Shown one piece after another: positions 1 through 64,000 of a stretch of 64,000 nucleotides of DNA. How positions within the stretch are numbered: position 1 is the first letter of the stretch; each line of letters starts with the position of its first letter. The translations under genes and the position numbers were made by a program. Source of the DNA: Desulfurobacteriaceae bacterium (GTDB lineage Bacteria; Aquificota; Aquificia; Desulfurobacteriales; Desulfurobacteriaceae); NCBI GenBank assembly GCA_027068415.1, contig JAMOTD010000009.1, positions 1 to 64,000 on the forward strand, in the 5' to 3' direction. The notes beneath the pieces are model-generated. The model saw only the letters and a program-made list of their open reading frames with translations. It was not told where the DNA came from and made no database searches.

Positions 1-2
1 AC

Positions 3-296
3 CTTGCGACCCTTATTTCCGTGGTCTTTGTAGATAGATACGAACCTACTACCCAAACCTGCTCCTTTTGTGGACATAGACAGAGAGTTTCTCTATCGGA
101 GAGAACTTTTAAGTGTCAGAGTTGCGGCAGAGAGATAGATAGGGACGTTAATTCAGCGAGAAACATACTGAGGATAGCGGTAGAGAAGGTTAAAGAAGAA
201 GGAAAACTCCTAAAAACCCTACCCGTGGACTGGGGGGAGGTTAAGCCCGTGGAGTGGGGTTTTTCCCACGATGAAGCGGGAAGCCCCCGACTTTAG
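3..296 (+). CDS. tnpB: TnpB RNA-guided nuclease, C-terminal part (5' end outside window)
   Basis: The reading frame is open from base 3, so the gene starts upstream of the window. The visible part begins with the conserved VVFVDRYEPTTQTCSFCGH stretch. A four-Cys zinc ribbon follows (CSFCGH ... CQSCGRE), then IDRDVNSARNIL, which supplies the last RuvC acidic residue. This is the canonical C-terminal end of IS605 TnpB, the ancestor of Cas12 nucleases that cuts DNA at sites matched by an omega RNA. The stop codon (294-296) lies in the loop of the element's terminal hairpin, so the coding 3' end and the RNA scaffold overlap. Whether the gene is intact cannot be judged here. Confidence 0.9.
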   Translation, partial: LATLISVVFVDRYEPTTQTCSFCGHRQRVSLSERTFKCQSCGREIDRDVNSARNILRIAVEKVKEEGKLLKTLPVDWGEVKPVEWGFSHDEAGSPRL

Positions 297-303
297 TCGG
301 GGG
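254..303 (+). ncRNA. Probable 3' scaffold hairpins of the TnpB omega RNA
   Basis: Two consecutive stems are visible: GTGGG/CCCAC (254-258 with 265-269) and CCCCCGAC/GTCGGGGG (284-291 with 296-303). They overlap the last codons of tnpB. In characterised elements the right-end RNA (omega RNA) is made from this place and its guide is the flanking DNA just past the right end. By position the guide here would begin shortly after base 310. Expression of the RNA is inferred, not seen. Confidence 0.5.
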
Positions 304-494
304 AGGAAGTCATAAAACAACGGATAAATTTGTCGGGACAACCGTTTCCCTTAATTTTCCGTGTTGTTGCATCTTACTGAGATTTATCTATTAACGAAAA
401 AACCATCACACACAAAATACAGACCGCAAATCCCTACTAATTCGGATTTTATAAAATACTTGAAATCTTCTAAAACTTTAGCCGGAGTAGAGAA

Positions 495-2285
495 ATGAAA
501 AGAACTCTCCTCGGGAACGAGGCAATTGCCTGGGCACTCCTTTACGCCGGCGTTGACGTAATGTCGGCCTACCCGGGAACCCCCAGCTCCGAAATTATGG
601 AAACCTACCAGAAATTGGTTGAGCAAATGAACCTTCCGGCCTACGGCCAGTGGGCGACCAACGAGAAAGTAGCCTATGAAACCGCTTACGCCGCCGCAAT
701 AACCGGCAAGAGGGCCGCCTGCGGAATGAAGATGGTGGGCCTCAACGTCGCTTCGGATGCCCTCATGAGTAGTGCCTACATAGGAAATAAAGGAGGCTTT
801 CTTGTTATTTCTGCCGATGACCCTGGTTTTTACAGCTCCCAGACCGAGCAGGATTCCCGCTACTTTGCAAAGTTTGCCAGAATTCCAGCCCTTGACCCTT
901 CAAGCCCTCAGGATGCCTTTAGATTAACCGTTTTAGGAGTTAACCTTTCTGAAAAATTTGAAATCCCCGTTCTCCTCCGCCCGGTTCTGAGGGTCTGCCA
1001 CGGAAGACAAATTGTTGACATTCCGGAATTTGAGTTTAAGGGAAGGAAGGGAGAGTTTGAGAGGAACATAGAGAGGTGGGCTGCCGTCCCGAGGCTCCCG
1101 AGACTTAAACAGGGCTACCGGCTCCTTGATAAACTTGAGGAGATTGCTAAGTGGAACTACGAGAACCTTTTAAAGCCGCAGATAGAGAAGCTGGAGGGCG
1201 GAGAGCTCCTCATAATCGCCTCGGGCACCCCTTACTCCTATGTCTTGGAAGTCCTTGATGATACGGACCTAAAAGCAGACCTCCTGAAAGTTGACATGCC
1301 GACTCCCCTCCCTGCCGAGCTGTTAAAAGACCTTATTTCCTCCTATAGAGAGGTAATTGTTTTTGAGGAGACCTACCCCCTAATTGAGGAGCAAATTCGC
1401 CACCTTGGAAACGTCAGAGGGAAATTGACCGGCGACGTTTACAGAATTGACGAGTGTACCCACGAAAGGGTTGCAGAAGCCCTTAAAAAGAGAGGCTTTC
1501 TAAAAGAGAATATCTACAAGGGGGCTGAGTACGAAGGGGAAGTTCCCCCGAGGGCTCCTGCCCTGTGCCCCGGCTGTCCCCACAGAACTGTTTTCTACGC
1601 AATGAAACGGGTCTTTAAAAACAGTGCGATTTATCCCTCTGACATCGGCTGCTATACCCTCGGCCTTAACCAGAAGGCCGTTGATACGGTTCTCTGTATG
1701 GGAGCATCAGTGGGGCTCTCCTGCGGTTTTTCAAAGTCTGTTCCCGAAAAACCGATAGTTGCAACAATCGGAGACTCAACCTTCCTCCACGGAGGAATTC
1801 CACCTCTGATAGACGCCGTTGCAAACCGTCACAAGTTTATCCTCGTAATTCTTGATAACAGCACCGTTGCAATGACCGGCCTTCAACCGACTCCTGAGAG
1901 AATCGGAGACGTCAGTATTCCCAAAATCGTTGAAGGTTGCGGCGTTAAACCTCTTATTCTTGATTATGACGGGACAATAAAGAGTACGATTGAGTTTTTT
2001 AAGAAAGTTAAAGAGACTTACGAAAAGGCTAACGGTCCTGTGGTCGCAGTAGTCAACGAGTTCTGTACCTTTGATAAAGAGAATGCAAAACTTCCGGGTA
2101 AATTTGCAAAAGTTAATCAGAATAAGTGTACCGGCTGCGGCCACTGTATAAACGACTTTGGCTGTCCGGCCTTTGAGTGGAACGACGAAGGCAAAGTTGA
2201 GGTTAACCCCTACTTCTGCGTAGGTTGTGGAGTTTGCCTTTCAGACCTCTGCCCCTTTGACGCCTTTGAGGAGGATAAAAGATGA
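495..2285 (+). CDS. iorA: Indolepyruvate:ferredoxin oxidoreductase, alpha subunit
   Basis: This 596-residue protein has the full family layout. The N-terminal pyrimidine-binding domain starts GNEAIAWALLYAGVDV with AYPGTPSSEI. A CPGCPHR motif lies near residue 357, and the thiamine-diphosphate site GDSTFLHGG...LDNSTVAMTG near 425-455. Two [4Fe-4S] ferredoxin clusters (CTGCGHC and CVGCGVCLSDLCP) occupy the last 55 residues. The enzyme oxidatively decarboxylates aryl pyruvates to aryl-acyl-CoA with ferredoxin as acceptor, or runs in reverse for amino acid synthesis. The start is ATG 495 with GGAG upstream, and the gene overlaps iorB by ATGA. The nearby phenylacetate-CoA ligases fit aryl-acetate recycling. 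Confidence 0.95.
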   Translation: MKRTLLGNEAIAWALLYAGVDVMSAYPGTPSSEIMETYQKLVEQMNLPAYGQWATNEKVAYETAYAAAITGKRAACGMKMVGLNVASDALMSSAYIGNKGGFLVISADDPGFYSSQTEQDSRYFAKFARIPALDPSSPQDAFRLTVLGVNLSEKFEIPVLLRPVLRVCHGRQIVDIPEFEFKGRKGEFERNIERWAAVPRLPRLKQGYRLLDKLEEIAKWNYENLLKPQIEKLEGGELLIIASGTPYSYVLEVLDDTDLKADLLKVDMPTPLPAELLKDLISSYREVIVFEETYPLIEEQIRHLGNVRGKLTGDVYRIDECTHERVAEALKKRGFLKENIYKGAEYEGEVPPRAPALCPGCPHRTVFYAMKRVFKNSAIYPSDIGCYTLGLNQKAVDTVLCMGASVGLSCGFSKSVPEKPIVATIGDSTFLHGGIPPLIDAVANRHKFILVILDNSTVAMTGLQPTPERIGDVSIPKIVEGCGVKPLILDYDGTIKSTIEFFKKVKETYEKANGPVVAVVNEFCTFDKENAKLPGKFAKVNQNKCTGCGHCINDFGCPAFEWNDEGKVEVNPYFCVGCGVCLSDLCPFDAFEEDKR

Positions 2286-2815
2286 GGTATCAGATAGTTT
2301 TAACCGGAGTCGGCGGGCAGGGAACGATTTTCCTCGTGAAGCTCCTTGCCCAGTGTGCCCTGAATAGGGGGCTTGACTTTATCGGAACCGAAACTCACGG
2401 AATGGCCCAGAAGGGGGGAACCGTTATCTCCTATCTGAAAATCGGGGACTTTAAAGCGCCTCTGGTCGGCAGGGGAAGGGCGGAGCTCCTCCTCGGCCTT
2501 TACCCGACCGAAACCCTCCGCTTCCTTTACTACCTGAAGCCCGAAGGGGTTGTTGTGACCAACGTGGAAAGCGAGGAGTTCCCACAGCTTCCCTTTAAAA
2601 CCTACACCGCCCCGGCCTCAGAGCTTGCGGTTAAGGGAGAGATTAACCCTAAATCCTTAAACGTTTTCATGCTGGGTTACGCAATGGCCGTAGTTAAGGA
2701 CTTCCCCTTTACGAAGGAGGAGGTTAAGGAGGCCATCTACCAGCTCAACCCCCGCTTTGCTCCCGCTAACGTTGAAGCCTTAAACAAAGGCTATTCCTAC
2801 GCTCTAAATGGGTAA
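2282..2815 (+). CDS. iorB: Indolepyruvate:ferredoxin oxidoreductase, beta subunit
   Basis: The 177-residue protein matches the gamma-type domain of 2-oxoacid:ferredoxin oxidoreductases. It begins with the glycine-rich GVGGQGTIFLVKLLA segment and continues with GTETHGMAQKGGTVISY, the most conserved block of IorB. It pairs with the alpha subunit encoded four bases upstream (overlapping ATGA) to form the heterodimeric enzyme. The length is typical and there is no sign of damage. Confidence 0.93.
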   Translation: MRYQIVLTGVGGQGTIFLVKLLAQCALNRGLDFIGTETHGMAQKGGTVISYLKIGDFKAPLVGRGRAELLLGLYPTETLRFLYYLKPEGVVVTNVESEEFPQLPFKTYTAPASELAVKGEINPKSLNVFMLGYAMAVVKDFPFTKEEVKEAIYQLNPRFAPANVEALNKGYSYALNG

Positions 2816-3275
2816 AGGACCGAAACTTTTTCTAACAACCTACTTTACTCTGGGGTTGGTCGGCCCCGTTCTCTCCTACTTTTCCCTTCAGGGGGTCGGT
2901 TTCTCACCTGAAAGAGCTCTCCTCTACTCACTTTTAACCTTCCTCTTTGACGGCCTTTCTGTCCTCTTCTTTGCCCTCTACATTAAGAGGAGGTGGGGAG
3001 GGGAATGGGAGGGAGCTCTCGACACCTCAACCCTCGTTTACCTTCCCCTCTGGCTCTTTGACTTCTTTGACATCAGCCAGAGCTTGCGTCCCTTGAGTAA
3101 CCTTGCACTTCCCCTTTCCCTCTACCTTATTTACAAATCGGGGAAGGAGAGGGTTCCCTTTAAAGAAATCCTCTTGGGTGAAACTCTCTTTCTGGTTCTT
3201 TACACCTTGAACGGCTTAACCGCAGAGCTTATCGCCTCAAGCCCGCTCTTTAAAAGGCTTTTAGGGAGTATTTAG
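2808..3275 (+). CDS. Small integral membrane protein, unknown function
   Basis: I do not recognise this 155-residue protein. It has about four strongly hydrophobic segments separated by short charged loops, with basic stretches such as KRRWGGEWEG after the second segment, so it is a polytopic inner-membrane protein. Its ATG lies inside the end of iorB (8-bp overlap), so it is co-transcribed and translationally coupled with iorAB. A link to substrate movement for the oxidoreductase is possible but unproven. A strong hairpin follows the stop codon. Confidence 0.7.
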   Translation: MGKGPKLFLTTYFTLGLVGPVLSYFSLQGVGFSPERALLYSLLTFLFDGLSVLFFALYIKRRWGGEWEGALDTSTLVYLPLWLFDFFDISQSLRPLSNLALPLSLYLIYKSGKERVPFKEILLGETLFLVLYTLNGLTAELIASSPLFKRLLGSI

Positions 3276-3286
3276 CGGAGAAGAGG

Positions 3287-3306
3287 GGAGGGGGAGCTCT
3301 CCCTCC
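3287..3306. terminator. Hairpin between convergent transcription units
   Basis: GGAGGGGG-AGCT-CTCCCTCC forms an 8-bp stem with one G-T pair. It sits between the stop codon of the membrane protein (3275) and the end of the minus-strand permease pseudogene (3310). No long T-run follows on either strand, so the call rests on position and stem strength. Confidence 0.45.
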
Positions 3307-3309
3307 GAA

Positions 3310-4401
3310 CTACCTGCTCATTAGGACAATTACCTCAAGCATGATTCCGACAGAGGGGGTGAGAGCCAAAACCGGCCAAATTAAGGTTTTCAGTAGCTGG
3401 CTCTCGTCCTTCCCCTTTAAGCCTACCAGTGCGGCAGCGTTTGTAATCTTTGACGGGATTATTGCACTTGCAACTCCGCCGGCAACGGCGTGAGCTCCGT
3501 AAACTGCCGTAAAGGTTGAGGAATAGTAGAGTAGTATCCAAAGAGAGGCGGCTTTAAAGAGCTCGGCGTCAATTTTTGTCCTCTCCTAATTACCTCTTTT
3601 GCAGAGAAAGTTTTGTAGAGAAAGTATGAGACCACCATTGTCGCAAATCCGGAGATAACTCCGATTACCTCAACCGGCAGGATTTTTGTAAAAGGTCAAA
3701 ATTAAAGCCGTTAGCGAGAAAATGAGCCCTGCGACCGTTGCCTGAAGCCAGTTTTTCTTTATTGCCTCCCATCTGCCCGCGAAGTAGAGCATCATCAGGG
3801 CAAAGCCGACCGAAACAACGGGCAGGAAAACGGTCATGTGCTGGGTGAAGCTCCAGATAAACTGTTCAACGTTCTCAATTCCGAGAGGCCTAACCCCGAA
3901 GGGGCCCCAGCAGACAACCTTGGCGGGAATTGTAATCGGAATTGAGAGGAGCGCAAAGGAGGTCAGAGGGTCGTAGCAGAGAACGGAGATTGCAACCGCC
4001 GCTAAAGGTGAAAATCCGAGGGCAACGAAGAGGGGCGGAAAGAGTGCCGGCATAACCACACCGAGAGAAGTTGCTTACAAGGCTTCCGCCCCCAATTCCT
4101 ATAAAGAGGGTCTGCTGGGTTTTGTCCTTCGTAATTGAGAGGATTGTTTTGACCAATTCGTCAAGAGCTCCCGACTCCTTCATTATAAATATCATCAGCA
4201 TCGTAAAAGCAACGGCAAAGGTGATTGCGAAGGCCTTGATGATTCCGTAAATGCTTGTCCCAAAACCACTTTCCAAGGGGTTTTAAAGTAGGTGGCCGCA
4301 ACTACCGCCACCGCAAGCCAGCCGACAACCGACATAAAGACTCCGGAGCGTGAAAAGAAAAGCATTCTAAGGAGGACAATTAAAATCGGAAAGAGAGCCA
4401 T
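3310..4401 (-). pseudogene. Lactate permease (LctP family) remnant with four frameshifts
   Basis: Read on the minus strand, four frame changes split one recognisable transporter. The pieces are an N-terminal membrane segment ending VVAATYFKTPWK; FGTSIYGIIKAFAITFAVAF...KESGALDELVKTIL with IGIGGGSLVSNF; SLGVVMPALFPPLFVALGFSPLAAVA through the middle; LPVEVIGVISGFATMVVSYF; and a clean C-terminus with AVYGAHAVAGGVASAIIPSK and PSVGIMLEVIVLMSR before TAG at 3310-3312. The shifts fall near 4270, 4070, 3690 (an A5 run) and 3580. Residue order and hydrophobic pattern match L-lactate/glycolate permeases. The remnant is shorter than the usual 500-residue family, so internal segments are lost too. It lies at the promoter-distal end of the paaK/ACT unit. 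Confidence 0.8.
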
Positions 4402-4427
4402 AAAGATGCCCGCCTTTACATCCTCCT

Positions 4428-4874
4428 CTACCTGTAAACTTCCACGGCTTCAATGAGCTTAATTCCCTGATTTAAAAGGGCTTCAACGGCTTTTTCAAAC
4501 TCCTCATCTTTAACCTTGAAAAAGAGAATCGCCCTTTCGGAGCTCCCTGCGTATGCGTAGGTGTACTCAACGTCAATTCCCTCGTCTGCAAGGACTTTAA
4601 CCACCCTGTAAAATCCGCCGGGCTTATCCTCAACTTCTACGGCGAAAACGTCGGTTTCGTTTGCGGCAAAATCCTTTGAAACCAAAATCGCTTTTGCCTT
4701 TTCCGGGTTGTTTACGACCATCCTCAGAATTCCGAACTCGGAGCTGTCTGCTAAAAAGAGTGCCCTGATGTTTATGTCTGCCTCAAGGAGAGCTCCCGCA
4801 ACTTCTGCCAATCTCCCCCTTCGGTTTTCAAGGAAAACCGAAATCTGCTTTACCGCATACTTACTCTTTAACAT
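4428..4874 (-). CDS. Tandem ACT-domain protein
   Basis: The 148 residues form two ACT domains, about 8-70 (KQISVFLENRRGRLAEVAGALLEADINI) and 78-145 (DVFAVEVEDKPGGFYRVVKVLADEGIDV). The glycine/leucine turn typical of amino-acid-binding ACT folds is present. There is no catalytic domain. Proteins of this type are often encoded beside phenylacetate-CoA ligase and indolepyruvate oxidoreductase genes, as here. The gene follows paaK by 9 bases on the same strand. A role as sensor or allosteric partner responding to an aromatic amino acid is inferred from family and context. Confidence 0.85.
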   Translation of the reverse strand: MLKSKYAVKQISVFLENRRGRLAEVAGALLEADINIRALFLADSSEFGILRMVVNNPEKAKAILVSKDFAANETDVFAVEVEDKPGGFYRVVKVLADEGIDVEYTYAYAGSSERAILFFKVKDEEFEKAVEALLNQGIKLIEAVEVYR

Positions 4875-4883
4875 GACACCTCC

Positions 4884-6185
4884 CTAAAGGTTTAGCTCCC
4901 TTTTGTCAATAATCCTCTTTGCTTTCCCCATGCTTCTTTCAAGGGTTTTGGGCTCAACAAGTTTCACTTTGGCGTTAATAAAGAGATTGTTTAGGAGTTC
5001 CTCCTCTAACTTCTTCTTTAATCTCTCCAGCGTTCCTACTCCATCCGTTAAGAGCCTTTCGTCAACCTCAACCCATACCTCTAACTTGTCTAAAACTCCC
5101 TTTTTGTCAACAACTATCACGTAGTTAGGAGTAACTCCCTCAACCTTTGTTATAACGTGCTCAACCTGTGAGGGGAAAACGTTAACGCCGTTAACGATTA
5201 ACATGTCGTCGGCCCTTCCCTTAATGCTCTCCATTTGGACGATTGTCCTTCCGCACCTGCAGGGCTCCCTGTGAAGGACGGTAATGTCCTTTGTTCTGTA
5301 CCTAATCATCGGAAGAGCCTGCTTTGTAATAGTTGTTAGTACCAGCTCTCCTTCCTCTCCGTCTGGTAAAACCTCCCCCGTTTCGGGGTCTATAACTTCG
5401 GGAATGAAGTGGTCTTCAAAGACGTGAAGTGAGCCGTGCTCACAGCTTGCGGCAACCCCGGGGCCGATAATCTCTGAGAGGCCGTAAACTTCAACGTACT
5501 GAATTCCCCAGCTCTCGGCCACAGTTTTCTTTAAACCTTCCGACGCCGGCTCGGCTCCGAAAAATCCCGCCCTCAGCTTAAAGTCCTTCTTAACGTCGTA
5601 CCCCTCCTCTTTCGCAACTTCGTAAAGGTGAAGGGCAAATGAAGGGGTAGAGCAGAGGATAGTTGCACCGAAATCCTTCATCAACATCAGCTGTCTCTTT
5701 GTAAATCCTCCGCTTGCGGGGACTACCGCCGCTCCTATTGCTTCTGCCCCGTAGTGGAATCCCAGCCCTCCTGTAAAGAGACCGTAGCCGTAGGCGTTGT
5801 GGACTATGTCTTTGGGGTTAACGTCGGCCATCAGTAGAGTTCTTACCATTACCTCCGTCCAGACCCTCAGGTCGTGCTCGGTGTAGCCCACAACCGTCGG
5901 CTTTCCGGTCGTTCCGGAGGAGGAGTGAATCCTCACAACCTGCTCCATGGGAACGGCAAAGAGGCCGAAGGGGTAGTTGTCCCTTAAATCCTGCTTTGTT
6001 GTAAATGGGAGCTTCTGCAGGTCCTCTAAGCTCTTTATGTCTTCCGGCTTGACTCCGGCCTCGTCAAATTTCTTCCTGTAGAAGGGAACGAGGTGATAGG
6101 CCCTCCGAACGGTTTCCTTCAGTCTCTCAAGTTGAATTTTTCGGAGCTCCTCCTTGGGAATGTAATCTTTACCTTTTAATCTCAT
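4884..6185 (-). CDS. paaK: Phenylacetate--CoA ligase (copy 1)
   Basis: This 433-residue member of the adenylate-forming family has the phosphate loop [15 protein letters not shown] at residues 88-102, the [12 protein letters not shown] aromatic-motif region and a C-terminal AMP-binding domain ([20 protein letters not shown]). It activates phenylacetate or a related aryl acetate to its CoA thioester with ATP. It is transcribed away from a second copy at 6264 and leads into the ACT-domain gene. With IorAB it could convert scavenged aryl acetates into aryl pyruvates for aromatic amino acid synthesis, or act in the opposite direction. The direction is not shown by the sequence. Confidence 0.93.
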
Positions 6186-6263
6186 TCCCCTACCTCCTTT
6201 ATTTAGAAAAGTAAAAACATTCTATAAAATTGAAACAGAATTTCCTATTTAAAGGGAGCACTA

Positions 6264-7529
6264 ATGTTTCAGAGGAGACTTGAGACTTTGGACAGGGAAC
6301 TGATAGAGAGACTTCAGGTTGAGAGACTCAAGAAGACAGTTGCAAGGATTAAAGAGAAAAACCCCAAGTACTGGGAAAAAATCGGAAAGCCCGAACCCGA
6401 AGACGTTAATTCCCTTAACGACCTTAAAAACTTTCCCTTTCTAACTAAAGAAGATTTGCGACAGAACTATCCCTTCGGCCTTGCCTGCGGTCAGCAGTGT
6501 GAGTTCGTCCGCTTCCACATGTCCTCTGGAACAACCGGGACGCCGGTGGTAAACCCTTACACCCCAAACGACGTTGAGCAGTGGGGAGAGATAATGGCCC
6601 GCTGCCTTGCGGCCGCAGGGCTGAACTACACTGACGTTCTTCAGATTACCCCCTCCTTCGGTCTCTTTAACGGAGGCTTCGGCTTCCACTACGGGGCCGA
6701 GAAAATCAGCTGTTTTGTCGTTCCAATCGGTCCGGGAAGAACTCTTCTCCAGCTAAAGTTCCTGAAAGACTTTAACACCACGGCAATTGCCGGGATAGCC
6801 TCTTACCCCCTTCGTCTCATAGAGGTTGCCAAAGAGGAGGGCTTTGACTTTAGGGAAACGAACCTGAGGGTCGGGATTTTTGGGGCAGAAGTCTGGAGCG
6901 AGGAGATGCGCCGCTACATTGAGAGGGAGATGGGCATTGAGAGCTTTGACATAATCGGAATGACAGAAACGGGAGGGGTCGGCCTCGGGATAGACTGTAA
7001 GGTCCACAGCGGAATCCACGTCTGGGAGGACCACTACGTAGTTGAGATAGTTGACCCCGAAACCGGTGAAGTCCTTCCCGACGGAGAGGAGGGAGAGCTG
7101 GTAGTAACCACCCTGACCAGAGAAGGTCTCCCTCTAATCAGGTATAGAACGAGAGACATAACGAGGGTTCTCTCAAGGGAGAGGTGTGATTGCGGCAGAA
7201 CCCACCTTCGCCTTGACAGGATTAAGGGAAGAACCGACGACATGCTGAAGGTTAAGGGGGTCTGCTTCTACCCCCGCCAGATTGAGGAAGTGATAATGAA
7301 ATACCCCGAAGTCCTTCCCAACTACCAGATAATAATCGGCAAAGTAGAGGGCAAAGACGTTGTTGAGCTGATAATTGAGGCCGAGAGGCAGGACGAGTAC
7401 CTGAAAGAGAGAATAGAGGAGGAGATTTACAGTCTCCTGGGCCTCCATGTAAACGTTCAGCTTAAGAAGAAAGGGGAAATTCCGAGGAGCGAAGGGAAGG
7501 CTGTAAGGGTAAAGAGGTGTGACAAATGA
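6264..7529 (+). CDS. paaK: Phenylacetate--CoA ligase (copy 2)
   Basis: This 421-residue paralogue of the divergently transcribed ligase has the loop MSSGTTGTPVVNPYT at residues 86-100, IGMTETGGVGLGIDC in the adenylation core and GRTDDMLKVKGVCFYPRQIE in the C-terminal domain. It differs from copy 1 in many binding-pocket positions (for example PVVNPYT against PTVVGYT), so a different aryl or acyl acid substrate is likely. It overlaps the following thioesterase gene by ATGA. The divergent intergenic region (6186-6263) is AT-rich and should hold both promoters. Confidence 0.9.
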   Translation: MFQRRLETLDRELIERLQVERLKKTVARIKEKNPKYWEKIGKPEPEDVNSLNDLKNFPFLTKEDLRQNYPFGLACGQQCEFVRFHMSSGTTGTPVVNPYTPNDVEQWGEIMARCLAAAGLNYTDVLQITPSFGLFNGGFGFHYGAEKISCFVVPIGPGRTLLQLKFLKDFNTTAIAGIASYPLRLIEVAKEEGFDFRETNLRVGIFGAEVWSEEMRRYIEREMGIESFDIIGMTETGGVGLGIDCKVHSGIHVWEDHYVVEIVDPETGEVLPDGEEGELVVTTLTREGLPLIRYRTRDITRVLSRERCDCGRTHLRLDRIKGRTDDMLKVKGVCFYPRQIEEVIMKYPEVLPNYQIIIGKVEGKDVVELIIEAERQDEYLKERIEEEIYSLLGLHVNVQLKKKGEIPRSEGKAVRVKRCDK

Positions 7530-7939
7530 GCCCGAAAGAAATTGCAGAGTTTATGCTGGAAAACGATAAAGTTGCAGTATGGCTGAAGGTGGAGCTCTTA
7601 GAGGTTGAGGAGGGCCGCTCAAAAATAGCAGCGGTCGTCAGGGAAGACATGCTCAACGCCGCCGGAGTCTGTCAGGGCGGTGCAATCTTCTCTTTAGCAG
7701 ACTTTGCCTTTGCCCTTGCTGCCAATAGCTACGGTAAAGTAGCCCTTGGAACCAGCTCGAACATCACCTTCGTCAATCCCGCCTTTAACGGAGAGAGGTT
7801 AATTGCAGAGGCCTTTGAGAGGGGCAGAACTAAGAGGAGGGGGGTTTACGAGGTTGAGGTCAAAAAGGAGGACGGAACTCTCGTAGCCCTCTTTACCGGC
7901 GAGGCTTTCATAAAGGACAGGGAAATCACTACCGGATAG
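7526..7939 (+). CDS. PaaI-type hotdog thioesterase
   Basis: The 137-residue single-domain hotdog protein carries the family signature GVCQGGAIFSLADFAFALAANS, followed by SNITFVNPAFNGERLIAEA. PaaI-type enzymes hydrolyse aryl-CoA thioesters and rescue stalled CoA. The four-base overlap with the upstream ligase gene argues that it acts on the same CoA intermediates. Intact and of normal length. Confidence 0.88.
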   Translation: MSPKEIAEFMLENDKVAVWLKVELLEVEEGRSKIAAVVREDMLNAAGVCQGGAIFSLADFAFALAANSYGKVALGTSSNITFVNPAFNGERLIAEAFERGRTKRRGVYEVEVKKEDGTLVALFTGEAFIKDREITTG

Positions 7940-7952
7940 GGAGGTGGAGATA

Positions 7953-9335
7953 ATGAAAAAGACCCTTGCTCTTGCCACTTTAACGGCGGTTTCGCTGGTT
8001 GCACCCTCTTTTGCCGCCACAGATAGCGAAGTTCAACAGTTAAAACAGATGATTGAGGAGATGAGAAGGGAACTCCAGCAGGTAAGAGAGGAGAACAGAC
8101 AGCTAAAGCGAGAGATTGAGCAGCTGAAAGGAGTTAAGGGAGCTCCCGTAGCAAAAGCCTCAAGGGGCTTTATCAGCAAGCTCGGTAAAAAAGTGGATTT
8201 CTACGGATTTTTCAAAATTGACGCCGCCTACTCGGACTCTAAAGCGGCTGGGAAAGACTACATCCTCTTTGCCCTTCCGGAAATCGGTTCCTCAAACGAT
8301 GACGACTTCAACCTCAACTTCAAGCACAGCCGTTTCGGTTTCCTTATTAAGACTAAAGAGGGTGGCTACGACATAGTCGGGAATATGGAGTTTGACTTCT
8401 ACGGCGACATGTCTGGTAAAGACGACCCCAACAAGGCAGGCATAAGGGTCAGGAAGGCCTGGGTTCAGTTCGGTAGGGACGACTGGAACGTTCGCGCCGG
8501 TATGGACTGGATGCTCTTAAACCAGCTCTACCCCCACCTTTCAAACTTCCCTTCGGGAGCTCTCATGGGTAACATTGGTTACCGTATTCCCCAAGTCCGC
8601 TTTACGAAACTCTTTAACTTCAGCGGAAACAGGCTCACCACCCAGCTCGCCTTTGATAAGGTCTGGGGAGATGCCTGGAAAGACCCGCTTAAGCCCTACA
8701 TAGACACCGGCTCCGACTCGGGTCTTCCCGACGTTCAGGGCAGGATTGCCTACGACTTTGCCCTTGCAGGAGTTAAGCTCCACCTGGGAGCAATAGGCCA
8801 CTACGGTAAAGAGCAGGTTGACCTCGTCTCCGGAACTAAGTACCTTGACACCTACTCCTACGGTCTTGAGTTCGGAATTTCCCCAACAGGCTGGCTTTCC
8901 CTGACCGGTAAAATCTGGGCGGGAAGGAACCTGGGCGGTTGGTACACAGGAGGAGTGGGTCAGGGCGTTCTCTACGTCGATTCTCAGGGTCTTTACACGA
9001 AGTTGACAGATGTTAAAGACTCTAAGCCTACAGACGCCAAAGAGATTGACGCAAAGGGCGGCTGGGTTGAGCTTACCTTTAAACCCTCGCCCAAGTGGGT
9101 CTTCCACACCGGCTACGGAGTTGACAACCCCGATAACGACGACTTTAAGTACGGCTCTTCTGTCTATAAAAAAGCAAGGACGAAAAACACAATGTACTAC
9201 GCCAACGGCCTTTACAAGATGACCCCTTCCCTCGGCTTCATGCTTGAGTACCTGAGGGTTAAGACCGACTACGACTTCCTTGACGCCGACGGAACTGTCA
9301 ACAGGTTCCAGGGTAGCGTTCTCTACTTCTTCTAA
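7953..9335 (+). CDS. Porin-like outer-membrane beta-barrel with N-terminal coiled coil
   Basis: The start is ATG 7953, behind a strong GGGAGGTGG. An in-frame GTG at 7944 would bury the ribosome site. The 460-residue product has a signal peptide (MKKTLALATLTAV...SFA), then a coiled coil of about 40 residues rich in Glu, Gln and Arg. The rest is a long series of alternating amphipathic strands, beginning KVDFYGFFKIDAAYSD and closing SVLYFF with a terminal Phe. This is the usual build of trimeric porins with a periplasmic coiled coil. Substrate unknown. It is four bases or more from the thioesterase gene and may share its transcript. Confidence 0.85.
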   Translation: MKKTLALATLTAVSLVAPSFAATDSEVQQLKQMIEEMRRELQQVREENRQLKREIEQLKGVKGAPVAKASRGFISKLGKKVDFYGFFKIDAAYSDSKAAGKDYILFALPEIGSSNDDDFNLNFKHSRFGFLIKTKEGGYDIVGNMEFDFYGDMSGKDDPNKAGIRVRKAWVQFGRDDWNVRAGMDWMLLNQLYPHLSNFPSGALMGNIGYRIPQVRFTKLFNFSGNRLTTQLAFDKVWGDAWKDPLKPYIDTGSDSGLPDVQGRIAYDFALAGVKLHLGAIGHYGKEQVDLVSGTKYLDTYSYGLEFGISPTGWLSLTGKIWAGRNLGGWYTGGVGQGVLYVDSQGLYTKLTDVKDSKPTDAKEIDAKGGWVELTFKPSPKWVFHTGYGVDNPDNDDFKYGSSVYKKARTKNTMYYANGLYKMTPSLGFMLEYLRVKTDYDFLDADGTVNRFQGSVLYFF

Positions 9336-9341
9336 ACTTCG

Positions 9342-9359
9342 GGAGGGGAGTTTCCCTCC
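9342..9359 (+). terminator. Possible terminator after the porin gene
   Basis: GGAGGG-gagttt-CCCTCC forms a 6-bp GC stem seven bases past the porin stop codon and just before the end of the convergent minus-strand gene. There is no T-tract. Confidence 0.35.
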
Positions 9360-9368
9360 TGGCTCACA

Positions 9369-10541
9369 TTACCTCGTTTTAAATTGTTTTAGTTCTTTTT
9401 CAATGGATTGCAGTAAGTTAATTATTTGTTGATTTATTGAATGAAATTTTGTATTATCTTTACCAATGGTTTGGAAAGCTTCTTGTTCTATTTTTGATAT
9501 AGTAGTTATAAGAGTAATGGCTTTTTCTATTAAAAAACTAAGATCTGCATCATAAGGTATACCTGTAATTTCTTTGTTAAAGATTTTTAATATCGCTTCT
9601 TTATTGTCTCTATTAGCATCTGGATCATAACCAATGTTACATCTACTCGGATATTGATAGGATACATTTAGTTCTTCCTTAAAATTTTTGGAAATTTCAG
9701 CTATTAAGAGTAGTTTGAAAATGTCAATAACATATTCATAAACCTCAAGTAAATTTTCCTCATCTCCTGAATTGAACTGTCTTAGATGATTTATGATATC
9801 TCTGCTTAGTTTATTTAAATTTGTTGAACTGCATTTTTCTATAATTCGAGTGAAAAAGGCCTTTAATTTTTCTTTAGAGGGCTCCTTTTTGAGAGGAAAA
9901 GGTAAAGTAATGTTTTGGATTTGGTTTCCAAATAGAATTTCTACTTGCTTGCTTTCGGAATTATAGTTTACTTTGGCTAAAGTATGCTTTAGTTTTTCTA
10001 ATTCTGCTTTAATTTTAAGACTGAGTAGTTCCTTGATAAAGTTTGTAAAAAGCCTCTCATCCTTTTTTATGGTAATTCTACTTAAATTCTCATTAAACTT
10101 TGCTTTTGCAAGCTCTTCCTTTAAATTATTTAATATTTTCTCGATTTTTAAATAGAGTGTGTTAAACTTATGTATCTTCTCTTCTAAAGAGTAGATATCT
10201 TTCATTAGAATTTTCCACTTTTGGATTTCAGGAATTGATTCTTCCAAGAAGTTAATGCTTTCATTTATATTACTGAAAGTTTGCGAGCTAGAATTATTGT
10301 ACTCAGCGCTTAAATATTTTTTGGGTATTGATACCGTTAATATAAAGGTCAGCTTATTAAAATGGACTGAAATTCTACTGCTATTTGTATGCTCCACTTT
10401 AATCTTTGGTTGTGGATAAAGGTTTGTAAATTTATTTAATTTCTGATATAGTTCTATGATAGTAATTGTATTTTCTTCCGGATGAAATATAGCTTCAACA
10501 TTCTTAATTCCTTCTTTTTTCCATTCCAAAAACCTTTTCAT
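9369..10541 (-). CDS. AT-rich orphan gene, coiled-coil protein of unknown function
   Basis: The 390-residue product is not recognised. It is charged and mostly helical, with long Lys/Glu/Asn/Ile-rich runs (for example EKIHKFNTLYLKIEKILNNL and SLIEKAITLITTISKIEQE regions) and no signal peptide or membrane segment. Base and codon use differ sharply from the neighbours: A/T-ending codons, many Asn and Ile, and none of the GAGCTC sites found everywhere else. The gene stands alone between the porin and birA and points against both, which suggests recent horizontal gain. A defence or mobile-element accessory role is possible but only by analogy. Confidence 0.7.
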   Translation of the reverse strand: MKRFLEWKKEGIKNVEAIFHPEENTITIIELYQKLNKFTNLYPQPKIKVEHTNSSRISVHFNKLTFILTVSIPKKYLSAEYNNSSSQTFSNINESINFLEESIPEIQKWKILMKDIYSLEEKIHKFNTLYLKIEKILNNLKEELAKAKFNENLSRITIKKDERLFTNFIKELLSLKIKAELEKLKHTLAKVNYNSESKQVEILFGNQIQNITLPFPLKKEPSKEKLKAFFTRIIEKCSSTNLNKLSRDIINHLRQFNSGDEENLLEVYEYVIDIFKLLLIAEISKNFKEELNVSYQYPSRCNIGYDPDANRDNKEAILKIFNKEITGIPYDADLSFLIEKAITLITTISKIEQEAFQTIGKDNTKFHSINQQIINLLQSIEKELKQFKTR

Positions 10542-10633
10542 TTTTATATAACTCCTTATTATTGTTTATGCTACTTCTATTGAAGTCTTAGATTAAGAAC
10601 ATTATACTCAACTTTATTAGTCTGGAGGAAGTT

Positions 10634-11326
10634 TTGAGGGTTCTCTACTTTGAGGAGCTCCCCTCAACAAACGACTACCTCAAAACCGTTCCCTTTGAGC
10701 CCTTCCTCGGGGTTGTCGCCCTCTCTCAGACTGCCGGCAGGGGAAGGAGAGGCAGAAAGTGGCTCTCAGAAAGGGGTAAAGGGCTCTACTTTTCGGTTCT
10801 CTTTCCCCCTTTAAAGAGAAACTTAACCCTTACGGGCCTTGCCTTCGGCTACGCCGTTTATAAGACTCTTACAGAGCTCTCCCCCTCTTTCTACCTCAAG
10901 TGGCCCAACGACGTTTACATAAACGGCAGGAAGATTGCCGGAATCCTGCCCGAGCTCCTAAAAGAGAGACTCATCGTTGGCGTGGGGATTAACCTTCTCT
11001 ATACGGAGAAGAAGCTCTCAAACCTTACCCACCGGGCAACCTCCCTCTTCCTTGAGGGGATAGACTTTGACTACGAGAAGCTGGTTAATTCCCTCCATAA
11101 AAACCTCGTTGAGCTCTACCGGAAGCTTGAGAGAGGAGAGTTCTCTCCCGCCCTCTTTGAAAAGGCCTGCCCTTTAATAGGGCATGAGATAACGGTAATT
11201 GAGGGGGAAAAAGTTTATAATGCACTTGCCTTAGGGATAGATAAGGAAGGAGCCCTGATTGTTGAGACAGAAAGCGGCATAAAAAGGCTCTTTTCTGCCG
11301 AGGTCTCTGTCAGAGAGGTGAAATGA
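10634..11326 (+). CDS. birA: Biotin--[acetyl-CoA-carboxylase] ligase
   Basis: The 230-residue single-domain biotin protein ligase has the biotinyl-AMP loop QTAGRGRRGRKWLS, then KGLYFSVLFPP and KWPNDVYINGRKIAGIL, all diagnostic. No DNA-binding N-terminal domain is present, so it is the catalytic-only type and not a repressor. The start codon is TTG 10634 with GGAGGAA four bases upstream. It overlaps the HD-domain gene by ATGA. It attaches biotin to carboxyl-carrier proteins such as those of acetyl-CoA or pyruvate carboxylase. Confidence 0.93.
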   Translation: MRVLYFEELPSTNDYLKTVPFEPFLGVVALSQTAGRGRRGRKWLSERGKGLYFSVLFPPLKRNLTLTGLAFGYAVYKTLTELSPSFYLKWPNDVYINGRKIAGILPELLKERLIVGVGINLLYTEKKLSNLTHRATSLFLEGIDFDYEKLVNSLHKNLVELYRKLERGEFSPALFEKACPLIGHEITVIEGEKVYNALALGIDKEGALIVETESGIKRLFSAEVSVREVK

Positions 11327-11994
11327 GAGAGGTTGAGTTTCCGACTTACAGGGAGCTCTTAAAGGATAAAAGGATTCTCTACTACATTGAGAGGGCCGAC
11401 TACTTCCTTGAGAGAATGGGCTACACCGACCACGGAATAAAACACGTAGGCTGGGTTGCCCAGAAGGCCAGGGAGCTCCTTCTGACGATCACCGGAGACA
11501 GGCGCCTTGCCGAGCTTGCCGGAGTTGCCGGCCTCCTCCACGACATCGGCCACGTCGTAAGCCGCCACGACCACGCCCAGAGCGGTGCCCTCCTTGCCTA
11601 CCAGCTCCTAAAGGGCAGGGGCTACCTTGACGACGACTTAACCGAAATAACCTTTGCAATCGGAAACCACGAGGAGGGAACCGGAGAGCCCGCAACCGAA
11701 GTTGCCGCCGCCCTCGTGATTGCCGATAAGTCCCACGTCCACAGGACGAGGGTAAGGAGCTCCAAAACAATCTACGAGGACATTCACGATAGGGTCAACT
11801 ATGCCGTCCTCTACTCAAACCTCCTTGTTGATAAGAGAGAGAGGGTGGTGAAACTCGTTCTCAGAATTGATACTGAAATTTCCGACCTTTTGGACTACTT
11901 TTCTATATTCCAGCCCCGAATGGAGATGTGCCGCAGAGCTACCCGAGTTTTGGGCTACCGGTTCAGGATTAGAATTAACGACACCGACCTTTAG
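11323..11994 (+). CDS. HD-domain phosphohydrolase
   Basis: The 223-residue protein contains an HD metal site: HGIKHVGWV supplies the first His, LLHDIGHVVSRHDHAQSG the HD pair with further His, and IGNHEEGTG a downstream His. Such domains hydrolyse phosphoester bonds in nucleotides, or bind them. The natural substrate is not indicated. It lies in a tight run with birA and metV, an assortment with no obvious shared pathway. Confidence 0.8.
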   Translation: MREVEFPTYRELLKDKRILYYIERADYFLERMGYTDHGIKHVGWVAQKARELLLTITGDRRLAELAGVAGLLHDIGHVVSRHDHAQSGALLAYQLLKGRGYLDDDLTEITFAIGNHEEGTGEPATEVAAALVIADKSHVHRTRVRSSKTIYEDIHDRVNYAVLYSNLLVDKRERVVKLVLRIDTEISDLLDYFSIFQPRMEMCRRATRVLGYRFRIRINDTDL

Positions 11995-12003
11995 GGGAGT
12001 TTG

Positions 12004-12654
12004 ATGGTAACTGTAAAGCTGAAGCCGATGGTTGAAATTCTGGAGCTCCTAAAACCCTACGAAAGGGTTTTCGTTATAGGCTGTCAGCTGGGCTCGGGAA
12101 GGTGCAAAAACGGAGGTTTAAGGGAAGCCTTTAAAGTCGCCGGATACCTTGAGCTCCACGGTTTTAAGATAACCGGGGTAAAGAGCCCGGGGGGAACCTG
12201 TATCCTTGAGAGGATTGATGCCCCCGAAAAGAGCCTCATTAAAGAGGCCGAGAGTTCCTCAGACGCAATTCTCTCCCTTGCCTGCGGTGCCGGAACCCAG
12301 CTCATTGCCGAAAACGTCTCAATTCCCGTTATTACTGGCGTTAACACCCTCTTTATCGGGGTTGAGAGGGAGAGGAAGTACTTTGACGAATACTGTATAG
12401 CCTGCGGAGACTGTGTGATTTCCGAAACGGGGGGAATCTGCCCCGTTGCCCGCTGTCCCAAATCCCTCATAAACGGCCCCTGCGGAGGGGCTATTGCAGG
12501 AAAGTGTGAAGTTGATCCATCAATTCCCTGCATCTGGTACAAAATAGAGAGCCGCCTGAAGGAGCTCGGCTCCTTAAAGAGCGTTGAAAAGAGGGCTCCC
12601 CTCAAAGACTACCGCTCCTGCGTCTACCCCAGAAGGCTCGTTCTGGAGGAGTAG
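12004..12654 (+). CDS. metV: MetV-type methylenetetrahydrofolate reductase zinc/Fe-S subunit
   Basis: The start is taken as ATG 12004 because GGGGAG ends five bases earlier. The TTG at 12001 is too close. The product (216 residues) has an N-terminal region with GCQLGSGRCKNGGLREAF and CGAGTQLIAENVSIPVITGVNT. The C-terminal Cys array is YCIACGDC...GGICPVARCPKSL.NGPCGG...KCEVD, the hallmark of the MTHFR C-terminal (MetV) family. In acetogens MetV partners MetF in methylenetetrahydrofolate reduction. The next gene is metF, so the same complex is likely here. Confidence 0.9.
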   Translation: MVTVKLKPMVEILELLKPYERVFVIGCQLGSGRCKNGGLREAFKVAGYLELHGFKITGVKSPGGTCILERIDAPEKSLIKEAESSSDAILSLACGAGTQLIAENVSIPVITGVNTLFIGVERERKYFDEYCIACGDCVISETGGICPVARCPKSLINGPCGGAIAGKCEVDPSIPCIWYKIESRLKELGSLKSVEKRAPLKDYRSCVYPRRLVLEE

Positions 12655-12657
12655 CGA

Positions 12658-13539
12658 TTGAAGTTCAGGGAAACAGTAAACTCTGGAAAGTTCGTAATAA
12701 CCGTTGAGGTTGCCCCTCCGAGGGGAACAGACTACCGGGAGGTAATCTCTGCCCTTGAGCCCCTAAAGGGTAAAGTTGACGCCTTCAACGTTACCGACTG
12801 CCAGCGCTCAATGGTCAGAATGTCTGCCCTCTCAATGGCGAAGCTCCTCCTTGACTCGGGCTACGAGCCGGTTCTCCAGATGACCTGCCGGGACAGGAAC
12901 AGGATTGCTCTTCAATCGGAGCTCTTAGGGGCGTGGGCTTTAGGAGTAGAGAACCTCTGCCTAATGACCGGCGACTTCACAACACTGGGCGACCAGCCCG
13001 ACTCAAAGCCGGTCTTTGACCTTGACTCTGTCCAGCTCATAGAGCTTGCCCGAACTCTTAACTCCGGAAAGCTCTTGAACGGTAAGGAATTAAACGGCAA
13101 ACCCTCTTTTTTTATCGGGGCCGTTCACAACCCCTTTGCCGGTCCCGAGCTTCTTCAAACCCTGAAGCTCAAGAAGAAAATTGAGGCAGGAGCCCGCTTT
13201 ATTCAGACCCAGCCCGTTTACGAACTTCAAGTCGCCCGAGAGGTTCACGAGCTTATTTCCTCTTTGGGAGCCGTTCCCCTTATCGGCCTTCTGCCCATAA
13301 AGAGCCTGAAGATGGCAAACTTCATGAAGAAGCTCAACCCTACTTCCGTTCCGTCCTCCCTCGTTGAGGGACTTGAGAAGGCCTCAAACCCGGCGCTCTA
13401 CGGCTGGGAGTACACCTTAGACCTTGCAAGGGGAGTTTCGGAGTTTGGCTCCGGAGTCCACTTTATGCTGGTAGGAAGGGTAAAGGAGCTTGCCGACTTC
13501 ATTGATGAGCTGAGGAACAACAAAGGAGAGGGGAATTAA
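12658..13539 (+). CDS. metF: Methylenetetrahydrofolate reductase
   Basis: The 293-residue TIM-barrel protein of the MTHFR family begins FVITVEVAPPRGTDYREV. It has the conserved NVTDCQRSMVRMSALS, QMTCRDRNRIALQSELLGA and ENLCLMTGDF stretches, then FIQTQPVYEL. It makes 5-methyl-THF, either for methionine or for a methyl branch of C1 metabolism. The start codon is TTG 12658 with GGAGGAG six bases upstream. It is preceded by metV and overlaps uppS by one base of the stop codon (TAATG). Confidence 0.94.
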   Translation: MKFRETVNSGKFVITVEVAPPRGTDYREVISALEPLKGKVDAFNVTDCQRSMVRMSALSMAKLLLDSGYEPVLQMTCRDRNRIALQSELLGAWALGVENLCLMTGDFTTLGDQPDSKPVFDLDSVQLIELARTLNSGKLLNGKELNGKPSFFIGAVHNPFAGPELLQTLKLKKKIEAGARFIQTQPVYELQVAREVHELISSLGAVPLIGLLPIKSLKMANFMKKLNPTSVPSSLVEGLEKASNPALYGWEYTLDLARGVSEFGSGVHFMLVGRVKELADFIDELRNNKGEGN

Positions 13540-14231
13540 TGGAGATTTCCAACCTTCCCGCCCACGTGGGAATAATAATGGACGGAAACGGCCGCTGGGC
13601 CAGGCAGAGGGGACTTCCCAGAATAGAGGGACACAGAGTCGGAGCTCAGACTACCGAAGAAATAGTTATCGCCGCAAGTAAAATCGGCATTAAGTACCTC
13701 TCCCTCTTTGCTTTCTCAACTGAGAACTGGAAAAGGCCTAAGGAGGAGGTTGAATTCCTCTTCCACCTGATGTACGAGTACGTTAAAAGCAAGCTCTCCC
13801 TTTTCCTTGAGAACAACGTCCGGTTTCGTGCAATGGGCAGGCTCTGGGAGCTCCCCCCCTACCTTCAGGAAGGCTTTAAGGAGATGGAGGAAAAAACCTC
13901 CCACTGTAGCGGTATGACTGCCGTCTTTGCCGTTAACTACGGCGGAAAGCAGGAGATTTTGGACGCCGTAAACAGGGCAATTAAAGACGGGCACGCCGAG
14001 ATAACCGAGGAGGTTTTAAGGAGATACCTCTACGTTCCCGAGCTGCCCGACCTTGACCTCCTAATCAGAACCAGCGGGGAGCTCCGCATCTCCAACTTCC
14101 TCATCTGGCAGTCTGCCTACACCGAGCTCTGGTTTACCGAGACTCTCTGGCCCGACTTTACCGAGGAGGAGTTCAGGAGAGCCCTCCTTGACTACTCAAA
14201 GAGGGAAAGGAGGTTCGGCGGTATAAAATGA
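13539..14231 (+). CDS. uppS: Isoprenyl transferase (undecaprenyl diphosphate synthase)
   Basis: The 230-residue cis-prenyltransferase has the signature HVGIIMDGNGRWARQRGLPR (catalytic Asp in MDGNGRWA), then SLFAFSTENWKRPKEEV and the C-terminal RTSGELRISNFLIWQSAYTE and WPDFTEEEF blocks. It builds the C55 lipid carrier for peptidoglycan and surface polysaccharide. It is coupled to cdsA downstream by a four-base overlap, the usual bacterial order. Confidence 0.96.
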   Translation: MEISNLPAHVGIIMDGNGRWARQRGLPRIEGHRVGAQTTEEIVIAASKIGIKYLSLFAFSTENWKRPKEEVEFLFHLMYEYVKSKLSLFLENNVRFRAMGRLWELPPYLQEGFKEMEEKTSHCSGMTAVFAVNYGGKQEILDAVNRAIKDGHAEITEEVLRRYLYVPELPDLDLLIRTSGELRISNFLIWQSAYTELWFTETLWPDFTEEEFRRALLDYSKRERRFGGIK

Positions 14232-15052
14232 AAGACAGGATAATCGGAGCTTTCATCGTAGTCGTTTACGCCCTCCTCATGTACCTCCTCCCCTACAACT
14301 ACTACTACTCTCTCGTCTACCTCCTCGGAGTCTTTATGACTGTTGAACTCTTTAAAATCTCCTCCCACGAGAAGCTCCTGACCTGGGGGGTTCTCCTCTT
14401 TTCAATAGCCTACTTTATAGCCGTGAACCTTCCTGCCATCCTCTCGCTCCTCTCAACCCTCTTTTCCTCCCTCTCAATTCTCTTTTACAGCGGAACTTTC
14501 TTCTCCTACCTTCTGATTATTCTCCCCGCTTTCTTTTCCCTATCGCTTCTCTTTCTCTCCCTTTTAACCTACGGGGAGGTTAAGAGTGGCTTCTTTCCCG
14601 TTCTTTTTTTCCTCGTCTACATCACTTTCGGCACGGTTGCCCTTGCAAAGCTCACAAAACCCTACTTTCTCCTCCTCCTCTCAATCGTCTGGAGTACCGA
14701 TACTTTTGCTTACCTCGTGGGTAAGTACTTCGGAAAGAGGAGGATTACTCCGACAGTCAGCCCCAAAAAGACCCTTGAGGGCTCACTCGGAGGGAGCGCT
14801 GCCGGAGCTCTTCTCTCCCTCTTTATAGGCTCAAAACTCGGCCTTTTTGAGCCATCCTTGGAGAGTTTTCTCCTCTTAACCTTCCTTACCGTCGTCTCCC
14901 AGCTGGGAGACCTCCTTGAGAGCGCTTTAAAGAGGCTCTTCGGAGTCAAGGACTCGGGAAGTACAATTCCCGGCCACGGGGGAGTTCTTGACAGACTTGA
15001 CAGCACCCTTGCGGTTGCTCCATTTCTCCTCGTTATGGGAGGTCTATCGTGA
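14228..15052 (+). CDS. cdsA: Phosphatidate cytidylyltransferase
   Basis: The 274-residue protein has seven or so membrane segments. The C-terminal CDP-DAG synthase signature reads SPKKTLEGSLGG, then QLGDLLESALKRLFGVKDSG and PGHGGVLDRLDS. It converts phosphatidate and CTP to CDP-diacylglycerol in the inner membrane. It overlaps uppS upstream and hypE downstream by four bases each, so lipid-carrier, phospholipid and hydrogenase-maturation genes share one transcript. Confidence 0.95.
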   Translation: MKDRIIGAFIVVVYALLMYLLPYNYYYSLVYLLGVFMTVELFKISSHEKLLTWGVLLFSIAYFIAVNLPAILSLLSTLFSSLSILFYSGTFFSYLLIILPAFFSLSLLFLSLLTYGEVKSGFFPVLFFLVYITFGTVALAKLTKPYFLLLLSIVWSTDTFAYLVGKYFGKRRITPTVSPKKTLEGSLGGSAAGALLSLFIGSKLGLFEPSLESFLLLTFLTVVSQLGDLLESALKRLFGVKDSGSTIPGHGGVLDRLDSTLAVAPFLLVMGGLS

Positions 15053-16035
15053 AAAGAGTAGAGATTGGACACGGAAGCGGCGGCAAACTTACAAAAGAGC
15101 TGATAGAGAACCTCTTCCTCAAACACTTCGGCTCGCCGGCCCTCCACACCCTCTCGGACTCAACCTACGCTCCCGGGTTTAGGAAACTTGCAATTACTAC
15201 CGACAGCTACGTCGTTCAGCCTCTCTTCTTTCCCGGCGGGAACATCGGGAAGCTTTCGGTCAGCGGAACGATAAACGACCTTACCGTGGGGGGAGCTCTC
15301 CCCAAATACTTAACCGCCGGTTTCATAATTGAAGAGGGCTTCCCGATTGAGGAGCTTGAAAAAATCGTCTCCTCAATGGCACAAACGGCCAAAGAGGCCG
15401 GAGTAGAAATCATTGCCGGCGATACAAAGGTTGTAGAAAAGGGTAAGTGCGACGGCGTTTATATAAACACGGCCGGGGTAGGGGAGGTTGTTAGGGAGCT
15501 CTCCCCCAAACTGATTAAACCCGGCGACAGGGTAATAGTCACCGGAACCGTCGGAGACCACGGAATTGCAATCTCCCTTGCAAGGGAAGAGTTTGAGCTT
15601 GAAGTTCCGACAGAAAGCGACTGTGCGCCCTTAAACTCCCTTTTAACTCCCCTCTTTGAGCTTTCCGGCCTTCGCTTCATGAGGGACCCTACAAGGGGCG
15701 GCCTTGCAACGGTGGTAATTGAGATGTGTGAGTCTGCGGGGCTCGGAGCTCTCCTCTTTGAGGAGGAAATCCCAGTAAGGGAAGACGTAAAGTTCGTCTG
15801 CGATATGCTCGGCTACGACCCCCTCTACCTTGCAAACGAGGGTAAGGCCGTTATCATCGTCTCTCCTGAAGATAGCGAAAAAGCCCTTGAGCTCCTTCAC
15901 TCCCATCCTCTCGGGAAGGATGCCCGTATAATCGGTGAAATTACAGAGGATAAAGACGTTCTCTTAAAAACTTCGGTCGGCGGTCTTAGAAGGCTTGAGC
16001 TCCTTGAGGAAGACCCCCTGCCGAGGATTTGCTAA
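15049..16035 (+). CDS. hypE: Hydrogenase maturation protein HypE
   Basis: The 328-residue AIR-synthase-like ATPase begins with IGHGSGGKLTKELI and carries MRDPTRGGLATVV. It ends with the short tail PRIC, whose terminal Cys accepts the carbamoyl group that becomes the cyanide ligand of [NiFe] hydrogenase. The C-terminal Cys is intact. The partner hypD is two genes downstream, while hypF, hypC, hypA and hypB are not in the window. Confidence 0.97.
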   Translation: MKRVEIGHGSGGKLTKELIENLFLKHFGSPALHTLSDSTYAPGFRKLAITTDSYVVQPLFFPGGNIGKLSVSGTINDLTVGGALPKYLTAGFIIEEGFPIEELEKIVSSMAQTAKEAGVEIIAGDTKVVEKGKCDGVYINTAGVGEVVRELSPKLIKPGDRVIVTGTVGDHGIAISLAREEFELEVPTESDCAPLNSLLTPLFELSGLRFMRDPTRGGLATVVIEMCESAGLGALLFEEEIPVREDVKFVCDMLGYDPLYLANEGKAVIIVSPEDSEKALELLHSHPLGKDARIIGEITEDKDVLLKTSVGGLRRLELLEEDPLPRIC

Positions 16036-16809
16036 ATGGTTGAGCCCTTTGAAGTCCTGAGAATTCTCATAGTCTCCTACACTTTCGTTTTAGCGGTAAT
16101 CCTCTTTGACAGGAAGTTCTCCATCGGCCTGTGGAGGGAGCTCCTTACCTCCTCCCTCCTCTCACTCCTCCAGCTAATCCTCATCGGCTTTCTAATCCTT
16201 TTCTTCCTCAAACTCCGCCACCCTATTTACAACTTCCTCTTCGTCCTCTTTTTCTACTTTAACGCCTCCCTGATTTCCCTTAAGCGCTTCAACCTCCCCT
16301 TCTCAAAACTCAAAACCTTTCTCCTGATTTTTATCTCAATTTCAACTCTTTCAACTTTTGCCCTTTTCCTCCTCTACCTGGCCGGAATTCTAAAGCCGAA
16401 AGCCACCTCAATAATCCCCCTTGCCGGGATAGTCACTGCCGCGGGAATGAGGAGCCTCTCCCTTGCCTTTAAGTACTACGGAACCCGCCTTAAAGACCTT
16501 GAGGAGATAGTTTTAGGTATGGCGGCTTTGGGAGCTCCCGACATTGAAATCTTCAAATTCGTCTTCCGCCAGCTCATAGACGACATCACCGTTCCCGTCA
16601 GAGACATGTTCCGCTCTGCCGGAATAGTCCACATTCCCGGAGTTATGGTGGGCCTTCTCCTTGCGGGAGTCTTTCCCCTGAAGGCGGCTCTCGTCCAGTT
16701 TGCAATCCTCAGCACGATGGTTTTCCAGTTTACATTTACTCCCGCTTTTGCTTTAATTCTCCTTGTGTTCCTTTTCGGGATAAAGTTCCCCTACCCGGAG
16801 ACAAGATGA
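16036..16809 (+). CDS. FetB/UPF0014-type membrane permease
   Basis: The 257-residue integral membrane protein has the family-specific second half: IIPLAGIVTAAGMRSLSLAF, then a helical region ending ALGAPDIEIFKFVFRQ, then HIPGVMVGLLLAGVFPLKAA. FetB is the permease of an ABC exporter linked to iron handling. No FetA ATPase gene is adjacent here. The start codon directly follows the hypE stop, and the end overlaps hypD by four bases, so this gene is embedded in the hyp set. A metal-related role in hydrogenase maturation is conceivable but inferred. Confidence 0.8.
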   Translation: MVEPFEVLRILIVSYTFVLAVILFDRKFSIGLWRELLTSSLLSLLQLILIGFLILFFLKLRHPIYNFLFVLFFYFNASLISLKRFNLPFSKLKTFLLIFISISTLSTFALFLLYLAGILKPKATSIIPLAGIVTAAGMRSLSLAFKYYGTRLKDLEEIVLGMAALGAPDIEIFKFVFRQLIDDITVPVRDMFRSAGIVHIPGVMVGLLLAGVFPLKAALVQFAILSTMVFQFTFTPAFALILLVFLFGIKFPYPETR

Positions 16810-17855
16810 GGAGAGAGAGAGTAAAAGAGCTTGTTGATTTAATCCACTCCCTTGCCCCGAAAGAGAGAAAAGTCAAGATAATGAACGTCTGCGGCTCCCA
16901 CGAGCACACGATAACCTACTCAGGCCTTCGCTCGTTGATGCCCGAAACCGTTGAGCTCGTTCCCGGCCCGGGGTGCCCCGTCTGCGTCTGCTCCGAAAGC
17001 GACGTCATAAATGCCATAAACCTCTCAAAGAGGGATGATGTAATCCTTGCAACCTACGGCGATATGCTGAGAGTCCCCACGAAAATCGGCTCAATCAGAA
17101 GTAACGGCGGAAACTACAAGATGGTCTCCGCTCCCCACGAGGTTTTAAAAATTGCCCGCGGGAACCCCGATAAAAAGGTGGTCTTCTTCTCAATAGGCTT
17201 TGAAACCACAACCGCCCCGACAGCCGCACTCCTTGAGATGGGTGTTCCCGAGAATCTCTTTATCCTTACCTCTCAGAAACTGACTCCCGAAATAATGGAG
17301 GTTCTCGTTAAAGACTCCGAGGTCGGCGTTGACGCCTTCGTTGCCCCCGGCCACGTCTCTGCGATAGTCGGCTCAAACGCCTGGAGGGTTTTCCCCGAAA
17401 AGTACGGAATACCTACGGTCGTTGCCGGTTTTGAGCCCGAAAACCTACTCCTTGCGATAGTAAAAATCCTCTACCAGCTAAAAGAGGGCAGGGCCGAGCT
17501 TGAGAACGTTTACAGGGGAGTAGTGCGCCCCGAGGGGAATAGGAGAGCTCAGGAGCTTATGTACAAATACTTTGAAAAGGCCGACGTTAACTGGAAAGGA
17601 ATAGGTCTGATACCCAAGTCGGGGCTGGAGCTCCGCCCCGAATACTCCCACCTTAACGCTAAAGTTGTCTTTAACCTCCCCGAGATAAAAGAGGAAAAAA
17701 TTCCGGGGTGCATCTGCGACAAGGTCGTCCTCGGAAAGGCCTACCCTACCGACTGCAAACTCTTTGGAACTGCCTGCACCCCGAGAAACCCTAAAGGCCC
17801 CTGCATGGTCTCCTTAGAGGGCGCCTGCAACATCTGGTACCGCTTCGGCAATTAA
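16806..17855 (+). CDS. hypD: Hydrogenase maturation protein HypD
   Basis: The 349-residue Fe-S protein contains MNVCGSHEHTITYSGLRSLMP, the essential GPGCPVCVC motif and GFETTTAPTA. The C-terminal cluster Cys are in GCICDKV, DCKLFGTACTP and GPCMVS. HypD holds the Fe(CN)2CO moiety and, with HypC and HypE, delivers it to the [NiFe] hydrogenase large subunit. Its presence implies that the organism makes such a hydrogenase. Confidence 0.97.
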   Translation: MRRERVKELVDLIHSLAPKERKVKIMNVCGSHEHTITYSGLRSLMPETVELVPGPGCPVCVCSESDVINAINLSKRDDVILATYGDMLRVPTKIGSIRSNGGNYKMVSAPHEVLKIARGNPDKKVVFFSIGFETTTAPTAALLEMGVPENLFILTSQKLTPEIMEVLVKDSEVGVDAFVAPGHVSAIVGSNAWRVFPEKYGIPTVVAGFEPENLLLAIVKILYQLKEGRAELENVYRGVVRPEGNRRAQELMYKYFEKADVNWKGIGLIPKSGLELRPEYSHLNAKVVFNLPEIKEEKIPGCICDKVVLGKAYPTDCKLFGTACTPRNPKGPCMVSLEGACNIWYRFGN

Positions 17856-17859
17856 GATT

Positions 17860-18078
17860 TTATACCGATGAGATTTTTACCTTAAGGCAGTTCCATCTAT
17901 ATCCACAATTATTGCATTTGCATCTGGTACTTTTGGTTTCCATCTTAAATCCAAAGTCTTTGTCTTCGCTGACAGAAAAAGAACCACACTTGGGACATCG
18001 AAGCCCAATAAAGCTTAGTGCATTTTGCATAATACTATTAGCTAATTTTATAAAGGGATTTTCCTCTTCTTTACCCAT
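17860..18078 (-). CDS. Small zinc-ribbon protein of an AT-rich cassette
   Basis: The 72-residue protein has two Cys pairs, RCPKCGSF and CKCNNCGYRW, spaced as in a zinc ribbon, after an amphipathic N-terminal helix (PFIKLANSIMQNALSFIGL). It has a strong ribosome site (AAAGGAGG) and lies 13 bases after the upstream 38-residue gene. It is the last member of a four-gene minus-strand cassette with AT-rich codon use unlike the flanking hyp and regulator genes. Function unknown. Confidence 0.65.
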   Translation of the reverse strand: MGKEEENPFIKLANSIMQNALSFIGLRCPKCGSFSVSEDKDFGFKMETKSTRCKCNNCGYRWNCLKVKISSV

Positions 18079-18091
18079 AACTCTACCTCCT

Positions 18092-18208
18092 TTAGTTCTT
18101 CTTGGTTATTTTGAGGATTTGTTTTAAGGCCTTTAGGATTGCCTCTACAAGCATATTACTTGGCTTTGTAGGTTTAGGATAGGGAGATTTTGGTCCTTTA
18201 ATTGACAT
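18092..18208 (-). CDS. 38-residue basic peptide of the AT-rich cassette
   Basis: A short frame from ATG 18208 to TAA 18092 is preceded by GGAGGAAAA and followed 13 bases later by the next gene's own ribosome site. The sequence starts MSIKGPKSPYPKPTKPSN, then a short amphipathic helix rich in Lys, Ile and Leu. I do not recognise it. Good spacing on both sides and shared base composition support it as a real small gene. Confidence 0.5.
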   Translation of the reverse strand: MSIKGPKSPYPKPTKPSNMLVEAILKALKQILKITKKN

Positions 18209-18254
18209 TTTTCCTCCTTTATGGTTGGGTTTTGCCAATTTAGTCCGTTAATTG

Positions 18255-19031
18255 CTAGTAAAGATGTCCAGTTTCTTTTAAAATTTGTCTATACTTTTCT
18301 CTTTCTCTTTTAATGGCGTTTTGCATGCTTCTACCAAGTTCTCCTATAGCATAGTAGTTGATTCCTGCAGATACGATTCCTCCTACAATAGGAACTATTC
18401 TAAGAATTGTTTTTGAGATTGTTTTCTTAGTTAGCTTGACCCCCAGAATTTTTGCTATCTGTTTTGCTAACTGAGTAATTACTTTATCGCTTATTTTTTT
18501 CCTTAAAATTTCTTTAGCTTCTTTTTGGGCTATCTGCTTTGCAACCTCTCTGATTGCTAGGGATATTCCTCCAACACCGCTTCCTAGTGCAATTATTTTA
18601 AGTATATCTTCTCTTATTGTGTACATATAGTCTTCTGATGAAAGAGTAGCTATTTCCTCTTTTGGTACGAGGGGAGAGGGGAGGACTCCATATAGGTATC
18701 CAAGTTCTTGAGCTAATCTATATAGTACTCTAACATATTCTTCTATATCCAAAACCATTGTTGCTATTCCTACTGGGCCTCCAACTCCACCGGTCATTCC
18801 TATCATAGCTAAATGTTTCTGAGCTCCGTCAATGTAGTGTTGAGCTAAGTCATCTATTATTCCTTCGTGGATTCCGTATGTATCTATTGAGTGGGATACT
18901 AAGCTCTTGGCCGCTCTACTCAGTTTTCCCCAAACTTCAAATGGTTCTACTTGATATAGAGGAAGTTTATAAGCATTTAAGAGTCCGTCTTCAATTACTT
19001 TTATAACAACATTAGCGTTTTCTGTGGGCAT
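18255..19031 (-). CDS. EcsC-like protein
   Basis: The 258-residue protein resembles the EcsC family. It has the glycine-rich stretch MIGMTGGVGGPVGIATMVLD followed by a long helix, then a C-terminal segment (RIVPIVGGIVSAGINYYAIG) before a charged tail. The Bacillus EcsC acts with an ABC transporter, but the biochemical role of the family is unknown. No transporter gene is beside it. AT-rich codons mark it as part of an acquired cassette. One GAGCTC site is present, against many in native genes of this length. Confidence 0.6.
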   Translation of the reverse strand: MPTENANVVIKVIEDGLLNAYKLPLYQVEPFEVWGKLSRAAKSLVSHSIDTYGIHEGIIDDLAQHYIDGAQKHLAMIGMTGGVGGPVGIATMVLDIEEYVRVLYRLAQELGYLYGVLPSPLVPKEEIATLSSEDYMYTIREDILKIIALGSGVGGISLAIREVAKQIAQKEAKEILRKKISDKVITQLAKQIAKILGVKLTKKTISKTILRIVPIVGGIVSAGINYYAIGELGRSMQNAIKREREKYRQILKETGHLY

Positions 19032-19085
19032 TTCCCCTCCAACTGTTCGGTATTTCCTCGTAATCCAAATTCACGTTGTCGAAAA

Positions 19086-19274
19086 TTAAAACTTCCTTTT
19101 AAGGTCATCAAACATTGAGTCTATTTTTGAGTGGTATTCTTTTGCTTTTTCTGGATCAAGCTCTTCAAGGCTGTTGAATAATCCATTAGTTTTCTCTCTT
19201 ACTTTTGCGTCTAAGAGGCTTTTCATAAAAATTTTCCCGGCTTCAGCTAAAATCGGTAGAATTTCCTTTAGCAT
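19086..19274 (-). CDS. 62-residue protein, first gene of the AT-rich cassette
   Basis: It starts at ATG 19274 with an upstream GGGAGGAT. The protein is helical and charged (MLKEILPILAEAGKIFMKSL...DDLKRKF), with no Cys or membrane span. It stands 54 bases before the EcsC-like gene on the same strand. The function is unknown. Small size and a partner position ahead of a membrane-associated protein would fit a regulator or an antitoxin-like partner, but there is no direct evidence. Confidence 0.55.
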   Translation of the reverse strand: MLKEILPILAEAGKIFMKSLLDAKVREKTNGLFNSLEELDPEKAKEYHSKIDSMFDDLKRKF

Positions 19275-19320
19275 TTTATCCTCCCTGGTTTAGTTTCTCT
19301 TTTACAAAGATTACTTCTTT

Positions 19321-19343
19321 AATGACCCATATCCTGGGTCATT
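19321..19343. promoter_or_regulatory. Perfect 9-bp inverted repeat between divergent units
   Basis: AATGACCCA-tatcc-TGGGTCATT lies between the divergent AT-rich cassette and the response-regulator gene. It could be an operator for either side. As there is no T-run after it, it is a weaker terminator candidate. Confidence 0.45.
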
Positions 19344-19426
19344 AGGAGGCAAAATTCAGCAGGGGTGTGCTGGTTTATAGATTAGGATATTGGATTAGTT
19401 TGTCCCTTTATAATTTGGAGGGTATT

Positions 19427-20746
19427 TTGGAGAAATGCAGGGTTTTACTTGTTGAGGACGACCGGACTCAGAGGGAGCTCCTTACCGAACTTTTAGAAGA
19501 GGAGGGCTTTTCGGTCACTTCGGCCTCAAGCGGTGAAAGGGCCCTTGACCTCTTCAGGAAGGAGCACTACGACGCAGTTATTACCGATGTTCGCCTTCCC
19601 GGTATGAGCGGTTTGGAGCTCCTACAGAAGTTAAAAGAGCTTGAGCCCGCTGTTGAAATAATAGTGATAACTGCTTTCAGCAGCGTTGATGATGCTGTAA
19701 AGGCTATAAAAATGGGGGCTTTTCACTACGTAACAAAGCCCTTTGAGCCCGAAGTTCTGGTTAACCTGCTCAGGAAGGCCTGCAAGCTGAGACTCCTCTC
19801 TAAACCTTCAAGGGAGTGTTGCGGTCTGGTTTACTCCTCAAAGGTTATGGAGAATTTGATTAATCAGGCCTCACTCTTTGCCCGCTCCGATGCTCCCGTT
19901 TTAATAACCGGTGAAAGCGGTAGCGGTAAGGAGCTCCTTGCCCGGTTTATCCACAGGGAGAGCGGTAGAAAGGGGGAGTTTGTTGCGGTTAACTGCGGAG
20001 CTCTCCCCAAGGAGCTCTTTGAGGCCGAGCTCTTCGGCTACGAGAAGGGAGCCTTCACCGGAGCAACCTCTTCCAAAAAGGGGCTTGTTGAGGAGGCCGA
20101 AGGGGGAACTCTCTTCCTTGACGAAATCGGCGAGCTCCCCTTAGAGCTCCAGCCTAAACTCCTGCGTTTCCTTCAGGAGGGAGAGTTCAGAAGGGTGGGG
20201 AGCACCAAGCTCAGAAAGGCCGACGTTCGGATTGTAGCCGCAACAAACAGAAACTTAAAGAGAATGGTTGAAGAGGGCAAGTTCAGAGAAGACCTGTACT
20301 ACCGGCTGAGCGTTTTAACTCTTAATATACCGCCCCTCAGAGAGAGGCCTGAGGACATTCCCGTTTTGATTGAGCACTTCTTAAGGAAGTACTCCGAAAA
20401 GTACTCAAAAGAGGTTAAAATAACCCCCGAAGCCCTTGAGCTTCTTTTGTCTTACTCCTATCCCGGAAATGTCAGGGAGCTTGAAAATCTGATTCACCGT
20501 TTAGTTATCCTTTCAAGGGGAGAGGTTGATAGAGCTCTCCTTACCTCCCTTATGAACCTGCCTTCCCCTTCGACTTCCTTTACTCCCGACCTTTCAAAGC
20601 CTTTGCCTAAGGTAATTGAGGAGGTTGAGCGGGCAATGATAGAGGAGGCCTTAAGGAGGGCCAACTTTGTCCAAACGAGGGCTGCAAGGCTTTTGGGAAT
20701 AGACGAAAAATCTCTGAGGTATAAGAGGAAGAAGTATGGAATTTAG
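19427..20746 (+). CDS. NtrC-family sigma-54 response regulator
   Basis: The start is taken as TTG 19427, just after GGAGGG, because the receiver domain begins immediately (CRVLLVEDD). The product (439 residues) has a receiver with phospho-acceptor Asp54 (VITDVRLPGMSG). The AAA+ domain shows Walker A GESGSGKELL, the sigma-54 contact loop GAFTGA and LFLDEIGELP. The C-terminal Fis-type helix-turn-helix is TRAARLLGIDEKSLRYKRKK. It therefore activates sigma-54 promoters when phosphorylated. The kinase gene overlaps its end by 11 bases. The adjacent -24/-12 promoter at 21962 is the obvious target. Confidence 0.95.
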   Translation: MEKCRVLLVEDDRTQRELLTELLEEEGFSVTSASSGERALDLFRKEHYDAVITDVRLPGMSGLELLQKLKELEPAVEIIVITAFSSVDDAVKAIKMGAFHYVTKPFEPEVLVNLLRKACKLRLLSKPSRECCGLVYSSKVMENLINQASLFARSDAPVLITGESGSGKELLARFIHRESGRKGEFVAVNCGALPKELFEAELFGYEKGAFTGATSSKKGLVEEAEGGTLFLDEIGELPLELQPKLLRFLQEGEFRRVGSTKLRKADVRIVAATNRNLKRMVEEGKFREDLYYRLSVLTLNIPPLRERPEDIPVLIEHFLRKYSEKYSKEVKITPEALELLLSYSYPGNVRELENLIHRLVILSRGEVDRALLTSLMNLPSPSTSFTPDLSKPLPKVIEEVERAMIEEALRRANFVQTRAARLLGIDEKSLRYKRKKYGI

Positions 20747-21902
20747 GGAGCTCCTCTTTAGGAAACTATCACTTTTTGCCCTGCCTTTAACTCTCCTTTT
20801 TACCGTTATGCTCCTAAACTTCTACTTCCTTCGGAGTGAGCTTGAGGACTTCTACTCCCTCGTTATAAAAGAGGAAATAACAAAAGTTCGCTCTGTCGTT
20901 GAGGGAACCCTTTCTGCAGGCGGAGACCCCGTTGACGCTATCAGCTATTATATAGAGCATTCAAAACTACTTGAAGGAGCTACTTTCTACATCGGAGGGA
21001 GGGAGGTTATAGTTCCCGGCTCCGATATATCCGACTCTTACTATCAAGTTGTCTTGGAACTTAAACCCTTTAGGTTCAAACTCTACATTGATACTTCCTA
21101 CCTGAAGAAGCTCAACCGACACATAGAGATAATTTTCCTTTCCCTTCTCTTTTTCACTCTCCTCTTTTTGCTCTTTCTCCTCTACTGGCTCAGGGAGTAC
21201 TACAACGAGAAGATAGAGCGCGAAAAGGAGAGACAGGAGAAGGAGAGGATTAAGAGTATTAACCTCGTAATTCACTCAATCCTCCACGAGGTAAAGAATA
21301 GACTTAACGTTTTAAACCTTTTACTCCACAGGTTTGAAAAAAGCGGTGATAACAAGTACCTTGAGATGCTCAGGGGAGAGCTCCGCTCCTTAAACCGCTA
21401 CGTTGAAGAGACGGCCGACTTGAGGAGACCGGTTTCTCTTGATATTACCGAGTTTTCGGTCGGAGCTCTCTTCAGCGAGCTGAAACTCAGAGTGAAGCCC
21501 CTTGCTGATAAGGGAAAAGTTAAACTCCTTTTTGACTATCGGAACTGCCCCTTGAAAGCTGACTACGAAAGGCTCCTCTCTGCTTTAACCGACCTTGTAA
21601 AAAACGCCATTGAGGCCCTTGAAGGTAAGGATAAAAAGGTTGTGAGGATAGAGGGACGGGGGGACGGGAAGTTTTACACCTTTAGGGTTCTTGACAGCGG
21701 AGGAGAACTACCGAAAGGGGAGCTCTTTAAACCTTTTAAGACCTCAAAGGATAAAGGTTTCGGTTTGGGGCTCTTTAACGTAAAGAGGGTAGCTCTGGCC
21801 CACGGGGGAGAAGTAAGAGCCTTCACACAGGATGGCTGGACAGTTTTTGAGCTGAAAATTCCTGTCGACCGCTCGGAAATTTCCCCGAAAGAAGGAGAGT
21901 AG
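20736..21902 (+). CDS. Membrane sensor histidine kinase
   Basis: The 388-residue kinase has two membrane segments, about 13-32 and 132-151. They enclose a periplasmic sensor of about 100 residues, and a short coiled linker follows. Phospho-acceptor His184 is in ILHEVKNRLNVL, the N box is DLVKNAIEAL and the G box FGLGLFNVKRV. It is the partner of the overlapping NtrC-type regulator. The sensor domain matches nothing I recognise, so the signal is unknown. An envelope or periplasmic signal fits the envelope-directed operon downstream. Confidence 0.92.
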   Translation: MEFRELLFRKLSLFALPLTLLFTVMLLNFYFLRSELEDFYSLVIKEEITKVRSVVEGTLSAGGDPVDAISYYIEHSKLLEGATFYIGGREVIVPGSDISDSYYQVVLELKPFRFKLYIDTSYLKKLNRHIEIIFLSLLFFTLLFLLFLLYWLREYYNEKIEREKERQEKERIKSINLVIHSILHEVKNRLNVLNLLLHRFEKSGDNKYLEMLRGELRSLNRYVEETADLRRPVSLDITEFSVGALFSELKLRVKPLADKGKVKLLFDYRNCPLKADYERLLSALTDLVKNAIEALEGKDKKVVRIEGRGDGKFYTFRVLDSGGELPKGELFKPFKTSKDKGFGLGLFNVKRVALAHGGEVRAFTQDGWTVFELKIPVDRSEISPKEGE

Positions 21903-21919
21903 ATTCGGAAATTTTTCCG
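21874..21919 (+). promoter_or_regulatory. Two palindromic candidate activator sites upstream of the sigma-54 promoter
   Basis: Site 1 (21874-21887) reads CGGAAATTTCCCCG and contains the perfect palindrome GGAAATTTCC. Site 2 (21906-21919) reads CGGAAATTTTTCCG with 6-bp arms. Their starts are 32 bp apart, about three helical turns. They lie about 70-115 bp upstream of the expected transcription start, where NtrC-type activators bind. Site 1 is inside the end of the kinase gene. Binding is inferred. Confidence 0.6.
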
Positions 21920-21960
21920 TCCTGTTCTCTCCGGTTTCCCTCTCTTTAGGCGTCCTAAAA

Positions 21961-21977
21961 TTGGCACTCCGCTTGCT
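21961..21977 (+). promoter_or_regulatory. Sigma-54 (-24/-12) promoter
   Basis: TTGGCAC-TCCGC-TTGCT matches the sigma-54 consensus at every fixed position. The GG (21963-21964) and GC (21975-21976) dinucleotides have the required spacing of 12. Transcription should begin near 21987, about 22 bases before the first start codon at 22009. It directly follows genes for a GAFTGA-type activator and its kinase. Confidence 0.85.
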
Positions 21978-22008
21978 AATAATACCCGATGTAATGGTTG
22001 AGGTAATT

Positions 22009-22425
22009 ATGAGAAAAATTCTTTTAATAGCTTTTGTTGCAGCATTGACGGGGTTTTTGCCGCAGACGGTAGTTGCTCAAACTCAGGGGGCGAAGATTTA
22101 CGGAGCTTGTTTGGTGCAACCCCTTCCTGATGAACCCTTCTCTAAACATGTGCGTTATCAACCTCAGCACGTTTCCTCTGAGGAATTTAACTCCGTTCTC
22201 TCGGTTAAACATGAAGCCGGTTGTACCTATCTTGGCTCTCACTTTCTTGAGGGAAAAGTTCTAAAGGTTTCTCATAAGCCAGGATTTAGACGCAAGAACG
22301 TAACAAGGTTATTGCCCTTACTGGAATATAAGGGTGTAAACGGCTATGTGGCCTGCAAGTTGATTGATGAAACTGCCGAAAAAACCTACGACTTCTCTAA
22401 GTGGCGCAAGTGGTGCAGGAGGTAG
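22009..22425 (+). CDS. Secreted four-cysteine protein, first gene of the sigma-54 operon
   Basis: The start is ATG 22009. Upstream in-frame codons overlap the promoter and the expected transcript start. The product (138 residues) has a signal peptide (MRKILLIAFVAALTGFLPQT, cleavage near VVAQ), then a compact domain with four Cys: YGACLV, EAGCTY, YVACKL and the C-terminal KWCRR. The motifs GSHFLEGKVLKVS and LLEYKGVNGYVACKLID are unfamiliar. The paired Cys suggest disulfides or metal binding in the periplasm. It is two bases from the next gene. Function unknown. It may be an envelope partner or a substrate of the enzymes that follow. Confidence 0.75.
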   Translation: MRKILLIAFVAALTGFLPQTVVAQTQGAKIYGACLVQPLPDEPFSKHVRYQPQHVSSEEFNSVLSVKHEAGCTYLGSHFLEGKVLKVSHKPGFRRKNVTRLLPLLEYKGVNGYVACKLIDETAEKTYDFSKWRKWCRR

Positions 22426-22427
22426 AG

Positions 22428-23252
22428 ATGCTAAGAAAATTTGTCAGCCTGATGCTCTTTTACTCCCTTCTGGTGATGCTTATCAGCGGTGTGGTTCTCT
22501 TCATAATGCCCCACGGAAGGGTAGCCTACTGGACGGGCTGGACTTTCTTAGGCCTTGATAAAGACCAGTGGGATAATCTCCACATTGTCTTCGGTTTTCT
22601 CATGCTCTTTTTCGGCTTCTGGCACCTCCTCTTAAACTGGAGGGCTATCGTAAACTACTTCAAAACTAAAAATTTCCTCGTTTCAACTCTTTTAACCATT
22701 ATCGTTGCCGTCGGGGCTGTTGCAAACTTACCTCCGTTTAAGAACTTCATTGACTTCGGTGAAAAGATTAAGAACAGCTGGCCTAAACCCGCAACCATGC
22801 CTCCCGCTCCACACGCCGAGCTCTTTCCCCTCTCTAAAGTTGCCCGGATGTTAGGCCTTGAGCCCCGGCAGGCCGTTGAAGTTCTCAGGAGCAGGGGCAT
22901 TAAAGTTCCTTCACCAAATACCACTTTAAAAGAGATTGCAAACCTTAACGGTACTACTCCCGCAAGGGTTTACGAGATTCTCCTTCAGACGTCTCCGAAG
23001 AAAAACTCTTCCGGAATTACTCAGTTCCAACCGGGCTCTGGTATGGGCAGGCTTACTTTAAAGGAGGTCTGCACTCAGCTGAGGATTCCTCTTAACGTTT
23101 GTCTTGAAAGGCTTAGGAAGAGGGGAATTAAGGCAGCTCCCGATTCTCAGCTCAGAGAGATTGCCTTTAGAAACGGACTCTATCCCTATCAGTTAATTGA
23201 AATCTTATTAGGAGGTAAAAATGGGGAAACTTCAGAAGCTGGCCATGAGTGA
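22428..23252 (+). CDS. DUF4405 membrane protein with duplicated C-terminal module
   Basis: The start is ATG 22428 behind GGAGGTAGAG. The 274-residue protein has three membrane segments (about 5-27, 51-70 and 83-101), with His29, His52 and His66 in the PHGR...LHIVFGF...WHLLLNW pattern of DUF4405, a family thought to bind haem b. After a linker come two copies of a module of about 54 residues, at 134-187 and 208-262. Both contain L..V...L......EVLR.RGIK or a close variant, followed by L.EIA..NG..P....EILL. The duplication is unusual for this family. A redox or anchoring role at the inner membrane is inferred. Confidence 0.75.
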   Translation: MLRKFVSLMLFYSLLVMLISGVVLFIMPHGRVAYWTGWTFLGLDKDQWDNLHIVFGFLMLFFGFWHLLLNWRAIVNYFKTKNFLVSTLLTIIVAVGAVANLPPFKNFIDFGEKIKNSWPKPATMPPAPHAELFPLSKVARMLGLEPRQAVEVLRSRGIKVPSPNTTLKEIANLNGTTPARVYEILLQTSPKKNSSGITQFQPGSGMGRLTLKEVCTQLRIPLNVCLERLRKRGIKAAPDSQLREIAFRNGLYPYQLIEILLGGKNGETSEAGHE

Positions 23253-23475
23253 TGAAGGCTTCATCTTTGACCCGGAAACGGGAAGTAGCTTCACTGTTAA
23301 CCAGACCGGTCTCTTTATCCTGAAGCTCCTTAAGGAGGGTAAAAGTCAGGAGGAGGTTGTTGAGGCTTTAACAGAGGAGTTTGACGTGAGCCGTGAGGAG
23401 GCCGCCAGAGACCTGATTGACTTCCTTGAGCAGCTAAGGCTCAACGGCCTTTTAAGGGAGGAGAAAAGTGTATAA
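23221..23475 (+). CDS. PqqD-like RiPP recognition element protein
   Basis: The 84-residue protein fits the PqqD fold family: FIFDPETGSSFTVNQTGLFI, then LLKEGKSQEEVVEALTEEFD and the helix ARDLIDFLEQLRLNGLL. PqqD-type proteins bind the leader part of a ribosomal peptide or protein substrate and present it to modifying enzymes. It has AGGAGG upstream, starts inside the end of the DUF4405 gene and overlaps the ATP-grasp gene by eight bases. A fitting leader-like sequence is encoded at the N-terminus of the decarboxylase two genes later. Confidence 0.85.
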   Translation: MGKLQKLAMSDEGFIFDPETGSSFTVNQTGLFILKLLKEGKSQEEVVEALTEEFDVSREEAARDLIDFLEQLRLNGLLREEKSV

Positions 23476-24496
23476 GGTAGCCGTTTCGGGAATAAATGCC
23501 GTTGATAACCCCGGCCCCGGCGTCGGCATTGCAAAGAGTTTAAAGGAGGGAGATAAGGAGCTCCGAGTCTTCGGCCTTGCCTACGACGCCATGGAGCCGG
23601 GAATCTACATGGACTGGCTGATAGACAGGAGTTTCATAATGCCCTACCCCAGTGAGGGGGAGGAGCTCTTCTTAAACCGGCTCCTCTACATTAAGGAGAA
23701 GTACGGCCTTGATGCGGTAATTCCCGCCCTTGACGCAGAGCTCCCCCTCTTCATAAAAGGCGCCCAGTACCTTAAAAACCTCGGGATAAAAACCTTCCTC
23801 CCGACTCAGGAGCAGTTTAACTTAAGGGCTAAAGATAAACTCCCCGAAGTTGCCGAGAGAATAGGGGTTAAAGTTCCCAGGACAGTTGTCGTTACCTCCT
23901 ACGAGGAGCTCAGTAAAGCCGTCTCCGAGCTCGGCTTCCCCGTTATGATTAAGGGCATCTTCTACAAGGCCTACAAAGTCCAGAATATGGCTCAGGCCAC
24001 CGCCTACTTTAACTCAATAGTCAGTGAGTGGGGCTATCCGATAATCGTTCAGGAGGTGGTCTCTGGTGAGGAGATGAACGTTGTAGGGGTCGGAGACGGT
24101 GAAGGAGGGCACTTCGGCCTTGTGGGAATAAAGAAGCTCTGGATAACCAGCCTCGGGAAAATCTGGACAGGAGTAACCGTAAAGAACGAAAAACTCCTTG
24201 AGGCCGTAGAGGGTTTTGTTTCTGTTTACTCTTGGAGGGGAGCCTTTGAGTTTGAGTGTATAGCTACCGATAGCGACGTCTACCTGATTGAGATTAATCC
24301 CCGATTTCCCGCGTGGGTTTACTTCTCAACGGGAGTCGGCGTAAATCTTCCCTACAGGCTCCTTCAGGCGGCTTTGGGAGTGGAACCAGAAAGGAGCTGG
24401 GATTACGAGGCCGGAAAGCTCTACGTCCGCTACACCGACGATCTCGTTACCGACATGGGTAGATTTCAGAAAATCGTTACTTCCGGGGAGGTGTAG
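23468..24496 (+). CDS. ATP-grasp ligase
   Basis: The 342-residue protein has an N-terminal pre-ATP-grasp domain (VAVSGINAVDNPGPGVGIAKSL). The ATP-grasp core includes FPVMIKGIFYKAYKV, IIVQEVVSGEEMNVVGVG and the metal/catalytic strand FECIATDSDVYLIEINPRFPAW. These enzymes join a carboxylate to an amine through an acyl phosphate. The closest look-alikes are carbamoyl-phosphate-synthase-type and peptide ligases. Start is GTG 23468, overlapping the PqqD-like gene. Together with a decarboxylase, which would create an amine, amide-bond formation on a peptide is a reasonable inference. Confidence 0.88.
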   Translation: MYKVAVSGINAVDNPGPGVGIAKSLKEGDKELRVFGLAYDAMEPGIYMDWLIDRSFIMPYPSEGEELFLNRLLYIKEKYGLDAVIPALDAELPLFIKGAQYLKNLGIKTFLPTQEQFNLRAKDKLPEVAERIGVKVPRTVVVTSYEELSKAVSELGFPVMIKGIFYKAYKVQNMAQATAYFNSIVSEWGYPIIVQEVVSGEEMNVVGVGDGEGGHFGLVGIKKLWITSLGKIWTGVTVKNEKLLEAVEGFVSVYSWRGAFEFECIATDSDVYLIEINPRFPAWVYFSTGVGVNLPYRLLQAALGVEPERSWDYEAGKLYVRYTDDLVTDMGRFQKIVTSGEV

Positions 24497-24497
24497 A

Positions 24498-24632
24498 ATG
24501 GGGTGCCTTCTGGCAGCCGCGGTTCTTTTGGGAGCTCTTTTATTTACTTCCGGCTGCTGCTGCTGTCACCCCTGCGGAGGGGTATGCCAGCATCCCTGTA
24601 AGCACTCTTTAAATCAAGATTTAAGGAGGTAG
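24498..24632 (+). CDS. 44-residue Cys-rich membrane-targeted peptide
   Basis: ATG 24498 has GGGGAGG six bases upstream and sits one base after the ATP-grasp stop codon. Residues 3-19 are a hydrophobic export or anchor segment ending LLFTSG. Next come Cys20-23 in a row, then HPCGGVCQHPCKH, giving seven Cys and three His in 17 residues, then a polar tail. The SGC junction is a weak lipobox (Thr at -3), so lipidation at Cys20 is possible. The last codons are also the ribosome site of the next gene. It could bind a metal or cofactor, or be the peptide modified by this operon. No family recognised. Confidence 0.7.
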   Translation: MGCLLAAAVLLGALLFTSGCCCCHPCGGVCQHPCKHSLNQDLRR

Positions 24633-24635
24633 AAA

Positions 24636-25997
24636 ATGAAAAAGCCCTACGAGAAGCCGGTAATTTTCAAGCTCAAAACCGGCTTTATGAATAAGTTCGG
24701 CGGAGGTTCCTATTTCTTAAAGAAGGTTCGCTCCGAGATAGAGGGGATAAGCGTTGACGAGCTCGTTAAAGAGTTCGGCTCTCCCCTCTTTGTCTTTTCC
24801 GAGAGGAAGCTGAGACAGAAGTTCCGTGAGCTGAAGAATGCCTTTACTCTCCGCTACCCCAACGTTGAGTTCAGCTGGTCCTACAAGACCAACTATCTTG
24901 ACGCTATCTGCGCGATTCTCCACGATGAGGGGGAAACCGCCGAAGTTGTCTCGGAGTTTGAGTACGAGAAGGCGAGGAGGCTCGGAGTTCCCGGCAACAA
25001 GATTATTTACAACGGTCCCTATAAGCCCCTTGATTCCCTGCGTGTTGCAGTCAGGGAGGGGGCAAGAATTAACGTTGACCACTTTGAGGAGATAGCTGAC
25101 CTTGAGCAGGTTGCCGACGAGCTGGGAGCCAAGCCCCGTATAGGCATCAGGCTTAACATGGATACGGGAATTCAACCCCAGTGGAGCCGTTTCGGCTTCA
25201 ACCTTGAGAGCGGTCAGGCTATAGACGCTGTTAAGAGAATTGCCGCCGGAGGCAAACTTGAGCTTGTCGGTCTCCACTGCCACATCGGTACCTTTATCCT
25301 TGAGCCCCGTGCCTACGAGCAGGAAGTAAAGAAGATGGTTGAGTTCGCTTACCGCATTGAGGAGGAGTTCGGGTTTAAAATTGAGTACCTTGATATAGGA
25401 GGCGGTTTCCCCTCAAAGAACAGGCTCAGGGGAATTTACCTCCCTCCCGACGTTGCCGTCCCCTCAGTTGACGAGTTTGCAGAAGGGGTTTGCAATGCTT
25501 TACTCTCATCCCTCCGTCCCGGGGATTACCCGAAATTAATCCTTGAAAGCGGAAGGGCTATAGTTGATGAGGCCGGCTACCTGATTACTACAGTCCACGC
25601 TGCAAAGAGAATGCCCAACGGCAGAAAGGCCTACGTCGTTGATGCGGGAGTAAACATTCTCTTTACCGCTTTCTGGTACCACTTTAACGTTGAGCTTGAC
25701 AGAGAGGTAAACGGCCCGGCCGAACCCTGCATTCTCTACGGCCCCTTGTGTATGAACATTGACGTTGTTGACGATATGGTTCAACTCCCTCCCCTTCCGA
25801 GGGGAACGAGATTAATCCTTTCCCCCGTAGGCGCCTACAACGTTACCCAGTGGATGCAGTTTATCAGGTACAGGCCCAACGTCGTTTTAATCGGGGAAAA
25901 CGGAGAGGTTGAACTAATCAGAGAGGCCGAAGACCTTTCGGACATAGTCAGAAGAGAGAGACTCCCCGAAAGGTTGGAGCTGAAATGGAAAGATTAA
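24636..25997 (+). CDS. PLP-dependent amino-acid decarboxylase with RiPP-leader-like N-terminus
   Basis: The 453-residue fold-type III enzyme is of the diaminopimelate/ornithine decarboxylase group. PLP Lys84 is in FSWSYKTN. It also has GLHCHIGT (His214 and His216), DIGGGFPS, ESGRAIVDEAG, active-site Cys372 in YGPLCMNID, and GAYNVTQW. Unusually, the enzyme is preceded by a 24-residue extension (Tyr5-x-x-Pro8-x-Ile10 ... Gly16 ... NKFGGG). That matches the Y-x-x-P-x-L ... G leader motif that PqqD-like domains grip in lasso-peptide systems. The substrate is unknown, and lysA-type housekeeping is unlikely given the operon. Start ATG 24636 follows TTAAGGAGG. Confidence 0.85.
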   Translation: MKKPYEKPVIFKLKTGFMNKFGGGSYFLKKVRSEIEGISVDELVKEFGSPLFVFSERKLRQKFRELKNAFTLRYPNVEFSWSYKTNYLDAICAILHDEGETAEVVSEFEYEKARRLGVPGNKIIYNGPYKPLDSLRVAVREGARINVDHFEEIADLEQVADELGAKPRIGIRLNMDTGIQPQWSRFGFNLESGQAIDAVKRIAAGGKLELVGLHCHIGTFILEPRAYEQEVKKMVEFAYRIEEEFGFKIEYLDIGGGFPSKNRLRGIYLPPDVAVPSVDEFAEGVCNALLSSLRPGDYPKLILESGRAIVDEAGYLITTVHAAKRMPNGRKAYVVDAGVNILFTAFWYHFNVELDREVNGPAEPCILYGPLCMNIDVVDDMVQLPPLPRGTRLILSPVGAYNVTQWMQFIRYRPNVVLIGENGEVELIREAEDLSDIVRRERLPERLELKWKD

Positions 25998-28048
25998 AGG
26001 TCTACTTTCTCCCTATTCTGAGGAGCTATTCGGCGGTTCTCTTCAACTCAAGTTTCTCAGGAGGAGGAGCTCTCCTCCTTCTGACCTTTTTAAACCCCAA
26101 CCTCGGCTTAGGGGGGTTAGTTGCCGTTATTTCGGCCTACCTCTTTGCCCGACTAATCGGCTTTAAGAGGGAGTTCCTTCGCCTTGACTACTACATCTAC
26201 AACCCCCTTCTGGTGGGCCTTTCCCTGGGCTACCTCTTTAAAGTTTCCCTTCTCAGCCTCCTTTTCTTTGCGGTTGCCGGAGTTATGACCTTTCTCTTAA
26301 CCTACGCCCTCTCTTCCCTCTTCTCCTACTACCTTAAGCTTCCCGTCCTCAGCGTTCCCTTCGTTATAGGGAGTTCCCTCCTCTACCTGGCGAGCGTAAA
26401 GTTCAGTAACCTCTTTGCGATAAACCTCTACCCCCACAGAGCTCCCACCTTTTCTTTTAACCTACCCTTACCCCTTGAAGGCTACCTGAAATCCCTCGGA
26501 GCAATCTTCTTTGTTCCCGATTCATTTGCCGGCTTTGTTATTTTCCTCGTTCTCCTAATGGTCTCACGGATTCTTCTCTTCCTTTCACTTTTGGGCTACT
26601 TTTCGGGAGCCCTCTTTCAGGCCTTTTTAACCGGCTCAACCTATCAAGCCTTTACCGATACTTCTGCCTTCAACTACATCCTTACCTCAATGGCGGTAGG
26701 AGGGGTTTTCCTCATTCCCTCCTTAAGGAGCTACAAATTCGCCCTCCTCTCCTCCCTCATCGCCGTTCCTTTAAGTGCCGGGGCCAAGGTCTTCTGGGAG
26801 AGCTACGGACTTCCCGTTTTTGCCATACCCTTTAACGTCTCAACTCACATGCTCCTCTACGTTTTAATCGCCATCAGCTACTACTCTGTCGTAAAGATTT
26901 ACAAGGGAACTCCCGAAAGGACCCTTGACTACTACCTTACCTACCAGAGGAGGTTTCCCTTTACCGGCAGGGAGCTCCTACCGCCCTTTTCGGGGAAGTG
27001 GACCGTCTGGCAGTCCTTTAACGGCCGATGGACCCACAAAGGCCCCTGGAGGTACGCTCTTGACTTTGTTATTACCGATGAAGAGGGTAAGACGTATAAA
27101 GGGGAAGGCCTTTACCTTACCGACTACTACGCCTTCGGTAAACCCGTTCTCTCTCCCGTTGACGGTGAGGTCGTCTCTGTAGTCTCCAACCTTCCCGATA
27201 ACCCTCCCGGAAAGGCCGATAAAGAGAACAACTGGGGCAATTACGTTCTAATTTACGACAGAAGGGGCTTTTACGTTCTCCTGTGCCACTTTAAGCAGAA
27301 CTCTATCAGGGTAAAGCCGGGAGAGCACGTTGTGAAGGGTACCCTTTTGGGGCAGTGCGGGAACTCCGGCTACTCTCCTCAGCCCCACATCCACCTTCAC
27401 GTTCAGCTCCTTCCCCACTTGGGAGCTCCCACTGCTCCCTTTAACCTTGCCTCTTATCTGTCGGGAGATTTCTTCTACGACTGCGGAGTACCCAGAGAGG
27501 GGCAGGAGATTGAGCCGGTTTACCCAGATAAATACCTATTTAACCGCCTCAACCTCCTGATTGACCAGGAGATGGAGTTTACAGTAGCGGAAGGGAAAAA
27601 GGAACTCCCCCTCAAACTGAAAGTAAAAATGGCTCCCGACGGAACTTTCTACTTAACCGACGGTGCCGCAAAACTCTACTTCGGAATAGGGAACTCTACC
27701 TTCTACTTCTACTACTTTGAAGGAGATATTTCCTCTCCCCTGAAATATTTCTTCTTTGCCGCTCCGAAAATTCCTTTAATTAACAGGGAAGGGATAAAGT
27801 GGAGCGATTACCTGCCCTTTTTATCCCTATCATCTCCCTTAAAGAGGGAGCTCTACCTCTTCCTCTCCTCTTTTGTTCACAACTTTTCATTAACTAAAGT
27901 TAATCTTTTGTTTGCCTCTGCCGACAGGGTAGTATCTGATATAATCTCCCCCGATTCTAAAAGGACGAAAGGAGAGCTTTTAATATCCCCCGATTTTGGT
28001 TTTGAAGAGTTAAAGTTCGGCAATATTGTAATAAGGAGGAAAAGATGA
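25985..28048 (+). CDS. Urea-transporter-like membrane domain fused to M23 peptidase
   Basis: The 687-residue protein has an N-terminal half of about ten membrane segments resembling urea transporters (YNPLLVGLSLGYLF, AFTDTSAFNYILTSMAVGG). Its periplasmic second half carries the lysostaphin-type M23 sites: HKGPWRYALDF (His and Asp), the VLSPVDGEVVSVV strand and the zinc HIHLHVQ pair. The C-terminal 150 residues form an extra beta-rich domain. Such fusions are seen in a few bacterial groups, but their task is not established. The start overlaps the decarboxylase end by 13 bases. It may move a small amine across the membrane and trim or dock to peptidoglycan, which is inference. Confidence 0.88.
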   Translation: MERLKVYFLPILRSYSAVLFNSSFSGGGALLLLTFLNPNLGLGGLVAVISAYLFARLIGFKREFLRLDYYIYNPLLVGLSLGYLFKVSLLSLLFFAVAGVMTFLLTYALSSLFSYYLKLPVLSVPFVIGSSLLYLASVKFSNLFAINLYPHRAPTFSFNLPLPLEGYLKSLGAIFFVPDSFAGFVIFLVLLMVSRILLFLSLLGYFSGALFQAFLTGSTYQAFTDTSAFNYILTSMAVGGVFLIPSLRSYKFALLSSLIAVPLSAGAKVFWESYGLPVFAIPFNVSTHMLLYVLIAISYYSVVKIYKGTPERTLDYYLTYQRRFPFTGRELLPPFSGKWTVWQSFNGRWTHKGPWRYALDFVITDEEGKTYKGEGLYLTDYYAFGKPVLSPVDGEVVSVVSNLPDNPPGKADKENNWGNYVLIYDRRGFYVLLCHFKQNSIRVKPGEHVVKGTLLGQCGNSGYSPQPHIHLHVQLLPHLGAPTAPFNLASYLSGDFFYDCGVPREGQEIEPVYPDKYLFNRLNLLIDQEMEFTVAEGKKELPLKLKVKMAPDGTFYLTDGAAKLYFGIGNSTFYFYYFEGDISSPLKYFFFAAPKIPLINREGIKWSDYLPFLSLSSPLKRELYLFLSSFVHNFSLTKVNLLFASADRVVSDIISPDSKRTKGELLISPDFGFEELKFGNIVIRRKR

Positions 28049-28935
28049 AAAAAGAAGCAGTATTACTTGGAGTCATAGTAACTGCGCTTTTTTCCGGTTC
28101 ATCTATGGGAGCTAACTTAAATCTTCACGGTTATCAAGGACTTTACTGGAGTTATATTGATTATTCGGGTTCTGACCTCAAAAACTATGGCATCAGCAGT
28201 ACCTATTACATATCCGGTTTCGGTAAATACCACGGCGTACAATTTGGTTTTACTTCAACAACCATAGACTACAAAAATAACATTCCAACTTTGAAACAGT
28301 ATGAGCTAACTTTGGTTTACAATAACATGAACGATTGGCTTGAAAATCACACCTTTACTCTTGGCGGGCATTACATCAGCACTACAGATGACCTTAGTAG
28401 AGGAGCTCATACTTTCTTTGCAGACTGTACCTATTCCAACTCCTTCTCCCCCTATTATTACAAGTGGTCGGGTGGTCTTTCCTTCTACTACACCAGGTAC
28501 TCAAACGAGGTCGGCTTCTCCGCCGTTCAGGTTAACCCTCACGGCACTTATAAACTCTTCTCCGATGTCCAAAAAGGCGCTCTCTACATAGACCTTACCG
28601 GCTACGCCATTCACTTGACAAAGGACGAGCCCCTCGGACTCAGTAAGAAGAACTACTACTCACTTGAAGGAGCTCTCAGGTACTACTACGGCCGCTACGA
28701 CTTTAAAGTGGGCGGCTGGGTCGGTCAACAGGTCTTTGCCGTAAAAAACGGAGGTTTCGTAGTTTACAACCTTGCAGAGAAGTATAAAGGAGGAGCTCAG
28801 GCTGAGGTCGGCTATACCTTCAAAAACAGAATCAGACTCTCTACCAGCGTCTCTTATAACAGGTATAAAGAGCTTGCGAGCGATAACGACGTTGACCAGA
28901 CCGCATTTACCGCTTCACTGGGCTACAGGTTTTAG
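28045..28935 (+). CDS. Outer-membrane beta-barrel protein of the sigma-54 operon
   Basis: The 296-residue protein has a signal peptide (MKKEAVLLGVIVTALFSGSSMGA). The rest is alternating polar/aromatic strands rich in Tyr and Gly (YQGLYWSYIDYSG, YYGRYDFKVGGWVG), closing TASLGYRF with the terminal Phe typical of outer-membrane insertion. The barrel probably has twelve to fourteen strands. It overlaps the transporter-peptidase gene by ATGA. The first third is less GC-rich than the rest. It may be the outer-membrane exit or receptor for the product of this operon. Confidence 0.82.
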   Translation: MKKEAVLLGVIVTALFSGSSMGANLNLHGYQGLYWSYIDYSGSDLKNYGISSTYYISGFGKYHGVQFGFTSTTIDYKNNIPTLKQYELTLVYNNMNDWLENHTFTLGGHYISTTDDLSRGAHTFFADCTYSNSFSPYYYKWSGGLSFYYTRYSNEVGFSAVQVNPHGTYKLFSDVQKGALYIDLTGYAIHLTKDEPLGLSKKNYYSLEGALRYYYGRYDFKVGGWVGQQVFAVKNGGFVVYNLAEKYKGGAQAEVGYTFKNRIRLSTSVSYNRYKELASDNDVDQTAFTASLGYRF

Positions 28936-28943
28936 GGGGAGCG

Positions 28944-29606
28944 GTGCTGAGGGCTCTCCTCCTTACTCTCATTTTCTTAAGCTCCTCCGCCTTCGGCCTT
29001 GACTATCAGGAGATAAAGAACTCCTACTACCGCTCTTACCTTTACGAGAGGAGCGGCAACTACGAAGACGCGATAAAGGCCTTAATGCCGGTCTATAAGA
29101 GTTTCCCAAACGGCTATACTGTTAACCTCAGGCTCGGGTGGCTCTACTACCTTGTAAAGAAGTACGCAAACTCCGAGTTCCACTACAAAAAAGCCCTTCA
29201 AGCAGTTCCCTCGTCGGTTGAAGCTATGCTCGGCCTCACCCTTCCCTACATAGCTCAGGGAAAGTGGTCTGATACCGAAGCCCTCTGCTACAGGATTCTC
29301 AGAATTGACTACTACAACTACTACGGAAACCTCAGGCTCTCTTATGCTCTGAGAATGGAGGGTAAGTACTCTATTGCGGAAGCCGTTAATAGGAAGATGC
29401 TCTCAATCTACCCTGCCGACGTTAACTTCCTCCTTGAGCTTGCCCTTTCTCTCTACAACCAAGGGAAGACCGCTTACGCAAAGAGTCTTTTTGAGGATAT
29501 TCTTATCCTTGATCCGGAAAACACAGTTGCAAAAGAGTACTTAAATAGGTTTAAGAACGAAGCTGAGGCAGGAACCGGAAGAGGGGAGAGTAAAAAGAGA
29601 AATTGA
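28944..29606 (+). CDS. Exported TPR-repeat protein
   Basis: The start is GTG 28944 with GGGGGAG upstream. The 220-residue product has a short signal peptide (MLRALLLTLIFLSSSAFG) and about five tetratricopeptide units, for example NYEDAIKALMPVYKSFPNGY, ANSEFHYKKALQAVPSS and AKSLFEDILILDPENT. Periplasmic TPR proteins act as scaffolds for envelope complexes. This is the last gene of the sigma-54 operon and is followed directly by a terminator hairpin, so it probably assembles the barrel and peptidase parts. Confidence 0.82.
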   Translation: MLRALLLTLIFLSSSAFGLDYQEIKNSYYRSYLYERSGNYEDAIKALMPVYKSFPNGYTVNLRLGWLYYLVKKYANSEFHYKKALQAVPSSVEAMLGLTLPYIAQGKWSDTEALCYRILRIDYYNYYGNLRLSYALRMEGKYSIAEAVNRKMLSIYPADVNFLLELALSLYNQGKTAYAKSLFEDILILDPENTVAKEYLNRFKNEAEAGTGRGESKKRN

Positions 29607-29607
29607 G

Positions 29608-30930
<1,323 letters not shown>

Positions 30931-30935
30931 TTATC

Positions 30936-31601
30936 TTAAATTGAGCCTTCCTTATCAACTTTAAACCTTACCTCTACCTTTTTAATCGGGCTCTCTATCC
31001 CCTTCAGCGCCCCGATGTACCCCTCAATTACCCCCTTTAAGCTCTCCTGAACGAACCTCTTCAGCGGAACCCTCTTCCCGTTAACGAAGAGAGCCGTCTT
31101 CTCCCTCTCCTTCAAAAACTCCTTTTCAATAAAGTCGGCAACATCCTCGGGCTTCTCAATTGAGAACCTCCTAATTTCCCTATCCTCCAGCGGAAAATCG
31201 GAAACTACGCCGATTAGGTTATCAAGGTTCTTGTAGAGAGCTCTCTCCCTAAACTCCTTCCTTACGACTTCAAACTTGGGCACTTCAGAGCCCTTAAAAC
31301 CTTCACAAACAACCAAATCGTAATCCCCGAAGAGGAGAAACGCCAGGTAGAGGGGGTCTCTTTCCTCTATCTCCATAAAGAGTGTTAACCTGTCGGGCTC
31401 AACGAGGCCTACGGCTTCAGCCCCGGCCTCCTTATACCTGTAGGTGTCGGTTCCTTCTCTGTCTTTTATTACTTCCCTGTGCTTTGTTGACTTTAAAACG
31501 GCTACCCTATAGCCCCTCTTTACGAGGATTTCCACCACTTTTGTGGCAAAGGTTGTCTTCCCGCTGTTGTGGTATCCCACAAAGGCCACTACAGGTGCCA
31601 T
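30936..31601 (-). CDS. mobB: Molybdopterin-guanine dinucleotide adapter MobB
   Basis: The 221-residue P-loop GTPase has Walker A GYHNSGKTTF, the switch-like DREGTDTYRYKEAGAEAVGLV and DYDLVVCEGFKGSEVPKFEV, all characteristic of MobB. It assists attachment of guanine dinucleotide to molybdenum or tungsten cofactor for enzymes such as nitrate reductase or formate dehydrogenase. The C-terminal 60 residues (FVNGKRVPLKRFVQESLKG) resemble an extra domain found in some MobB proteins. The upstream transglycosylase stop codon overlaps its start by one base. Confidence 0.9.
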   Translation of the reverse strand: MAPVVAFVGYHNSGKTTFATKVVEILVKRGYRVAVLKSTKHREVIKDREGTDTYRYKEAGAEAVGLVEPDRLTLFMEIEERDPLYLAFLLFGDYDLVVCEGFKGSEVPKFEVVRKEFRERALYKNLDNLIGVVSDFPLEDREIRRFSIEKPEDVADFIEKEFLKEREKTALFVNGKRVPLKRFVQESLKGVIEGYIGALKGIESPIKKVEVRFKVDKEGSI

Positions 31602-32224
31602 TACTCCTCCCAGACGTTTGAGATAACTATTGTGCTTCCCTCACGGCGGACTACTATCCTGTAGCGTCTCCTCTTTTCCCCGACCCGGCCGATTTCCCTT
31701 CCCGTTCTCTTTAATATTTTCTTCACATACTCCTTTGTCTCCCTGTAGGGGGGAACTCTCCTGCCGTACCTTTCAACTGCCCCCTCCCCCGCATTGTAGG
31801 CCGCAAGGGCCAACTTCCAGTCTCCGTACTTGTCGTAGAGCTCCCTCAGGTACTCCGCTCCGGCCCTTAAGTTCTCATCGGGGTTGAAGGGGTCTTTAAC
31901 TCCCAACCTCTTTGCCGTTGAGGGCATCAGCTGACACAGTCCTATCGCCCCCTTACGAGAAACGGCTTTCGGGTTAAAGTTTGATTCGGCCCTTACCAGC
32001 TCTAAAAAGAGCCTCTCCGGTATTCCGTACTTCCTTGCGTAGTGCTTTACTTTCTCTTTAATCGTTTTTGCGTTCTTTGGCTTCTTAAACCTCTTTTCCC
32101 CGGCTCCCGTTATGTAAATTACTCCGTTTTTCTCGTAGACCTTTATCCATCCAAAACTACTACCCGAGAGGGCCGTTATCAGGGCAAGGCTAATTGAGAA
32201 GGTACATAAGCTTAACCTCTTCAA
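31601..32224 (-). CDS. Lytic transglycosylase (SLT type)
   Basis: The 207-residue product starts at TTG 32224, behind GAGGGGGGAAG. It has a signal peptide ([20 protein letters not shown]) and a goose-type lysozyme fold. The catalytic Glu is in [14 protein letters not shown], followed by [35 protein letters not shown] and [14 protein letters not shown]. It cleaves peptidoglycan glycan strands in the periplasm. The start overlaps the end of sppA by 35 bases. Confidence 0.9.
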
Positions 32225-33062
32225 CTTCCCCCCTCAGCACCTTAAAGATTTTCCCCATGCTCTCGGAGCTCTCCTGCCCCATCAACCTCTCAAGGAGTCC
32301 CCTCTTCTCCTTAACCTCGTACTTTACCGCGTTTGGGTAGCCCGAGAGCTCCCTCGCCACCTCAACAGCCCTGTCAAGACCTCCCAAGTAGTCAACCAGT
32401 CCCAGCTCTTTTGCTCTCCTTCCGGTAAATATCCTTCCGTCTGCGAACTCCCTTACCTTCTCAACGGGAATCTTCCTCCCCTGTGCGACGGCCTCAACGA
32501 ACTGTCTGTAGGAGTCGTCTATTAACCGCTGAACAATCTTTAAACTCTCCGGGTCGGGCTCCTTAAAGGGGTTTAAGAGGTCTTTAAACTTTCCACTCTT
32601 AACCGTTATGACCTTTACGCCGATTTTGTCTGCAAGCCCCTTTAAGTTATAAGTTTGGAGAATTACTCCTATGCTCCCCGTTATCGTTCCCGGGTTAGCC
32701 ACTATCTTGCTCGCCCCGACGCTGACGTACAGCCCTCCCGATGCCGCCACCGAGCCCATAGAGACCACCACAGGCTTTTTCTCCTTTACCTCTTTAACCT
32801 TCTCGTAAATCTCCTGGCACGCCCCTACCACTCCCCCGGGAGAGTCAACCCTTAGAACTATCGCCTTAACGCTCGGCTCCGTCTCTAACCTATCAAGGGT
32901 CTTCACCACCTTATCGGAAGACTTTATAACCCCGTAGAGCTTAACGATTGCAATTTTTGGAGCTCCGAGCCCTTTTACCACTCCCCTTACCAAAACACCG
33001 GCAATCAGCGACAGAATAGTTGCAACTACTAAAACGGCAAAGAGAATCTTTAACTTCCTCAA
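32190..33062 (-). CDS. sppA: Signal peptide peptidase SppA, short form
   Basis: The 290-residue S49 peptidase has an N-terminal membrane anchor ([21 protein letters not shown]), [11 protein letters not shown], the nucleophile Ser in [17 protein letters not shown] and [12 protein letters not shown]. It is the single-domain type, which oligomerises, with a catalytic Lys supplied further on ([13 protein letters not shown]). It degrades cleaved signal peptides in the membrane. It precedes the lytic transglycosylase in the same unit. Confidence 0.93.
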
Positions 33063-33063
33063 T

Positions 33064-33882
33064 TTAATCCTCCACTTTGAAGTGCTCCTTTACAAATCTA
33101 TACCTCTCCCTTTCGGGAATTGCCTTTAGGAGCTCCCCGTTCTCGGCGTTTCCCTCCCTTATCTCCCTCCCCAGCTCTTTAGAGAGCCTCTTTAACCCCC
33201 TCAACCTTGCGGCCTTTGCAACCACCGCCGCAGCTGCAACGACCGGCTCGTTTTCTCCCTTCTCTACCGCAACCACCTCAATTTCCGGAAATTCCCCTTT
33301 AACCCTCTCACCGATTTTCCTGCTGAACTTATCAATCACTATTTCCTTCGCCCCGTACTTCTCCACCAATTCTTTTAAAATCTGAAGGTAAATCTCCTCA
33401 AGGAGTCTATTTTGGTTTTTTAACTTCCTGTAAAGCCTGTTGTACTCCTCGGGCATTAATACTCTGACCTTTCCGTGGCAGATTTTCCTGATTTTCTCGT
33501 CAAGCTCAAAAATCTTCTCCTCTTTTAACTTCTTTGAGTCCTTTACTCCCAGCTTTAGGAGCTCCCTGTAAGCCTTTTTATCCGCCCAAACGCAGGCCAC
33601 GGCCAGCGGCCCGAAGAATTCTCCCTTCCCCGCCTCATCACACCCGACTATCGGAAAACTCCTGCCCTTTAAAACCTCATCTGCAAGGGCTTTCTCAACC
33701 CTCTCCTTTAACTTTTCCCTCTCCTTCCCCCCGAAGGTTATTGAGCCGGTTGAGTAAACCTGAACTACTCCCTGGCCGAACTTAAACCGTGCGGCAACTC
33801 CCTCTGGGGCTTTCTCCTCCTTACCTCCCAACTCCTTCAGTTTTTCTATTACCTTTCCTACTTCTTCCCTCTTTACCTTCAC
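33064..33882 (-). CDS. rnhC: Ribonuclease HIII
   Basis: The 272-residue protein has an N-terminal TBP-like substrate-binding domain of about 75 residues (KFGQGVVQVYSTGSITFGGK). The catalytic domain starts IVGCDEAGKGEFFGPLAV (first Asp-Glu pair) and continues with LGVKDSKKL and IVIDKFSRKI. DEAGKGEFFGPL and the extra N-terminal domain separate HIII from HII. It removes RNA from RNA:DNA hybrids. It is adjacent to, and overlaps by four bases, the TamB-like gene. Confidence 0.92.
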   Translation of the reverse strand: MKVKREEVGKVIEKLKELGGKEEKAPEGVAARFKFGQGVVQVYSTGSITFGGKEREKLKERVEKALADEVLKGRSFPIVGCDEAGKGEFFGPLAVACVWADKKAYRELLKLGVKDSKKLKEEKIFELDEKIRKICHGKVRVLMPEEYNRLYRKLKNQNRLLEEIYLQILKELVEKYGAKEIVIDKFSRKIGERVKGEFPEIEVVAVEKGENEPVVAAAAVVAKAARLRGLKRLSKELGREIREGNAENGELLKAIPERERYRFVKEHFKVED

Positions 33883-36800
33883 CTTATCCTAACCTCAAAG
33901 CCTATTCCCGCCTCTGCTCCGTAGTAGGAGTTATACCTCAACTCTAAGTAGTACCTATCGTTCAGGTATAGCTCCACACTTCCCCCGTACTCGGGGTTCT
34001 GCCCCGTCGTCTCGTACCCTATTAACTTTATCCTCTTTGAGAGCCTCTTTGTAATCGTGAGCTTTGCAACGGTCTCTCCGTACTTTGTTATGTAAGGCTC
34101 AACGGAGAAACTCTCAAGGCCGAGAGCTTTCTGGAACTTGCCCTCTATCGGTTTAAAGAAAGAAGAGGCTGCGTAGTAGGCAATCTGGACTGCCGGGAAG
34201 AGCTCCGAGCTGGCCTCAATCTGCTCCGGTGAAGCCCCCGTCATTATCAGGTTCATTATCTGCTCCCTCGTTAAGGGCGGGTCTGATGTCAGGTAGATTG
34301 TGGGCGAGGAGAGTTCCCCCTCTATCTTCATGTAGACGTAATATCCCGAAATGCGGGCAGAGGCCAGTACACTAACTCTTCCTCTTTTCCTCTGTAGGTC
34401 TTCAATCGTTCCCGAGCCGTAGAGGACTTTAAACTTCTTGCCCATGTAGTTTATCTCTCCGCTCGTTACGTAGAAGTTCCCCGAGATTACCGGCTCCCCG
34501 TTTACGGTGGTTAACCTTAGGCTCGGGAGAATCTCTATCCAGAAGAGCTCTCCCTTCAACTTTACCGGTTCGTCAAAGATTGCCGATACCTTAACCTTTA
34601 TCGGGATTTTCGTAACTTCTCCCCTGCCAGTCTCCTCCTCTCTCTTCTCTTCCGGCTTTTTGAAAAAGAGCTTTGTTCTTGAGAGCTCTACGCTTCCGGT
34701 TAAACTCCTCTTCTTTAAGTCATAACTCAAGTTTCCCGATAGGAGACTCTTCCACACCTCTATTTGACCTACCGGAATCTGAGAAACAGCGATAACTACT
34801 TCGTGATTTGTCCTGTTTATCAGAACGTTTCCGTCTCCCACCGAGAGCTCTCCCTTCAGCTCCTCCAGCTCTCCGTTTCTAACCTCTGCCTCAAGGGAGC
34901 TTACAATTAACCTGTCAAGCAGGTATAGACTCTTCAGGCTGATGCCGTCTCCCCTAACCGCCGCATCGTACTCAAGTTTTCCGGCATACCTAAACTTCCC
35001 ATTTACCTTTAAATCCCCCCGGGCGTAGGGTAATACCCCATTTAACTTAAATAGGTATATAAGCCCTTTTGCCCCAAGCTGCGCCTCAAACTCTGCCGAA
35101 AGGGGCTCAACTCTTGGCTCCTTAAACTCAATCCAGCCGTCAACGTAGGAGAGTGTAAAGGGGGAGACCGAAACGTCCCTTCCTTTTATTTTTAGGTACA
35201 CCCCTGTCGGTGAGTAGAGTTTGTAGAAACCATAAGGTTTTACAGTAAATGTTGGAACAGAAACCAAACCCTCCAACTCCGGCAGCCCCAAATTAACAAA
35301 AGCCAAGTTAACCCTGACCTCTGCCCGGGGGCTCCTAAACTCTATTCCTTTTACACTTCCGACCAGATTCCCCCTATCCCCGAAGAGGAGAAGGTGAACG
35401 TCGCACCTCTCTCCAAATATCCTGATATTCCCCTGATTCCTCGGCTCAAGAACAGCTCCCTCAACCTTAAACTCTATCGGCTCTTTCAGGTACTCCGACT
35501 CAACTTTTCCTTTACCAGAAACTTTTACGGTAAAGTTAGGAACCAAACCCTCAAAGAAAGCATACCCACCACCGACAAAACTCCCGAACTCTCTCCCTAA
35601 CTTCGCCTCTACCCCGACCTTCCCCTCTAAACTGCCGTCCTTTAACCCCAGAAGAACCTCTCCGCTGCTCTTAACCCCCTCAAACTCTCCCTTCAGCTTT
35701 ACACCCCTATAGCTAACTGCAACGTTAAACCCCCTAAACTTTACGCCGTACTCCCCCTTCTCAAACTCCACTCCCTTAAACTTTCCCTCCTCTACCTCTC
35801 CCGAGAACTCCCCGTAAAGCCCTTTCCTGTATACAAACTCCCCGCTTCCGGTACCCGAGAGCTCCAGAATCCCGGGATACTCAAAATCCCCCTTAAACCC
35901 CGCGAGCTCCACTTTAACCTCACTCTCCCCGGGCCTTTTCAGCAGAAGAGCAATTTCCGCCCGCCCTGAGAGAGCTCCAGAGAGGTTAAAGGGGAGCTCC
36001 AGCCCGAATCCCTTAATCACTTTTAAGACAGAAGAGGCCGAAAAGTCGCTTACCTCAACTTTTACACCTATACTCTTATCCTTTATTCCGACCCTCAGCT
36101 CCCTGAGCTTAACTCCCGCGGGGCTATTTGCCGCTATTAACAGGGCATAATCCCTGTAGATAACAGAGCCCTCAACCGAGGGAAGGTAAACTCCCCACAG
36201 GGAGAGCTCCCCGCAGGAAAACCCGAACCGGACTTTGGGATTTCTCAAACTTCCGAAGACTTCACCGCTTCCCGAAACCTTCCCCTTTAATCCCAACTTC
36301 CTCAAAAAGTCAACTGAGGAAAGCTCTAATTCCCTACTGCTAAACCGTGAAGAGATTTCCCCGCCGGCAACGTCTACCTTTCCCCTTCCCTCAACAGAGC
36401 CGTCTGTACCTTTAAGTGAAATTCTAAAGAGGAGCTTCTTCCCGTTCCCTTTAACCTCTGCCCTTCCTTTCCCCCTATACCCTCTGAAGAAGAAATCCTC
36501 AACTCTAATATCTCCCCGGTAAGAGAGCTCCCCTCCCCTTTTGTACCCGAATGAGAGCTCTCCCCCAACAACCACAGAGGGTATCCACTTCCCGTACCTC
36601 TTCTTATAGAGGGCAACCTGCTTCATTCTCTCCAACCTGAAACCGTGAAGCTTTGCAACCCCTTTTACTTTTCTGTTTTCGTACTCTACCTTTCCCTTTA
36701 TTCCTTCAGAGCGGAAAACGAAAACTCCTCTCTCCCTTGAGACTTCTCCCTTTCCATCAACTCTCCTTAAATCAATAACGGGATTTACGAGCCTATCTGC

Positions 36801-37829
36801 AGAGAGCTTGAACTTAAGCACCGGCTCTTTCACCTTCCCCTTCAGACTAAACTCCCCCTGCACTCCGTCAACCTCTATCCCCCCTTCTTTCAACTTTCCC
36901 CGAAAGCTTCCGTTAAGAAAGAGCTCCCTTAAAGACAGAATTCCCCCGTACTCAAGCTCAATACCTTCAAACTCCCCCTTTCCCCTTCTTATAATGACTT
37001 CCGGCTCCCTCAGGCTATAACACCCCTCACCTGCAGCTTTAAACTCTCTTCCTTTAATCTTCCCTTTTACTTCTGCTGCAAATTTATCACCATTAATTTT
37101 TACGATTAACTTATCCAATAAAAAAGAAGAACCAACAACACTACCCCTAAACCCCCCTTTACTCTCCTCAGAGTCAAAACGGAGTTCCCCCCTAACGAAA
37201 ACATTCCCGTAAGAGAGTTCCACCTGCGGTATGTAGACTTTCCCGTCCTTTAAGTAGCCCGTAAACGGAAAGAGGTAAAAGTACTTCTCCCCCGCTTTAC
37301 CTGAGATTCCTCCTACCCGGAGCTCCCTCTCTCCCTTGTAGAGCTCCCTTCCGTATAGAAGAAAATCCCCCTTTTCCACGAAAAGATATCCCACCTCTAA
37401 CCTGTCAACGAGAAGAGGTGGCAGACTAAACTTAAATTTCCGGGATTTCTCCTCCTTGCCGGCCGGCAGTGAGACTTCTACCCTATCCGCCCTAATCAGG
37501 GAAAAGTGGGGTTTAAGGCGGGCAACGGAATCGTAGAGCAGGAGAGCTCCCTTTCCCCTTTCAACGGAGAGGGAGAACCTCCCGGAGTCAACCTCAAGCT
37601 CCTTAAAACTTACCGAGAGCTCCCCCTTTCTCAGGGAAAACTCCCACTTCAGCCCTTTAAGGGAGATAAAGAGCTTCTCCTTCTGGCTGAGGTAGTAGTC
37701 TAAGAGCTCCCTCCCGACCTGAAAGCTGAGGTAGAGAAAGAGGAGAACAATGAAGAGTTTCAGGAGCTTGTGAATTCTTCCGCTTTTAACAGACTTGAGG
37801 AGTTGAGAGAGGAACTCCCTATACTTCAC
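33879..37829 (-). CDS. tamB: TamB-like translocation/assembly module protein
   Basis: The 1316-residue protein starts at GTG 37829, with one N-terminal membrane helix (LLKLFIVLLFLYLSFQVGREL). A very long run of short beta-strands follows, rich in G, K, E and V, and then the conserved C-terminal TamB domain: YLTSDPPLTREQIMNLIMTGASPEQI, VEPYITKYGETVAKLTITKR and a closing barrel-like strand. TamB-type proteins bridge the inner and outer membranes and carry lipids or help assemble outer-membrane proteins. No TamA/BamA gene is adjacent. Its start overlaps the end of the TPR gene upstream by 11 bases. Confidence 0.9.
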   Translation of the reverse strand: MKYREFLSQLLKSVKSGRIHKLLKLFIVLLFLYLSFQVGRELLDYYLSQKEKLFISLKGLKWEFSLRKGELSVSFKELEVDSGRFSLSVERGKGALLLYDSVARLKPHFSLIRADRVEVSLPAGKEEKSRKFKFSLPPLLVDRLEVGYLFVEKGDFLLYGRELYKGERELRVGGISGKAGEKYFYLFPFTGYLKDGKVYIPQVELSYGNVFVRGELRFDSEESKGGFRGSVVGSSFLLDKLIVKINGDKFAAEVKGKIKGREFKAAGEGCYSLREPEVIIRRGKGEFEGIELEYGGILSLRELFLNGSFRGKLKEGGIEVDGVQGEFSLKGKVKEPVLKFKLSADRLVNPVIDLRRVDGKGEVSRERGVFVFRSEGIKGKVEYENRKVKGVAKLHGFRLERMKQVALYKKRYGKWIPSVVVGGELSFGYKRGGELSYRGDIRVEDFFFRGYRGKGRAEVKGNGKKLLFRISLKGTDGSVEGRGKVDVAGGEISSRFSSRELELSSVDFLRKLGLKGKVSGSGEVFGSLRNPKVRFGFSCGELSLWGVYLPSVEGSVIYRDYALLIAANSPAGVKLRELRVGIKDKSIGVKVEVSDFSASSVLKVIKGFGLELPFNLSGALSGRAEIALLLKRPGESEVKVELAGFKGDFEYPGILELSGTGSGEFVYRKGLYGEFSGEVEEGKFKGVEFEKGEYGVKFRGFNVAVSYRGVKLKGEFEGVKSSGEVLLGLKDGSLEGKVGVEAKLGREFGSFVGGGYAFFEGLVPNFTVKVSGKGKVESEYLKEPIEFKVEGAVLEPRNQGNIRIFGERCDVHLLLFGDRGNLVGSVKGIEFRSPRAEVRVNLAFVNLGLPELEGLVSVPTFTVKPYGFYKLYSPTGVYLKIKGRDVSVSPFTLSYVDGWIEFKEPRVEPLSAEFEAQLGAKGLIYLFKLNGVLPYARGDLKVNGKFRYAGKLEYDAAVRGDGISLKSLYLLDRLIVSSLEAEVRNGELEELKGELSVGDGNVLINRTNHEVVIAVSQIPVGQIEVWKSLLSGNLSYDLKKRSLTGSVELSRTKLFFKKPEEKREEETGRGEVTKIPIKVKVSAIFDEPVKLKGELFWIEILPSLRLTTVNGEPVISGNFYVTSGEINYMGKKFKVLYGSGTIEDLQRKRGRVSVLASARISGYYVYMKIEGELSSPTIYLTSDPPLTREQIMNLIMTGASPEQIEASSELFPAVQIAYYAASSFFKPIEGKFQKALGLESFSVEPYITKYGETVAKLTITKRLSKRIKLIGYETTGQNPEYGGSVELYLNDRYYLELRYNSYYGAEAGIGFEVRIR

Positions 37830-38880
37830 TTCCTATCTCCAGACTCTCCCAGCTCTTACAGCGGGGGCATATCCAGTCAAAGGTGTCGGTTCTATATCCG
37901 CAGTTTTCGCACTTAAAGAGTTTTTCCCTCTCTTTTAGGCTGTCAAGGTACTGAACAACTTTGTTTACCACCTGCTTTCTCTGCCCTTTCTCCCACATTA
38001 TCCTCAGGTAGGTTTCAAAGAGAGAAGCGCTGAACTTACCGCCTTGGGAGTGGTATCTGTCAAGGAGTTCCAAGGCCTCATCGCTCCTATTTTCCCTGAG
38101 GAGTAGCTCAACGCTCTTTGAAACCACCGGCAGGGAAAAGGCGTAGCTCTCCATGATCTCTGAGAGCTTTTCGTAGGAGAGCTCCCCGAAACTCTCCATA
38201 ACTTGAAGAAACGGGTAAACGTGTTTGGGCGAGAGCTTGATCCCTTTCAGTGCTGCTCTGTACCCCTTCTCGCTCTCTCCCACCGAGTAGTATAGCTTTG
38301 ACAGAACGTAGTAGAAGAGGGGAACAGGGACTCTGAAATTCAGTTTTCTTAAAATCCGGAAAGCCCTGTCGGTCCTTCCCTCATCTATGTACCTGTCGGC
38401 AAGGTAGAGCTTTGTGTGAATCAGCTCGTCGTAGAACTCTTCCTTAAGCTGAGAGGCTTTCTCAAGGAGCTCCACCGCCTCTTCTAACTTCCCGGCAACC
38501 CTCTTTATTCTTGCAAGCTCGTAGTAGAAGAAGCTCTCATCGGGGAACTTCGCTATCCCCTCCTTCAATGCCTCTTCGGCTCTATCTATAAACCCCGCCG
38601 ACTTGTAGACAAGAGCCAGGTTGAGGATTACCAGCCTCTCCTCCTGAGGGGTCAGGTTCTCTTTTTTTAACCTTTCCAGTATTTTCAAGCTCTTGTAGTA
38701 CTCCCCCTTCTCCTTTAGAAGAATCGCTAAAGTAAGATAAGCATTTATAGGGCTGTCAACGTCTATGTCGGTAACGTTCTTTATTAAATCGTGCCTGTTT
38801 ACCGAGAGTTTCTTAAAGTAGCTCTCAAGGTCAAACTCTCTTTTGCGCTTAAAGAGCTCTTTCAGTTTTTTAAAGAGCAT
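37819..38880 (-). CDS. LapB/YciM-like TPR protein with C-terminal rubredoxin-type metal site
   Basis: The 353-residue protein has about eight TPR units over residues 40-310. It ends with FKCENCGYRTDTFDWICPRCKSWESL, a four-Cys metal knuckle as in LapB, which controls lipopolysaccharide synthesis and assembly. The E. coli protein has an N-terminal membrane helix. Here the N-terminus is only charged and helical (LFKKLKELFKRKREFD), so membrane anchoring is not visible. It neighbours the TamB-like gene, which supports an envelope role. Confidence 0.82.
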   Translation of the reverse strand: MLFKKLKELFKRKREFDLESYFKKLSVNRHDLIKNVTDIDVDSPINAYLTLAILLKEKGEYYKSLKILERLKKENLTPQEERLVILNLALVYKSAGFIDRAEEALKEGIAKFPDESFFYYELARIKRVAGKLEEAVELLEKASQLKEEFYDELIHTKLYLADRYIDEGRTDRAFRILRKLNFRVPVPLFYYVLSKLYYSVGESEKGYRAALKGIKLSPKHVYPFLQVMESFGELSYEKLSEIMESYAFSLPVVSKSVELLLRENRSDEALELLDRYHSQGGKFSASLFETYLRIMWEKGQRKQVVNKVVQYLDSLKEREKLFKCENCGYRTDTFDWICPRCKSWESLEIGSEV

Positions 38881-38882
38881 CT

Positions 38883-39377
38883 CTACTCCCAGAGCTCCTT
38901 TAAGAGCCTATAGGTCTCGTCAAGGGACTGTGGAATAACCTTTACCCCTCCCACTACCGGCATAAAGTTCGTATCGCCGAGCCACCTGGGAACAACGTGG
39001 TAGTGGATGTGGGTGTCAACGCTTCCGCCGGAGACCTTCCCCAAGTTGAGGCCGACGTTGAAGCCGTCGGGGTTGTAAGCCCTCTTTAAAACGGAAATTG
39101 ACTTCTTCAGGAGCAGGTCAATCTCGGCAAGTTCCTCCGGCAGGAGAGAGAGGAAGTCTCCCGTGTGCCTAACGGGGCAGACCATGAGGTGGCCGGTGTT
39201 GTAGGGAAACCTGTTCAATATCACCAGTGCTTTCTCGCCCCTGTAGAGGAGAAGGTTCTCCGGGTCTTTCTCCGGAGGAGACTTAAAGGCCTCGCAAATA
39301 AAACAGCCGCTTCCCCTCTTTCCTTCAGAGGCTTCCTTAACGTACCTCAACCTCCACGGAGCCCAGATTATCTCCAA
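38883..39377 (-). CDS. HIT-family nucleotide hydrolase/phosphorylase
   Basis: The 164-residue histidine-triad protein has the catalytic motif HIHYHVVPRW, preceded by GKVSGGSVDT. Near the N-terminus come IWAPWRLRYVKE and a Cys pair, CFICEA. This arrangement is common in bacterial HIT proteins annotated as Ap4A phosphorylase-like enzymes. Substrate not certain. The TPR gene follows it two bases later. Confidence 0.88.
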   Translation of the reverse strand: MEIIWAPWRLRYVKEASEGKRGSGCFICEAFKSPPEKDPENLLLYRGEKALVILNRFPYNTGHLMVCPVRHTGDFLSLLPEELAEIDLLLKKSISVLKRAYNPDGFNVGLNLGKVSGGSVDTHIHYHVVPRWLGDTNFMPVVGGVKVIPQSLDETYRLLKELWE

Positions 39378-39386
39378 CTTTTCCTC

Positions 39387-40037
39387 CTATAGAATGCCGC
39401 TGCTCTTTAAAGTTATTACAATTTCTCTCAGGTGCCCTCCGGCACTCTTCGGGGGTTTCTCGTAGAGCTCCCTTTCCTCTTTCCTTAAATAGTTAAATAA
39501 TATTTTAGTTGCTACCTCGGGGAAGGTTGAAAGGAGCTCTCTACACCGGGAGCTCTCAACGAAGGAGGAGACAGTAGGGCTTAGCTTCAGCAAGTTGCAC
39601 TCCTGAATGGCCTGTTTCAAGTACTTTTTAGAGTTTTTCTCTACGAACCTTTTAACATCCTCTTCACAGCTAACTTTAATTTGGCCGGTGACGTCGCCGA
39701 AGACGAACCCGATATCGGGGTCTCGGACTGTACACTTTAGGTGAGAAAGGGCGTCTTGAACGGCAAGTTTTACTGCCCTTTCATAGAGTTCCTCAACCTC
39801 CTTAACCGAGAGGTTGTAGCTTCCGGCAATTTCGGTAAAGAGCTCCAACCTCAAAACTCCCGGGGGAGTTATCTCCAACCTTGCCTCCGGGAGCCGGCCT
39901 TGTGAAAATTCAATAAACTCTTTCACCCCTTCCTGCCAGAAGAGAACGGGCTTTTTAAAGAGCCCCTCAAGGGTAAGTCCCGAAGCCGGACTTGTCCACA
40001 AACCGAAAATGAGAGCGGCAGTCAGAACTCTTTTCAT
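39387..40037 (-). CDS. Exported protein, unknown function
   Basis: The start is ATG 40037, with AAGG and GGGAG upstream (the GTG at 40040 is the next in-frame option). The 216-residue product has a signal peptide (MKRVLTAALIFGLWTSPASG). The mature part is mainly helical, with four Cys in the second half (HLKCTVRDP, VSCEED, QECNLL, SRCREL). I do not recognise the family. It lies between the HIT gene and the xer recombinase on the same strand. Confidence 0.7.
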   Translation of the reverse strand: MKRVLTAALIFGLWTSPASGLTLEGLFKKPVLFWQEGVKEFIEFSQGRLPEARLEITPPGVLRLELFTEIAGSYNLSVKEVEELYERAVKLAVQDALSHLKCTVRDPDIGFVFGDVTGQIKVSCEEDVKRFVEKNSKKYLKQAIQECNLLKLSPTVSSFVESSRCRELLSTFPEVATKILFNYLRKEERELYEKPPKSAGGHLREIVITLKSSGIL

Positions 40038-40068
40038 CACCTTATCTCCCGATTACTTTTCGGCAATT

Positions 40069-40887
40069 TTACTCAAAAACCTCGTCAACGACCTTGAACA
40101 TCACTTCATCTCTGACCTTAGCATATCTGGCAGACGTATTGGGCGAAGCGTGTCCCAAAAAGGCCTGAATAACTCTTATGTCAACTCCCTTCTCTACTAA
40201 GAAAGTGGCAAAGGTGTGCCTCAGCTTGTGGGGATGAAGATTAACTCCGCTCCTTTCCTTTATTCTGTTAAAGACGTACTTCGCCCCCTGATACGAGAGG
40301 GGGAAGAGCCTCTCGTCAGGCTTAAACTTTTCGGCGTAGGAAAGGAGCTCTCTCGCCAAAGAGCTGTTAAGGGGAATAAACCTCTCCTTGTTCCCTTTTC
40401 CCACAACCCTTAAAACAAACCTTCCCCTGTGGCTGGCTATGTTTGAAGGGGTTAGAGAGAGGAGCTCCGAAATCCTGAGGCCGCAGTAGAGAATAGTCTT
40501 TACCATCAGGTAATCCCTCTCTCCCCTCTCCTTTGCGACCTCAAGTACCCTCTCAACTTCCTCCCTCGTCAAGGCTTCGGGAACCCTTTGCTTAACTTTC
40601 CTTATCCTTAAAGAGGGCTTCACCGGGTTTTTCTCAATTACCTCCATGTCAACGAGGAAGTTAAAAAAGGAGTTTAGTGCTGAAATCCTGCGGTTTATTA
40701 GGGAAGGGCTACAGTTCATTAAACTCCTAAAGAGCATAACGTCCGCCGTTTTCACGCTCTCTACCGGCTTGTTTCCCACAGTCTTAATAAAGAGGTTAAG
40801 GTCGCTGGCGTACTCCTTGATTGTTCGGGGGGAGAGCTCCCTTTCCTTAAACTTCAAAAAGAGCTCAACGGCCTTCTCCAGCTCCAA
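40069..40887 (-). CDS. xer: Tyrosine recombinase of the XerC/XerD/XerH group
   Basis: The 272-residue protein has an N-terminal SAM-like core-binding domain (LELFLKFKERELSPRTIKEYASDL type) and a catalytic domain. The latter carries Arg in ILYCGLRISELLSL, Lys in VVGKGNKERFIPL, HKLRHTFATFLVEKG, LGHASPNTSARY and the nucleophile Tyr in SARYAKV. Length and motifs fit chromosome-dimer resolution recombinases rather than phage integrases. Only one is in the window, so the organism may use a single-Xer (XerH-like) system. A dif-like site lies 138 bases upstream of its start. Confidence 0.9.
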   Translation of the reverse strand: MELEKAVELFLKFKERELSPRTIKEYASDLNLFIKTVGNKPVESVKTADVMLFRSLMNCSPSLINRRISALNSFFNFLVDMEVIEKNPVKPSLRIRKVKQRVPEALTREEVERVLEVAKERGERDYLMVKTILYCGLRISELLSLTPSNIASHRGRFVLRVVGKGNKERFIPLNSSLARELLSYAEKFKPDERLFPLSYQGAKYVFNRIKERSGVNLHPHKLRHTFATFLVEKGVDIRVIQAFLGHASPNTSARYAKVRDEVMFKVVDEVFE

Positions 40888-41024
40888 CTTTCCCTCCGTT
40901 TATCTATTCCCTCTATTTCTGAACCCGGAGTATTCCGATACCTCCTAAACCATCACAGGACGAATATATCAACGCTAAAACTGATGGTCTTCCCTCCTCT
41001 CCTCGCCCCTTCCCTGCAGTTTAA

Positions 41025-41050
41025 CTATAACAAATATTAATTTGTTATAG
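41025..41050. other. Candidate dif (Xer recombination) site
   Basis: CTATAACAAA-tattaa-TTTGTTATAG has perfect 10-bp arms around a 6-bp spacer, the same architecture as bacterial dif sites, which carry 11-bp arms around a 6-bp or similar spacer. It lies in the intergenic region upstream of xer and next to decayed toxin-type genes. An AT-rich terminator for the minus-strand gene ending at 41061 is the alternative. Confidence 0.45.
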
Positions 41051-41060
41051 AAAGTAACTC

Positions 41061-41933
41061 CTACCTCCTCTCCTTATATTTCTCAATAAGCTCCCTTACG
41101 GCCATTCTTTCTGGATAGGGGAGCTTAACAATCCTTCTTTCAAGAACTGGAATGGAGTATGGGTTAAGGTTTCTATCTTTGTGAGGGAAATCCCACAGAA
41201 GCATTCTGACTATTGCTTCAGCCCCTTCCCGTGCTCTTGAGAGCTTTTCATTCAAATATTGCGATACTGCACTTCTTAATTCTTCTATAAAATTCTCAAG
41301 TTCGCCGTAGTCTACGGGTTTCGTTAAAAGAGCACTATCGCCAATTCCAATAACGCCAATCGTGAGAAGTTTTTCATAAGGAACGGGAGCTCTCCTTTTG
41401 TCTGCAAGTGTGAGAATTCCTTTAACGCTCATCCCTCCTTTCCTAACAAGGTAAAACAGGTCTATAACATCTTTTGCTTTTACCCCATCTCTAAAAGCAG
41501 TAATTTTGTTAACGGTTATGTTCGTAAGAGTATTAAGGTAAATTCCCTTCTTTCTTACAGGAGGTTCTGCCAGTTTGTCCCTTAAAAAGTCTATTTTTAA
41601 AACAGCCCTATTGAGGTTTTCTACAAAAAGTCTCATATAAGAGCAGGTAACATCAAAACCTTCAACTTTATATCCTAATCCTCAGATGGTATTAACAACA
41701 TCCCTATAAGCCCTTTCAAAGTCTAAGTCTTTGCTAAATAGGTCTAAATCGTCCGACAACCTGTGCTGAAAGTAAAACCTCGACAGAGCCGTTCCACCGG
41801 TAAGGTAGAGCTTATCCCTGTATTTAGGAAAAAGGGCAGATAAAATTTTGTCCTGCATAGGATAAAGAAGTTTGTAGTAATATTCCTTTTCCTTTTCTGC
41901 AGCCAAAACGAAGTGATGTTCCAAATTGCCCAA
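41061..41933 (-). pseudogene. AbiEii-type nucleotidyltransferase interrupted by an in-frame TGA
   Basis: One reading frame of 291 codons runs from TTG 41933 (AGGAGGAG upstream) to 41061, broken only by TGA at 41682-41684. The first part has the AbiEii/AbiGii signature LTGGTALSRFYFQHRLSDDLDLF, with GG and DxD motifs of nucleotidyltransferase toxins. After the stop the same frame continues GLGYKVEGFDVT...LFVENLNRAVLKIDF and the family's KDVIDLFYLVRKGG block. This is most simply a nonsense mutation in a type IV toxin gene. Re-initiation at ATG 41636 would give a domain lacking the active site. Confidence 0.75.
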
Positions 41934-41957
41934 TTAGACTCCTCCTTTCTACTTTTT

Positions 41958-42137
41958 TTACAGTCCTCCGATGTTTAAATCCCTTGTAGGCCTGTACTTT
42001 TCTTTAAGGTACTTCTAAGAAACGAGTTCACAGCACATATTCCAAGTAACGTCATCAACAAAAGCTATTTCTGCTTGTCCATTAATTACTACTCCGTTGT
42101 AATCTAAACTTTTCTTCCCGTTTTTATCCTCCTCTTT
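41958..42137 (-). pseudogene. Short coding remnant upstream of the AbiEii-type gene
   Basis: A frame without any start codon near its 5' end reads protein-like text (DYNGVVINGQAEIAFVDD, then VTWNMCCELVS), meets TAG at 42015-42017, and continues KYLKEKYRPTRDLNIGGL to TAA at 41958. It ends 24 bases before the AbiEii-type start codon, where an antitoxin gene is expected. It may therefore be the tail of a decayed antitoxin or neighbour gene. The family is not recognised. Confidence 0.35.
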
Positions 42138-42162
42138 TCAACTTTATCACCTTTTCTCATTT

Positions 42163-42789
42163 CTAAATATGAGCCGAAACTACGGAAAAAGCTGATAGGA
42201 TGCCGACAAAGTGGCTCAAAAAGGGAACGACGACGTCGTCGGCCAGCTCCTTTCCTTCCAGCTTTAAAGCTCTTTTGTAGTTTTCCCAGTAGAACTGGGG
42301 TGAAGAGAGGAATGCATACTCCTCTTTTACCCCCTTAAGCGGCAGGAGCGCCTGGGCAGTTTTAAGAGCCCCCACAACGTCTTCTTCTGCCCTTTTAGTT
42401 ATTTTATCAATTACTGTTGAAGTGTAGGAAGCCGGCGGCGGCTGGCTAAAGAGCTCCCTCCCCTCCTCTTTAATTGTAGTAGATATGATAAACATCCCAA
42501 CCAGAACTCCCAAGTGTGAGGAGTTTTCCGCAATAAGCCTGAAGCCAAGAAGTTTGTAGTTCTTCACGTGAAGTGAGACTATCAGGGCAAACCTAAAAGG
42601 GTCGGTTTTCATTAGCAGGTATAGTCCCTCACCAAAACTCTCGCTCTTGTAGTCCTCATCCTTTATAAGGAAGGCGTCAGGGAAGAAAACTGCAATCTCC
42701 TTGAGGTTAGGCTGCCCGTGGAACTCTAACAGAAGTTTAACCGTCTCTACAAAGGCTTCAGTCTCCTCTACCGGGTTAAGCGGCTTCAC
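42163..42789 (-). CDS. Hypothetical helical protein
   Basis: The 208-residue protein of unknown family is mostly helical. It has a hydrophobic stretch in the middle (SSHLGVLVGMFIISTTI) and near the C-terminus (FLSHFVGILSAFSVVSA), no Cys and no known motif. Base use is like the native genes, although it sits between two broken nucleotidyltransferase genes. It could be a native gene or an older member of the same island. Confidence 0.6.
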   Translation of the reverse strand: MKPLNPVEETEAFVETVKLLLEFHGQPNLKEIAVFFPDAFLIKDEDYKSESFGEGLYLLMKTDPFRFALIVSLHVKNYKLLGFRLIAENSSHLGVLVGMFIISTTIKEEGRELFSQPPPASYTSTVIDKITKRAEEDVVGALKTAQALLPLKGVKEEYAFLSSPQFYWENYKRALKLEGKELADDVVVPFLSHFVGILSAFSVVSAHI

Positions 42790-42832
42790 TTATAGCTCTC
42801 TAAAGGTTCAACCGAAAACTTCTTACGAGAAG

Positions 42833-43561
42833 CTACTCTTTCTCTTCCAGCCATTCCAGTAAGTCCTTTACAGTTAAAGAGGCATTCAAAGTTTCAGCCA
42901 AAATGCCGTTAACCCTTTCCTGCATCCCTGCTTATAATTTTAGAGAGCCCGCTAAATCTGGTCAAGAACTCCCTTCTATTCAAAGAGCCGAAGTTCTGTT
43001 CCATAAAATTCGAGAATAGGTCTGCACAACAAAATCCTGAAGAGGAGCGAGCTTATCAAGTTCAATCAAATCAATCAGGTCTTTAACTCTCTCTACCACT
43101 TTTCTCTCTTCCAGATAAGAAGTAGCTGCGAAGACCTTCCGAAAGTAGACCCCTTCTTGGGCCGTTTCTACCCTTAAAGGAGAAAAACCCTCAAGCGGAA
43201 TAGTTTCAAAGACCCCGCTAAACTGGTCTTCAACAAAATCAACCGACACCATCAAACCACTTTTCCCTATAATCGCACGCCACATCCTAAGGGTAGAAGA
43301 GGAAAGGAGACGGAAAGCAAATACCGGAAATCTCTCTAATAGAAAGAACTCCAGCTCTCTTTTACTCCAGCTACTCAGAGAAAGCCCTTGGTAAAAGAAG
43401 TCAAGGTCGTAAGAAATTCTGTAAGCTCTCTTTAAGAGGAACCTCACAAGCGCCGTACCGCCGGTTAAAACAAAAGGGAACTCCTCCCACTTGGCAAATT
43501 CGGAAAGGGCTTTAAGAATCTCGTCTTGAAAGTCATAGAGGCGAGAAAATTTCATTTCCAT
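42833..43561 (-). pseudogene. Second nucleotidyltransferase (AbiEii-like) gene, frameshifted near its 3' end
   Basis: The main frame (43561 to 42980, 193 residues) has FVLTGGTALVRFLLKR and YDLDFFY, the active-site pattern of the AbiEii group, plus VERVKDLIDLIELDKLAPL. It stops early after ILWNRTSAL. A second frame then carries on with NFGSLNRREFLTRFSGLSKI. A third, from 42925, gives NGILAETLNASLTVKDLLEW to TAG at 42833. Two frameshifts, near 43000 and 42915, would join these into one protein of about 240 residues. The 5' end overlaps the upstream gene by 29 bases. The alternative is a naturally short protein followed by unrelated frames. Confidence 0.55.
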
Positions 43562-44558
43562 ACCCTCTTAAGGCCTCTAACAGACCTGCACAGCCGAAGA
43601 GCATTGCGTCCCCCAAGGGGTAGGCGTACTCTCCCAGCTCCTTAAATTTCTCCCTATTAGGGCCGACCAGGTAAACTTTTTCGGGTTTTATACTTTCTAT
43701 AAAGAGAGCTCCGTGGCCGCCGTCCTTGTAAACCTCTTCAAAAGTTATTCTCCCCGCAATCAGCTTCACCATAAAATTTTTGAGTTTATCAGGAGTAAGC
43801 ATCCTCGTGTGGTGCTCAAGGAAACCGCAGATAAGCCCGTCCCTGACTGTAGAAACGAGAGTGTGCCCGTTGCCGCAGTCTATACAGACAAACTCCCTGA
43901 CGCCCTCTTCCTTTGCGTAGGAGTAAACTCCGGCCACCGCCGCAAGTTTGCTGTCCATTACAAAGCCCCTGAGCCCCTCATCTTTAATCTGCCTCAGAAC
44001 CGAATCAAACCGGCTCAAAAACCCCGTCTCCTCCGTGTGGTAGAGCTCCCACGGCCTCCTGCTCTTTCCTAAGAGCTCCCTAAGGTAGTTAAATCTCGTA
44101 ATCCTGTCGCTCTGCCCCTTGATAAAGCCATGGTCCTGACAGGCAACCCCGATAAACTCAAAGTTCTCCTTTAATCCCCCTAAAGCCCTCAGCCCTTTGA
44201 AAACCTCAAACTCAAGGTCCCTCAGGCAAAGGTCACACTCTTCAATCTCGCTTACAACCTCTATTCCGAGCTCCTTCACCTGTGTAAGGTCGTCCCTGAA
44301 GGTCTTTGCGGCCTGTGGAGAAGCGAAAGCCCTTCCTCCCCTTTTTATAAACTCAATTACCGCCTTCTTTAAAGGCCCTCCTCCCATCGTATAGCCGCAG
44401 AGCTTAAGCTCCTTCCCCCTGTGCTCCCTGACCCTTTTCGCCAGCTTCGTCGTAGGTGAGGGCAGAACCGCCTTAATCCAGTTCTCCGGAGCCTCTCCTT
44501 TAATGGGAATTAATATGTCCTGTGTGCCTTTACCCACATCTACCAAAACGGCTTCCAT
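43533..44558 (-). CDS. DUF1786-family protein
   Basis: The start is ATG 44558 (MEAVLVDVGKGTQDILI). Upstream in-frame codons run into the ftsZ leader and gene on the other strand. The 341-residue protein has an actin/hexokinase-like opening (DVGKGTQD) and a mirrored motif in the second half (FVCIDCGNGHTLVSTV). Also present are YTMGGGPLKKAV, GVACQDHGF and the Cys pair CDLCLRD. This family (DUF1786) is poorly characterised and is sometimes labelled pyruvate-formate-lyase-activating-like. An ATPase of the ASKHA fold is inferred from the two glycine-rich Asp motifs. Confidence 0.78.
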   Translation of the reverse strand: MEAVLVDVGKGTQDILIPIKGEAPENWIKAVLPSPTTKLAKRVREHRGKELKLCGYTMGGGPLKKAVIEFIKRGGRAFASPQAAKTFRDDLTQVKELGIEVVSEIEECDLCLRDLEFEVFKGLRALGGLKENFEFIGVACQDHGFIKGQSDRITRFNYLRELLGKSRRPWELYHTEETGFLSRFDSVLRQIKDEGLRGFVMDSKLAAVAGVYSYAKEEGVREFVCIDCGNGHTLVSTVRDGLICGFLEHHTRMLTPDKLKNFMVKLIAGRITFEEVYKDGGHGALFIESIKPEKVYLVGPNREKFKELGEYAYPLGDAMLFGCAGLLEALRGYGNEIFSPL

Positions 44559-44624
44559 AACCGCCCCCGCAGGAATAGAATTAAGACTTGAGCTCAATTT
44601 TATAACCTTAAGGAGCACTAAAAG

Positions 44625-45692
44625 ATGTTTGAGATAGCTCAGGAGGAGTTCTCCGGACCGGTAATAAAGGTAATCGGAGTAGGCGGCGGAGGAGGAAACG
44701 CCGTTGCAAGAATGTGTGAAAAGGGAATAAGCGGAGTTGAGTTTATAGCCGTAAACACCGACGCTCAAGTCCTCTCAAGGCTTCCCGTTCCCGTTAAAGT
44801 CCAAATCGGTGAGAAGTTAACAAAGGGGCTGGGAGCAGGAGGAAAGCCGGAAATCGGAGAGCAGGCAGCCCTTGAAGACGAACCAAAAATTAGAGAGGTC
44901 TTAGAAGGCTCGGACATGGTCTTTATAACCGCCGGAATGGGAGGCGGAACTGGTACCGGAGCCGCCCCGATTGTTGCCAAAGTGGCCAAAAACATGGGAA
45001 TCCTAACAATCGGCGTGGTGACCCGCCCCTTTGACTTTGAGGGTAGGCGCCGTCAGGAGTTCGCAGAGGCGGGAATAAGGAGGCTAAAGGAGTTCGTTGA
45101 TACCCTCATGGTAGTCCCGAATCAAAAGCTCATAACCGTTGCCCCAAAAGGGCTCAGCATAAGCAGTGCCTTTGAGCTTGCCGACAACGTTCTCTATCAG
45201 GCGGTTAAGGGAATAACCGAAGTTATTACTAAACCGGGCCTCATAAACCTTGACTTTGCCGACGTTAAAAGCGTCATGCACAGCGGGGGTTATGCCCTAA
45301 TCGGAACAGGTGAGGCCGACGGAGAGGACAGGGCTTTAACGGCCGCGAGGAAGGCGATAGACAACCCCCTCCTTGAGAACGTTCAGGTTGAGGGGGCAAG
45401 CAAAATCCTCGTCAACATTACCGGTGGGAGCGATTTAACCCTTGACGAGGCCTACGCCGCAGCCTCCTTGATTAAGGAGAGGGCAAAGAGGGACGACACC
45501 AACTTCTTCTTCGGGGTCACCCTTGAGCCGGAGCTCAGCGGAACGATTCAAGTTACGGTAATTGCAACCGGGTTTGACGATAAAGGAAGGCCTATAAGGA
45601 TTTTCGGCGGCAAGGATAAAGAGGTTAAGGGTGAAGGGGAGCTCCCCTTTGACATCGGCGACATAATAAAGAAGTTAAAGGATGAGGACTAA
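44625..45692 (+). CDS. ftsZ: Cell division protein FtsZ
   Basis: This 355-residue tubulin homologue has [15 protein letters not shown], the nucleotide loop [12 protein letters not shown] and [12 protein letters not shown], plus the T7 synergy region. The C-terminal tail ([15 protein letters not shown]) is short and acidic and lacks the usual variable linker, though it may serve as the peptide that binds FtsA or ZipA-like partners. It stands alone, divergent from the DUF1786 gene and apart from the mur/ftsW genes. AAGGAG precedes the ATG. The leader contains the palindrome TTGAGCTCAA. Confidence 0.97.
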
Positions 45693-46267
45693 AGAAGCTC
45701 CTCCTTCTCAATAAAGAGAGCCCCCCTCTCTAAGAGCTCCTCCTCGGCCCTCTCTGTAGTCTCCGGGCTCACTCCCCTAACTGCGTCGGAGAAAACGAAG
45801 ACCTGGTAGCCTAAGTTGAGCCCGCCCAGGGCTGTATTCTTAACGCAGTAGTCGGTTGCCACCCCGCAGACAAAGAGTCTCTTTACTCCCCTCTCCCTTA
45901 AAAGGGAGTCAAGAAGAGTTCCCTGAAAACCCGAGTAGGCCTCAAGCTCGGGCTTGTCTCCCTTGTTTATTATGAAGGTATCGGGAGGGAGCTCCAGCCC
46001 GTCAATAAACTCTGCCCCCCTGCTCCACTGGACGCAGTGCCTCGGCCAAATTCCTCCGTTATCCTTAAATGATACGTGGTTCTCCGGGTGCCAGTCCCTC
46101 GTTGCAAAGATCGGCAGTCCTTTCTCCCTAAAGAGGGAGACGTAGGAGTTTATAACGGGGACAATCTCCTCCGCCCCCTTAACGGGAAGGGAGCCGCCGG
46201 AGGAGAAGTCCTTCTGCATGTCAACGACGATAAGGGCGTCAAAGGGGGTAAGCCTTAACCTCGCCAT
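45689..46267 (-). CDS. pncA: Nicotinamidase / isochorismatase-family hydrolase
   Basis: The 192-residue cysteine hydrolase has the triad Asp in LIVVDMQKDF, Lys in INKGDKPELEAYSGF and Cys in FVCGVATDYCVKNTAL. The metal-ligand segment DWHPENHVSF is typical of nicotinamidases. It converts nicotinamide to nicotinate for NAD salvage. It is convergent with ftsZ, and the two genes overlap by four bases at their ends. Confidence 0.9.
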   Translation of the reverse strand: MARLRLTPFDALIVVDMQKDFSSGGSLPVKGAEEIVPVINSYVSLFREKGLPIFATRDWHPENHVSFKDNGGIWPRHCVQWSRGAEFIDGLELPPDTFIINKGDKPELEAYSGFQGTLLDSLLRERGVKRLFVCGVATDYCVKNTALGGLNLGYQVFVFSDAVRGVSPETTERAEEELLERGALFIEKEELL

Positions 46268-46269
46268 CT

Positions 46270-47130
46270 CTACTGAGCAACCATCTTAAATGCGTTTATT
46301 ACGAGCTCTTTTGCGTTGTCAACAGAGAGCTTTGAGGTGTTTACCTTCATGTGGAAGAGGTTAATTCCCCTAACGTCCTCGTCACACAGGTCTTTGTAGA
46401 ACTCGGCCTCCTTTGAGTCAATCTTCATCAGCTGCTTCTCGGCCTCCTCAATTGAGAGCCCCGTATTCTCGGCAAAGACCTTTACCCTGTCGTGGAAGGG
46501 AGCCTCAACCTTTACGTGGAAAGAGTTGGGGTACTCCTGAAGAACGCAGGCTGCACCGTGGCCTACAATTACGACGTTATTTGAAACGGCAAAGGCGGTA
46601 ATCGTCTTCACCAGTGCATCCCTGAACTCCTCAAAGGATATCTCCTTCTTCTTCTCACCGAAGAGAGCTCCGAAGTCAATTAAACTCTTGTCAAGCTGGA
46701 AGAGGTCAAAGAATGAGAGCTTTGAGGGAACGTACTTAAACTCGCTGTAATCCTCTATCTTCCACTCGGGAACTCCGAGCCTCTTTGCAACCTCAGAGAG
46801 TATCTCGGTGTAAACCAGCTTATAGCCCAGCTCTTGGGCAACCTTCCTTGCGACCTCAAGCCCCATTGAGCCCAGCTCGTAAGTGATTGTTATTACGCCC
46901 ATTCTTCCCTCCAGAAAGCGCTTTTTGTAGTCAGGATTTGCTAATAAGTTTACCCTAATGGAAGTTGCAAGTTCAACAAAGAAGTCCTCATCACACTGAG
47001 GCGGTAAAACCCTGTCAAGCTCTGTAAAGAACTCCTCCAAGACCGGCAGAACTTCCGGACAACACAGGGCGAGCTCCTCATCCTCGTAAAGGAGCTCCAC
47101 CGCACCAACTACCCTATCCCTCTCCTTCAC
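46270..47130 (-). CDS. Cytidylate-kinase-like family protein
   Basis: The 286-residue protein has a variable helical first 75 residues and a C-terminal domain starting MGVITITYELGSMGLEVARKVA. Its P-loop is degenerate compared with true CMP kinase (GxxGSG-type replaced by ELGSMGLE), as is usual in this 'cytidylate kinase 2' family. Also present are VVIVGHGAACVLQ and HVKVEAPFHDRV. It overlaps scpB by 17 bases. The real substrate of the family is not settled. Confidence 0.8.
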   Translation of the reverse strand: MKERDRVVGAVELLYEDEELALCCPEVLPVLEEFFTELDRVLPPQCDEDFFVELATSIRVNLLANPDYKKRFLEGRMGVITITYELGSMGLEVARKVAQELGYKLVYTEILSEVAKRLGVPEWKIEDYSEFKYVPSKLSFFDLFQLDKSLIDFGALFGEKKKEISFEEFRDALVKTITAFAVSNNVVIVGHGAACVLQEYPNSFHVKVEAPFHDRVKVFAENTGLSIEEAEKQLMKIDSKEAEFYKDLCDEDVRGINLFHMKVNTSKLSVDNAKELVINAFKMVAQ

Positions 47131-47635
47131 CTTCCACCTCTGTAAGCTCTATCGGGGGGAGGTCTTGTAAAGAGGCAAGGCCGAAGTGCTCAAGGAAAGC
47201 CTTCGTAGTACCGTAGAGCTTCGGCCTTCCCGGGGAGCTCTCCCTGCCGACAACCTCAATTAGCCCCTTCTCAAGGAGTGACTTCAGAGCCCCGTCGGGG
47301 TTCTGGCCCCTTATCTGGGCTATTCTCTTCCTCGTTATGGGCTGGTTGTAGGCCACTATAGCCAAAACCTCAAGCAGAGGTCTTGAGAGCCTTACGGGCC
47401 TCTCCTCAACGAACTTAGAGAGCTCCTCCTTAAGCTCAGGAGCCGTAAAGAACCTATAACCTCCTGCCACCTTCTTTAAAACTATTCCCCTGTCGGAATA
47501 GTCAAGGAGGAGCTGCGAAATCACGAGGGAGACCTTCTCTTTCTCTATCCCCAGCTTTTCCGAGAGCTCCTCCTCCGAAACCGGCTCCTGAGAGAGGAAA
47601 ATTGCCCCTTCAATTAACTTCTTCTCTTTCTCCAT
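47114..47635 (-). CDS. scpB: Segregation and condensation protein B
   Basis: The 173-residue protein has tandem winged helices: GAIFLSQEPVSEEELSEKLG, then RPLLEVLAIVAYNQPITRKRIAQIRG and GRPKLYGTTKAFLEHFGL, the ScpB hallmark. It is a kleisin-associated subunit of the SMC chromosome-condensing complex. It overlaps the 3' end of murG by 22 bases. scpA is not in the window. Confidence 0.93.
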   Translation of the reverse strand: MEKEKKLIEGAIFLSQEPVSEEELSEKLGIEKEKVSLVISQLLLDYSDRGIVLKKVAGGYRFFTAPELKEELSKFVEERPVRLSRPLLEVLAIVAYNQPITRKRIAQIRGQNPDGALKSLLEKGLIEVVGRESSPGRPKLYGTTKAFLEHFGLASLQDLPPIELTEVEGEGEG

Positions 47636-48711
47636 TCCTCAATCTCTCTGACTATGAGGGAGGTTCCGTCGGGGGGGAAAAGCCCCGATAGGGCTTCCTC
47701 CATCTTCCTGCGCTCCATTATATCAAACAGGATTCTCTCTATTCCTTGTAGGAAAAGCTCTACGCTGAGCTCAGACTCCCTAAACAACAGCGCCCCTCCC
47801 CTATCTGCCAAGAACTTACCGTTAAAGTACTGGTGCTCGTCCGCCGCGTAGGGGTAGGGAATCAGGATAGAGGGGAGCCTGAAGGCAGCAATCTCCGAGA
47901 CTGCCAGAGCTCCCGCCCTTGAAACAACCCCGTCGCTGGCTGCGTAGAGCTCCCAGATTTTCCCGTAAAAGGGAATAACCGCCGCCGGAATTCGGCTGCC
48001 TGCGTAGACCTCCCTCAACCTCCCCTCTTTGCCGTACCCGGTAAGGTGGATAACCTGCAGCGGTTTTCCCTTTAAACCCGGAGCAGCCTTCTCAACGAGC
48101 CTGTTAATTGAGAGAGCTCCCTGACTTCCCCCCAAGATCAGAAGGGTCTTCCTCCCCTCCTCAAGGGAGAGCTCGGCTAAAACCCTCCTCCTTAGCTCAT
48201 CCCTCCTCTCGGCCGCCTCCAAAACCTCCCTCCTGAGGGGATTTCCCGTAAAGAGGCACTCACACCTTAAGTACCTCTCGGCCTGGGGGAAGCCGAGGAA
48301 GGCCTTAACTGCAAACCTTGAGAGAAACCTGTTTGTCTTTCCCGGAACCGAGTTCTGCTCCTGAATGAAGAGGGGAACTCCCTTCAGAGCACAGGCCACC
48401 CCCAGCGGAAGCGAGGAGTAGCCCCCGAAAATTACGGCACAGTCGGGTTTAAACTCCTTTAAAATCCCCAAGAGCTCTACCGCAGCCCTTCCGTACCCCA
48501 AGAGTGCAGAAACTCCCCTTACTCCCTTACCGCGAAAAGAGGTATAGTCAAAGAGGAGACTCCTATCGGCGGGGAAGCCCAACCTCCCCTCAATCCCCCC
48601 CTTTGAGCCGACAAACAGGAGCTCGTGCCCCCTCTTTCTAAGCTCCTCAGCCACCGCAAGAGCGGGAAAGTAGTGGCCTCCCGTTCCTCCTCCGGCAATT
48701 ACTACCCTCAA
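47614..48711 (-). CDS. murG: UDP-GlcNAc transferase MurG
   Basis: The 365-residue GT28 glycosyltransferase has N-terminal GGGTGGHYFPALAVAEEL, then EQNSVPGKTNRFLS, LLILGGSQGALSINRLV and YPYAADEHQYFNGKFLADRGGA. It makes lipid II from lipid I on the inner face of the membrane. The start is TTG 48711, overlapping the ftsW stop (TTGA). It belongs to the murD-ftsW-murG-scpB run. Confidence 0.96.
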   Translation of the reverse strand: MRVVIAGGGTGGHYFPALAVAEELRKRGHELLFVGSKGGIEGRLGFPADRSLLFDYTSFRGKGVRGVSALLGYGRAAVELLGILKEFKPDCAVIFGGYSSLPLGVACALKGVPLFIQEQNSVPGKTNRFLSRFAVKAFLGFPQAERYLRCECLFTGNPLRREVLEAAERRDELRRRVLAELSLEEGRKTLLILGGSQGALSINRLVEKAAPGLKGKPLQVIHLTGYGKEGRLREVYAGSRIPAAVIPFYGKIWELYAASDGVVSRAGALAVSEIAAFRLPSILIPYPYAADEHQYFNGKFLADRGGALLFRESELSVELFLQGIERILFDIMERRKMEEALSGLFPPDGTSLIVREIEEWRKRRS

Positions 48712-49865
48712 GCGTACCTTCCCCTTCCCTTTAACCTTATCTTCACCTTTGACTCTGCCGGCAGACCCCTTGCTATGCTCATCAAAAAGCCGACGGCCAA
48801 GAAGTTGGCAATGAGGGAGCTCCCTCCCATACTCAGGAAAGGAAGAGTAATTCCCGTAGTGGGGATAAGCCCCAAGTTAACCCCTATGTGAACCATAGCC
48901 TCAAGGAAGATGTAGAGGGTAAGTCCCAAGGCCATAAACTTCCCGACCATCTCGTCGGAGCGGTCTGCTATAGAAAGCCCCAAGAAAAGAATTCCGAAGT
49001 AGGCCAGTATTATCAGAACGGCCCCTACGGCCCCTACCTCCTCGGCAATGTGGGAGAACATAAAATCGCTGAAGGCAAATGTTAAAAAGAGGAATTTTGA
49101 CTGAACTCCCTGTCCTATCCCCATTCCCGTCAGCCCGCCGGAGGCAAATGCCACGAAGGCCTGAACCAGCTGATAGCTGCTGTACTTACCGCTGGTGTAG
49201 TAGTACTTCTCCGGGTCAAAGAGGATTTTTATCCGGGCTATCCTGTAGGGAGCCGAGACAACCGCAAAGGTAAAGAGGGCAAGGCCGAAGGCGGCCGGAA
49301 CGACGATGTACCTAAGGTTTAGCCCGGTAATAAAGAGAATCGCAAATATGACTATTGAGAGAATCATTGCAGAGCCCAAGTCCTTCTCAAGGAGAATCAG
49401 AATTACCGGAACGAAGGCAAGGAGCATTAATTTTGCAAAGTCTCTCCAGTCGTTCTGAATGTCGGACCACTTGTACTGAACGTAGCCTGAGACAAAGAGG
49501 ATAACTAAAACCTTTGCAATCTCTGCAGGCTGGAGGGAAATTCCGGCAACTATTATCCAGCTCTTTGAGTTGTTTATCTCCCTTCCGAAGAGCAGGACCG
49601 CCACAAGGAGCAGGTTCGCAAGGCCGTAAAGCCCCCAGAGGACCTTCTCCCTTGCAATCTCCCTGTAGTCAACCCTCTTGTATATAAAGAGGGCAATCAG
49701 AACTCCCAATCCCAAAGCTATTGCCTGCTTAAGGGCGTAGGAGTAAGGTTTAAGACCGAGCTTTAAGCACCAGAAGTAGCTTCCGGTGTAGATAAAGACA
49801 ATTCCCGCCAAAGAGAGAAGCAGAGAAATCAAGAAAATTGAAAGGGCGGCGGCTCTCTTATACAA
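48708..49865 (-). CDS. ftsW: Peptidoglycan polymerase FtsW
   Basis: The start is TTG 49865, six bases after GGAGG within the murD 3' end. A longer frame would read far into murD. The 385-residue product has about ten membrane segments. SEDS family marks are LEKDLGSAMILS, PAEIAKVLVILF, FSHIAEEVGAVGAVLII and GITLPFLSMGGSSLIANF. Its position between murD and murG identifies it as FtsW rather than RodA. Confidence 0.94.
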   Translation of the reverse strand: MYKRAAALSIFLISLLLSLAGIVFIYTGSYFWCLKLGLKPYSYALKQAIALGLGVLIALFIYKRVDYREIAREKVLWGLYGLANLLLVAVLLFGREINNSKSWIIVAGISLQPAEIAKVLVILFVSGYVQYKWSDIQNDWRDFAKLMLLAFVPVILILLEKDLGSAMILSIVIFAILFITGLNLRYIVVPAAFGLALFTFAVVSAPYRIARIKILFDPEKYYYTSGKYSSYQLVQAFVAFASGGLTGMGIGQGVQSKFLFLTFAFSDFMFSHIAEEVGAVGAVLIILAYFGILFLGLSIADRSDEMVGKFMALGLTLYIFLEAMVHIGVNLGLIPTTGITLPFLSMGGSSLIANFLAVGFLMSIARGLPAESKVKIRLKGRGRYA

Positions 49866-51090
49866 CCTCTTCCTCCAGCTTCCTAACTGCCTCCTTAAAG
49901 GCCTCTCCCCTTTCGGCGTAGTTTCTGAACATGTCAAAACTGGCACACCCGGGGGAGAGGAGAACCACGTCTCCCGGCTCTGCGCCGGAGAAGGCAAGCC
50001 TTACGGCCTCCTCCATACTCCGGGCCCTGATTACCTCAACCAGAGAAGAGAAGCTCTCCTCTATTATTGGGGCGGCCTGGCCTATTGCAACTACCCTCTT
50101 AACCCTCTCCTTAATAATCGGAGAGAGGACTTTAAAGTCAAGGCCTTTATCCTTCCCGCCTGCTATCAGTATAACCCTCTCAAACGAAAGAAGAGCCTTT
50201 GCCACCGAATCAACGTTTGTTGACTTTGAATCGTTGATAAAGAGAACTCCCCTCACCTTTCCAACCGGCTCCGTCCTGTGGGGAAGCCCTTTGAAGCCGG
50301 AGAACCCCCGGTAGATTTCCTCCTCCGTCAGCCCCAAGAGCCTTAGGATTGAGAGTGCGCAGAGGTAGTTTTGAAGGTTGTGAACTCCTTTAAGGGGGAG
50401 CTCCCCCACATCAATCCTAACCCCATCCCCCGTCAGGCACTTCCCTTCAACCCTGAACTCCCCTCCCTCTCCGAAACCGATAACTCCCTCTCCCTTTATC
50501 CCTTTCAAACTCGGGTCTTCCCTGTTTACAACGAGCCAGTCAAAGTGCTCCCTCATTTTTAACTTTGCCTTAAGGTACTCCTCAAAACTGCCGTACCTGT
50601 CAAGGTGGTCGGGAGTGACGTTCAGTATAGCCCCAACGTCCCCCCTAAAAGAGGTAAGGTCCTCTATCTGGAAAGAGGAGAGCTCTAAAACAGAGATAGA
50701 TTCCCCGTCGGTCTCAAGAGCAAAGGAAGATGCAGCAATTCCGTAGTTCCCTCCGACAAACGCCTTCCTACCGGCCTCTTTAAGGGCGTGGTAAACCAGG
50801 GCAGTGGTAGTGCTCTTACCGTTCGTTCCCGTTATTCCCACTATCTCCCCCTTCATGAACCTGTAGGCAAGTTCAACCTCACCGTAGAGGGGGACGGAGC
50901 TCTCCTCAAGGAGCTTTACCGTACGGTGCCCGGGAGGAAAGCCGGGAGATTTGACTGCAAAGTCGTAGTCTGAAACCTTTTCTATCCCGTCTCCGTCTTC
51001 AAAGAAGTCAAAGTCAAAGCCGAGCTTCTCAAGGAGCTCCCCCGCTCCTCTTCCGCTTACCCCCCTCCCCAAAATTAGAGCTTTCAGCAT
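49858..51090 (-). CDS. murD: UDP-MurNAc-L-alanine:D-glutamate ligase
   Basis: The 410-residue Mur ligase begins ALILGRGVSGRGAGELLEKL. It has the ATP loop GITGTNGKSTTTALVYHAL, LNVTPDHLDRYGSFEEY, HRTEPVGKVRGVLFINDSKS and VLLSPGCASFDMFRNYAERG. It adds D-Glu to the peptidoglycan precursor. It is the first gene of the minus-strand run, so the promoter should lie in 51091-51280. Confidence 0.96.
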   Translation of the reverse strand: MLKALILGRGVSGRGAGELLEKLGFDFDFFEDGDGIEKVSDYDFAVKSPGFPPGHRTVKLLEESSVPLYGEVELAYRFMKGEIVGITGTNGKSTTTALVYHALKEAGRKAFVGGNYGIAASSFALETDGESISVLELSSFQIEDLTSFRGDVGAILNVTPDHLDRYGSFEEYLKAKLKMREHFDWLVVNREDPSLKGIKGEGVIGFGEGGEFRVEGKCLTGDGVRIDVGELPLKGVHNLQNYLCALSILRLLGLTEEEIYRGFSGFKGLPHRTEPVGKVRGVLFINDSKSTNVDSVAKALLSFERVILIAGGKDKGLDFKVLSPIIKERVKRVVAIGQAAPIIEESFSSLVEVIRARSMEEAVRLAFSGAEPGDVVLLSPGCASFDMFRNYAERGEAFKEAVRKLEEEVV

Positions 51091-51209
51091 AAGTCTCCCC
51101 CGAAATGACTTAGATCAAAAGTAGATTATAGCTTCAAACCCATTTATTAAGTAAGTGAATAGTGAATCAACAAGTTACTGAAGATAAACCTATAATTAAA
51201 AAATAAAGA

Positions 51210-51239
51210 AAAGGCTGTACAACAAAAATAAAAGCCTTT
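51210..51239. promoter_or_regulatory. Inverted repeat in the divergent murD / PAN-protein region
   Basis: AAAGGCT and AGCCTTT form perfect 7-bp arms separated by 16 AT-rich bases. The position is 45 bases before the start of the PAN-domain gene. Possible operator or leader hairpin. The rest of the 195-base gap is AT-rich with no visible gene. Confidence 0.3.
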
Positions 51240-51284
51240 AGCATTTGAACCCTGGTAGGGGGGCTAACTTAATTCGGGGAACTG

Positions 51285-52046
51285 ATGAGAGGAATAAAAA
51301 GAATAGTGGCAGCAGCTACACTCATTTTGATACTCGGAGGGGGTGCACAGGCCTTTCCCCTCGTAAAGGACAACACAAAAAGGGAAGGATACGAGTACAA
51401 ACTCTTTATCCTGAAGAGCGACAAGCCCTCGGTCTGTCAAAAGCTCTGCGAGATTGACCCGAGCTGCAGCGCCTGGGAGTTTGTAAGGAGCGGTTTTGAG
51501 GGGGAAAAGCCCAAGTGCTACCTCCAGAGGGGAATCTCAAAGCCCGCTATCGACAAGTGCTGCGTTTCTGGAATTAAACCGGCCTACCTCTTTAAGAGAA
51601 TGGAGATTAGGGAGCCCTGGGGAAGAGAGTTTAAAGTTGTAGTCTGCAACCCCCTCAACATTCCCGGCAGCAGGGAGAAGTTCGGCTGGAAGGAAGAGCC
51701 CCGGGAGCTCGGTGAGGCCGCTCCTCCTAAAGGAGCGAAGGGAATTCTCTACCTTGCCCCTCCCAACGAAAGCGAGCCAGCCGTAGTTGAAGGCGTCGTA
51801 AGAGTTCCTGAAAGAGGCGGGGAGCTCCTAATCAGAACCGCCGGAAATATAAACTCAAGCTATAAGCTCGTTGTAAAGGCCGGCGGAGAGGAGCTCTTTA
51901 GCGGTGAGATTGACGGCTCAAGGTGGAGAACAGTTAGAGTTGACCTCTCAAAGTGGAGGGGAAAGGCCGTTAAAGTGGAGCTCCTGGGCTACCCCCTGGG
52001 CTGGTTCTACAACTACATCTTTATAGACAGCATAGAGCTCCGATAA
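51285..52046 (+). CDS. Exported PAN/apple-domain protein
   Basis: The 253-residue product has a signal peptide (MRGIKRIVAAATLILILGGGAQA). A PAN/apple-like domain follows: SVCQKLCEIDPSCSAWEFV, KCYLQRGISKPAIDKCCVSG, with Cys spaced for disulfides. A separate C-terminal beta domain (VVEGVVRVPERGGELLIRTAGN ... WFYNYIFIDSIELR) resembles a carbohydrate-binding jelly roll. Both parts suggest a surface protein that binds protein or glycan. It is monocistronic by spacing. Confidence 0.72.
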   Translation: MRGIKRIVAAATLILILGGGAQAFPLVKDNTKREGYEYKLFILKSDKPSVCQKLCEIDPSCSAWEFVRSGFEGEKPKCYLQRGISKPAIDKCCVSGIKPAYLFKRMEIREPWGREFKVVVCNPLNIPGSREKFGWKEEPRELGEAAPPKGAKGILYLAPPNESEPAVVEGVVRVPERGGELLIRTAGNINSSYKLVVKAGGEELFSGEIDGSRWRTVRVDLSKWRGKAVKVELLGYPLGWFYNYIFIDSIELR

Positions 52047-52094
52047 CCTCTCCCGCTATAATTAACCGACACTCAAGCGGGAGAGAAGAACTCC

Positions 52095-53303
52095 ATGAGA
52101 AAGTTTGCCCTGAGTAGCGGCCTCAAGGTTTATCTCAAAAAGAGGGAAGACCTTAACTCCGTTTCGGTAAACGTCTGGGTTAAAGCCGGAGCCTCCTACG
52201 AAAGTGATGAGAACAGGGGCGTAGCCCACTTCCTTGAGCACGTTCTCTTCTGCGGAAGCTCAAAGTACTCCCAGGGGGAGATAGACAGGATTGTTGAGGA
52301 GCTGGGAGGGGAGCTAAACGCCGCAACTTCCTACGACTACACCTACTACTACATCAACCTCCCCTCAACGGCAGGTTTAAGGGCGGTAGAGCTCCTTTCC
52401 CAGCTGGTCTGCCATCCCTTAATAACCGACGAAGCCGTAGAGAAGGAAAAGCCCATAGTCCTTGAGGAGATTGCAAGGAGCAGGGATAACCCTCAGGAGA
52501 TCTTCGCCGAGAGGTTTATGGAGGAGCTCTATAGAGATGCCCCCTACCGCTACCCGATTTTGGGCTTTGCCCAAACCGTTGAGAAGTTTACTGCCAAGAC
52601 CCTCCTTGACTTCTACAGCTCCCTCTACACTCCCGAAAGAATGGCAGTCGTGATTGTGGGAAACTTCAATGAAAACGAAGCCCTCAAAGAAGTTGAGGAG
52701 CACTTCAACCTTAATAGAAAGGGTGCTCCGCCTCCCGCTCCCCCGGTAGAGAGCTCCCTTAAAGGGGGGGGATACTTTGAAATTAGCCACCCTGCCGTAA
52801 GCGTTCCCTATGTGAGCCTCGGCTGGAAGCTCCCTCCCTGCTCAAGGAAGGACGTCTACTACGAGATTCTTGACTCCCTCCTTTCCTCGGGAAGAAGCTC
52901 CCTCCTCTATAGGCACTTGAGGGAAAGGGGGCTCGTTTACGGAGCCTACGCCAACTACCAGAACCTTCTCCTTGGCTCAAACTACTCGGTTCTCCTCATA
53001 ACCGACAGGGTTGACGAAGCCTTGAGGGAGCTCAGGGAGCTCCTGTCTCAAGTTCCCTCAATAACCAAGGAGGAGTTTGAGTTCGCAAAGAGCAAGCTCT
53101 TTAAGGGGGAGCTCTTCGGAAGGGAGTCGGGAGAGGCCGAGGCCGACGCAATCGGCTTTGCAGGAGCGATAGTTGAAGACGACGGCTACTACGCCGACTT
53201 CTTCAAAGACCTTCAGGAGGCAACCTACGGGGAGTTCATAGAGAGGGTAAACTTCCTCACCGAAGAGCCTACGGTCGGACTACTCCTGCCCCAAGCAACT
53301 TAA
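52095..53303 (+). CDS. M16 zinc peptidase (insulinase family)
   Basis: The 402-residue peptidase has the inverted zinc motif HFLEHVLF and the third ligand Glu in KPIVLEEIARSRDNP. The second half (GRSSLLYRHLRERGLVYGAY) forms the partner domain. Members of this size usually work as homodimers or with an inactive partner. It degrades small proteins or processes precursors. The convergent SurA-like gene overlaps its end by 24 bases. Confidence 0.92.
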   Translation: MRKFALSSGLKVYLKKREDLNSVSVNVWVKAGASYESDENRGVAHFLEHVLFCGSSKYSQGEIDRIVEELGGELNAATSYDYTYYYINLPSTAGLRAVELLSQLVCHPLITDEAVEKEKPIVLEEIARSRDNPQEIFAERFMEELYRDAPYRYPILGFAQTVEKFTAKTLLDFYSSLYTPERMAVVIVGNFNENEALKEVEEHFNLNRKGAPPPAPPVESSLKGGGYFEISHPAVSVPYVSLGWKLPPCSRKDVYYEILDSLLSSGRSSLLYRHLRERGLVYGAYANYQNLLLGSNYSVLLITDRVDEALRELRELLSQVPSITKEEFEFAKSKLFKGELFGRESGEAEADAIGFAGAIVEDDGYYADFFKDLQEATYGEFIERVNFLTEEPTVGLLLPQAT

Positions 53304-54518
53304 CTTCTCCTCGTAAACCCTCTCTCCGTACTTCTTCCTGAGTTCCTCCATCCTTTTCTCAAAGAGCTCCCTAACCCTCTTCCTTAGGAGCTCCTCCTTA
53401 ACTTTTCCGTAGGCATCCCCGTAGGGAAGAGGACGAGGCGGCTTTTTCTCCTCAACCTCAATCAACAAAACCCTGCCGTCGGGCATTTTCAGGAGGTTGA
53501 ACCTCTCCTTTGAGCTAAAAACTAAGAGGGAGACCGGGTTTTCCTTGTCGTCGGAGGAGACGAGCCACTGCCTCGCGCTTCTTAAGACCTTTTCGGGAAC
53601 GGCCTTTTGAATATTCTCACCCCTCTTTAAGGTCTCTAAGCTCCCCTTTGCCTCCTTCTCGTCGGGAAAGACGAAGACCCTTATCTTCGCAGTTCCCGGA
53701 GCCTTAAACTTCTCCTTGTGTTTTTCGTAGTACTCCCTAATCTCCCTGTCTGAGAGCTTAACCGATGAGAGGAGCTCCCTCTCAAATTCCTCTACTGCAA
53801 GCCTCTCCTTAAAAGCCCTCAGTGCATTCTTGAACTCTTCTCTCTCGTTAAGCCCCTCTTTCAGAGCGAGGGTATAGAGGGCGTAAGTCTCAAGGGCTTT
53901 CTCTATCTTTTTCTTTGTGGGTTTTCCCTCAATGAGGGGGGAAATCTCTCCGTAGGTTATCTTTTGGCCTTTAAATTCACCGACAACGTCTGAAGGTTTT
54001 GCCGGTGTGGGGTTTAAAACCTTAATCTCATTCCTTATCTGCGAAAGTATCTCCTCCCTCTTTGAGACGTACTTATTTGCAAGGAGGGATGCCTTTACCG
54101 ATTTTACCCTCCGGGGAGTTCTCTCCTTCTCGGGAAGCTTCTCTATCGCCCTCTCAAGCTCCTCTTTGCTTACCTTTATCCCCTTTAACTTCTCGTTAAG
54201 GTAGGAGTAGGAAAGGTTCCTTATCCTGAACCTCTCAACCCTGCTTTTAAGGGGCTCCCCCTTGAAGAGCCCCCTCTTCTCCGCATCTACCAAAATCAGG
54301 GTTCTCTCAACAATCTTGTTTAGGAGCTCCCGTTTTCCCTTCTCCCCCTTATAGTACTTCTCAAGTGCCCACCGAGGAATCGCTTCCTCAACGTACCTAT
54401 AGTAAGAGAGAGTTATCCCTTTATCGTCAACCCTTGCAACTTCCGTTTCGGGGCTGCACTTACCGTAAGAACCGGAAACTGCAAAAATGCTCAAAAGAAG
54501 GGGAAGAAAGGCTCTCAT
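53280..54518 (-). CDS. SurA-like periplasmic chaperone / peptidyl-prolyl isomerase
   Basis: The start is ATG 54518 (MRAFLPLLLSIFAVSGSYG) behind GGAGGAACC. The 412-residue product has a signal peptide and an N-terminal helical chaperone region (LLNKIVERTLILVDAEKRGLF). Long Lys/Glu-rich helices follow, then a parvulin-like region (LSDREIREYYEKHKEKF, KIRVFVFPDEKEA, MPDGRVLLIEVEEKKPP). Parvulin conservation is weak, so it may be a chaperone without isomerase activity. A role in outer-membrane protein folding is inferred. Confidence 0.8.
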   Translation of the reverse strand: MRAFLPLLLSIFAVSGSYGKCSPETEVARVDDKGITLSYYRYVEEAIPRWALEKYYKGEKGKRELLNKIVERTLILVDAEKRGLFKGEPLKSRVERFRIRNLSYSYLNEKLKGIKVSKEELERAIEKLPEKERTPRRVKSVKASLLANKYVSKREEILSQIRNEIKVLNPTPAKPSDVVGEFKGQKITYGEISPLIEGKPTKKKIEKALETYALYTLALKEGLNEREEFKNALRAFKERLAVEEFERELLSSVKLSDREIREYYEKHKEKFKAPGTAKIRVFVFPDEKEAKGSLETLKRGENIQKAVPEKVLRSARQWLVSSDDKENPVSLLVFSSKERFNLLKMPDGRVLLIEVEEKKPPRPLPYGDAYGKVKEELLRKRVRELFEKRMEELRKKYGERVYEEKLSCLGQE

Positions 54519-54559
54519 GGTTCCTCCAAGTTTCAAAACTTAATACTTTGCTGATTGTA

Positions 54560-55528
54560 TCAAACTCTTATTTTCTCAAGGAATCTTTCAACGGTTATCT
54601 CTATCTGGCGGGAGTTCTCAAGACACTCAATCCACTCCTTCGGAACGGCAGAGATTGAGAGGTACCCCCCCGAGAGAGCTCCCGTAATAAAGGCCACCGC
54701 GTCAGTATCCCCTCCGAACTCCCCGTAGGAGTTTACGGCCGATAGAACGGCCCTCCTGTAGGAGGATGGGTATCTGAGGAAGAGGTAAATCCCCAAGGAC
54801 GTCGCCTCCGGGGCAAAGCTGCCGTTTCCCAGTAGCAGAATGACGTCGTCAAGGGGGAGCTCCCCCTTCTTTAAGACCTGAACCAGAAGGTCAAGGTATC
54901 CCCTTACGTTCTCGCTCCTTGCAAGCTCCCTCAGTGAGTCAACGAAAGAGAGCTTCCCCTCAAGGGTTGAGAGCTCCGCCCTTCCCCCGACCGCCATTGA
55001 AACCGCGGCGGCCAGCACCCCCGCAGAGTCAACGAGGGTCTCGTCAGAGTGGGTAATTGAAGAGACGTAAGCCCCCTCCTGATATGCCTCAAGGGAGTTA
55101 TCCCACCTGAAAAGACCCGCGGCAACGGCCGGAATTGCCCCGTCAACGTCACAGGCCTTCACTCTTGCCTCATCACTCTCAAGGCCTGCGGCGTAAGAGA
55201 GGGCTGCGTTAACGTGGGCGCCGGAAGGGTACCTGTGGGACTTCTCGTCCTTAACCCACTCAATCAGCTTCTCTACGTAGAGGTTTTCGTCAAAGTAGCC
55301 CTTCTCGGCGTAAACCTCAAGGGCAAGGAGAAAAATCTGGCTCTCGTGGGAGTACTGCCCCCTCTTTAGGTAGGGGCAGACCGAAAGGGGAGAGGGCTCC
55401 ATAAAGCCGAGGATTGCTCCTCCGTAAGCCCTCTTAACCGTCTCTCTGTCCATCTCCTCAACCAAGGTTCCGAGGGCGTCTCCTATCACAGCTCCGAAAA
55501 CTGCCCCTTTTATTTTCTCCTTAACCAT
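54560..55528 (-). CDS. ADP-ribosylglycohydrolase
   Basis: The 322-residue all-helical hydrolase has the metal-site motifs FGAVIGDALGTLVEE, ITHSDETLVDSAGVLAAAV and SYGEFGGDTDAVAFITGAL, as in DraG-type enzymes. It removes ADP-ribose from Arg or other sites on target proteins. No nitrogenase or DraT gene is nearby, so the target is unknown. GGAGGAG precedes the start. Confidence 0.92.
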   Translation of the reverse strand: MVKEKIKGAVFGAVIGDALGTLVEEMDRETVKRAYGGAILGFMEPSPLSVCPYLKRGQYSHESQIFLLALEVYAEKGYFDENLYVEKLIEWVKDEKSHRYPSGAHVNAALSYAAGLESDEARVKACDVDGAIPAVAAGLFRWDNSLEAYQEGAYVSSITHSDETLVDSAGVLAAAVSMAVGGRAELSTLEGKLSFVDSLRELARSENVRGYLDLLVQVLKKGELPLDDVILLLGNGSFAPEATSLGIYLFLRYPSSYRRAVLSAVNSYGEFGGDTDAVAFITGALSGGYLSISAVPKEWIECLENSRQIEITVERFLEKIRV

Positions 55529-55585
55529 TCTCTCCTCCTTTAAACTTCAGTGCCTATAATTTAAACTCACCGCAAGGAGAGAGAT

Positions 55586-57016
55586 ATGTTTAAAGCCGAT
55601 AGAGAGCTTGCCCGCTACCTTTACAGAAAAAGGTTAAAGAGGAAGAGGAGCTTCTACCTTTCCTTCCTCTTTCCCGGATTGGGTCAAGTCTATCAGGGGA
55701 GGCTTGTTTCGGGTCTCCTCTTTGCCCTTATTTTCTTCTTTCCCTTCCACTACCTCTACCTCATCGGGGAGCTCCTATCCTACGGCGGGATAACGCTCTT
55801 GGGCTCCCAGCTCCTTCTTTATCTTCTTCAGCTTTACGACGCTTATAGGGGAAGTAAGAGGGAGAGTTCCCCCTGTGAAGATTTCTGTCCTGCCGGCGTT
55901 CCCGTTCCTACCTTTATGAGCCTCTGCGAGAGGGGAGAGTTTGAGAAGGCCTTCGCCTCCTTCCTCTCTAAGGCCCCGTTTCCCTTTACTCTGGGGGAAA
56001 TCTGTCCGGCCGAGTGTGAGAGGAAGTGCGGCATTTTGCCGGAAAGACCCTTAAGGATAAGAGAAGTCCACAGGGAGCTCGGGAAGCTAATCCTTGAGAG
56101 GGTGCAGGTTAAAGATAGGAAGCCCTTTTTCCCCCCTTCGGGCAAGAAGGTTGCCGTTATAGGGGGCGGAGTTGCCGGGCTGACCGTTGCCTACTACCTC
56201 GCCTCCTGCGGGGTAGAGGTGGAGCTCTTTGAGAAGGAGAGGGAGCTTGGGGGAACTCTCAACTACATTCCTCCATTTAAGCTCAATAGGGAGCTCTTTA
56301 AGAGGGAGATAGAGTTTATAACGTCCTTTAAAAACATTAAGCTCAGGCTCGGAGAGGAAATTAGAGAAAGGCCTTCGGGCTTTGAGGTGGTTGTTGCCTG
56401 CATTGGCTCTCAGGTTGAGAAAAAACTGCCAGTTGAAGCCCCGGGCCTAATCTATCCCCTCTCTTTTTTGAAAAGTCCCCCTCCTCTTAAGGGCAAAAGA
56501 GTTCTCGTAATAGGTGCCGGGGATACGGCCTTTGACGTTGCCCGCCTCACCGTAAGGTCTGGAGGGAAGGCCGTTGTTCTCTATAGGGGAAGCAGGGAAG
56601 GGGTAAAGGCTTACGAAAAGGAGGTTAGGGAAGCCCTGAGGGAGGGGGTGGAGCTCCGTACAGGCTGTACTTTAAAGGAAGTTAAAGAGGGAAAGGCGGT
56701 CTTTAACTGCGGGAGCTTTGACTACGACTACCTCGTTCCCGCAGTAGGTTTTAGGGTGGACGGGGAGCTCCTATCCTCCCTCAAGCCAGACTTCATCACC
56801 GGAGACGCTTCTAACGGAATGAGCAGCGCCGTTAAGGCCGTAGGAAAGGCGAGGAAAACCGCCTACCTGGTATTAAAGAGGTTGGGGCTCGGAGAGAGGG
56901 CTTGGTTTATGGAGGACTTCTACGCCGGTAAGCCCCAAAAAACCGAGGGGGGAAATCTTTTTGTTGTTTCTGAGAGCTCCCTCTGTCAGCACTGCGGGAT
57001 AAAGGTGCGGAGTTAG
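55586..57016 (+). CDS. Membrane-anchored GltD-like FAD/NAD(P) oxidoreductase
   Basis: The 476-residue fusion has residues 20-90 holding a TM2-like membrane hairpin (FLFPGLGQVYQGRLVSGLL, then more hydrophobic helix). Residues 95-175 are the Cys-rich [4Fe-4S] domain of glutamate-synthase small subunits (CEDFCPAGVPVPTF, GEICPAECERKCG). Then follow the FAD site VAVIGGGVAGLTVAYYLAS and NAD(P) site VLVIGAGDTAFDVARL. The C-terminus has one Cys pair (LCQHCGIKV). Anchoring a GltD-type electron bifurcation-like module to the membrane is unusual. Its electron partner is not evident here. Confidence 0.85.
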   Translation: MFKADRELARYLYRKRLKRKRSFYLSFLFPGLGQVYQGRLVSGLLFALIFFFPFHYLYLIGELLSYGGITLLGSQLLLYLLQLYDAYRGSKRESSPCEDFCPAGVPVPTFMSLCERGEFEKAFASFLSKAPFPFTLGEICPAECERKCGILPERPLRIREVHRELGKLILERVQVKDRKPFFPPSGKKVAVIGGGVAGLTVAYYLASCGVEVELFEKERELGGTLNYIPPFKLNRELFKREIEFITSFKNIKLRLGEEIRERPSGFEVVVACIGSQVEKKLPVEAPGLIYPLSFLKSPPPLKGKRVLVIGAGDTAFDVARLTVRSGGKAVVLYRGSREGVKAYEKEVREALREGVELRTGCTLKEVKEGKAVFNCGSFDYDYLVPAVGFRVDGELLSSLKPDFITGDASNGMSSAVKAVGKARKTAYLVLKRLGLGERAWFMEDFYAGKPQKTEGGNLFVVSESSLCQHCGIKVRS

Positions 57017-57075
57017 TGGAACTTAACAAATTAAGGCTTAAATTTCCTGATTGAAGATTTAAAGAAGGGGATAAG

Positions 57076-57480
57076 ATGGAAAAGGGTGAAAAGCTTGCTC
57101 CCAGACTTGAGGACTACCTTGAAACCATTTACCTCCTTGAGAAGAGGAATAAAGTTGCAAGGGTAAAGGAGATTGCCGCCGCCCGAAACGTTAAGATGCC
57201 GACCGTTACTGAGGTCTTAAAGCGCCTGACGGAGAAGGGCTACATAATCTACGAGCCCTACGGCTACGTCGTTACTACCGATAAGGGGAAGGAGTACGCT
57301 AAGAAGCTCTACTCAAAGCACAAGGTCTTAATCTCTTTTCTGAGAGACGTTTTGGGACTTCCCCGCGATAAGGCCGAGCAGGAGGGGTGTCTGATGGAGC
57401 ATCACCTCTCAGAGGAGACCGTTAGGAGAATAGAGAAGCTCACCAAAAAACTTAAGGAGATGGGTTTTAAGCTGGAGTGA
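57076..57480 (+). CDS. DtxR/MntR-type metal-dependent repressor
   Basis: The 134-residue protein has an N-terminal winged helix (RLEDYLETIYLLEKRNKVARV, KMPTVTEVLKRLTEKGYI, YGYVVTTDKGKEYA). A dimerisation/metal-binding part follows (KHKVLISFLRDVLGL, QEGCLMEHHLSEET) with Cys, Glu and His ligands. It lacks the SH3 domain, like MntR. It is encoded directly ahead of two mqnE-like genes. Iron- or manganese-dependent control of these radical SAM Fe-S enzymes is plausible but inferred. Confidence 0.9.
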   Translation: MEKGEKLAPRLEDYLETIYLLEKRNKVARVKEIAAARNVKMPTVTEVLKRLTEKGYIIYEPYGYVVTTDKGKEYAKKLYSKHKVLISFLRDVLGLPRDKAEQEGCLMEHHLSEETVRRIEKLTKKLKEMGFKLE

Positions 57481-57482
57481 TT

Positions 57483-58592
57483 ATGGTTGAGAGTTCTTTT
57501 GATCTGAGGCTCGTTGAGGATAGCCAGCTCCTTCCTATCGCAGAGAAGGTCTTTGCCGGTGAAAGGCTCTCCTTTGAGGACGGAGTTAGGCTCTTTAAGA
57601 GCAATGACATTTTAACAATTGGCCGCTTGGCAGACTTTGTAAACAGAAAGCTTAACGGCAATCTCGTCTACTTTACCGTTAACCGCCACCTCAACCTGAC
57701 CAATATCTGTGTCGGAACCTGTAAGTTCTGTGCCTTCAGGAAGAGGAAGGGCGAAGAGGGTGCCTACCAGCTAACCGTAGAGGAAGCCCTTGAAAGGGTT
57801 AGGGAGAGCGGCCCGGTTAGGGAAGTTCACGTTGTAAGCGGTCTCCATCCCGACTGGGGCTTAGAGGAGTACCTTGAATTTGTAAGGGCTATCAGGAGGG
57901 AGTTCCCTTCCGTAAAGATTCAGGCCTTTACCGCCGAGGAGATTGACTACTTCTCAAGGAAGGAGGGACTCTCCCTTGAGGAGGTTATCAGGGAGCTCCT
58001 TAAGGCAGGGGTTGATGCCCTTCCCGGAGGCGGTGCGGAAATCTTTTCGGGGAGGGTTAGAGAAAGGCTGTGCCCGGAGAAGTTGAGCAGCGACAGGTAC
58101 CTTGAAATCCACAGGATAGCCCACTCTTACGGAATAAGGAGCAACGCCTCAATTCTCTACGGCCACATTGAGAGTATAGAAGAGAGAGTTGAGCATTTAA
58201 TCCGGTTGAGGGAGCTCCAGGACGAAACCGGCGGCTTTATGGCCTTTATCTCGTTTGCCTACCAGCCGAAGAATACGGAGCTGGGCGGCAGTTTCACAAC
58301 CGGTTTTGACGACCTTAAGACCCTTGCCGTAAGCAGGCTTATCCTTGATAATTTCCGCCACATAAGGGCTTTCTGGATAACCTTGGGAGAGAAGTTGGCC
58401 CAGGTCTCCCTCCACTTCGGGGTTGACGACCTTGACGGCACCGTTGTTGAGGAGAGTATAACCCGCTCTGCGGGAGCCGGGAGCTCCTCATACATGCCCA
58501 GAGGCCGGCTTATAAAGCTCATTAAAGGGGCCGGCAAAATCCCCGTTGAGAGGGACACTCTCTATAACGTTATAGAGGTGATTGATGGATAG
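57483..58592 (+). CDS. MqnE-like radical SAM enzyme (divergent paralogue)
   Basis: The start is ATG 57483, seven bases after GGAG (a GTG at 57477 is too close). The 369-residue product has the radical SAM motif CVGTCKFCAF, VSGLHPDWGLEEY, GVDALPGGGAEIF and ASILYGHIES. Its C-terminus is VDDLDGTVVEESI...VERDTLYN, as in aminofutalosine synthase. Compared with the next gene it reads YGIRSNAS and FISFAYQPKNT where the canonical enzyme has LGLRSNAT and FIPLAFHPVNT. It may have a changed substrate or act as the missing MqnC-type step. It overlaps the second copy by 11 bases. Confidence 0.82.
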   Translation: MVESSFDLRLVEDSQLLPIAEKVFAGERLSFEDGVRLFKSNDILTIGRLADFVNRKLNGNLVYFTVNRHLNLTNICVGTCKFCAFRKRKGEEGAYQLTVEEALERVRESGPVREVHVVSGLHPDWGLEEYLEFVRAIRREFPSVKIQAFTAEEIDYFSRKEGLSLEEVIRELLKAGVDALPGGGAEIFSGRVRERLCPEKLSSDRYLEIHRIAHSYGIRSNASILYGHIESIEERVEHLIRLRELQDETGGFMAFISFAYQPKNTELGGSFTTGFDDLKTLAVSRLILDNFRHIRAFWITLGEKLAQVSLHFGVDDLDGTVVEESITRSAGAGSSSYMPRGRLIKLIKGAGKIPVERDTLYNVIEVIDG

Positions 58593-59706
58593 GGTTTTGA
58601 ATATGGTGAGGGATAGGGAGCTCTTCCCCGTTGTAGAAAAAGTTCTTTCCGGGGAGAGGCTCTCCTTTGAGGACGGAGTTAAACTTTTTAGAAGTACTGA
58701 CATACACACTATCGGTTTCCTTGCAAATCTCGTTGCGGAGAGGAAGAACGGCAGGTTTGCCTATTTTAATGTAAACCTTCACATTACCCCTACAAACATC
58801 TGCGTCGGAACCTGTAAGTTCTGTGCCTTTAAGAAGAAAAAGGGCGAGGAGGGCGCCTACGAGCTTACTGTTGAGGAGATTATTGAGAAGATTTCTTCCT
58901 ATAAAGCAAAGAACCCCGGTATAACCGAAGTTCACATAGTCGGAGGTCTCCACCCGGACTGGGGCCTTGAGGAGTATGCTGGTATAGTGAGGGCTGTTAA
59001 GGAGGCCTTTCCTGACATTCACGTTAAGGCCTATACTGCCGAGGAGATAAAGTACATGGCCGGAAGGTCGGGAGTTAGTGTTGAGAAGGCTCTTAAAGAG
59101 CTCATAGAGGCAGGTCTGGGCTCCATTCCCGGAGGGGGAGGTGAAATCTTTGCAGAGAGGATTAGGAGCAGGCTCTGTCCCGACAAAATATCCGGTGAGG
59201 AGTATTTGGAGATACATAAAACTGCACACCGTTTAGGGCTAAGAAGTAATGCAACTATGCTCTTCGGCCATATAGAGACTTATGAGGATCGGGTTGACCA
59301 CCTATTAAGGTTAAGGGAAGCTCAGGACGAGACCGGAGGTTTTCAAACTTTTATTCCTCTTGCTTTTCACCCTGTTAATACTCAGATAGAAAGTGCTAAC
59401 TATACTACCGGATTTGACGAGCTTAAAACAATTGCTGTTAGCAGGCTTATTCTTGATAACTTCCCTCACGTTAAGGCCTACTGGGTAATGCTCGGTGATA
59501 AGGTGGCCCAGATTTCGCTTCAGTTTGGTGCGGATGACATAGACGGTACAGTTGTTGAGGAGGATATAACTCAGGCTGCAGGGGCAAGAGCTGGCCAGTA
59601 CATCTCTAAGGAGAGGCTTATAAAACTTATTAGAGAAGCCGGCAAAATCCCTGTTGAGAGGGATACTCTCTACAATGTCATAAAGGTTTACCAGGAGGGT
59701 TGGTAA
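58582..59706 (+). CDS. mqnE: Aminofutalosine synthase MqnE
   Basis: The 374-residue radical SAM enzyme matches canonical MqnE throughout: GERLSFEDGVKLF, CVGTCKFCAF, HIVGGLHPDWGLEEY, LGSIPGGGGEIF, LGLRSNATMLFGHIET, GFQTFIPLAFHPVNT and the C-terminal VERDTLYNVIK. It joins SAM to the enolpyruvyl-benzoate made by MqnA and gives aminofutalosine, the early step of the futalosine route to menaquinone. It is a tandem paralogue of the preceding gene. Codon use is more A/T-rich than in the first copy. Confidence 0.92.
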   Translation: MMDRVLNMVRDRELFPVVEKVLSGERLSFEDGVKLFRSTDIHTIGFLANLVAERKNGRFAYFNVNLHITPTNICVGTCKFCAFKKKKGEEGAYELTVEEIIEKISSYKAKNPGITEVHIVGGLHPDWGLEEYAGIVRAVKEAFPDIHVKAYTAEEIKYMAGRSGVSVEKALKELIEAGLGSIPGGGGEIFAERIRSRLCPDKISGEEYLEIHKTAHRLGLRSNATMLFGHIETYEDRVDHLLRLREAQDETGGFQTFIPLAFHPVNTQIESANYTTGFDELKTIAVSRLILDNFPHVKAYWVMLGDKVAQISLQFGADDIDGTVVEEDITQAAGARAGQYISKERLIKLIREAGKIPVERDTLYNVIKVYQEGW

Positions 59707-59831
59707 TGAGCGAAAATGAGGTTCTCGGTGTTTTCGTGACGATTGTTGCAGTTCTTCTGCCTCTCTCTTTTGCTGTTCTTGCTTGGAAACATACTCTCGC
59801 TGAGAAGCGTAGGAAGGAGGAGGGAAAGTAG
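59706..59831 (+). CDS. 41-residue single-span membrane protein
   Basis: The start codon overlaps the mqnE stop (TAATG at 59704-59708). The product has a short polar N-terminus (MSENEVLG), one hydrophobic span (VFVTIVAVLLPLSFAVLAW) and a basic tail (KHTLAEKRRKEEGK). Translational coupling to mqnE and a clean membrane-protein profile support it as real. Function unknown. It may tether or regulate the menaquinone enzymes or be a small respiratory subunit. Confidence 0.6.
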   Translation: MSENEVLGVFVTIVAVLLPLSFAVLAWKHTLAEKRRKEEGK

Positions 59832-59874
59832 TTTCCGGGTTTTGCGGAGGGGGGAGGGAATGTTTGGAAATTTA

Positions 59875-60286
59875 CCGTAAAATTCTCTGGTTAGCGTACT
59901 TTTTTCTGTTTTGTGTGGAGTGCGTTTCTGAGGTTAGAAGGCAGGTAATAGCCAACGAGACAAGGCAGGTTTCTCCGGAAGGTAGGGAGGAACTCTACCG
60001 GTATTTTGACGGTATGGAGGAGAAGGGCATTTTGAAATTTGTTCTGTGCCATTGATTTTCCGGATTTTGGTGAAATTTGTAAATAGGGCTGTGGGTTTGA
60101 GGTGAATGGGGGCGGAGTTTTTTGCCCTAATGTTGAAACCGTAAAATTTTCTGGTAAGTGATAGAGTTTCCCTTTCAAGTTTACCAAACTTCAATAAAAT
60201 AAAGAAAGTTGCTGCTTGGGGGTTCGGGTTCGGGATGGTGCGAAAGAAGGTGAAGAGTGGCTATTTGCCGTAAAATTTTTTGGTAA
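59875..60286 (+). repeat. Three direct copies of a 19-bp repeat in a 585-base non-coding region
   Basis: Copies at 59875-59893, 60139-60157 and 60268-60286 share CCGTAAAATT then YTYTGGT and a final TA or AA. Start spacings are 264 and 129 bases, close to a 2:1 ratio. The region 59832-60416 holds no gene that I can support. Closer to ppsA (60358-60375) a short inverted repeat CTTCAT/ATGAAG is also seen. The repeats may be binding sites for a regulator of ppsA or traces of a duplicated element. Confidence 0.55.
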
Positions 60287-60416
60287 TTCAAAGAGATTAA
60301 AACACAAAGAAAACGTTTTTCCAAATGAATAAAGAATCAGTCGTTAATAACAATAGGCTTCATCTATAAATGAAGTTCCTTTAAAATAGAAAAAGGACTA
60401 AGAGAGGAGGGCTGAG

Positions 60417-62843
60417 ATGGAGAAACTCGTTCTCTGGCTTGAAGAGGTGAGGATAGAGGACGTTCCGCTGGTCGGAGGTAAAAACGCATCTTTAGGGGAG
60501 ATGAAAAAAGCATTAGAGCCCAAAGGAGTTAAGATACCCGACGCCTTTGTAATAACGGCAAACGCCTACAGGTACTTCATCAAGTTTAACAACCTTGAAG
60601 AGAAGATAAGAGAAACTCTTAAAGACCTTGACGTTAACGATATTGAGGAGCTCCACCGGAAGGGGGAGAAAATCAGGGAGCTCATAAAGAGTGGAAAGTT
60701 CCCCGAAGACTTAAAGGAGCTGATTAAGAAGTACTACAGGGAGCTCTCGGAGAGGTTCGGCGTAGAGAACGTTGACGTTGCAGTCCGCTCCTCGGCAACG
60801 GCAGAAGACCTGCCCGACGCCTCATTTGCCGGCCAGCAGGAGACATTCCTGAACATAAGGGGAATAGAGAACCTCTTAAACGCAGTAAAGAAGTGTTTTG
60901 CTTCACTATTTACAGACAGGGCAATTTCCTACAGGGAGACTTTTGGCTTTGACCACTTTAAGATAGCGCTGGCAGTGGGCGTCCAAAAGATGGTTCGCTC
61001 AGACCTGGCCTCCTCAGGGGTGGGCTTCTCCCTTGACACCGAAAGCGGCTTTAAGGAAGTGGTATTAATTACCGGCTCCTATGGTTTGGGAGAGATGGTC
61101 GTTAAGGGTGCCGTCACTCCCGACGAGTGGCTCGTATTTAAACCGACTTTAAAGAAAGGCTTTAAGGCAATTATTGAGAAGAAGTTGGGTGAGAAGAACC
61201 AAAAGATGATTTACGGGGATAGTGAGAAGGAACCGGTTAAGGTAGTTCCAGTTCCACTTGCTGACAGGGAGAAGTTCTGTCTTGAAGACGAAGAGGTTCT
61301 TCAGCTTGCAAAGTGGATATGTGAGATTGAGGAGTACTACTCAAATAAGAACAGAAAGTGGACTCCGATGGACGTTGAGTGGGCCAAGGACGGAGAGAGA
61401 AACGAGCTCTACATAGTTCAGGCAAGGCCCGAGACAGTCCACTCAAGGAAGGACTACTCAAAGATAACGGTCTACAAGGTTATAGAGCCCCCGGAGAAGA
61501 GGAAGGAGAAAGTTCTGGTAAAGGGAATAGCCGTCGGAAGGAAGATTGCAGAGGGTAAGGTTAAGGTTCTCATGTCAGTTGAAGAGGCAGAGAGGTTTAA
61601 AGAGGGAGATATTCTCGTAACCGACATGACCGACCCGGACTGGGAGCCGATAATGAAAAAGGCCTCGGCAATAGTAACAAATAGGGGAGGGAGAACCTGC
61701 CACGCGGCGATTGTCGCAAGGGAGCTGGGAGTTCCGGCGGTAGTGGGAACGGGAAATGCCACGGAGGTTCTGGAAGAGGGCAGGTTCGTAACGGTCTCCT
61801 GTGCTGAGGGAGAGGTGGGCTACGTCTACGACGGCAAAATTGAGTACAAGGTTGAGAAGGTTGATTTAAGGGAGCTCCCCAAACCCAAAACCCCCATAAT
61901 GTTCAACATTGCCACCCCGGAAGGGGCTTTTGACCTCTCATTCCTCCCCAACGACGGAGTAGGCCTTGCAAGAGAAGAGTTCATAATAAACAATTACATC
62001 GGAATCCACCCCAACGCCCTGATTAAGTTTGACGAAGTGGCCGAAAAAGAGCCCCTTCTGGCCCGGGAGATAGAGAAGAGAACAAAGGGCTACAAGAACA
62101 AAAAGGCCTTTTACGTTGATAAACTTGCCTTCGGAATCGGGAAGATAGCGGCGGCCTTCTACCCGAAGCCGGTAATAGTGAGGTTCTCAGACTTCAAGTC
62201 AAACGAGTACGCAAACCTCTTAGGTGGAAAGCTCTTTGAACCCAAGGAAGAGAACCCGATGCTCGGCTGGAGGGGAGCTTCAAGGTACTACTCCCCTCAG
62301 TTCTCCGAGGCCTTCGGACTTGAGTGTACGGCGATAAAGAAGGTAAGAGAGGAGATGGGGCTTACCAACGTAATAGTTATGGTTCCCTTCTGCAGGACTC
62401 CGGAAGAGGGTAGGAAAGTCCTTGAAATTATGGAAAAATACGGCCTAAAGAGAGGGGAAAAGGGACTTCAGGTTTACGTAATGTGTGAAATTCCCTCAAA
62501 TGTCATTCTCTTTGAGGAGTTTGCAGAGTACTTTGACGGTTTCTCTATAGGCTCAAACGACCTTACCCAGCTAACGCTGGGAGTTGACAGGGACTCATCC
62601 CTCGTTGCCCACATTTACGATGAGAGAAACGAAGCAGTCAAGTGGATGGTCTCAAGGGCAATTAAAGAGGGCAAAAGGGTTGGTAGAAAAGTGGGAATAT
62701 GCGGACAGGCACCCTCCGACCATCCCGACTTTGCCCAGTTTATCGTTAAAGAGGGAATAGACTCAATCTCAATTAACCCAGACTCAATTCTTGAGGTGAT
62801 AAGGGCGGTCTACGAGATAGAGAAAAAGTTGGGAATCCATTAA
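60417..62843 (+). CDS. ppsA: Phosphoenolpyruvate synthase
   Basis: The 808-residue protein has the N-terminal ATP-binding domain (PLVGGKNASLGEMKKAL, AVRSSATAEDLPDASFAGQQE). The phospho-His swivelling domain is NRGGRTCHAAIVARELGVPAVVG. The PEP/pyruvate barrel ends in SIGSNDLTQLTLGVDRD and GICGQAPSDHPDFAQF with the catalytic Cys. It converts pyruvate and ATP to PEP, AMP and phosphate, the entry to gluconeogenesis in an autotroph. GGAGGG precedes the ATG. The long repeat-bearing leader suggests special control. Confidence 0.96.
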   Translation: MEKLVLWLEEVRIEDVPLVGGKNASLGEMKKALEPKGVKIPDAFVITANAYRYFIKFNNLEEKIRETLKDLDVNDIEELHRKGEKIRELIKSGKFPEDLKELIKKYYRELSERFGVENVDVAVRSSATAEDLPDASFAGQQETFLNIRGIENLLNAVKKCFASLFTDRAISYRETFGFDHFKIALAVGVQKMVRSDLASSGVGFSLDTESGFKEVVLITGSYGLGEMVVKGAVTPDEWLVFKPTLKKGFKAIIEKKLGEKNQKMIYGDSEKEPVKVVPVPLADREKFCLEDEEVLQLAKWICEIEEYYSNKNRKWTPMDVEWAKDGERNELYIVQARPETVHSRKDYSKITVYKVIEPPEKRKEKVLVKGIAVGRKIAEGKVKVLMSVEEAERFKEGDILVTDMTDPDWEPIMKKASAIVTNRGGRTCHAAIVARELGVPAVVGTGNATEVLEEGRFVTVSCAEGEVGYVYDGKIEYKVEKVDLRELPKPKTPIMFNIATPEGAFDLSFLPNDGVGLAREEFIINNYIGIHPNALIKFDEVAEKEPLLAREIEKRTKGYKNKKAFYVDKLAFGIGKIAAAFYPKPVIVRFSDFKSNEYANLLGGKLFEPKEENPMLGWRGASRYYSPQFSEAFGLECTAIKKVREEMGLTNVIVMVPFCRTPEEGRKVLEIMEKYGLKRGEKGLQVYVMCEIPSNVILFEEFAEYFDGFSIGSNDLTQLTLGVDRDSSLVAHIYDERNEAVKWMVSRAIKEGKRVGRKVGICGQAPSDHPDFAQFIVKEGIDSISINPDSILEVIRAVYEIEKKLGIH

Positions 62844-62854
62844 AGGGATTAAGG

Positions 62855-63886
62855 ATGAAAGTTGCCTTTTTTGAGCTTGAAGGATGGGAAGAGCCGATAA
62901 TCAGGAAAGAGCTTGAAGGAAGAGGCTTTGAGATAGTAAAGCTCAGCCGGGAGCCCCTTAAAGAGAGCGACCTTGACCAGATAAAGGACGTTGAAGCCCT
63001 CTCTATTTTTATCTACTCAAGGATTGACAGGGAAGTTTTTGAAAAGCTCCCGAAGTTAAGAATTATAACCACCCGCTCAACGGGCTTTGACCACATAGAT
63101 TTAGAAGAGGCTAAAAAAAGAGGGATAGCAGTTTGCAACGTCCCCGACTACGGAATGGAGACCGTTGCCGAGTACACCTTAATGCTGATTTTGGCACTCC
63201 TGAGGAAGTTAAGGACGACAATAGATAGAACCTGCAGGGGAGTCTTTACGAGGGAAGGATTAAGGGGAAGGGAGCTTGAGGGGAAAACGGTAGGAGTAAT
63301 AGGAACGGGGAGAATCGGCTCAAGGTTGATTAAGCTCCTTTCGGGGTTTGATGTAAAAGTTTTAGCCTACGACGTTAAACCGAAGGAGGAGCTGGTTGAG
63401 AAGTACGCGGTTGAGTACACCTCTCTGGAGGAGCTCCTAAAAAACTCCGACATAGTTACACTCCACGTCCCTTACCTTCCCTCAACCCACCACCTGATTA
63501 ACAGGGAGAACATAAGGCTTATGAAGAGGGGGAGCTACCTTATTAACACCTCAAGGGGAAGCGTAGTAGAGACGGAAGCAGTAGTTGAAGCCCTGAGAGA
63601 GGGGATTTTAGAAGGGGTAGCTCTTGATACATTTGAAGGGGAAGAGGTCTGGACGGAGGAGGAGCTGATAATTTTCAGGGGCGAAAAGGACGTTTCCCCC
63701 GAGGTTCTGAGGAAAGCAATTGAGAGCTTTGCCCTTACCCAGTTTGAGAATGTAATATTAACACCCCACAACGCTTACAACACTCAGGAGGCAATAAGGA
63801 GGATTTTAATGAAAACCCTTCAGAACCTCGTTGAGTTTAAAGAGAGGGGAGAGTGCAGATACCCGGTAGTAAAAACAAAAACCTAA
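62855..63886 (+). CDS. D-lactate dehydrogenase-like 2-hydroxyacid dehydrogenase
   Basis: The 343-residue protein is of the D-isomer-specific family. The NAD site is VGVIGTGRIGSRLIKLL, the catalytic Arg is in NTSRGSVVETEAVVEAL, Glu lies in DTFEGEEVW and His in LTPHNAYNTQEA. TTRSTGFDHIDLEEAK is the substrate-side segment. The overall pattern suits D-lactate dehydrogenases better than phosphoglycerate dehydrogenase. It lies 11 bases after ppsA, so pyruvate use for PEP or D-lactate is jointly expressed. Confidence 0.85.
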   Translation: MKVAFFELEGWEEPIIRKELEGRGFEIVKLSREPLKESDLDQIKDVEALSIFIYSRIDREVFEKLPKLRIITTRSTGFDHIDLEEAKKRGIAVCNVPDYGMETVAEYTLMLILALLRKLRTTIDRTCRGVFTREGLRGRELEGKTVGVIGTGRIGSRLIKLLSGFDVKVLAYDVKPKEELVEKYAVEYTSLEELLKNSDIVTLHVPYLPSTHHLINRENIRLMKRGSYLINTSRGSVVETEAVVEALREGILEGVALDTFEGEEVWTEEELIIFRGEKDVSPEVLRKAIESFALTQFENVILTPHNAYNTQEAIRRILMKTLQNLVEFKERGECRYPVVKTKT

Positions 63887-63896
63887 GGGAGGGGAA

Positions 63897-64000
63897 ATGG
63901 AGGTAATCTTCTCCGACAGCCTCATCAAGGAGGAGAAGTTAGAGGAGCTGATAGAAGAGGAAGGGCTGAGAGAACTGGTTAATGAAAGGGAGATGCCCTT
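63897..64000 (+). CDS. Start of an unidentified gene (cut by window end)
   Basis: ATG 63897 follows GGGAGGGG and opens a frame of at least 34 codons (MEVIFSDSLIKEEKLEELIE...), very rich in Glu and Leu. Ten bases separate it from the dehydrogenase gene, so it is probably in the same operon. Too little is visible to name it. Confidence 0.6.
   Translation, partial: MEVIFSDSLIKEEKLEELIEEEGLRELVNEREMP

Follow-up and report, generated by a model that had tools for sequence, protein, structure and literature searches.

Gene content and regulation of the operon

The window, a stretch of 64,000 nucleotides from the 1.6 Mb genome of a Desulfurobacteriaceae bacterium, carries a run of nine co-directional open reading frames on the forward strand, designated here A to I (Table 1). 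Neighbouring frames overlap by up to 32 bp or are separated by a few bases: B and C share 32 bp, C and D 8, F and G 13, and G and H 4, and the gaps between D and E, E and F, and H and I amount to 1, 3 and 8 bp. A first-pass annotation of the sequence had described a sigma-54 operon of nine tightly packed genes, and all nine reading frames are present in this arrangement. Its domain assignments agree with the Pfam matches, which comprise DUF4405, PqqD, ATP-grasp, the Orn/DAP/Arg decarboxylases, the urea transporter (UT) together with M23, and TPR. The ATG at 22009 is the most likely start of gene A, because a TTG at 21961 overlaps the promoter; gene B could equally begin at an ATG at 22428.

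Table 1. Features of the operon and the adjacent regulatory genes.
Feature	Coordinates	Strand	Basis or remark
NtrC-type sigma-54 response regulator (adjacent, non-core)	19367..20746	+	Pfam Sigma54_activat, Response_reg, HTH_8
Sensor histidine kinase (adjacent regulator, non-core)	20736..21902	+	HATPase_c
Sigma-54 promoter, -24/-12, TGGCACTCCGCTTGC	21962..21976	+	perfect TGGCAC-N5-TTGC
Gene A, secreted 4-Cys protein (accessory)	22009..22425	+	reduced version of a DUF2202 protein
Gene B, DUF4405 membrane protein (accessory)	22401..23252	+	PF14358, 69.5 bits
Gene C, PqqD-like RRE (core)	23221..23475	+	PF05402, 70.6 bits
Gene D, ATP-grasp ligase (core)	23468..24496	+	PF15632 and PF02655 above cut-off
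Gene E, 44-aa Cys-rich putative lipoprotein (accessory)	24498..24632	+	genus-level only
Gene F, alanine-racemase-fold PLP decarboxylase with N-terminal tag (core)	24636..25997	+	PF02784/PF00278
Leader-like tag of gene F, residues 1-28, MKKPYEKPVIFKLKTGFMNKFGGGSYFL	24636..24719	+	motif conservation, predicted disorder
Gene G, urea-transporter domain fused to M23 metallopeptidase (core)	25985..28048	+	PF03253, PF01551
Gene H, 14-strand outer-membrane barrel (core)	28045..28935	+	AlphaFold model, Foldseek to OmpG
Gene I, secreted TPR protein (core)	28944..29606	+	TPR families; conserved next to H

The sigma-54 site is the sole exact one in the whole window. Sites of the same type occupy the matching position in most Desulfurobacteriaceae examined and in two loci labelled Thermosulfurimonas or Thermodesulfobacteriaceae, so that the promoter proposed earlier is both perfect and syntenic; such sites lie between the regulators and the cluster in L034, L035, L036, L038, L041, L042, L054, L056, L089 and L090. 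The NtrC-type regulator is the same neighbour in most Desulfurobacteriaceae and in Thermosulfurimonas. The cluster in the family of the window would be switched on through sigma-54 by the adjacent pair of NtrC-type regulator and histidine kinase. Elsewhere, the genes upstream of the cluster in a divergent Verrucomicrobiota branch (L166-L168) resemble, by eye, an RNA-polymerase sigma factor and a protein kinase, which suggests another mode of regulation. At the far end of the operon, past the TPR gene and before purD, is a short inverted repeat rich in G+C with Ts after it (29607-29632), which could serve as the terminator of both transcripts.

Conservation of a six-gene core

Six of the nine genes recur together, in the order PqqD-like RRE (C), ATP-grasp ligase (D), tagged decarboxylase (F), UT/M23 protein (G), barrel (H) and TPR protein (I). 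This order is found in about 110 loci from more than ten phyla by the taxon labels as deposited, some of which, on metagenome-assembled genomes, are doubtful. A profile scan of 84,980 species genomes for the ATP-grasp returned at least 552 relatives, and neighbourhoods were compared for the best 80 loci, nearly all of which have the same gene order. These 80 loci are labelled Aquificota, Thermodesulfobacteria, Desulfofervidaceae, WOR-3, Verrucomicrobia, Lentisphaerae, Planctomycetota, Gemmatimonadota, Calditrichota, Ignavibacteria, Kapaibacterium, Firestonebacteria, Eremiobacterota, Riflebacteria, Desulfurellales and Thiomargarita. The labels indicate, as we infer, that the carriers are diderm bacteria, deep-branching thermophiles included. 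One genome labelled Klebsiella pneumoniae (L108) has a typical verrucomicrobial-type cluster, and its label is probably wrong.

The ligase and the decarboxylase are inherited together. Among 136 Aquificota genomes the ATP-grasp was found in 43 and the decarboxylase, searched independently, in 42; both are present in 41 of the 44 carriers, with two genomes having only D and one only F. Of the three discordant genomes, one has a ligase fragment at the end of a contig, one a ligase interrupted by a stop, and one a decarboxylase at the start of a contig. The Verrucomicrobiota carry the cluster in 6 of 241 genomes, with D and F adjacent in all six, and contain in addition one tagless relative of the decarboxylase. 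The ATP-grasp is present in 18/294 genomes from the phylum of a planctomycete and in 37/299 from the phylum of Thiomargarita, and in all three samples the cluster was again present in the loci fetched. Distance matrices of the core proteins are correlated (r = 0.87 for D and F, 0.86 for D and G, 0.84 for F and G; 0/999 permutations each), a correlation to which shared ancestry contributes. The earlier annotation had taken linkage across distant phyla as the mark of one system and unlinked relatives as a sign against it; the conserved order and the co-occurrence of D and F speak for the former. Together, these observations are strong evidence that the six core genes are an ancient unit and form one co-inherited system. 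Each of the families involved is common on its own, and an accidental meeting of LysA, a urea transporter and a porin could be imagined on that ground; the conserved set in many phyla and the co-occurrence already refute such chance neighbourhood, as do the separate LysA-type gene and the score of F below the LysA cut-off (see below), and we regard it as next to impossible.

Several departures from the typical arrangement were recorded. In Aquificota family f5 the ligase and the decarboxylase are kept on different contigs and the decarboxylase is still tagged; we rejected the reading of its C-D pair as a broken system lacking F, as the tagged F is found elsewhere in the same genomes. A TnpB/OrfB-type gene with IS605 family domains lies directly upstream of the PqqD/ATP-grasp pair of this family in L044:8193-10924. 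PqqD and part of the ATP-grasp are tandemly duplicated around a 477-aa reading frame in L055:9169-12830 and L074:188-3846. In genome G107 the ATP-grasp (L067:7632-8144) has a stop and is split over frames, and the decarboxylase was not found in the genome, possibly a case of decay of the system in one genome. A mobile or defence island was considered and rejected: 72,556 plasmids yielded no good match, the only hit being a 30% ATP-grasp in Streptomyces.

The remaining genes A, B and E are lineage-specific, and the unity of all nine genes, as first proposed, does not hold. Whether the 4-Cys protein, the DUF4405 protein or the Cys-rich peptide is present varies from one Aquificota neighbourhood to the next. 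Gene A occurs only in Desulfurobacteriaceae and a small number of relatives. In the sister genome L034 the orthologue has a DUF2202 domain (196.8 bits), a ferritin-like family, and the window copy has lost this domain, with a signal peptide and a tail left; a similar short form is seen in L057/L069. DUF4405 is encoded in 16 of 133 loci. Neither DUF2202 nor DUF4405 is conserved across loci, and both were rejected as parts of the system; apart from these two and two-component regulators, no further gene recurs near the cluster. Gene E, considered as a possible substrate, is matched in just two other genomes, both of the same genus (L034, L035), and has no leader motif, and it was rejected as a precursor peptide for these reasons.

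A candidate docking tag on the decarboxylase

The decarboxylase begins with a stretch that precedes the domain homologous to LysA, and Y5, P8 and I10 of this stretch are invariant in 81 of 81 aligned homologues. Over all fetched loci, the motif [Y/W/F/L]xxPx[I/L/V/M/F] stands at the front of the decarboxylase in 121 of 123 distinct sequences, which bears out the leader-like extension noticed in the first reading. The AlphaFold model of F, built from a 17-sequence alignment (mean pLDDT 79.7), assigns residues 1-28 a pLDDT below 50 and shows a confident fold after them. A segment at once highly conserved and predicted to be disordered has the look of a short binding motif. Discrete lasso RREs bind the motif [Y/W]xxPx[L/V/I/F/A] (PMC13381572; see also PMC12710340), which the tag matches.

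Gene C, which passes the curated cut-off of PF05402 by a wide interval (70.6 against 23.4 bits), has the residues expected of the partner. In the structure of LppB with its leader, the proline is contacted twice, by N33 at the backbone and by F74 through packing, and the tyrosine hydroxyl forms a bond with D70 (PMC13381572). Equivalents of all three, matched by pattern rather than by structure, are found in gene C, and among Tyr-tagged systems they are present in 97/114, 113/114 and 109/114, respectively. The tyrosine-binding Asp follows the tag: it is seen in 113/114 Tyr-tagged systems, in 8/15 Trp-tagged ones and in 0/3 of those tagged with Phe or Leu, which belong to the divergent Verrucomicrobiota branch. 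Ten of the 18 non-Tyr systems have no Asp, and as these losses span about two lineages, the Fisher probability of 5e-7 for the pattern is not independent evidence per sequence. One locus scored as Leu by script (L240) reads YSSPEL and has the Asp. Genome G645 (L242) has neither the motif on F nor a PqqD gene near the ligase, and a whole-genome profile search of this assembly, whose completeness is unstated, gave no match to PF05402; the joint loss of tag and PqqD rests on this one genome. Two further genomes, G804 and G108, have a tagged F and no PqqD beside the ligase, and encode a C-type PqqD elsewhere (82 and 138 bits). Recognition of the decarboxylase tag by the RRE is thus well supported as a prediction from residue patterns.

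The tag has a second element, GxxNKFG, which is not needed for RRE binding and counts against docking as its only role. Its strong conservation would be explained if the tag were itself a substrate or carrier, with the ATP-grasp loading an amino acid on GxxNKFG or modifying it and the decarboxylase domain acting in cis. A carrier of this kind has a parallel with BtrK, which decarboxylates carrier-bound glutamate (PMC7857480), and the reading gains from two related loci with a two-ligase arrangement. L169 (genome G352) encodes a PqqD, an ATP-grasp, a 64-aa reading frame that contains YEKPMV, another ATP-grasp and a decarboxylase that has no tag and differs in its pocket residues; in L236 a similar tag, YERPMV, is fused to the decarboxylase. 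Comparison of the two indicates that the tag can be fused to the enzyme or, once, stand on a peptide of its own, and the latter arrangement, with an untagged F alongside, is consistent with a genuine peptide substrate. Against this, no reactive side chain of the tag is universal: Thermosulfurimonas relatives, the divergent Verrucomicrobiota branch and many Planctomycetota have other residues in place of NKFG, and of the tag only the RRE motif is left in them; G645, lacking tag and PqqD, still has D, F and G, with the active-site residues of F intact. A tag that is chemically modified is therefore unlikely in our estimate, and we are similarly sceptical, without dismissing it, of the wider reading in which precursor and enzyme are fused in a RiPP-like or carrier-protein-like pathway.

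The L169 cluster (L169:6603-10582, minus strand) is divergent and may be a genuine peptide-modifying relative, with its stand-alone 64-aa peptide MKNTEVSRRPEGYEKPMVKRHAVVMTMAPAGCKMGHG... A motif search covering up to 4 kb from D in 37 divergent loci gave no convincing stand-alone leader peptide.

Ligase and decarboxylase chemistry

The decarboxylase should be catalytically active, since the residues of its active site are kept: the PLP lysine K84 in 144/145 sequences, H216 over the PLP in 144/145, and G256 of the Gly loop and the catalytic C372 in 145/145. The closest solved relative is FigC, an N-citrylornithine decarboxylase (7kh2, E 5e-57; the best LysA has 1e-48), with which F shares the elements WSRFG, C-M-x-x-D and GAYN. 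As in FigC, Met follows the catalytic Cys, and it replaces the Glu of the LysA-type C-E-x-x-D in 143/145 sequences. The score of F against the LysA model TIGR01048 (234) falls below the cut-off of 297.9, and a second LysA-type gene is present in the genome at G000:C2:39162; F is therefore not a housekeeping LysA, and the earlier concern that it might be the only LysA of the genome is removed.

The proximity to FigC raises the prospect of a siderophore or metallophore pathway analogous to that of rhizoferrin, in which D would replace the NIS synthetase and F would act like FslC. F is indeed closest in the PDB to FigC/FslC, with WSRFG and C-M-x-x-D in common, and the Desulfurobacteriaceae operon includes the DUF2202 gene, of a ferritin-like family. 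The residues that contact citrate in FigC are nevertheless replaced in F, H357 by Ile in 141/145 and R387 by Gln in 144/145, which rules out F as FslC; its score against the FslC/FigC model NF041039 is 221 bits, below the cut-off of 500. No synthetase or receptor recurs among the neighbours, the barrel is 14-stranded and OmpG-like rather than a TonB receptor, and DUF2202 is not conserved elsewhere. We accordingly hold a metallophore to be quite improbable.

The enzymes FigC, SbnH, AcsE, MccE and BtrK belong together as decarboxylases whose amino-acid substrates are acylated or tethered (PMC7857480). An ATP-grasp ligase beside a FigC-type enzyme suggests, by analogy, ligation followed by decarboxylation.

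Envelope proteins

Gene G matches the urea transporter family PF03253 at 206.5 bits (cut-off 25) and PF01551 at 44.5 bits, and the roles of its UT and M23 domains are read from these families only. The zinc ligands of M23, H351, D360, H468 and H470 (H..D, HxH), are conserved in 74/75 sequences. The UT domain was assessed at positions that we take to be the urea-site Gln/Glu of dvUT. The Glu of the second half is Ala, Thr or Ser in 74/75, and in the first half Glu is kept in 42/75, with mostly Ala or Gly in the rest. Since the second acidic residue of the urea site is absent at the position so assigned, the solute of gene G is probably not urea.

Gene H had been called an outer-membrane barrel; the sequence match is weak (E 0.0035), and the AlphaFold model forms a 14-strand barrel. 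The predicted barrel is closest to OmpG and CymA, with a TM score of 0.64/0.67 and an rmsd of 4.8 against OmpG 2iwv at a sequence identity of only 10%. It has a conserved low-confidence loop, FAVKNxGFVVYNL.

The preserved metal ligands of M23, the presence of the envelope proteins G, H and I throughout, and the diderm carriers would also suit a cell-wall system, in which an amine conjugate is attached to peptidoglycan or to an envelope protein, M23 opens the wall, and H and I serve as anchors. Neither D nor F shows a recognisable signal peptide, both would work in the cytoplasm, and no wall-linking enzyme recurs in the cluster, which makes wall attachment a rather unlikely function.

Proposed pathway

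We lean towards a conserved six-gene module for biosynthesis and transport in which the RRE recruits an enzyme by its built-in leader. In the cytoplasm, the RRE would grip the [Y/W]xxPx[I/L] tag of F and hold the decarboxylase beside the ATP-grasp ligase, a recognition system of peptide natural products being reused for the assembly of an enzyme complex. The ligase would couple an amino acid with either an acyl or an aminoacyl partner, and F would then strip the carboxylate of the conjugate in the manner of FigC, SbnH, BtrK and MccE, with a small amine conjugate remaining. Transfer of this product across the diderm envelope, or its use at the wall, might then fall to the UT channel of the inner membrane and its M23 domain, together with the TPR protein and the 14-strand barrel. 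The more specific claim, of a widespread pathway whose RRE docks a metabolic enzyme bearing a leader, in place of a peptide precursor, and whose ligase-decarboxylase complex makes an undiscovered amine conjugate for the envelope, seems to us evenly balanced between right and wrong.

The first-pass annotation had envisaged a signal-induced system whose product, a modified peptide or a peptide-linked amine, is installed in the envelope or exported across it. A single system with an RRE-type leader is supported; the inclusion of all nine genes and a role of the Cys-rich peptide as substrate are not. A modified peptide is not required, as the sole leader found sits on an enzyme, except in L169.

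Comparison with known systems

No description of a gene set of this composition was found in the open-access literature, and its novelty is provisional. A unit of six genes conserved so widely, for which the papers searched describe no function, suggests that diderm bacteria, deep-branching thermophiles among them, have a small molecule that is yet to be discovered. The nearest parallels each cover a part of the system. The FigA and FigC enzymes of rhizoferrin biosynthesis (FslA/FslC; PMC7857480) likewise pair a ligase with an alanine-racemase-fold decarboxylase, and FigC is the closest solved relative of F. The cluster described here differs in having an ATP-grasp in place of the NIS synthetase, replaced citrate contacts and other transport families, and no tag or RRE is reported for FigC. 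In butirosin biosynthesis, the ATP-grasp ligase BtrJ is paired with BtrK, a decarboxylase of the alanine-racemase fold whose substrate is a tethered amino acid. BtrK (2j66) is among the PDB matches of F, and BtrJ would be the counterpart of D; the butirosin pair uses an acyl carrier protein and has no RRE, tag or envelope proteins.

PQQ biosynthesis likewise employs a discrete peptide chaperone of the PqqD fold. Gene C scores below the cut-off of the PqqD equivalog TIGR03859 (26.3 against 46), and no PqqA, PqqE, PqqB or PqqC, nor any radical SAM gene, was recognised in the operon. The HPr-rel-A PqqD equivalog TIGR04353 is passed (42.2 against a cut-off of 35), and no HPr-kinase-related gene is present among the nine operon proteins.

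The closest likeness in recognition is to the RREs of lasso and LPP systems (B1, LppB; PMC5067487, PMC13381572), which are likewise discrete and PqqD-like and share with the present system the residues that contact the leader as well as the [Y/W]xxPx-hydrophobic motif. In those systems the motif is borne by a short precursor, whereas here it is at the N-terminus of a PLP enzyme; a short precursor with the RRE motif in the cluster is not the rule, the motif being on F in 121/123 and on a separate peptide only in L169. The cluster is also without cyclase, leader protease or known peptide-modifying enzyme, and no leader protease or asparagine-synthetase-like cyclase was found in the operon or recurring among the neighbours. 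RREs serve as a class-independent marker for mining peptide natural products. An RRE that apparently serves a tagged metabolic enzyme across phyla implies that some RRE genes may be misread as orphan RiPP clusters, and, if the proposed pathway is correct, the fusion or splitting of the tag in L236 and L169 would be an evolutionary bridge between RiPP biosynthesis and small-molecule metabolism.
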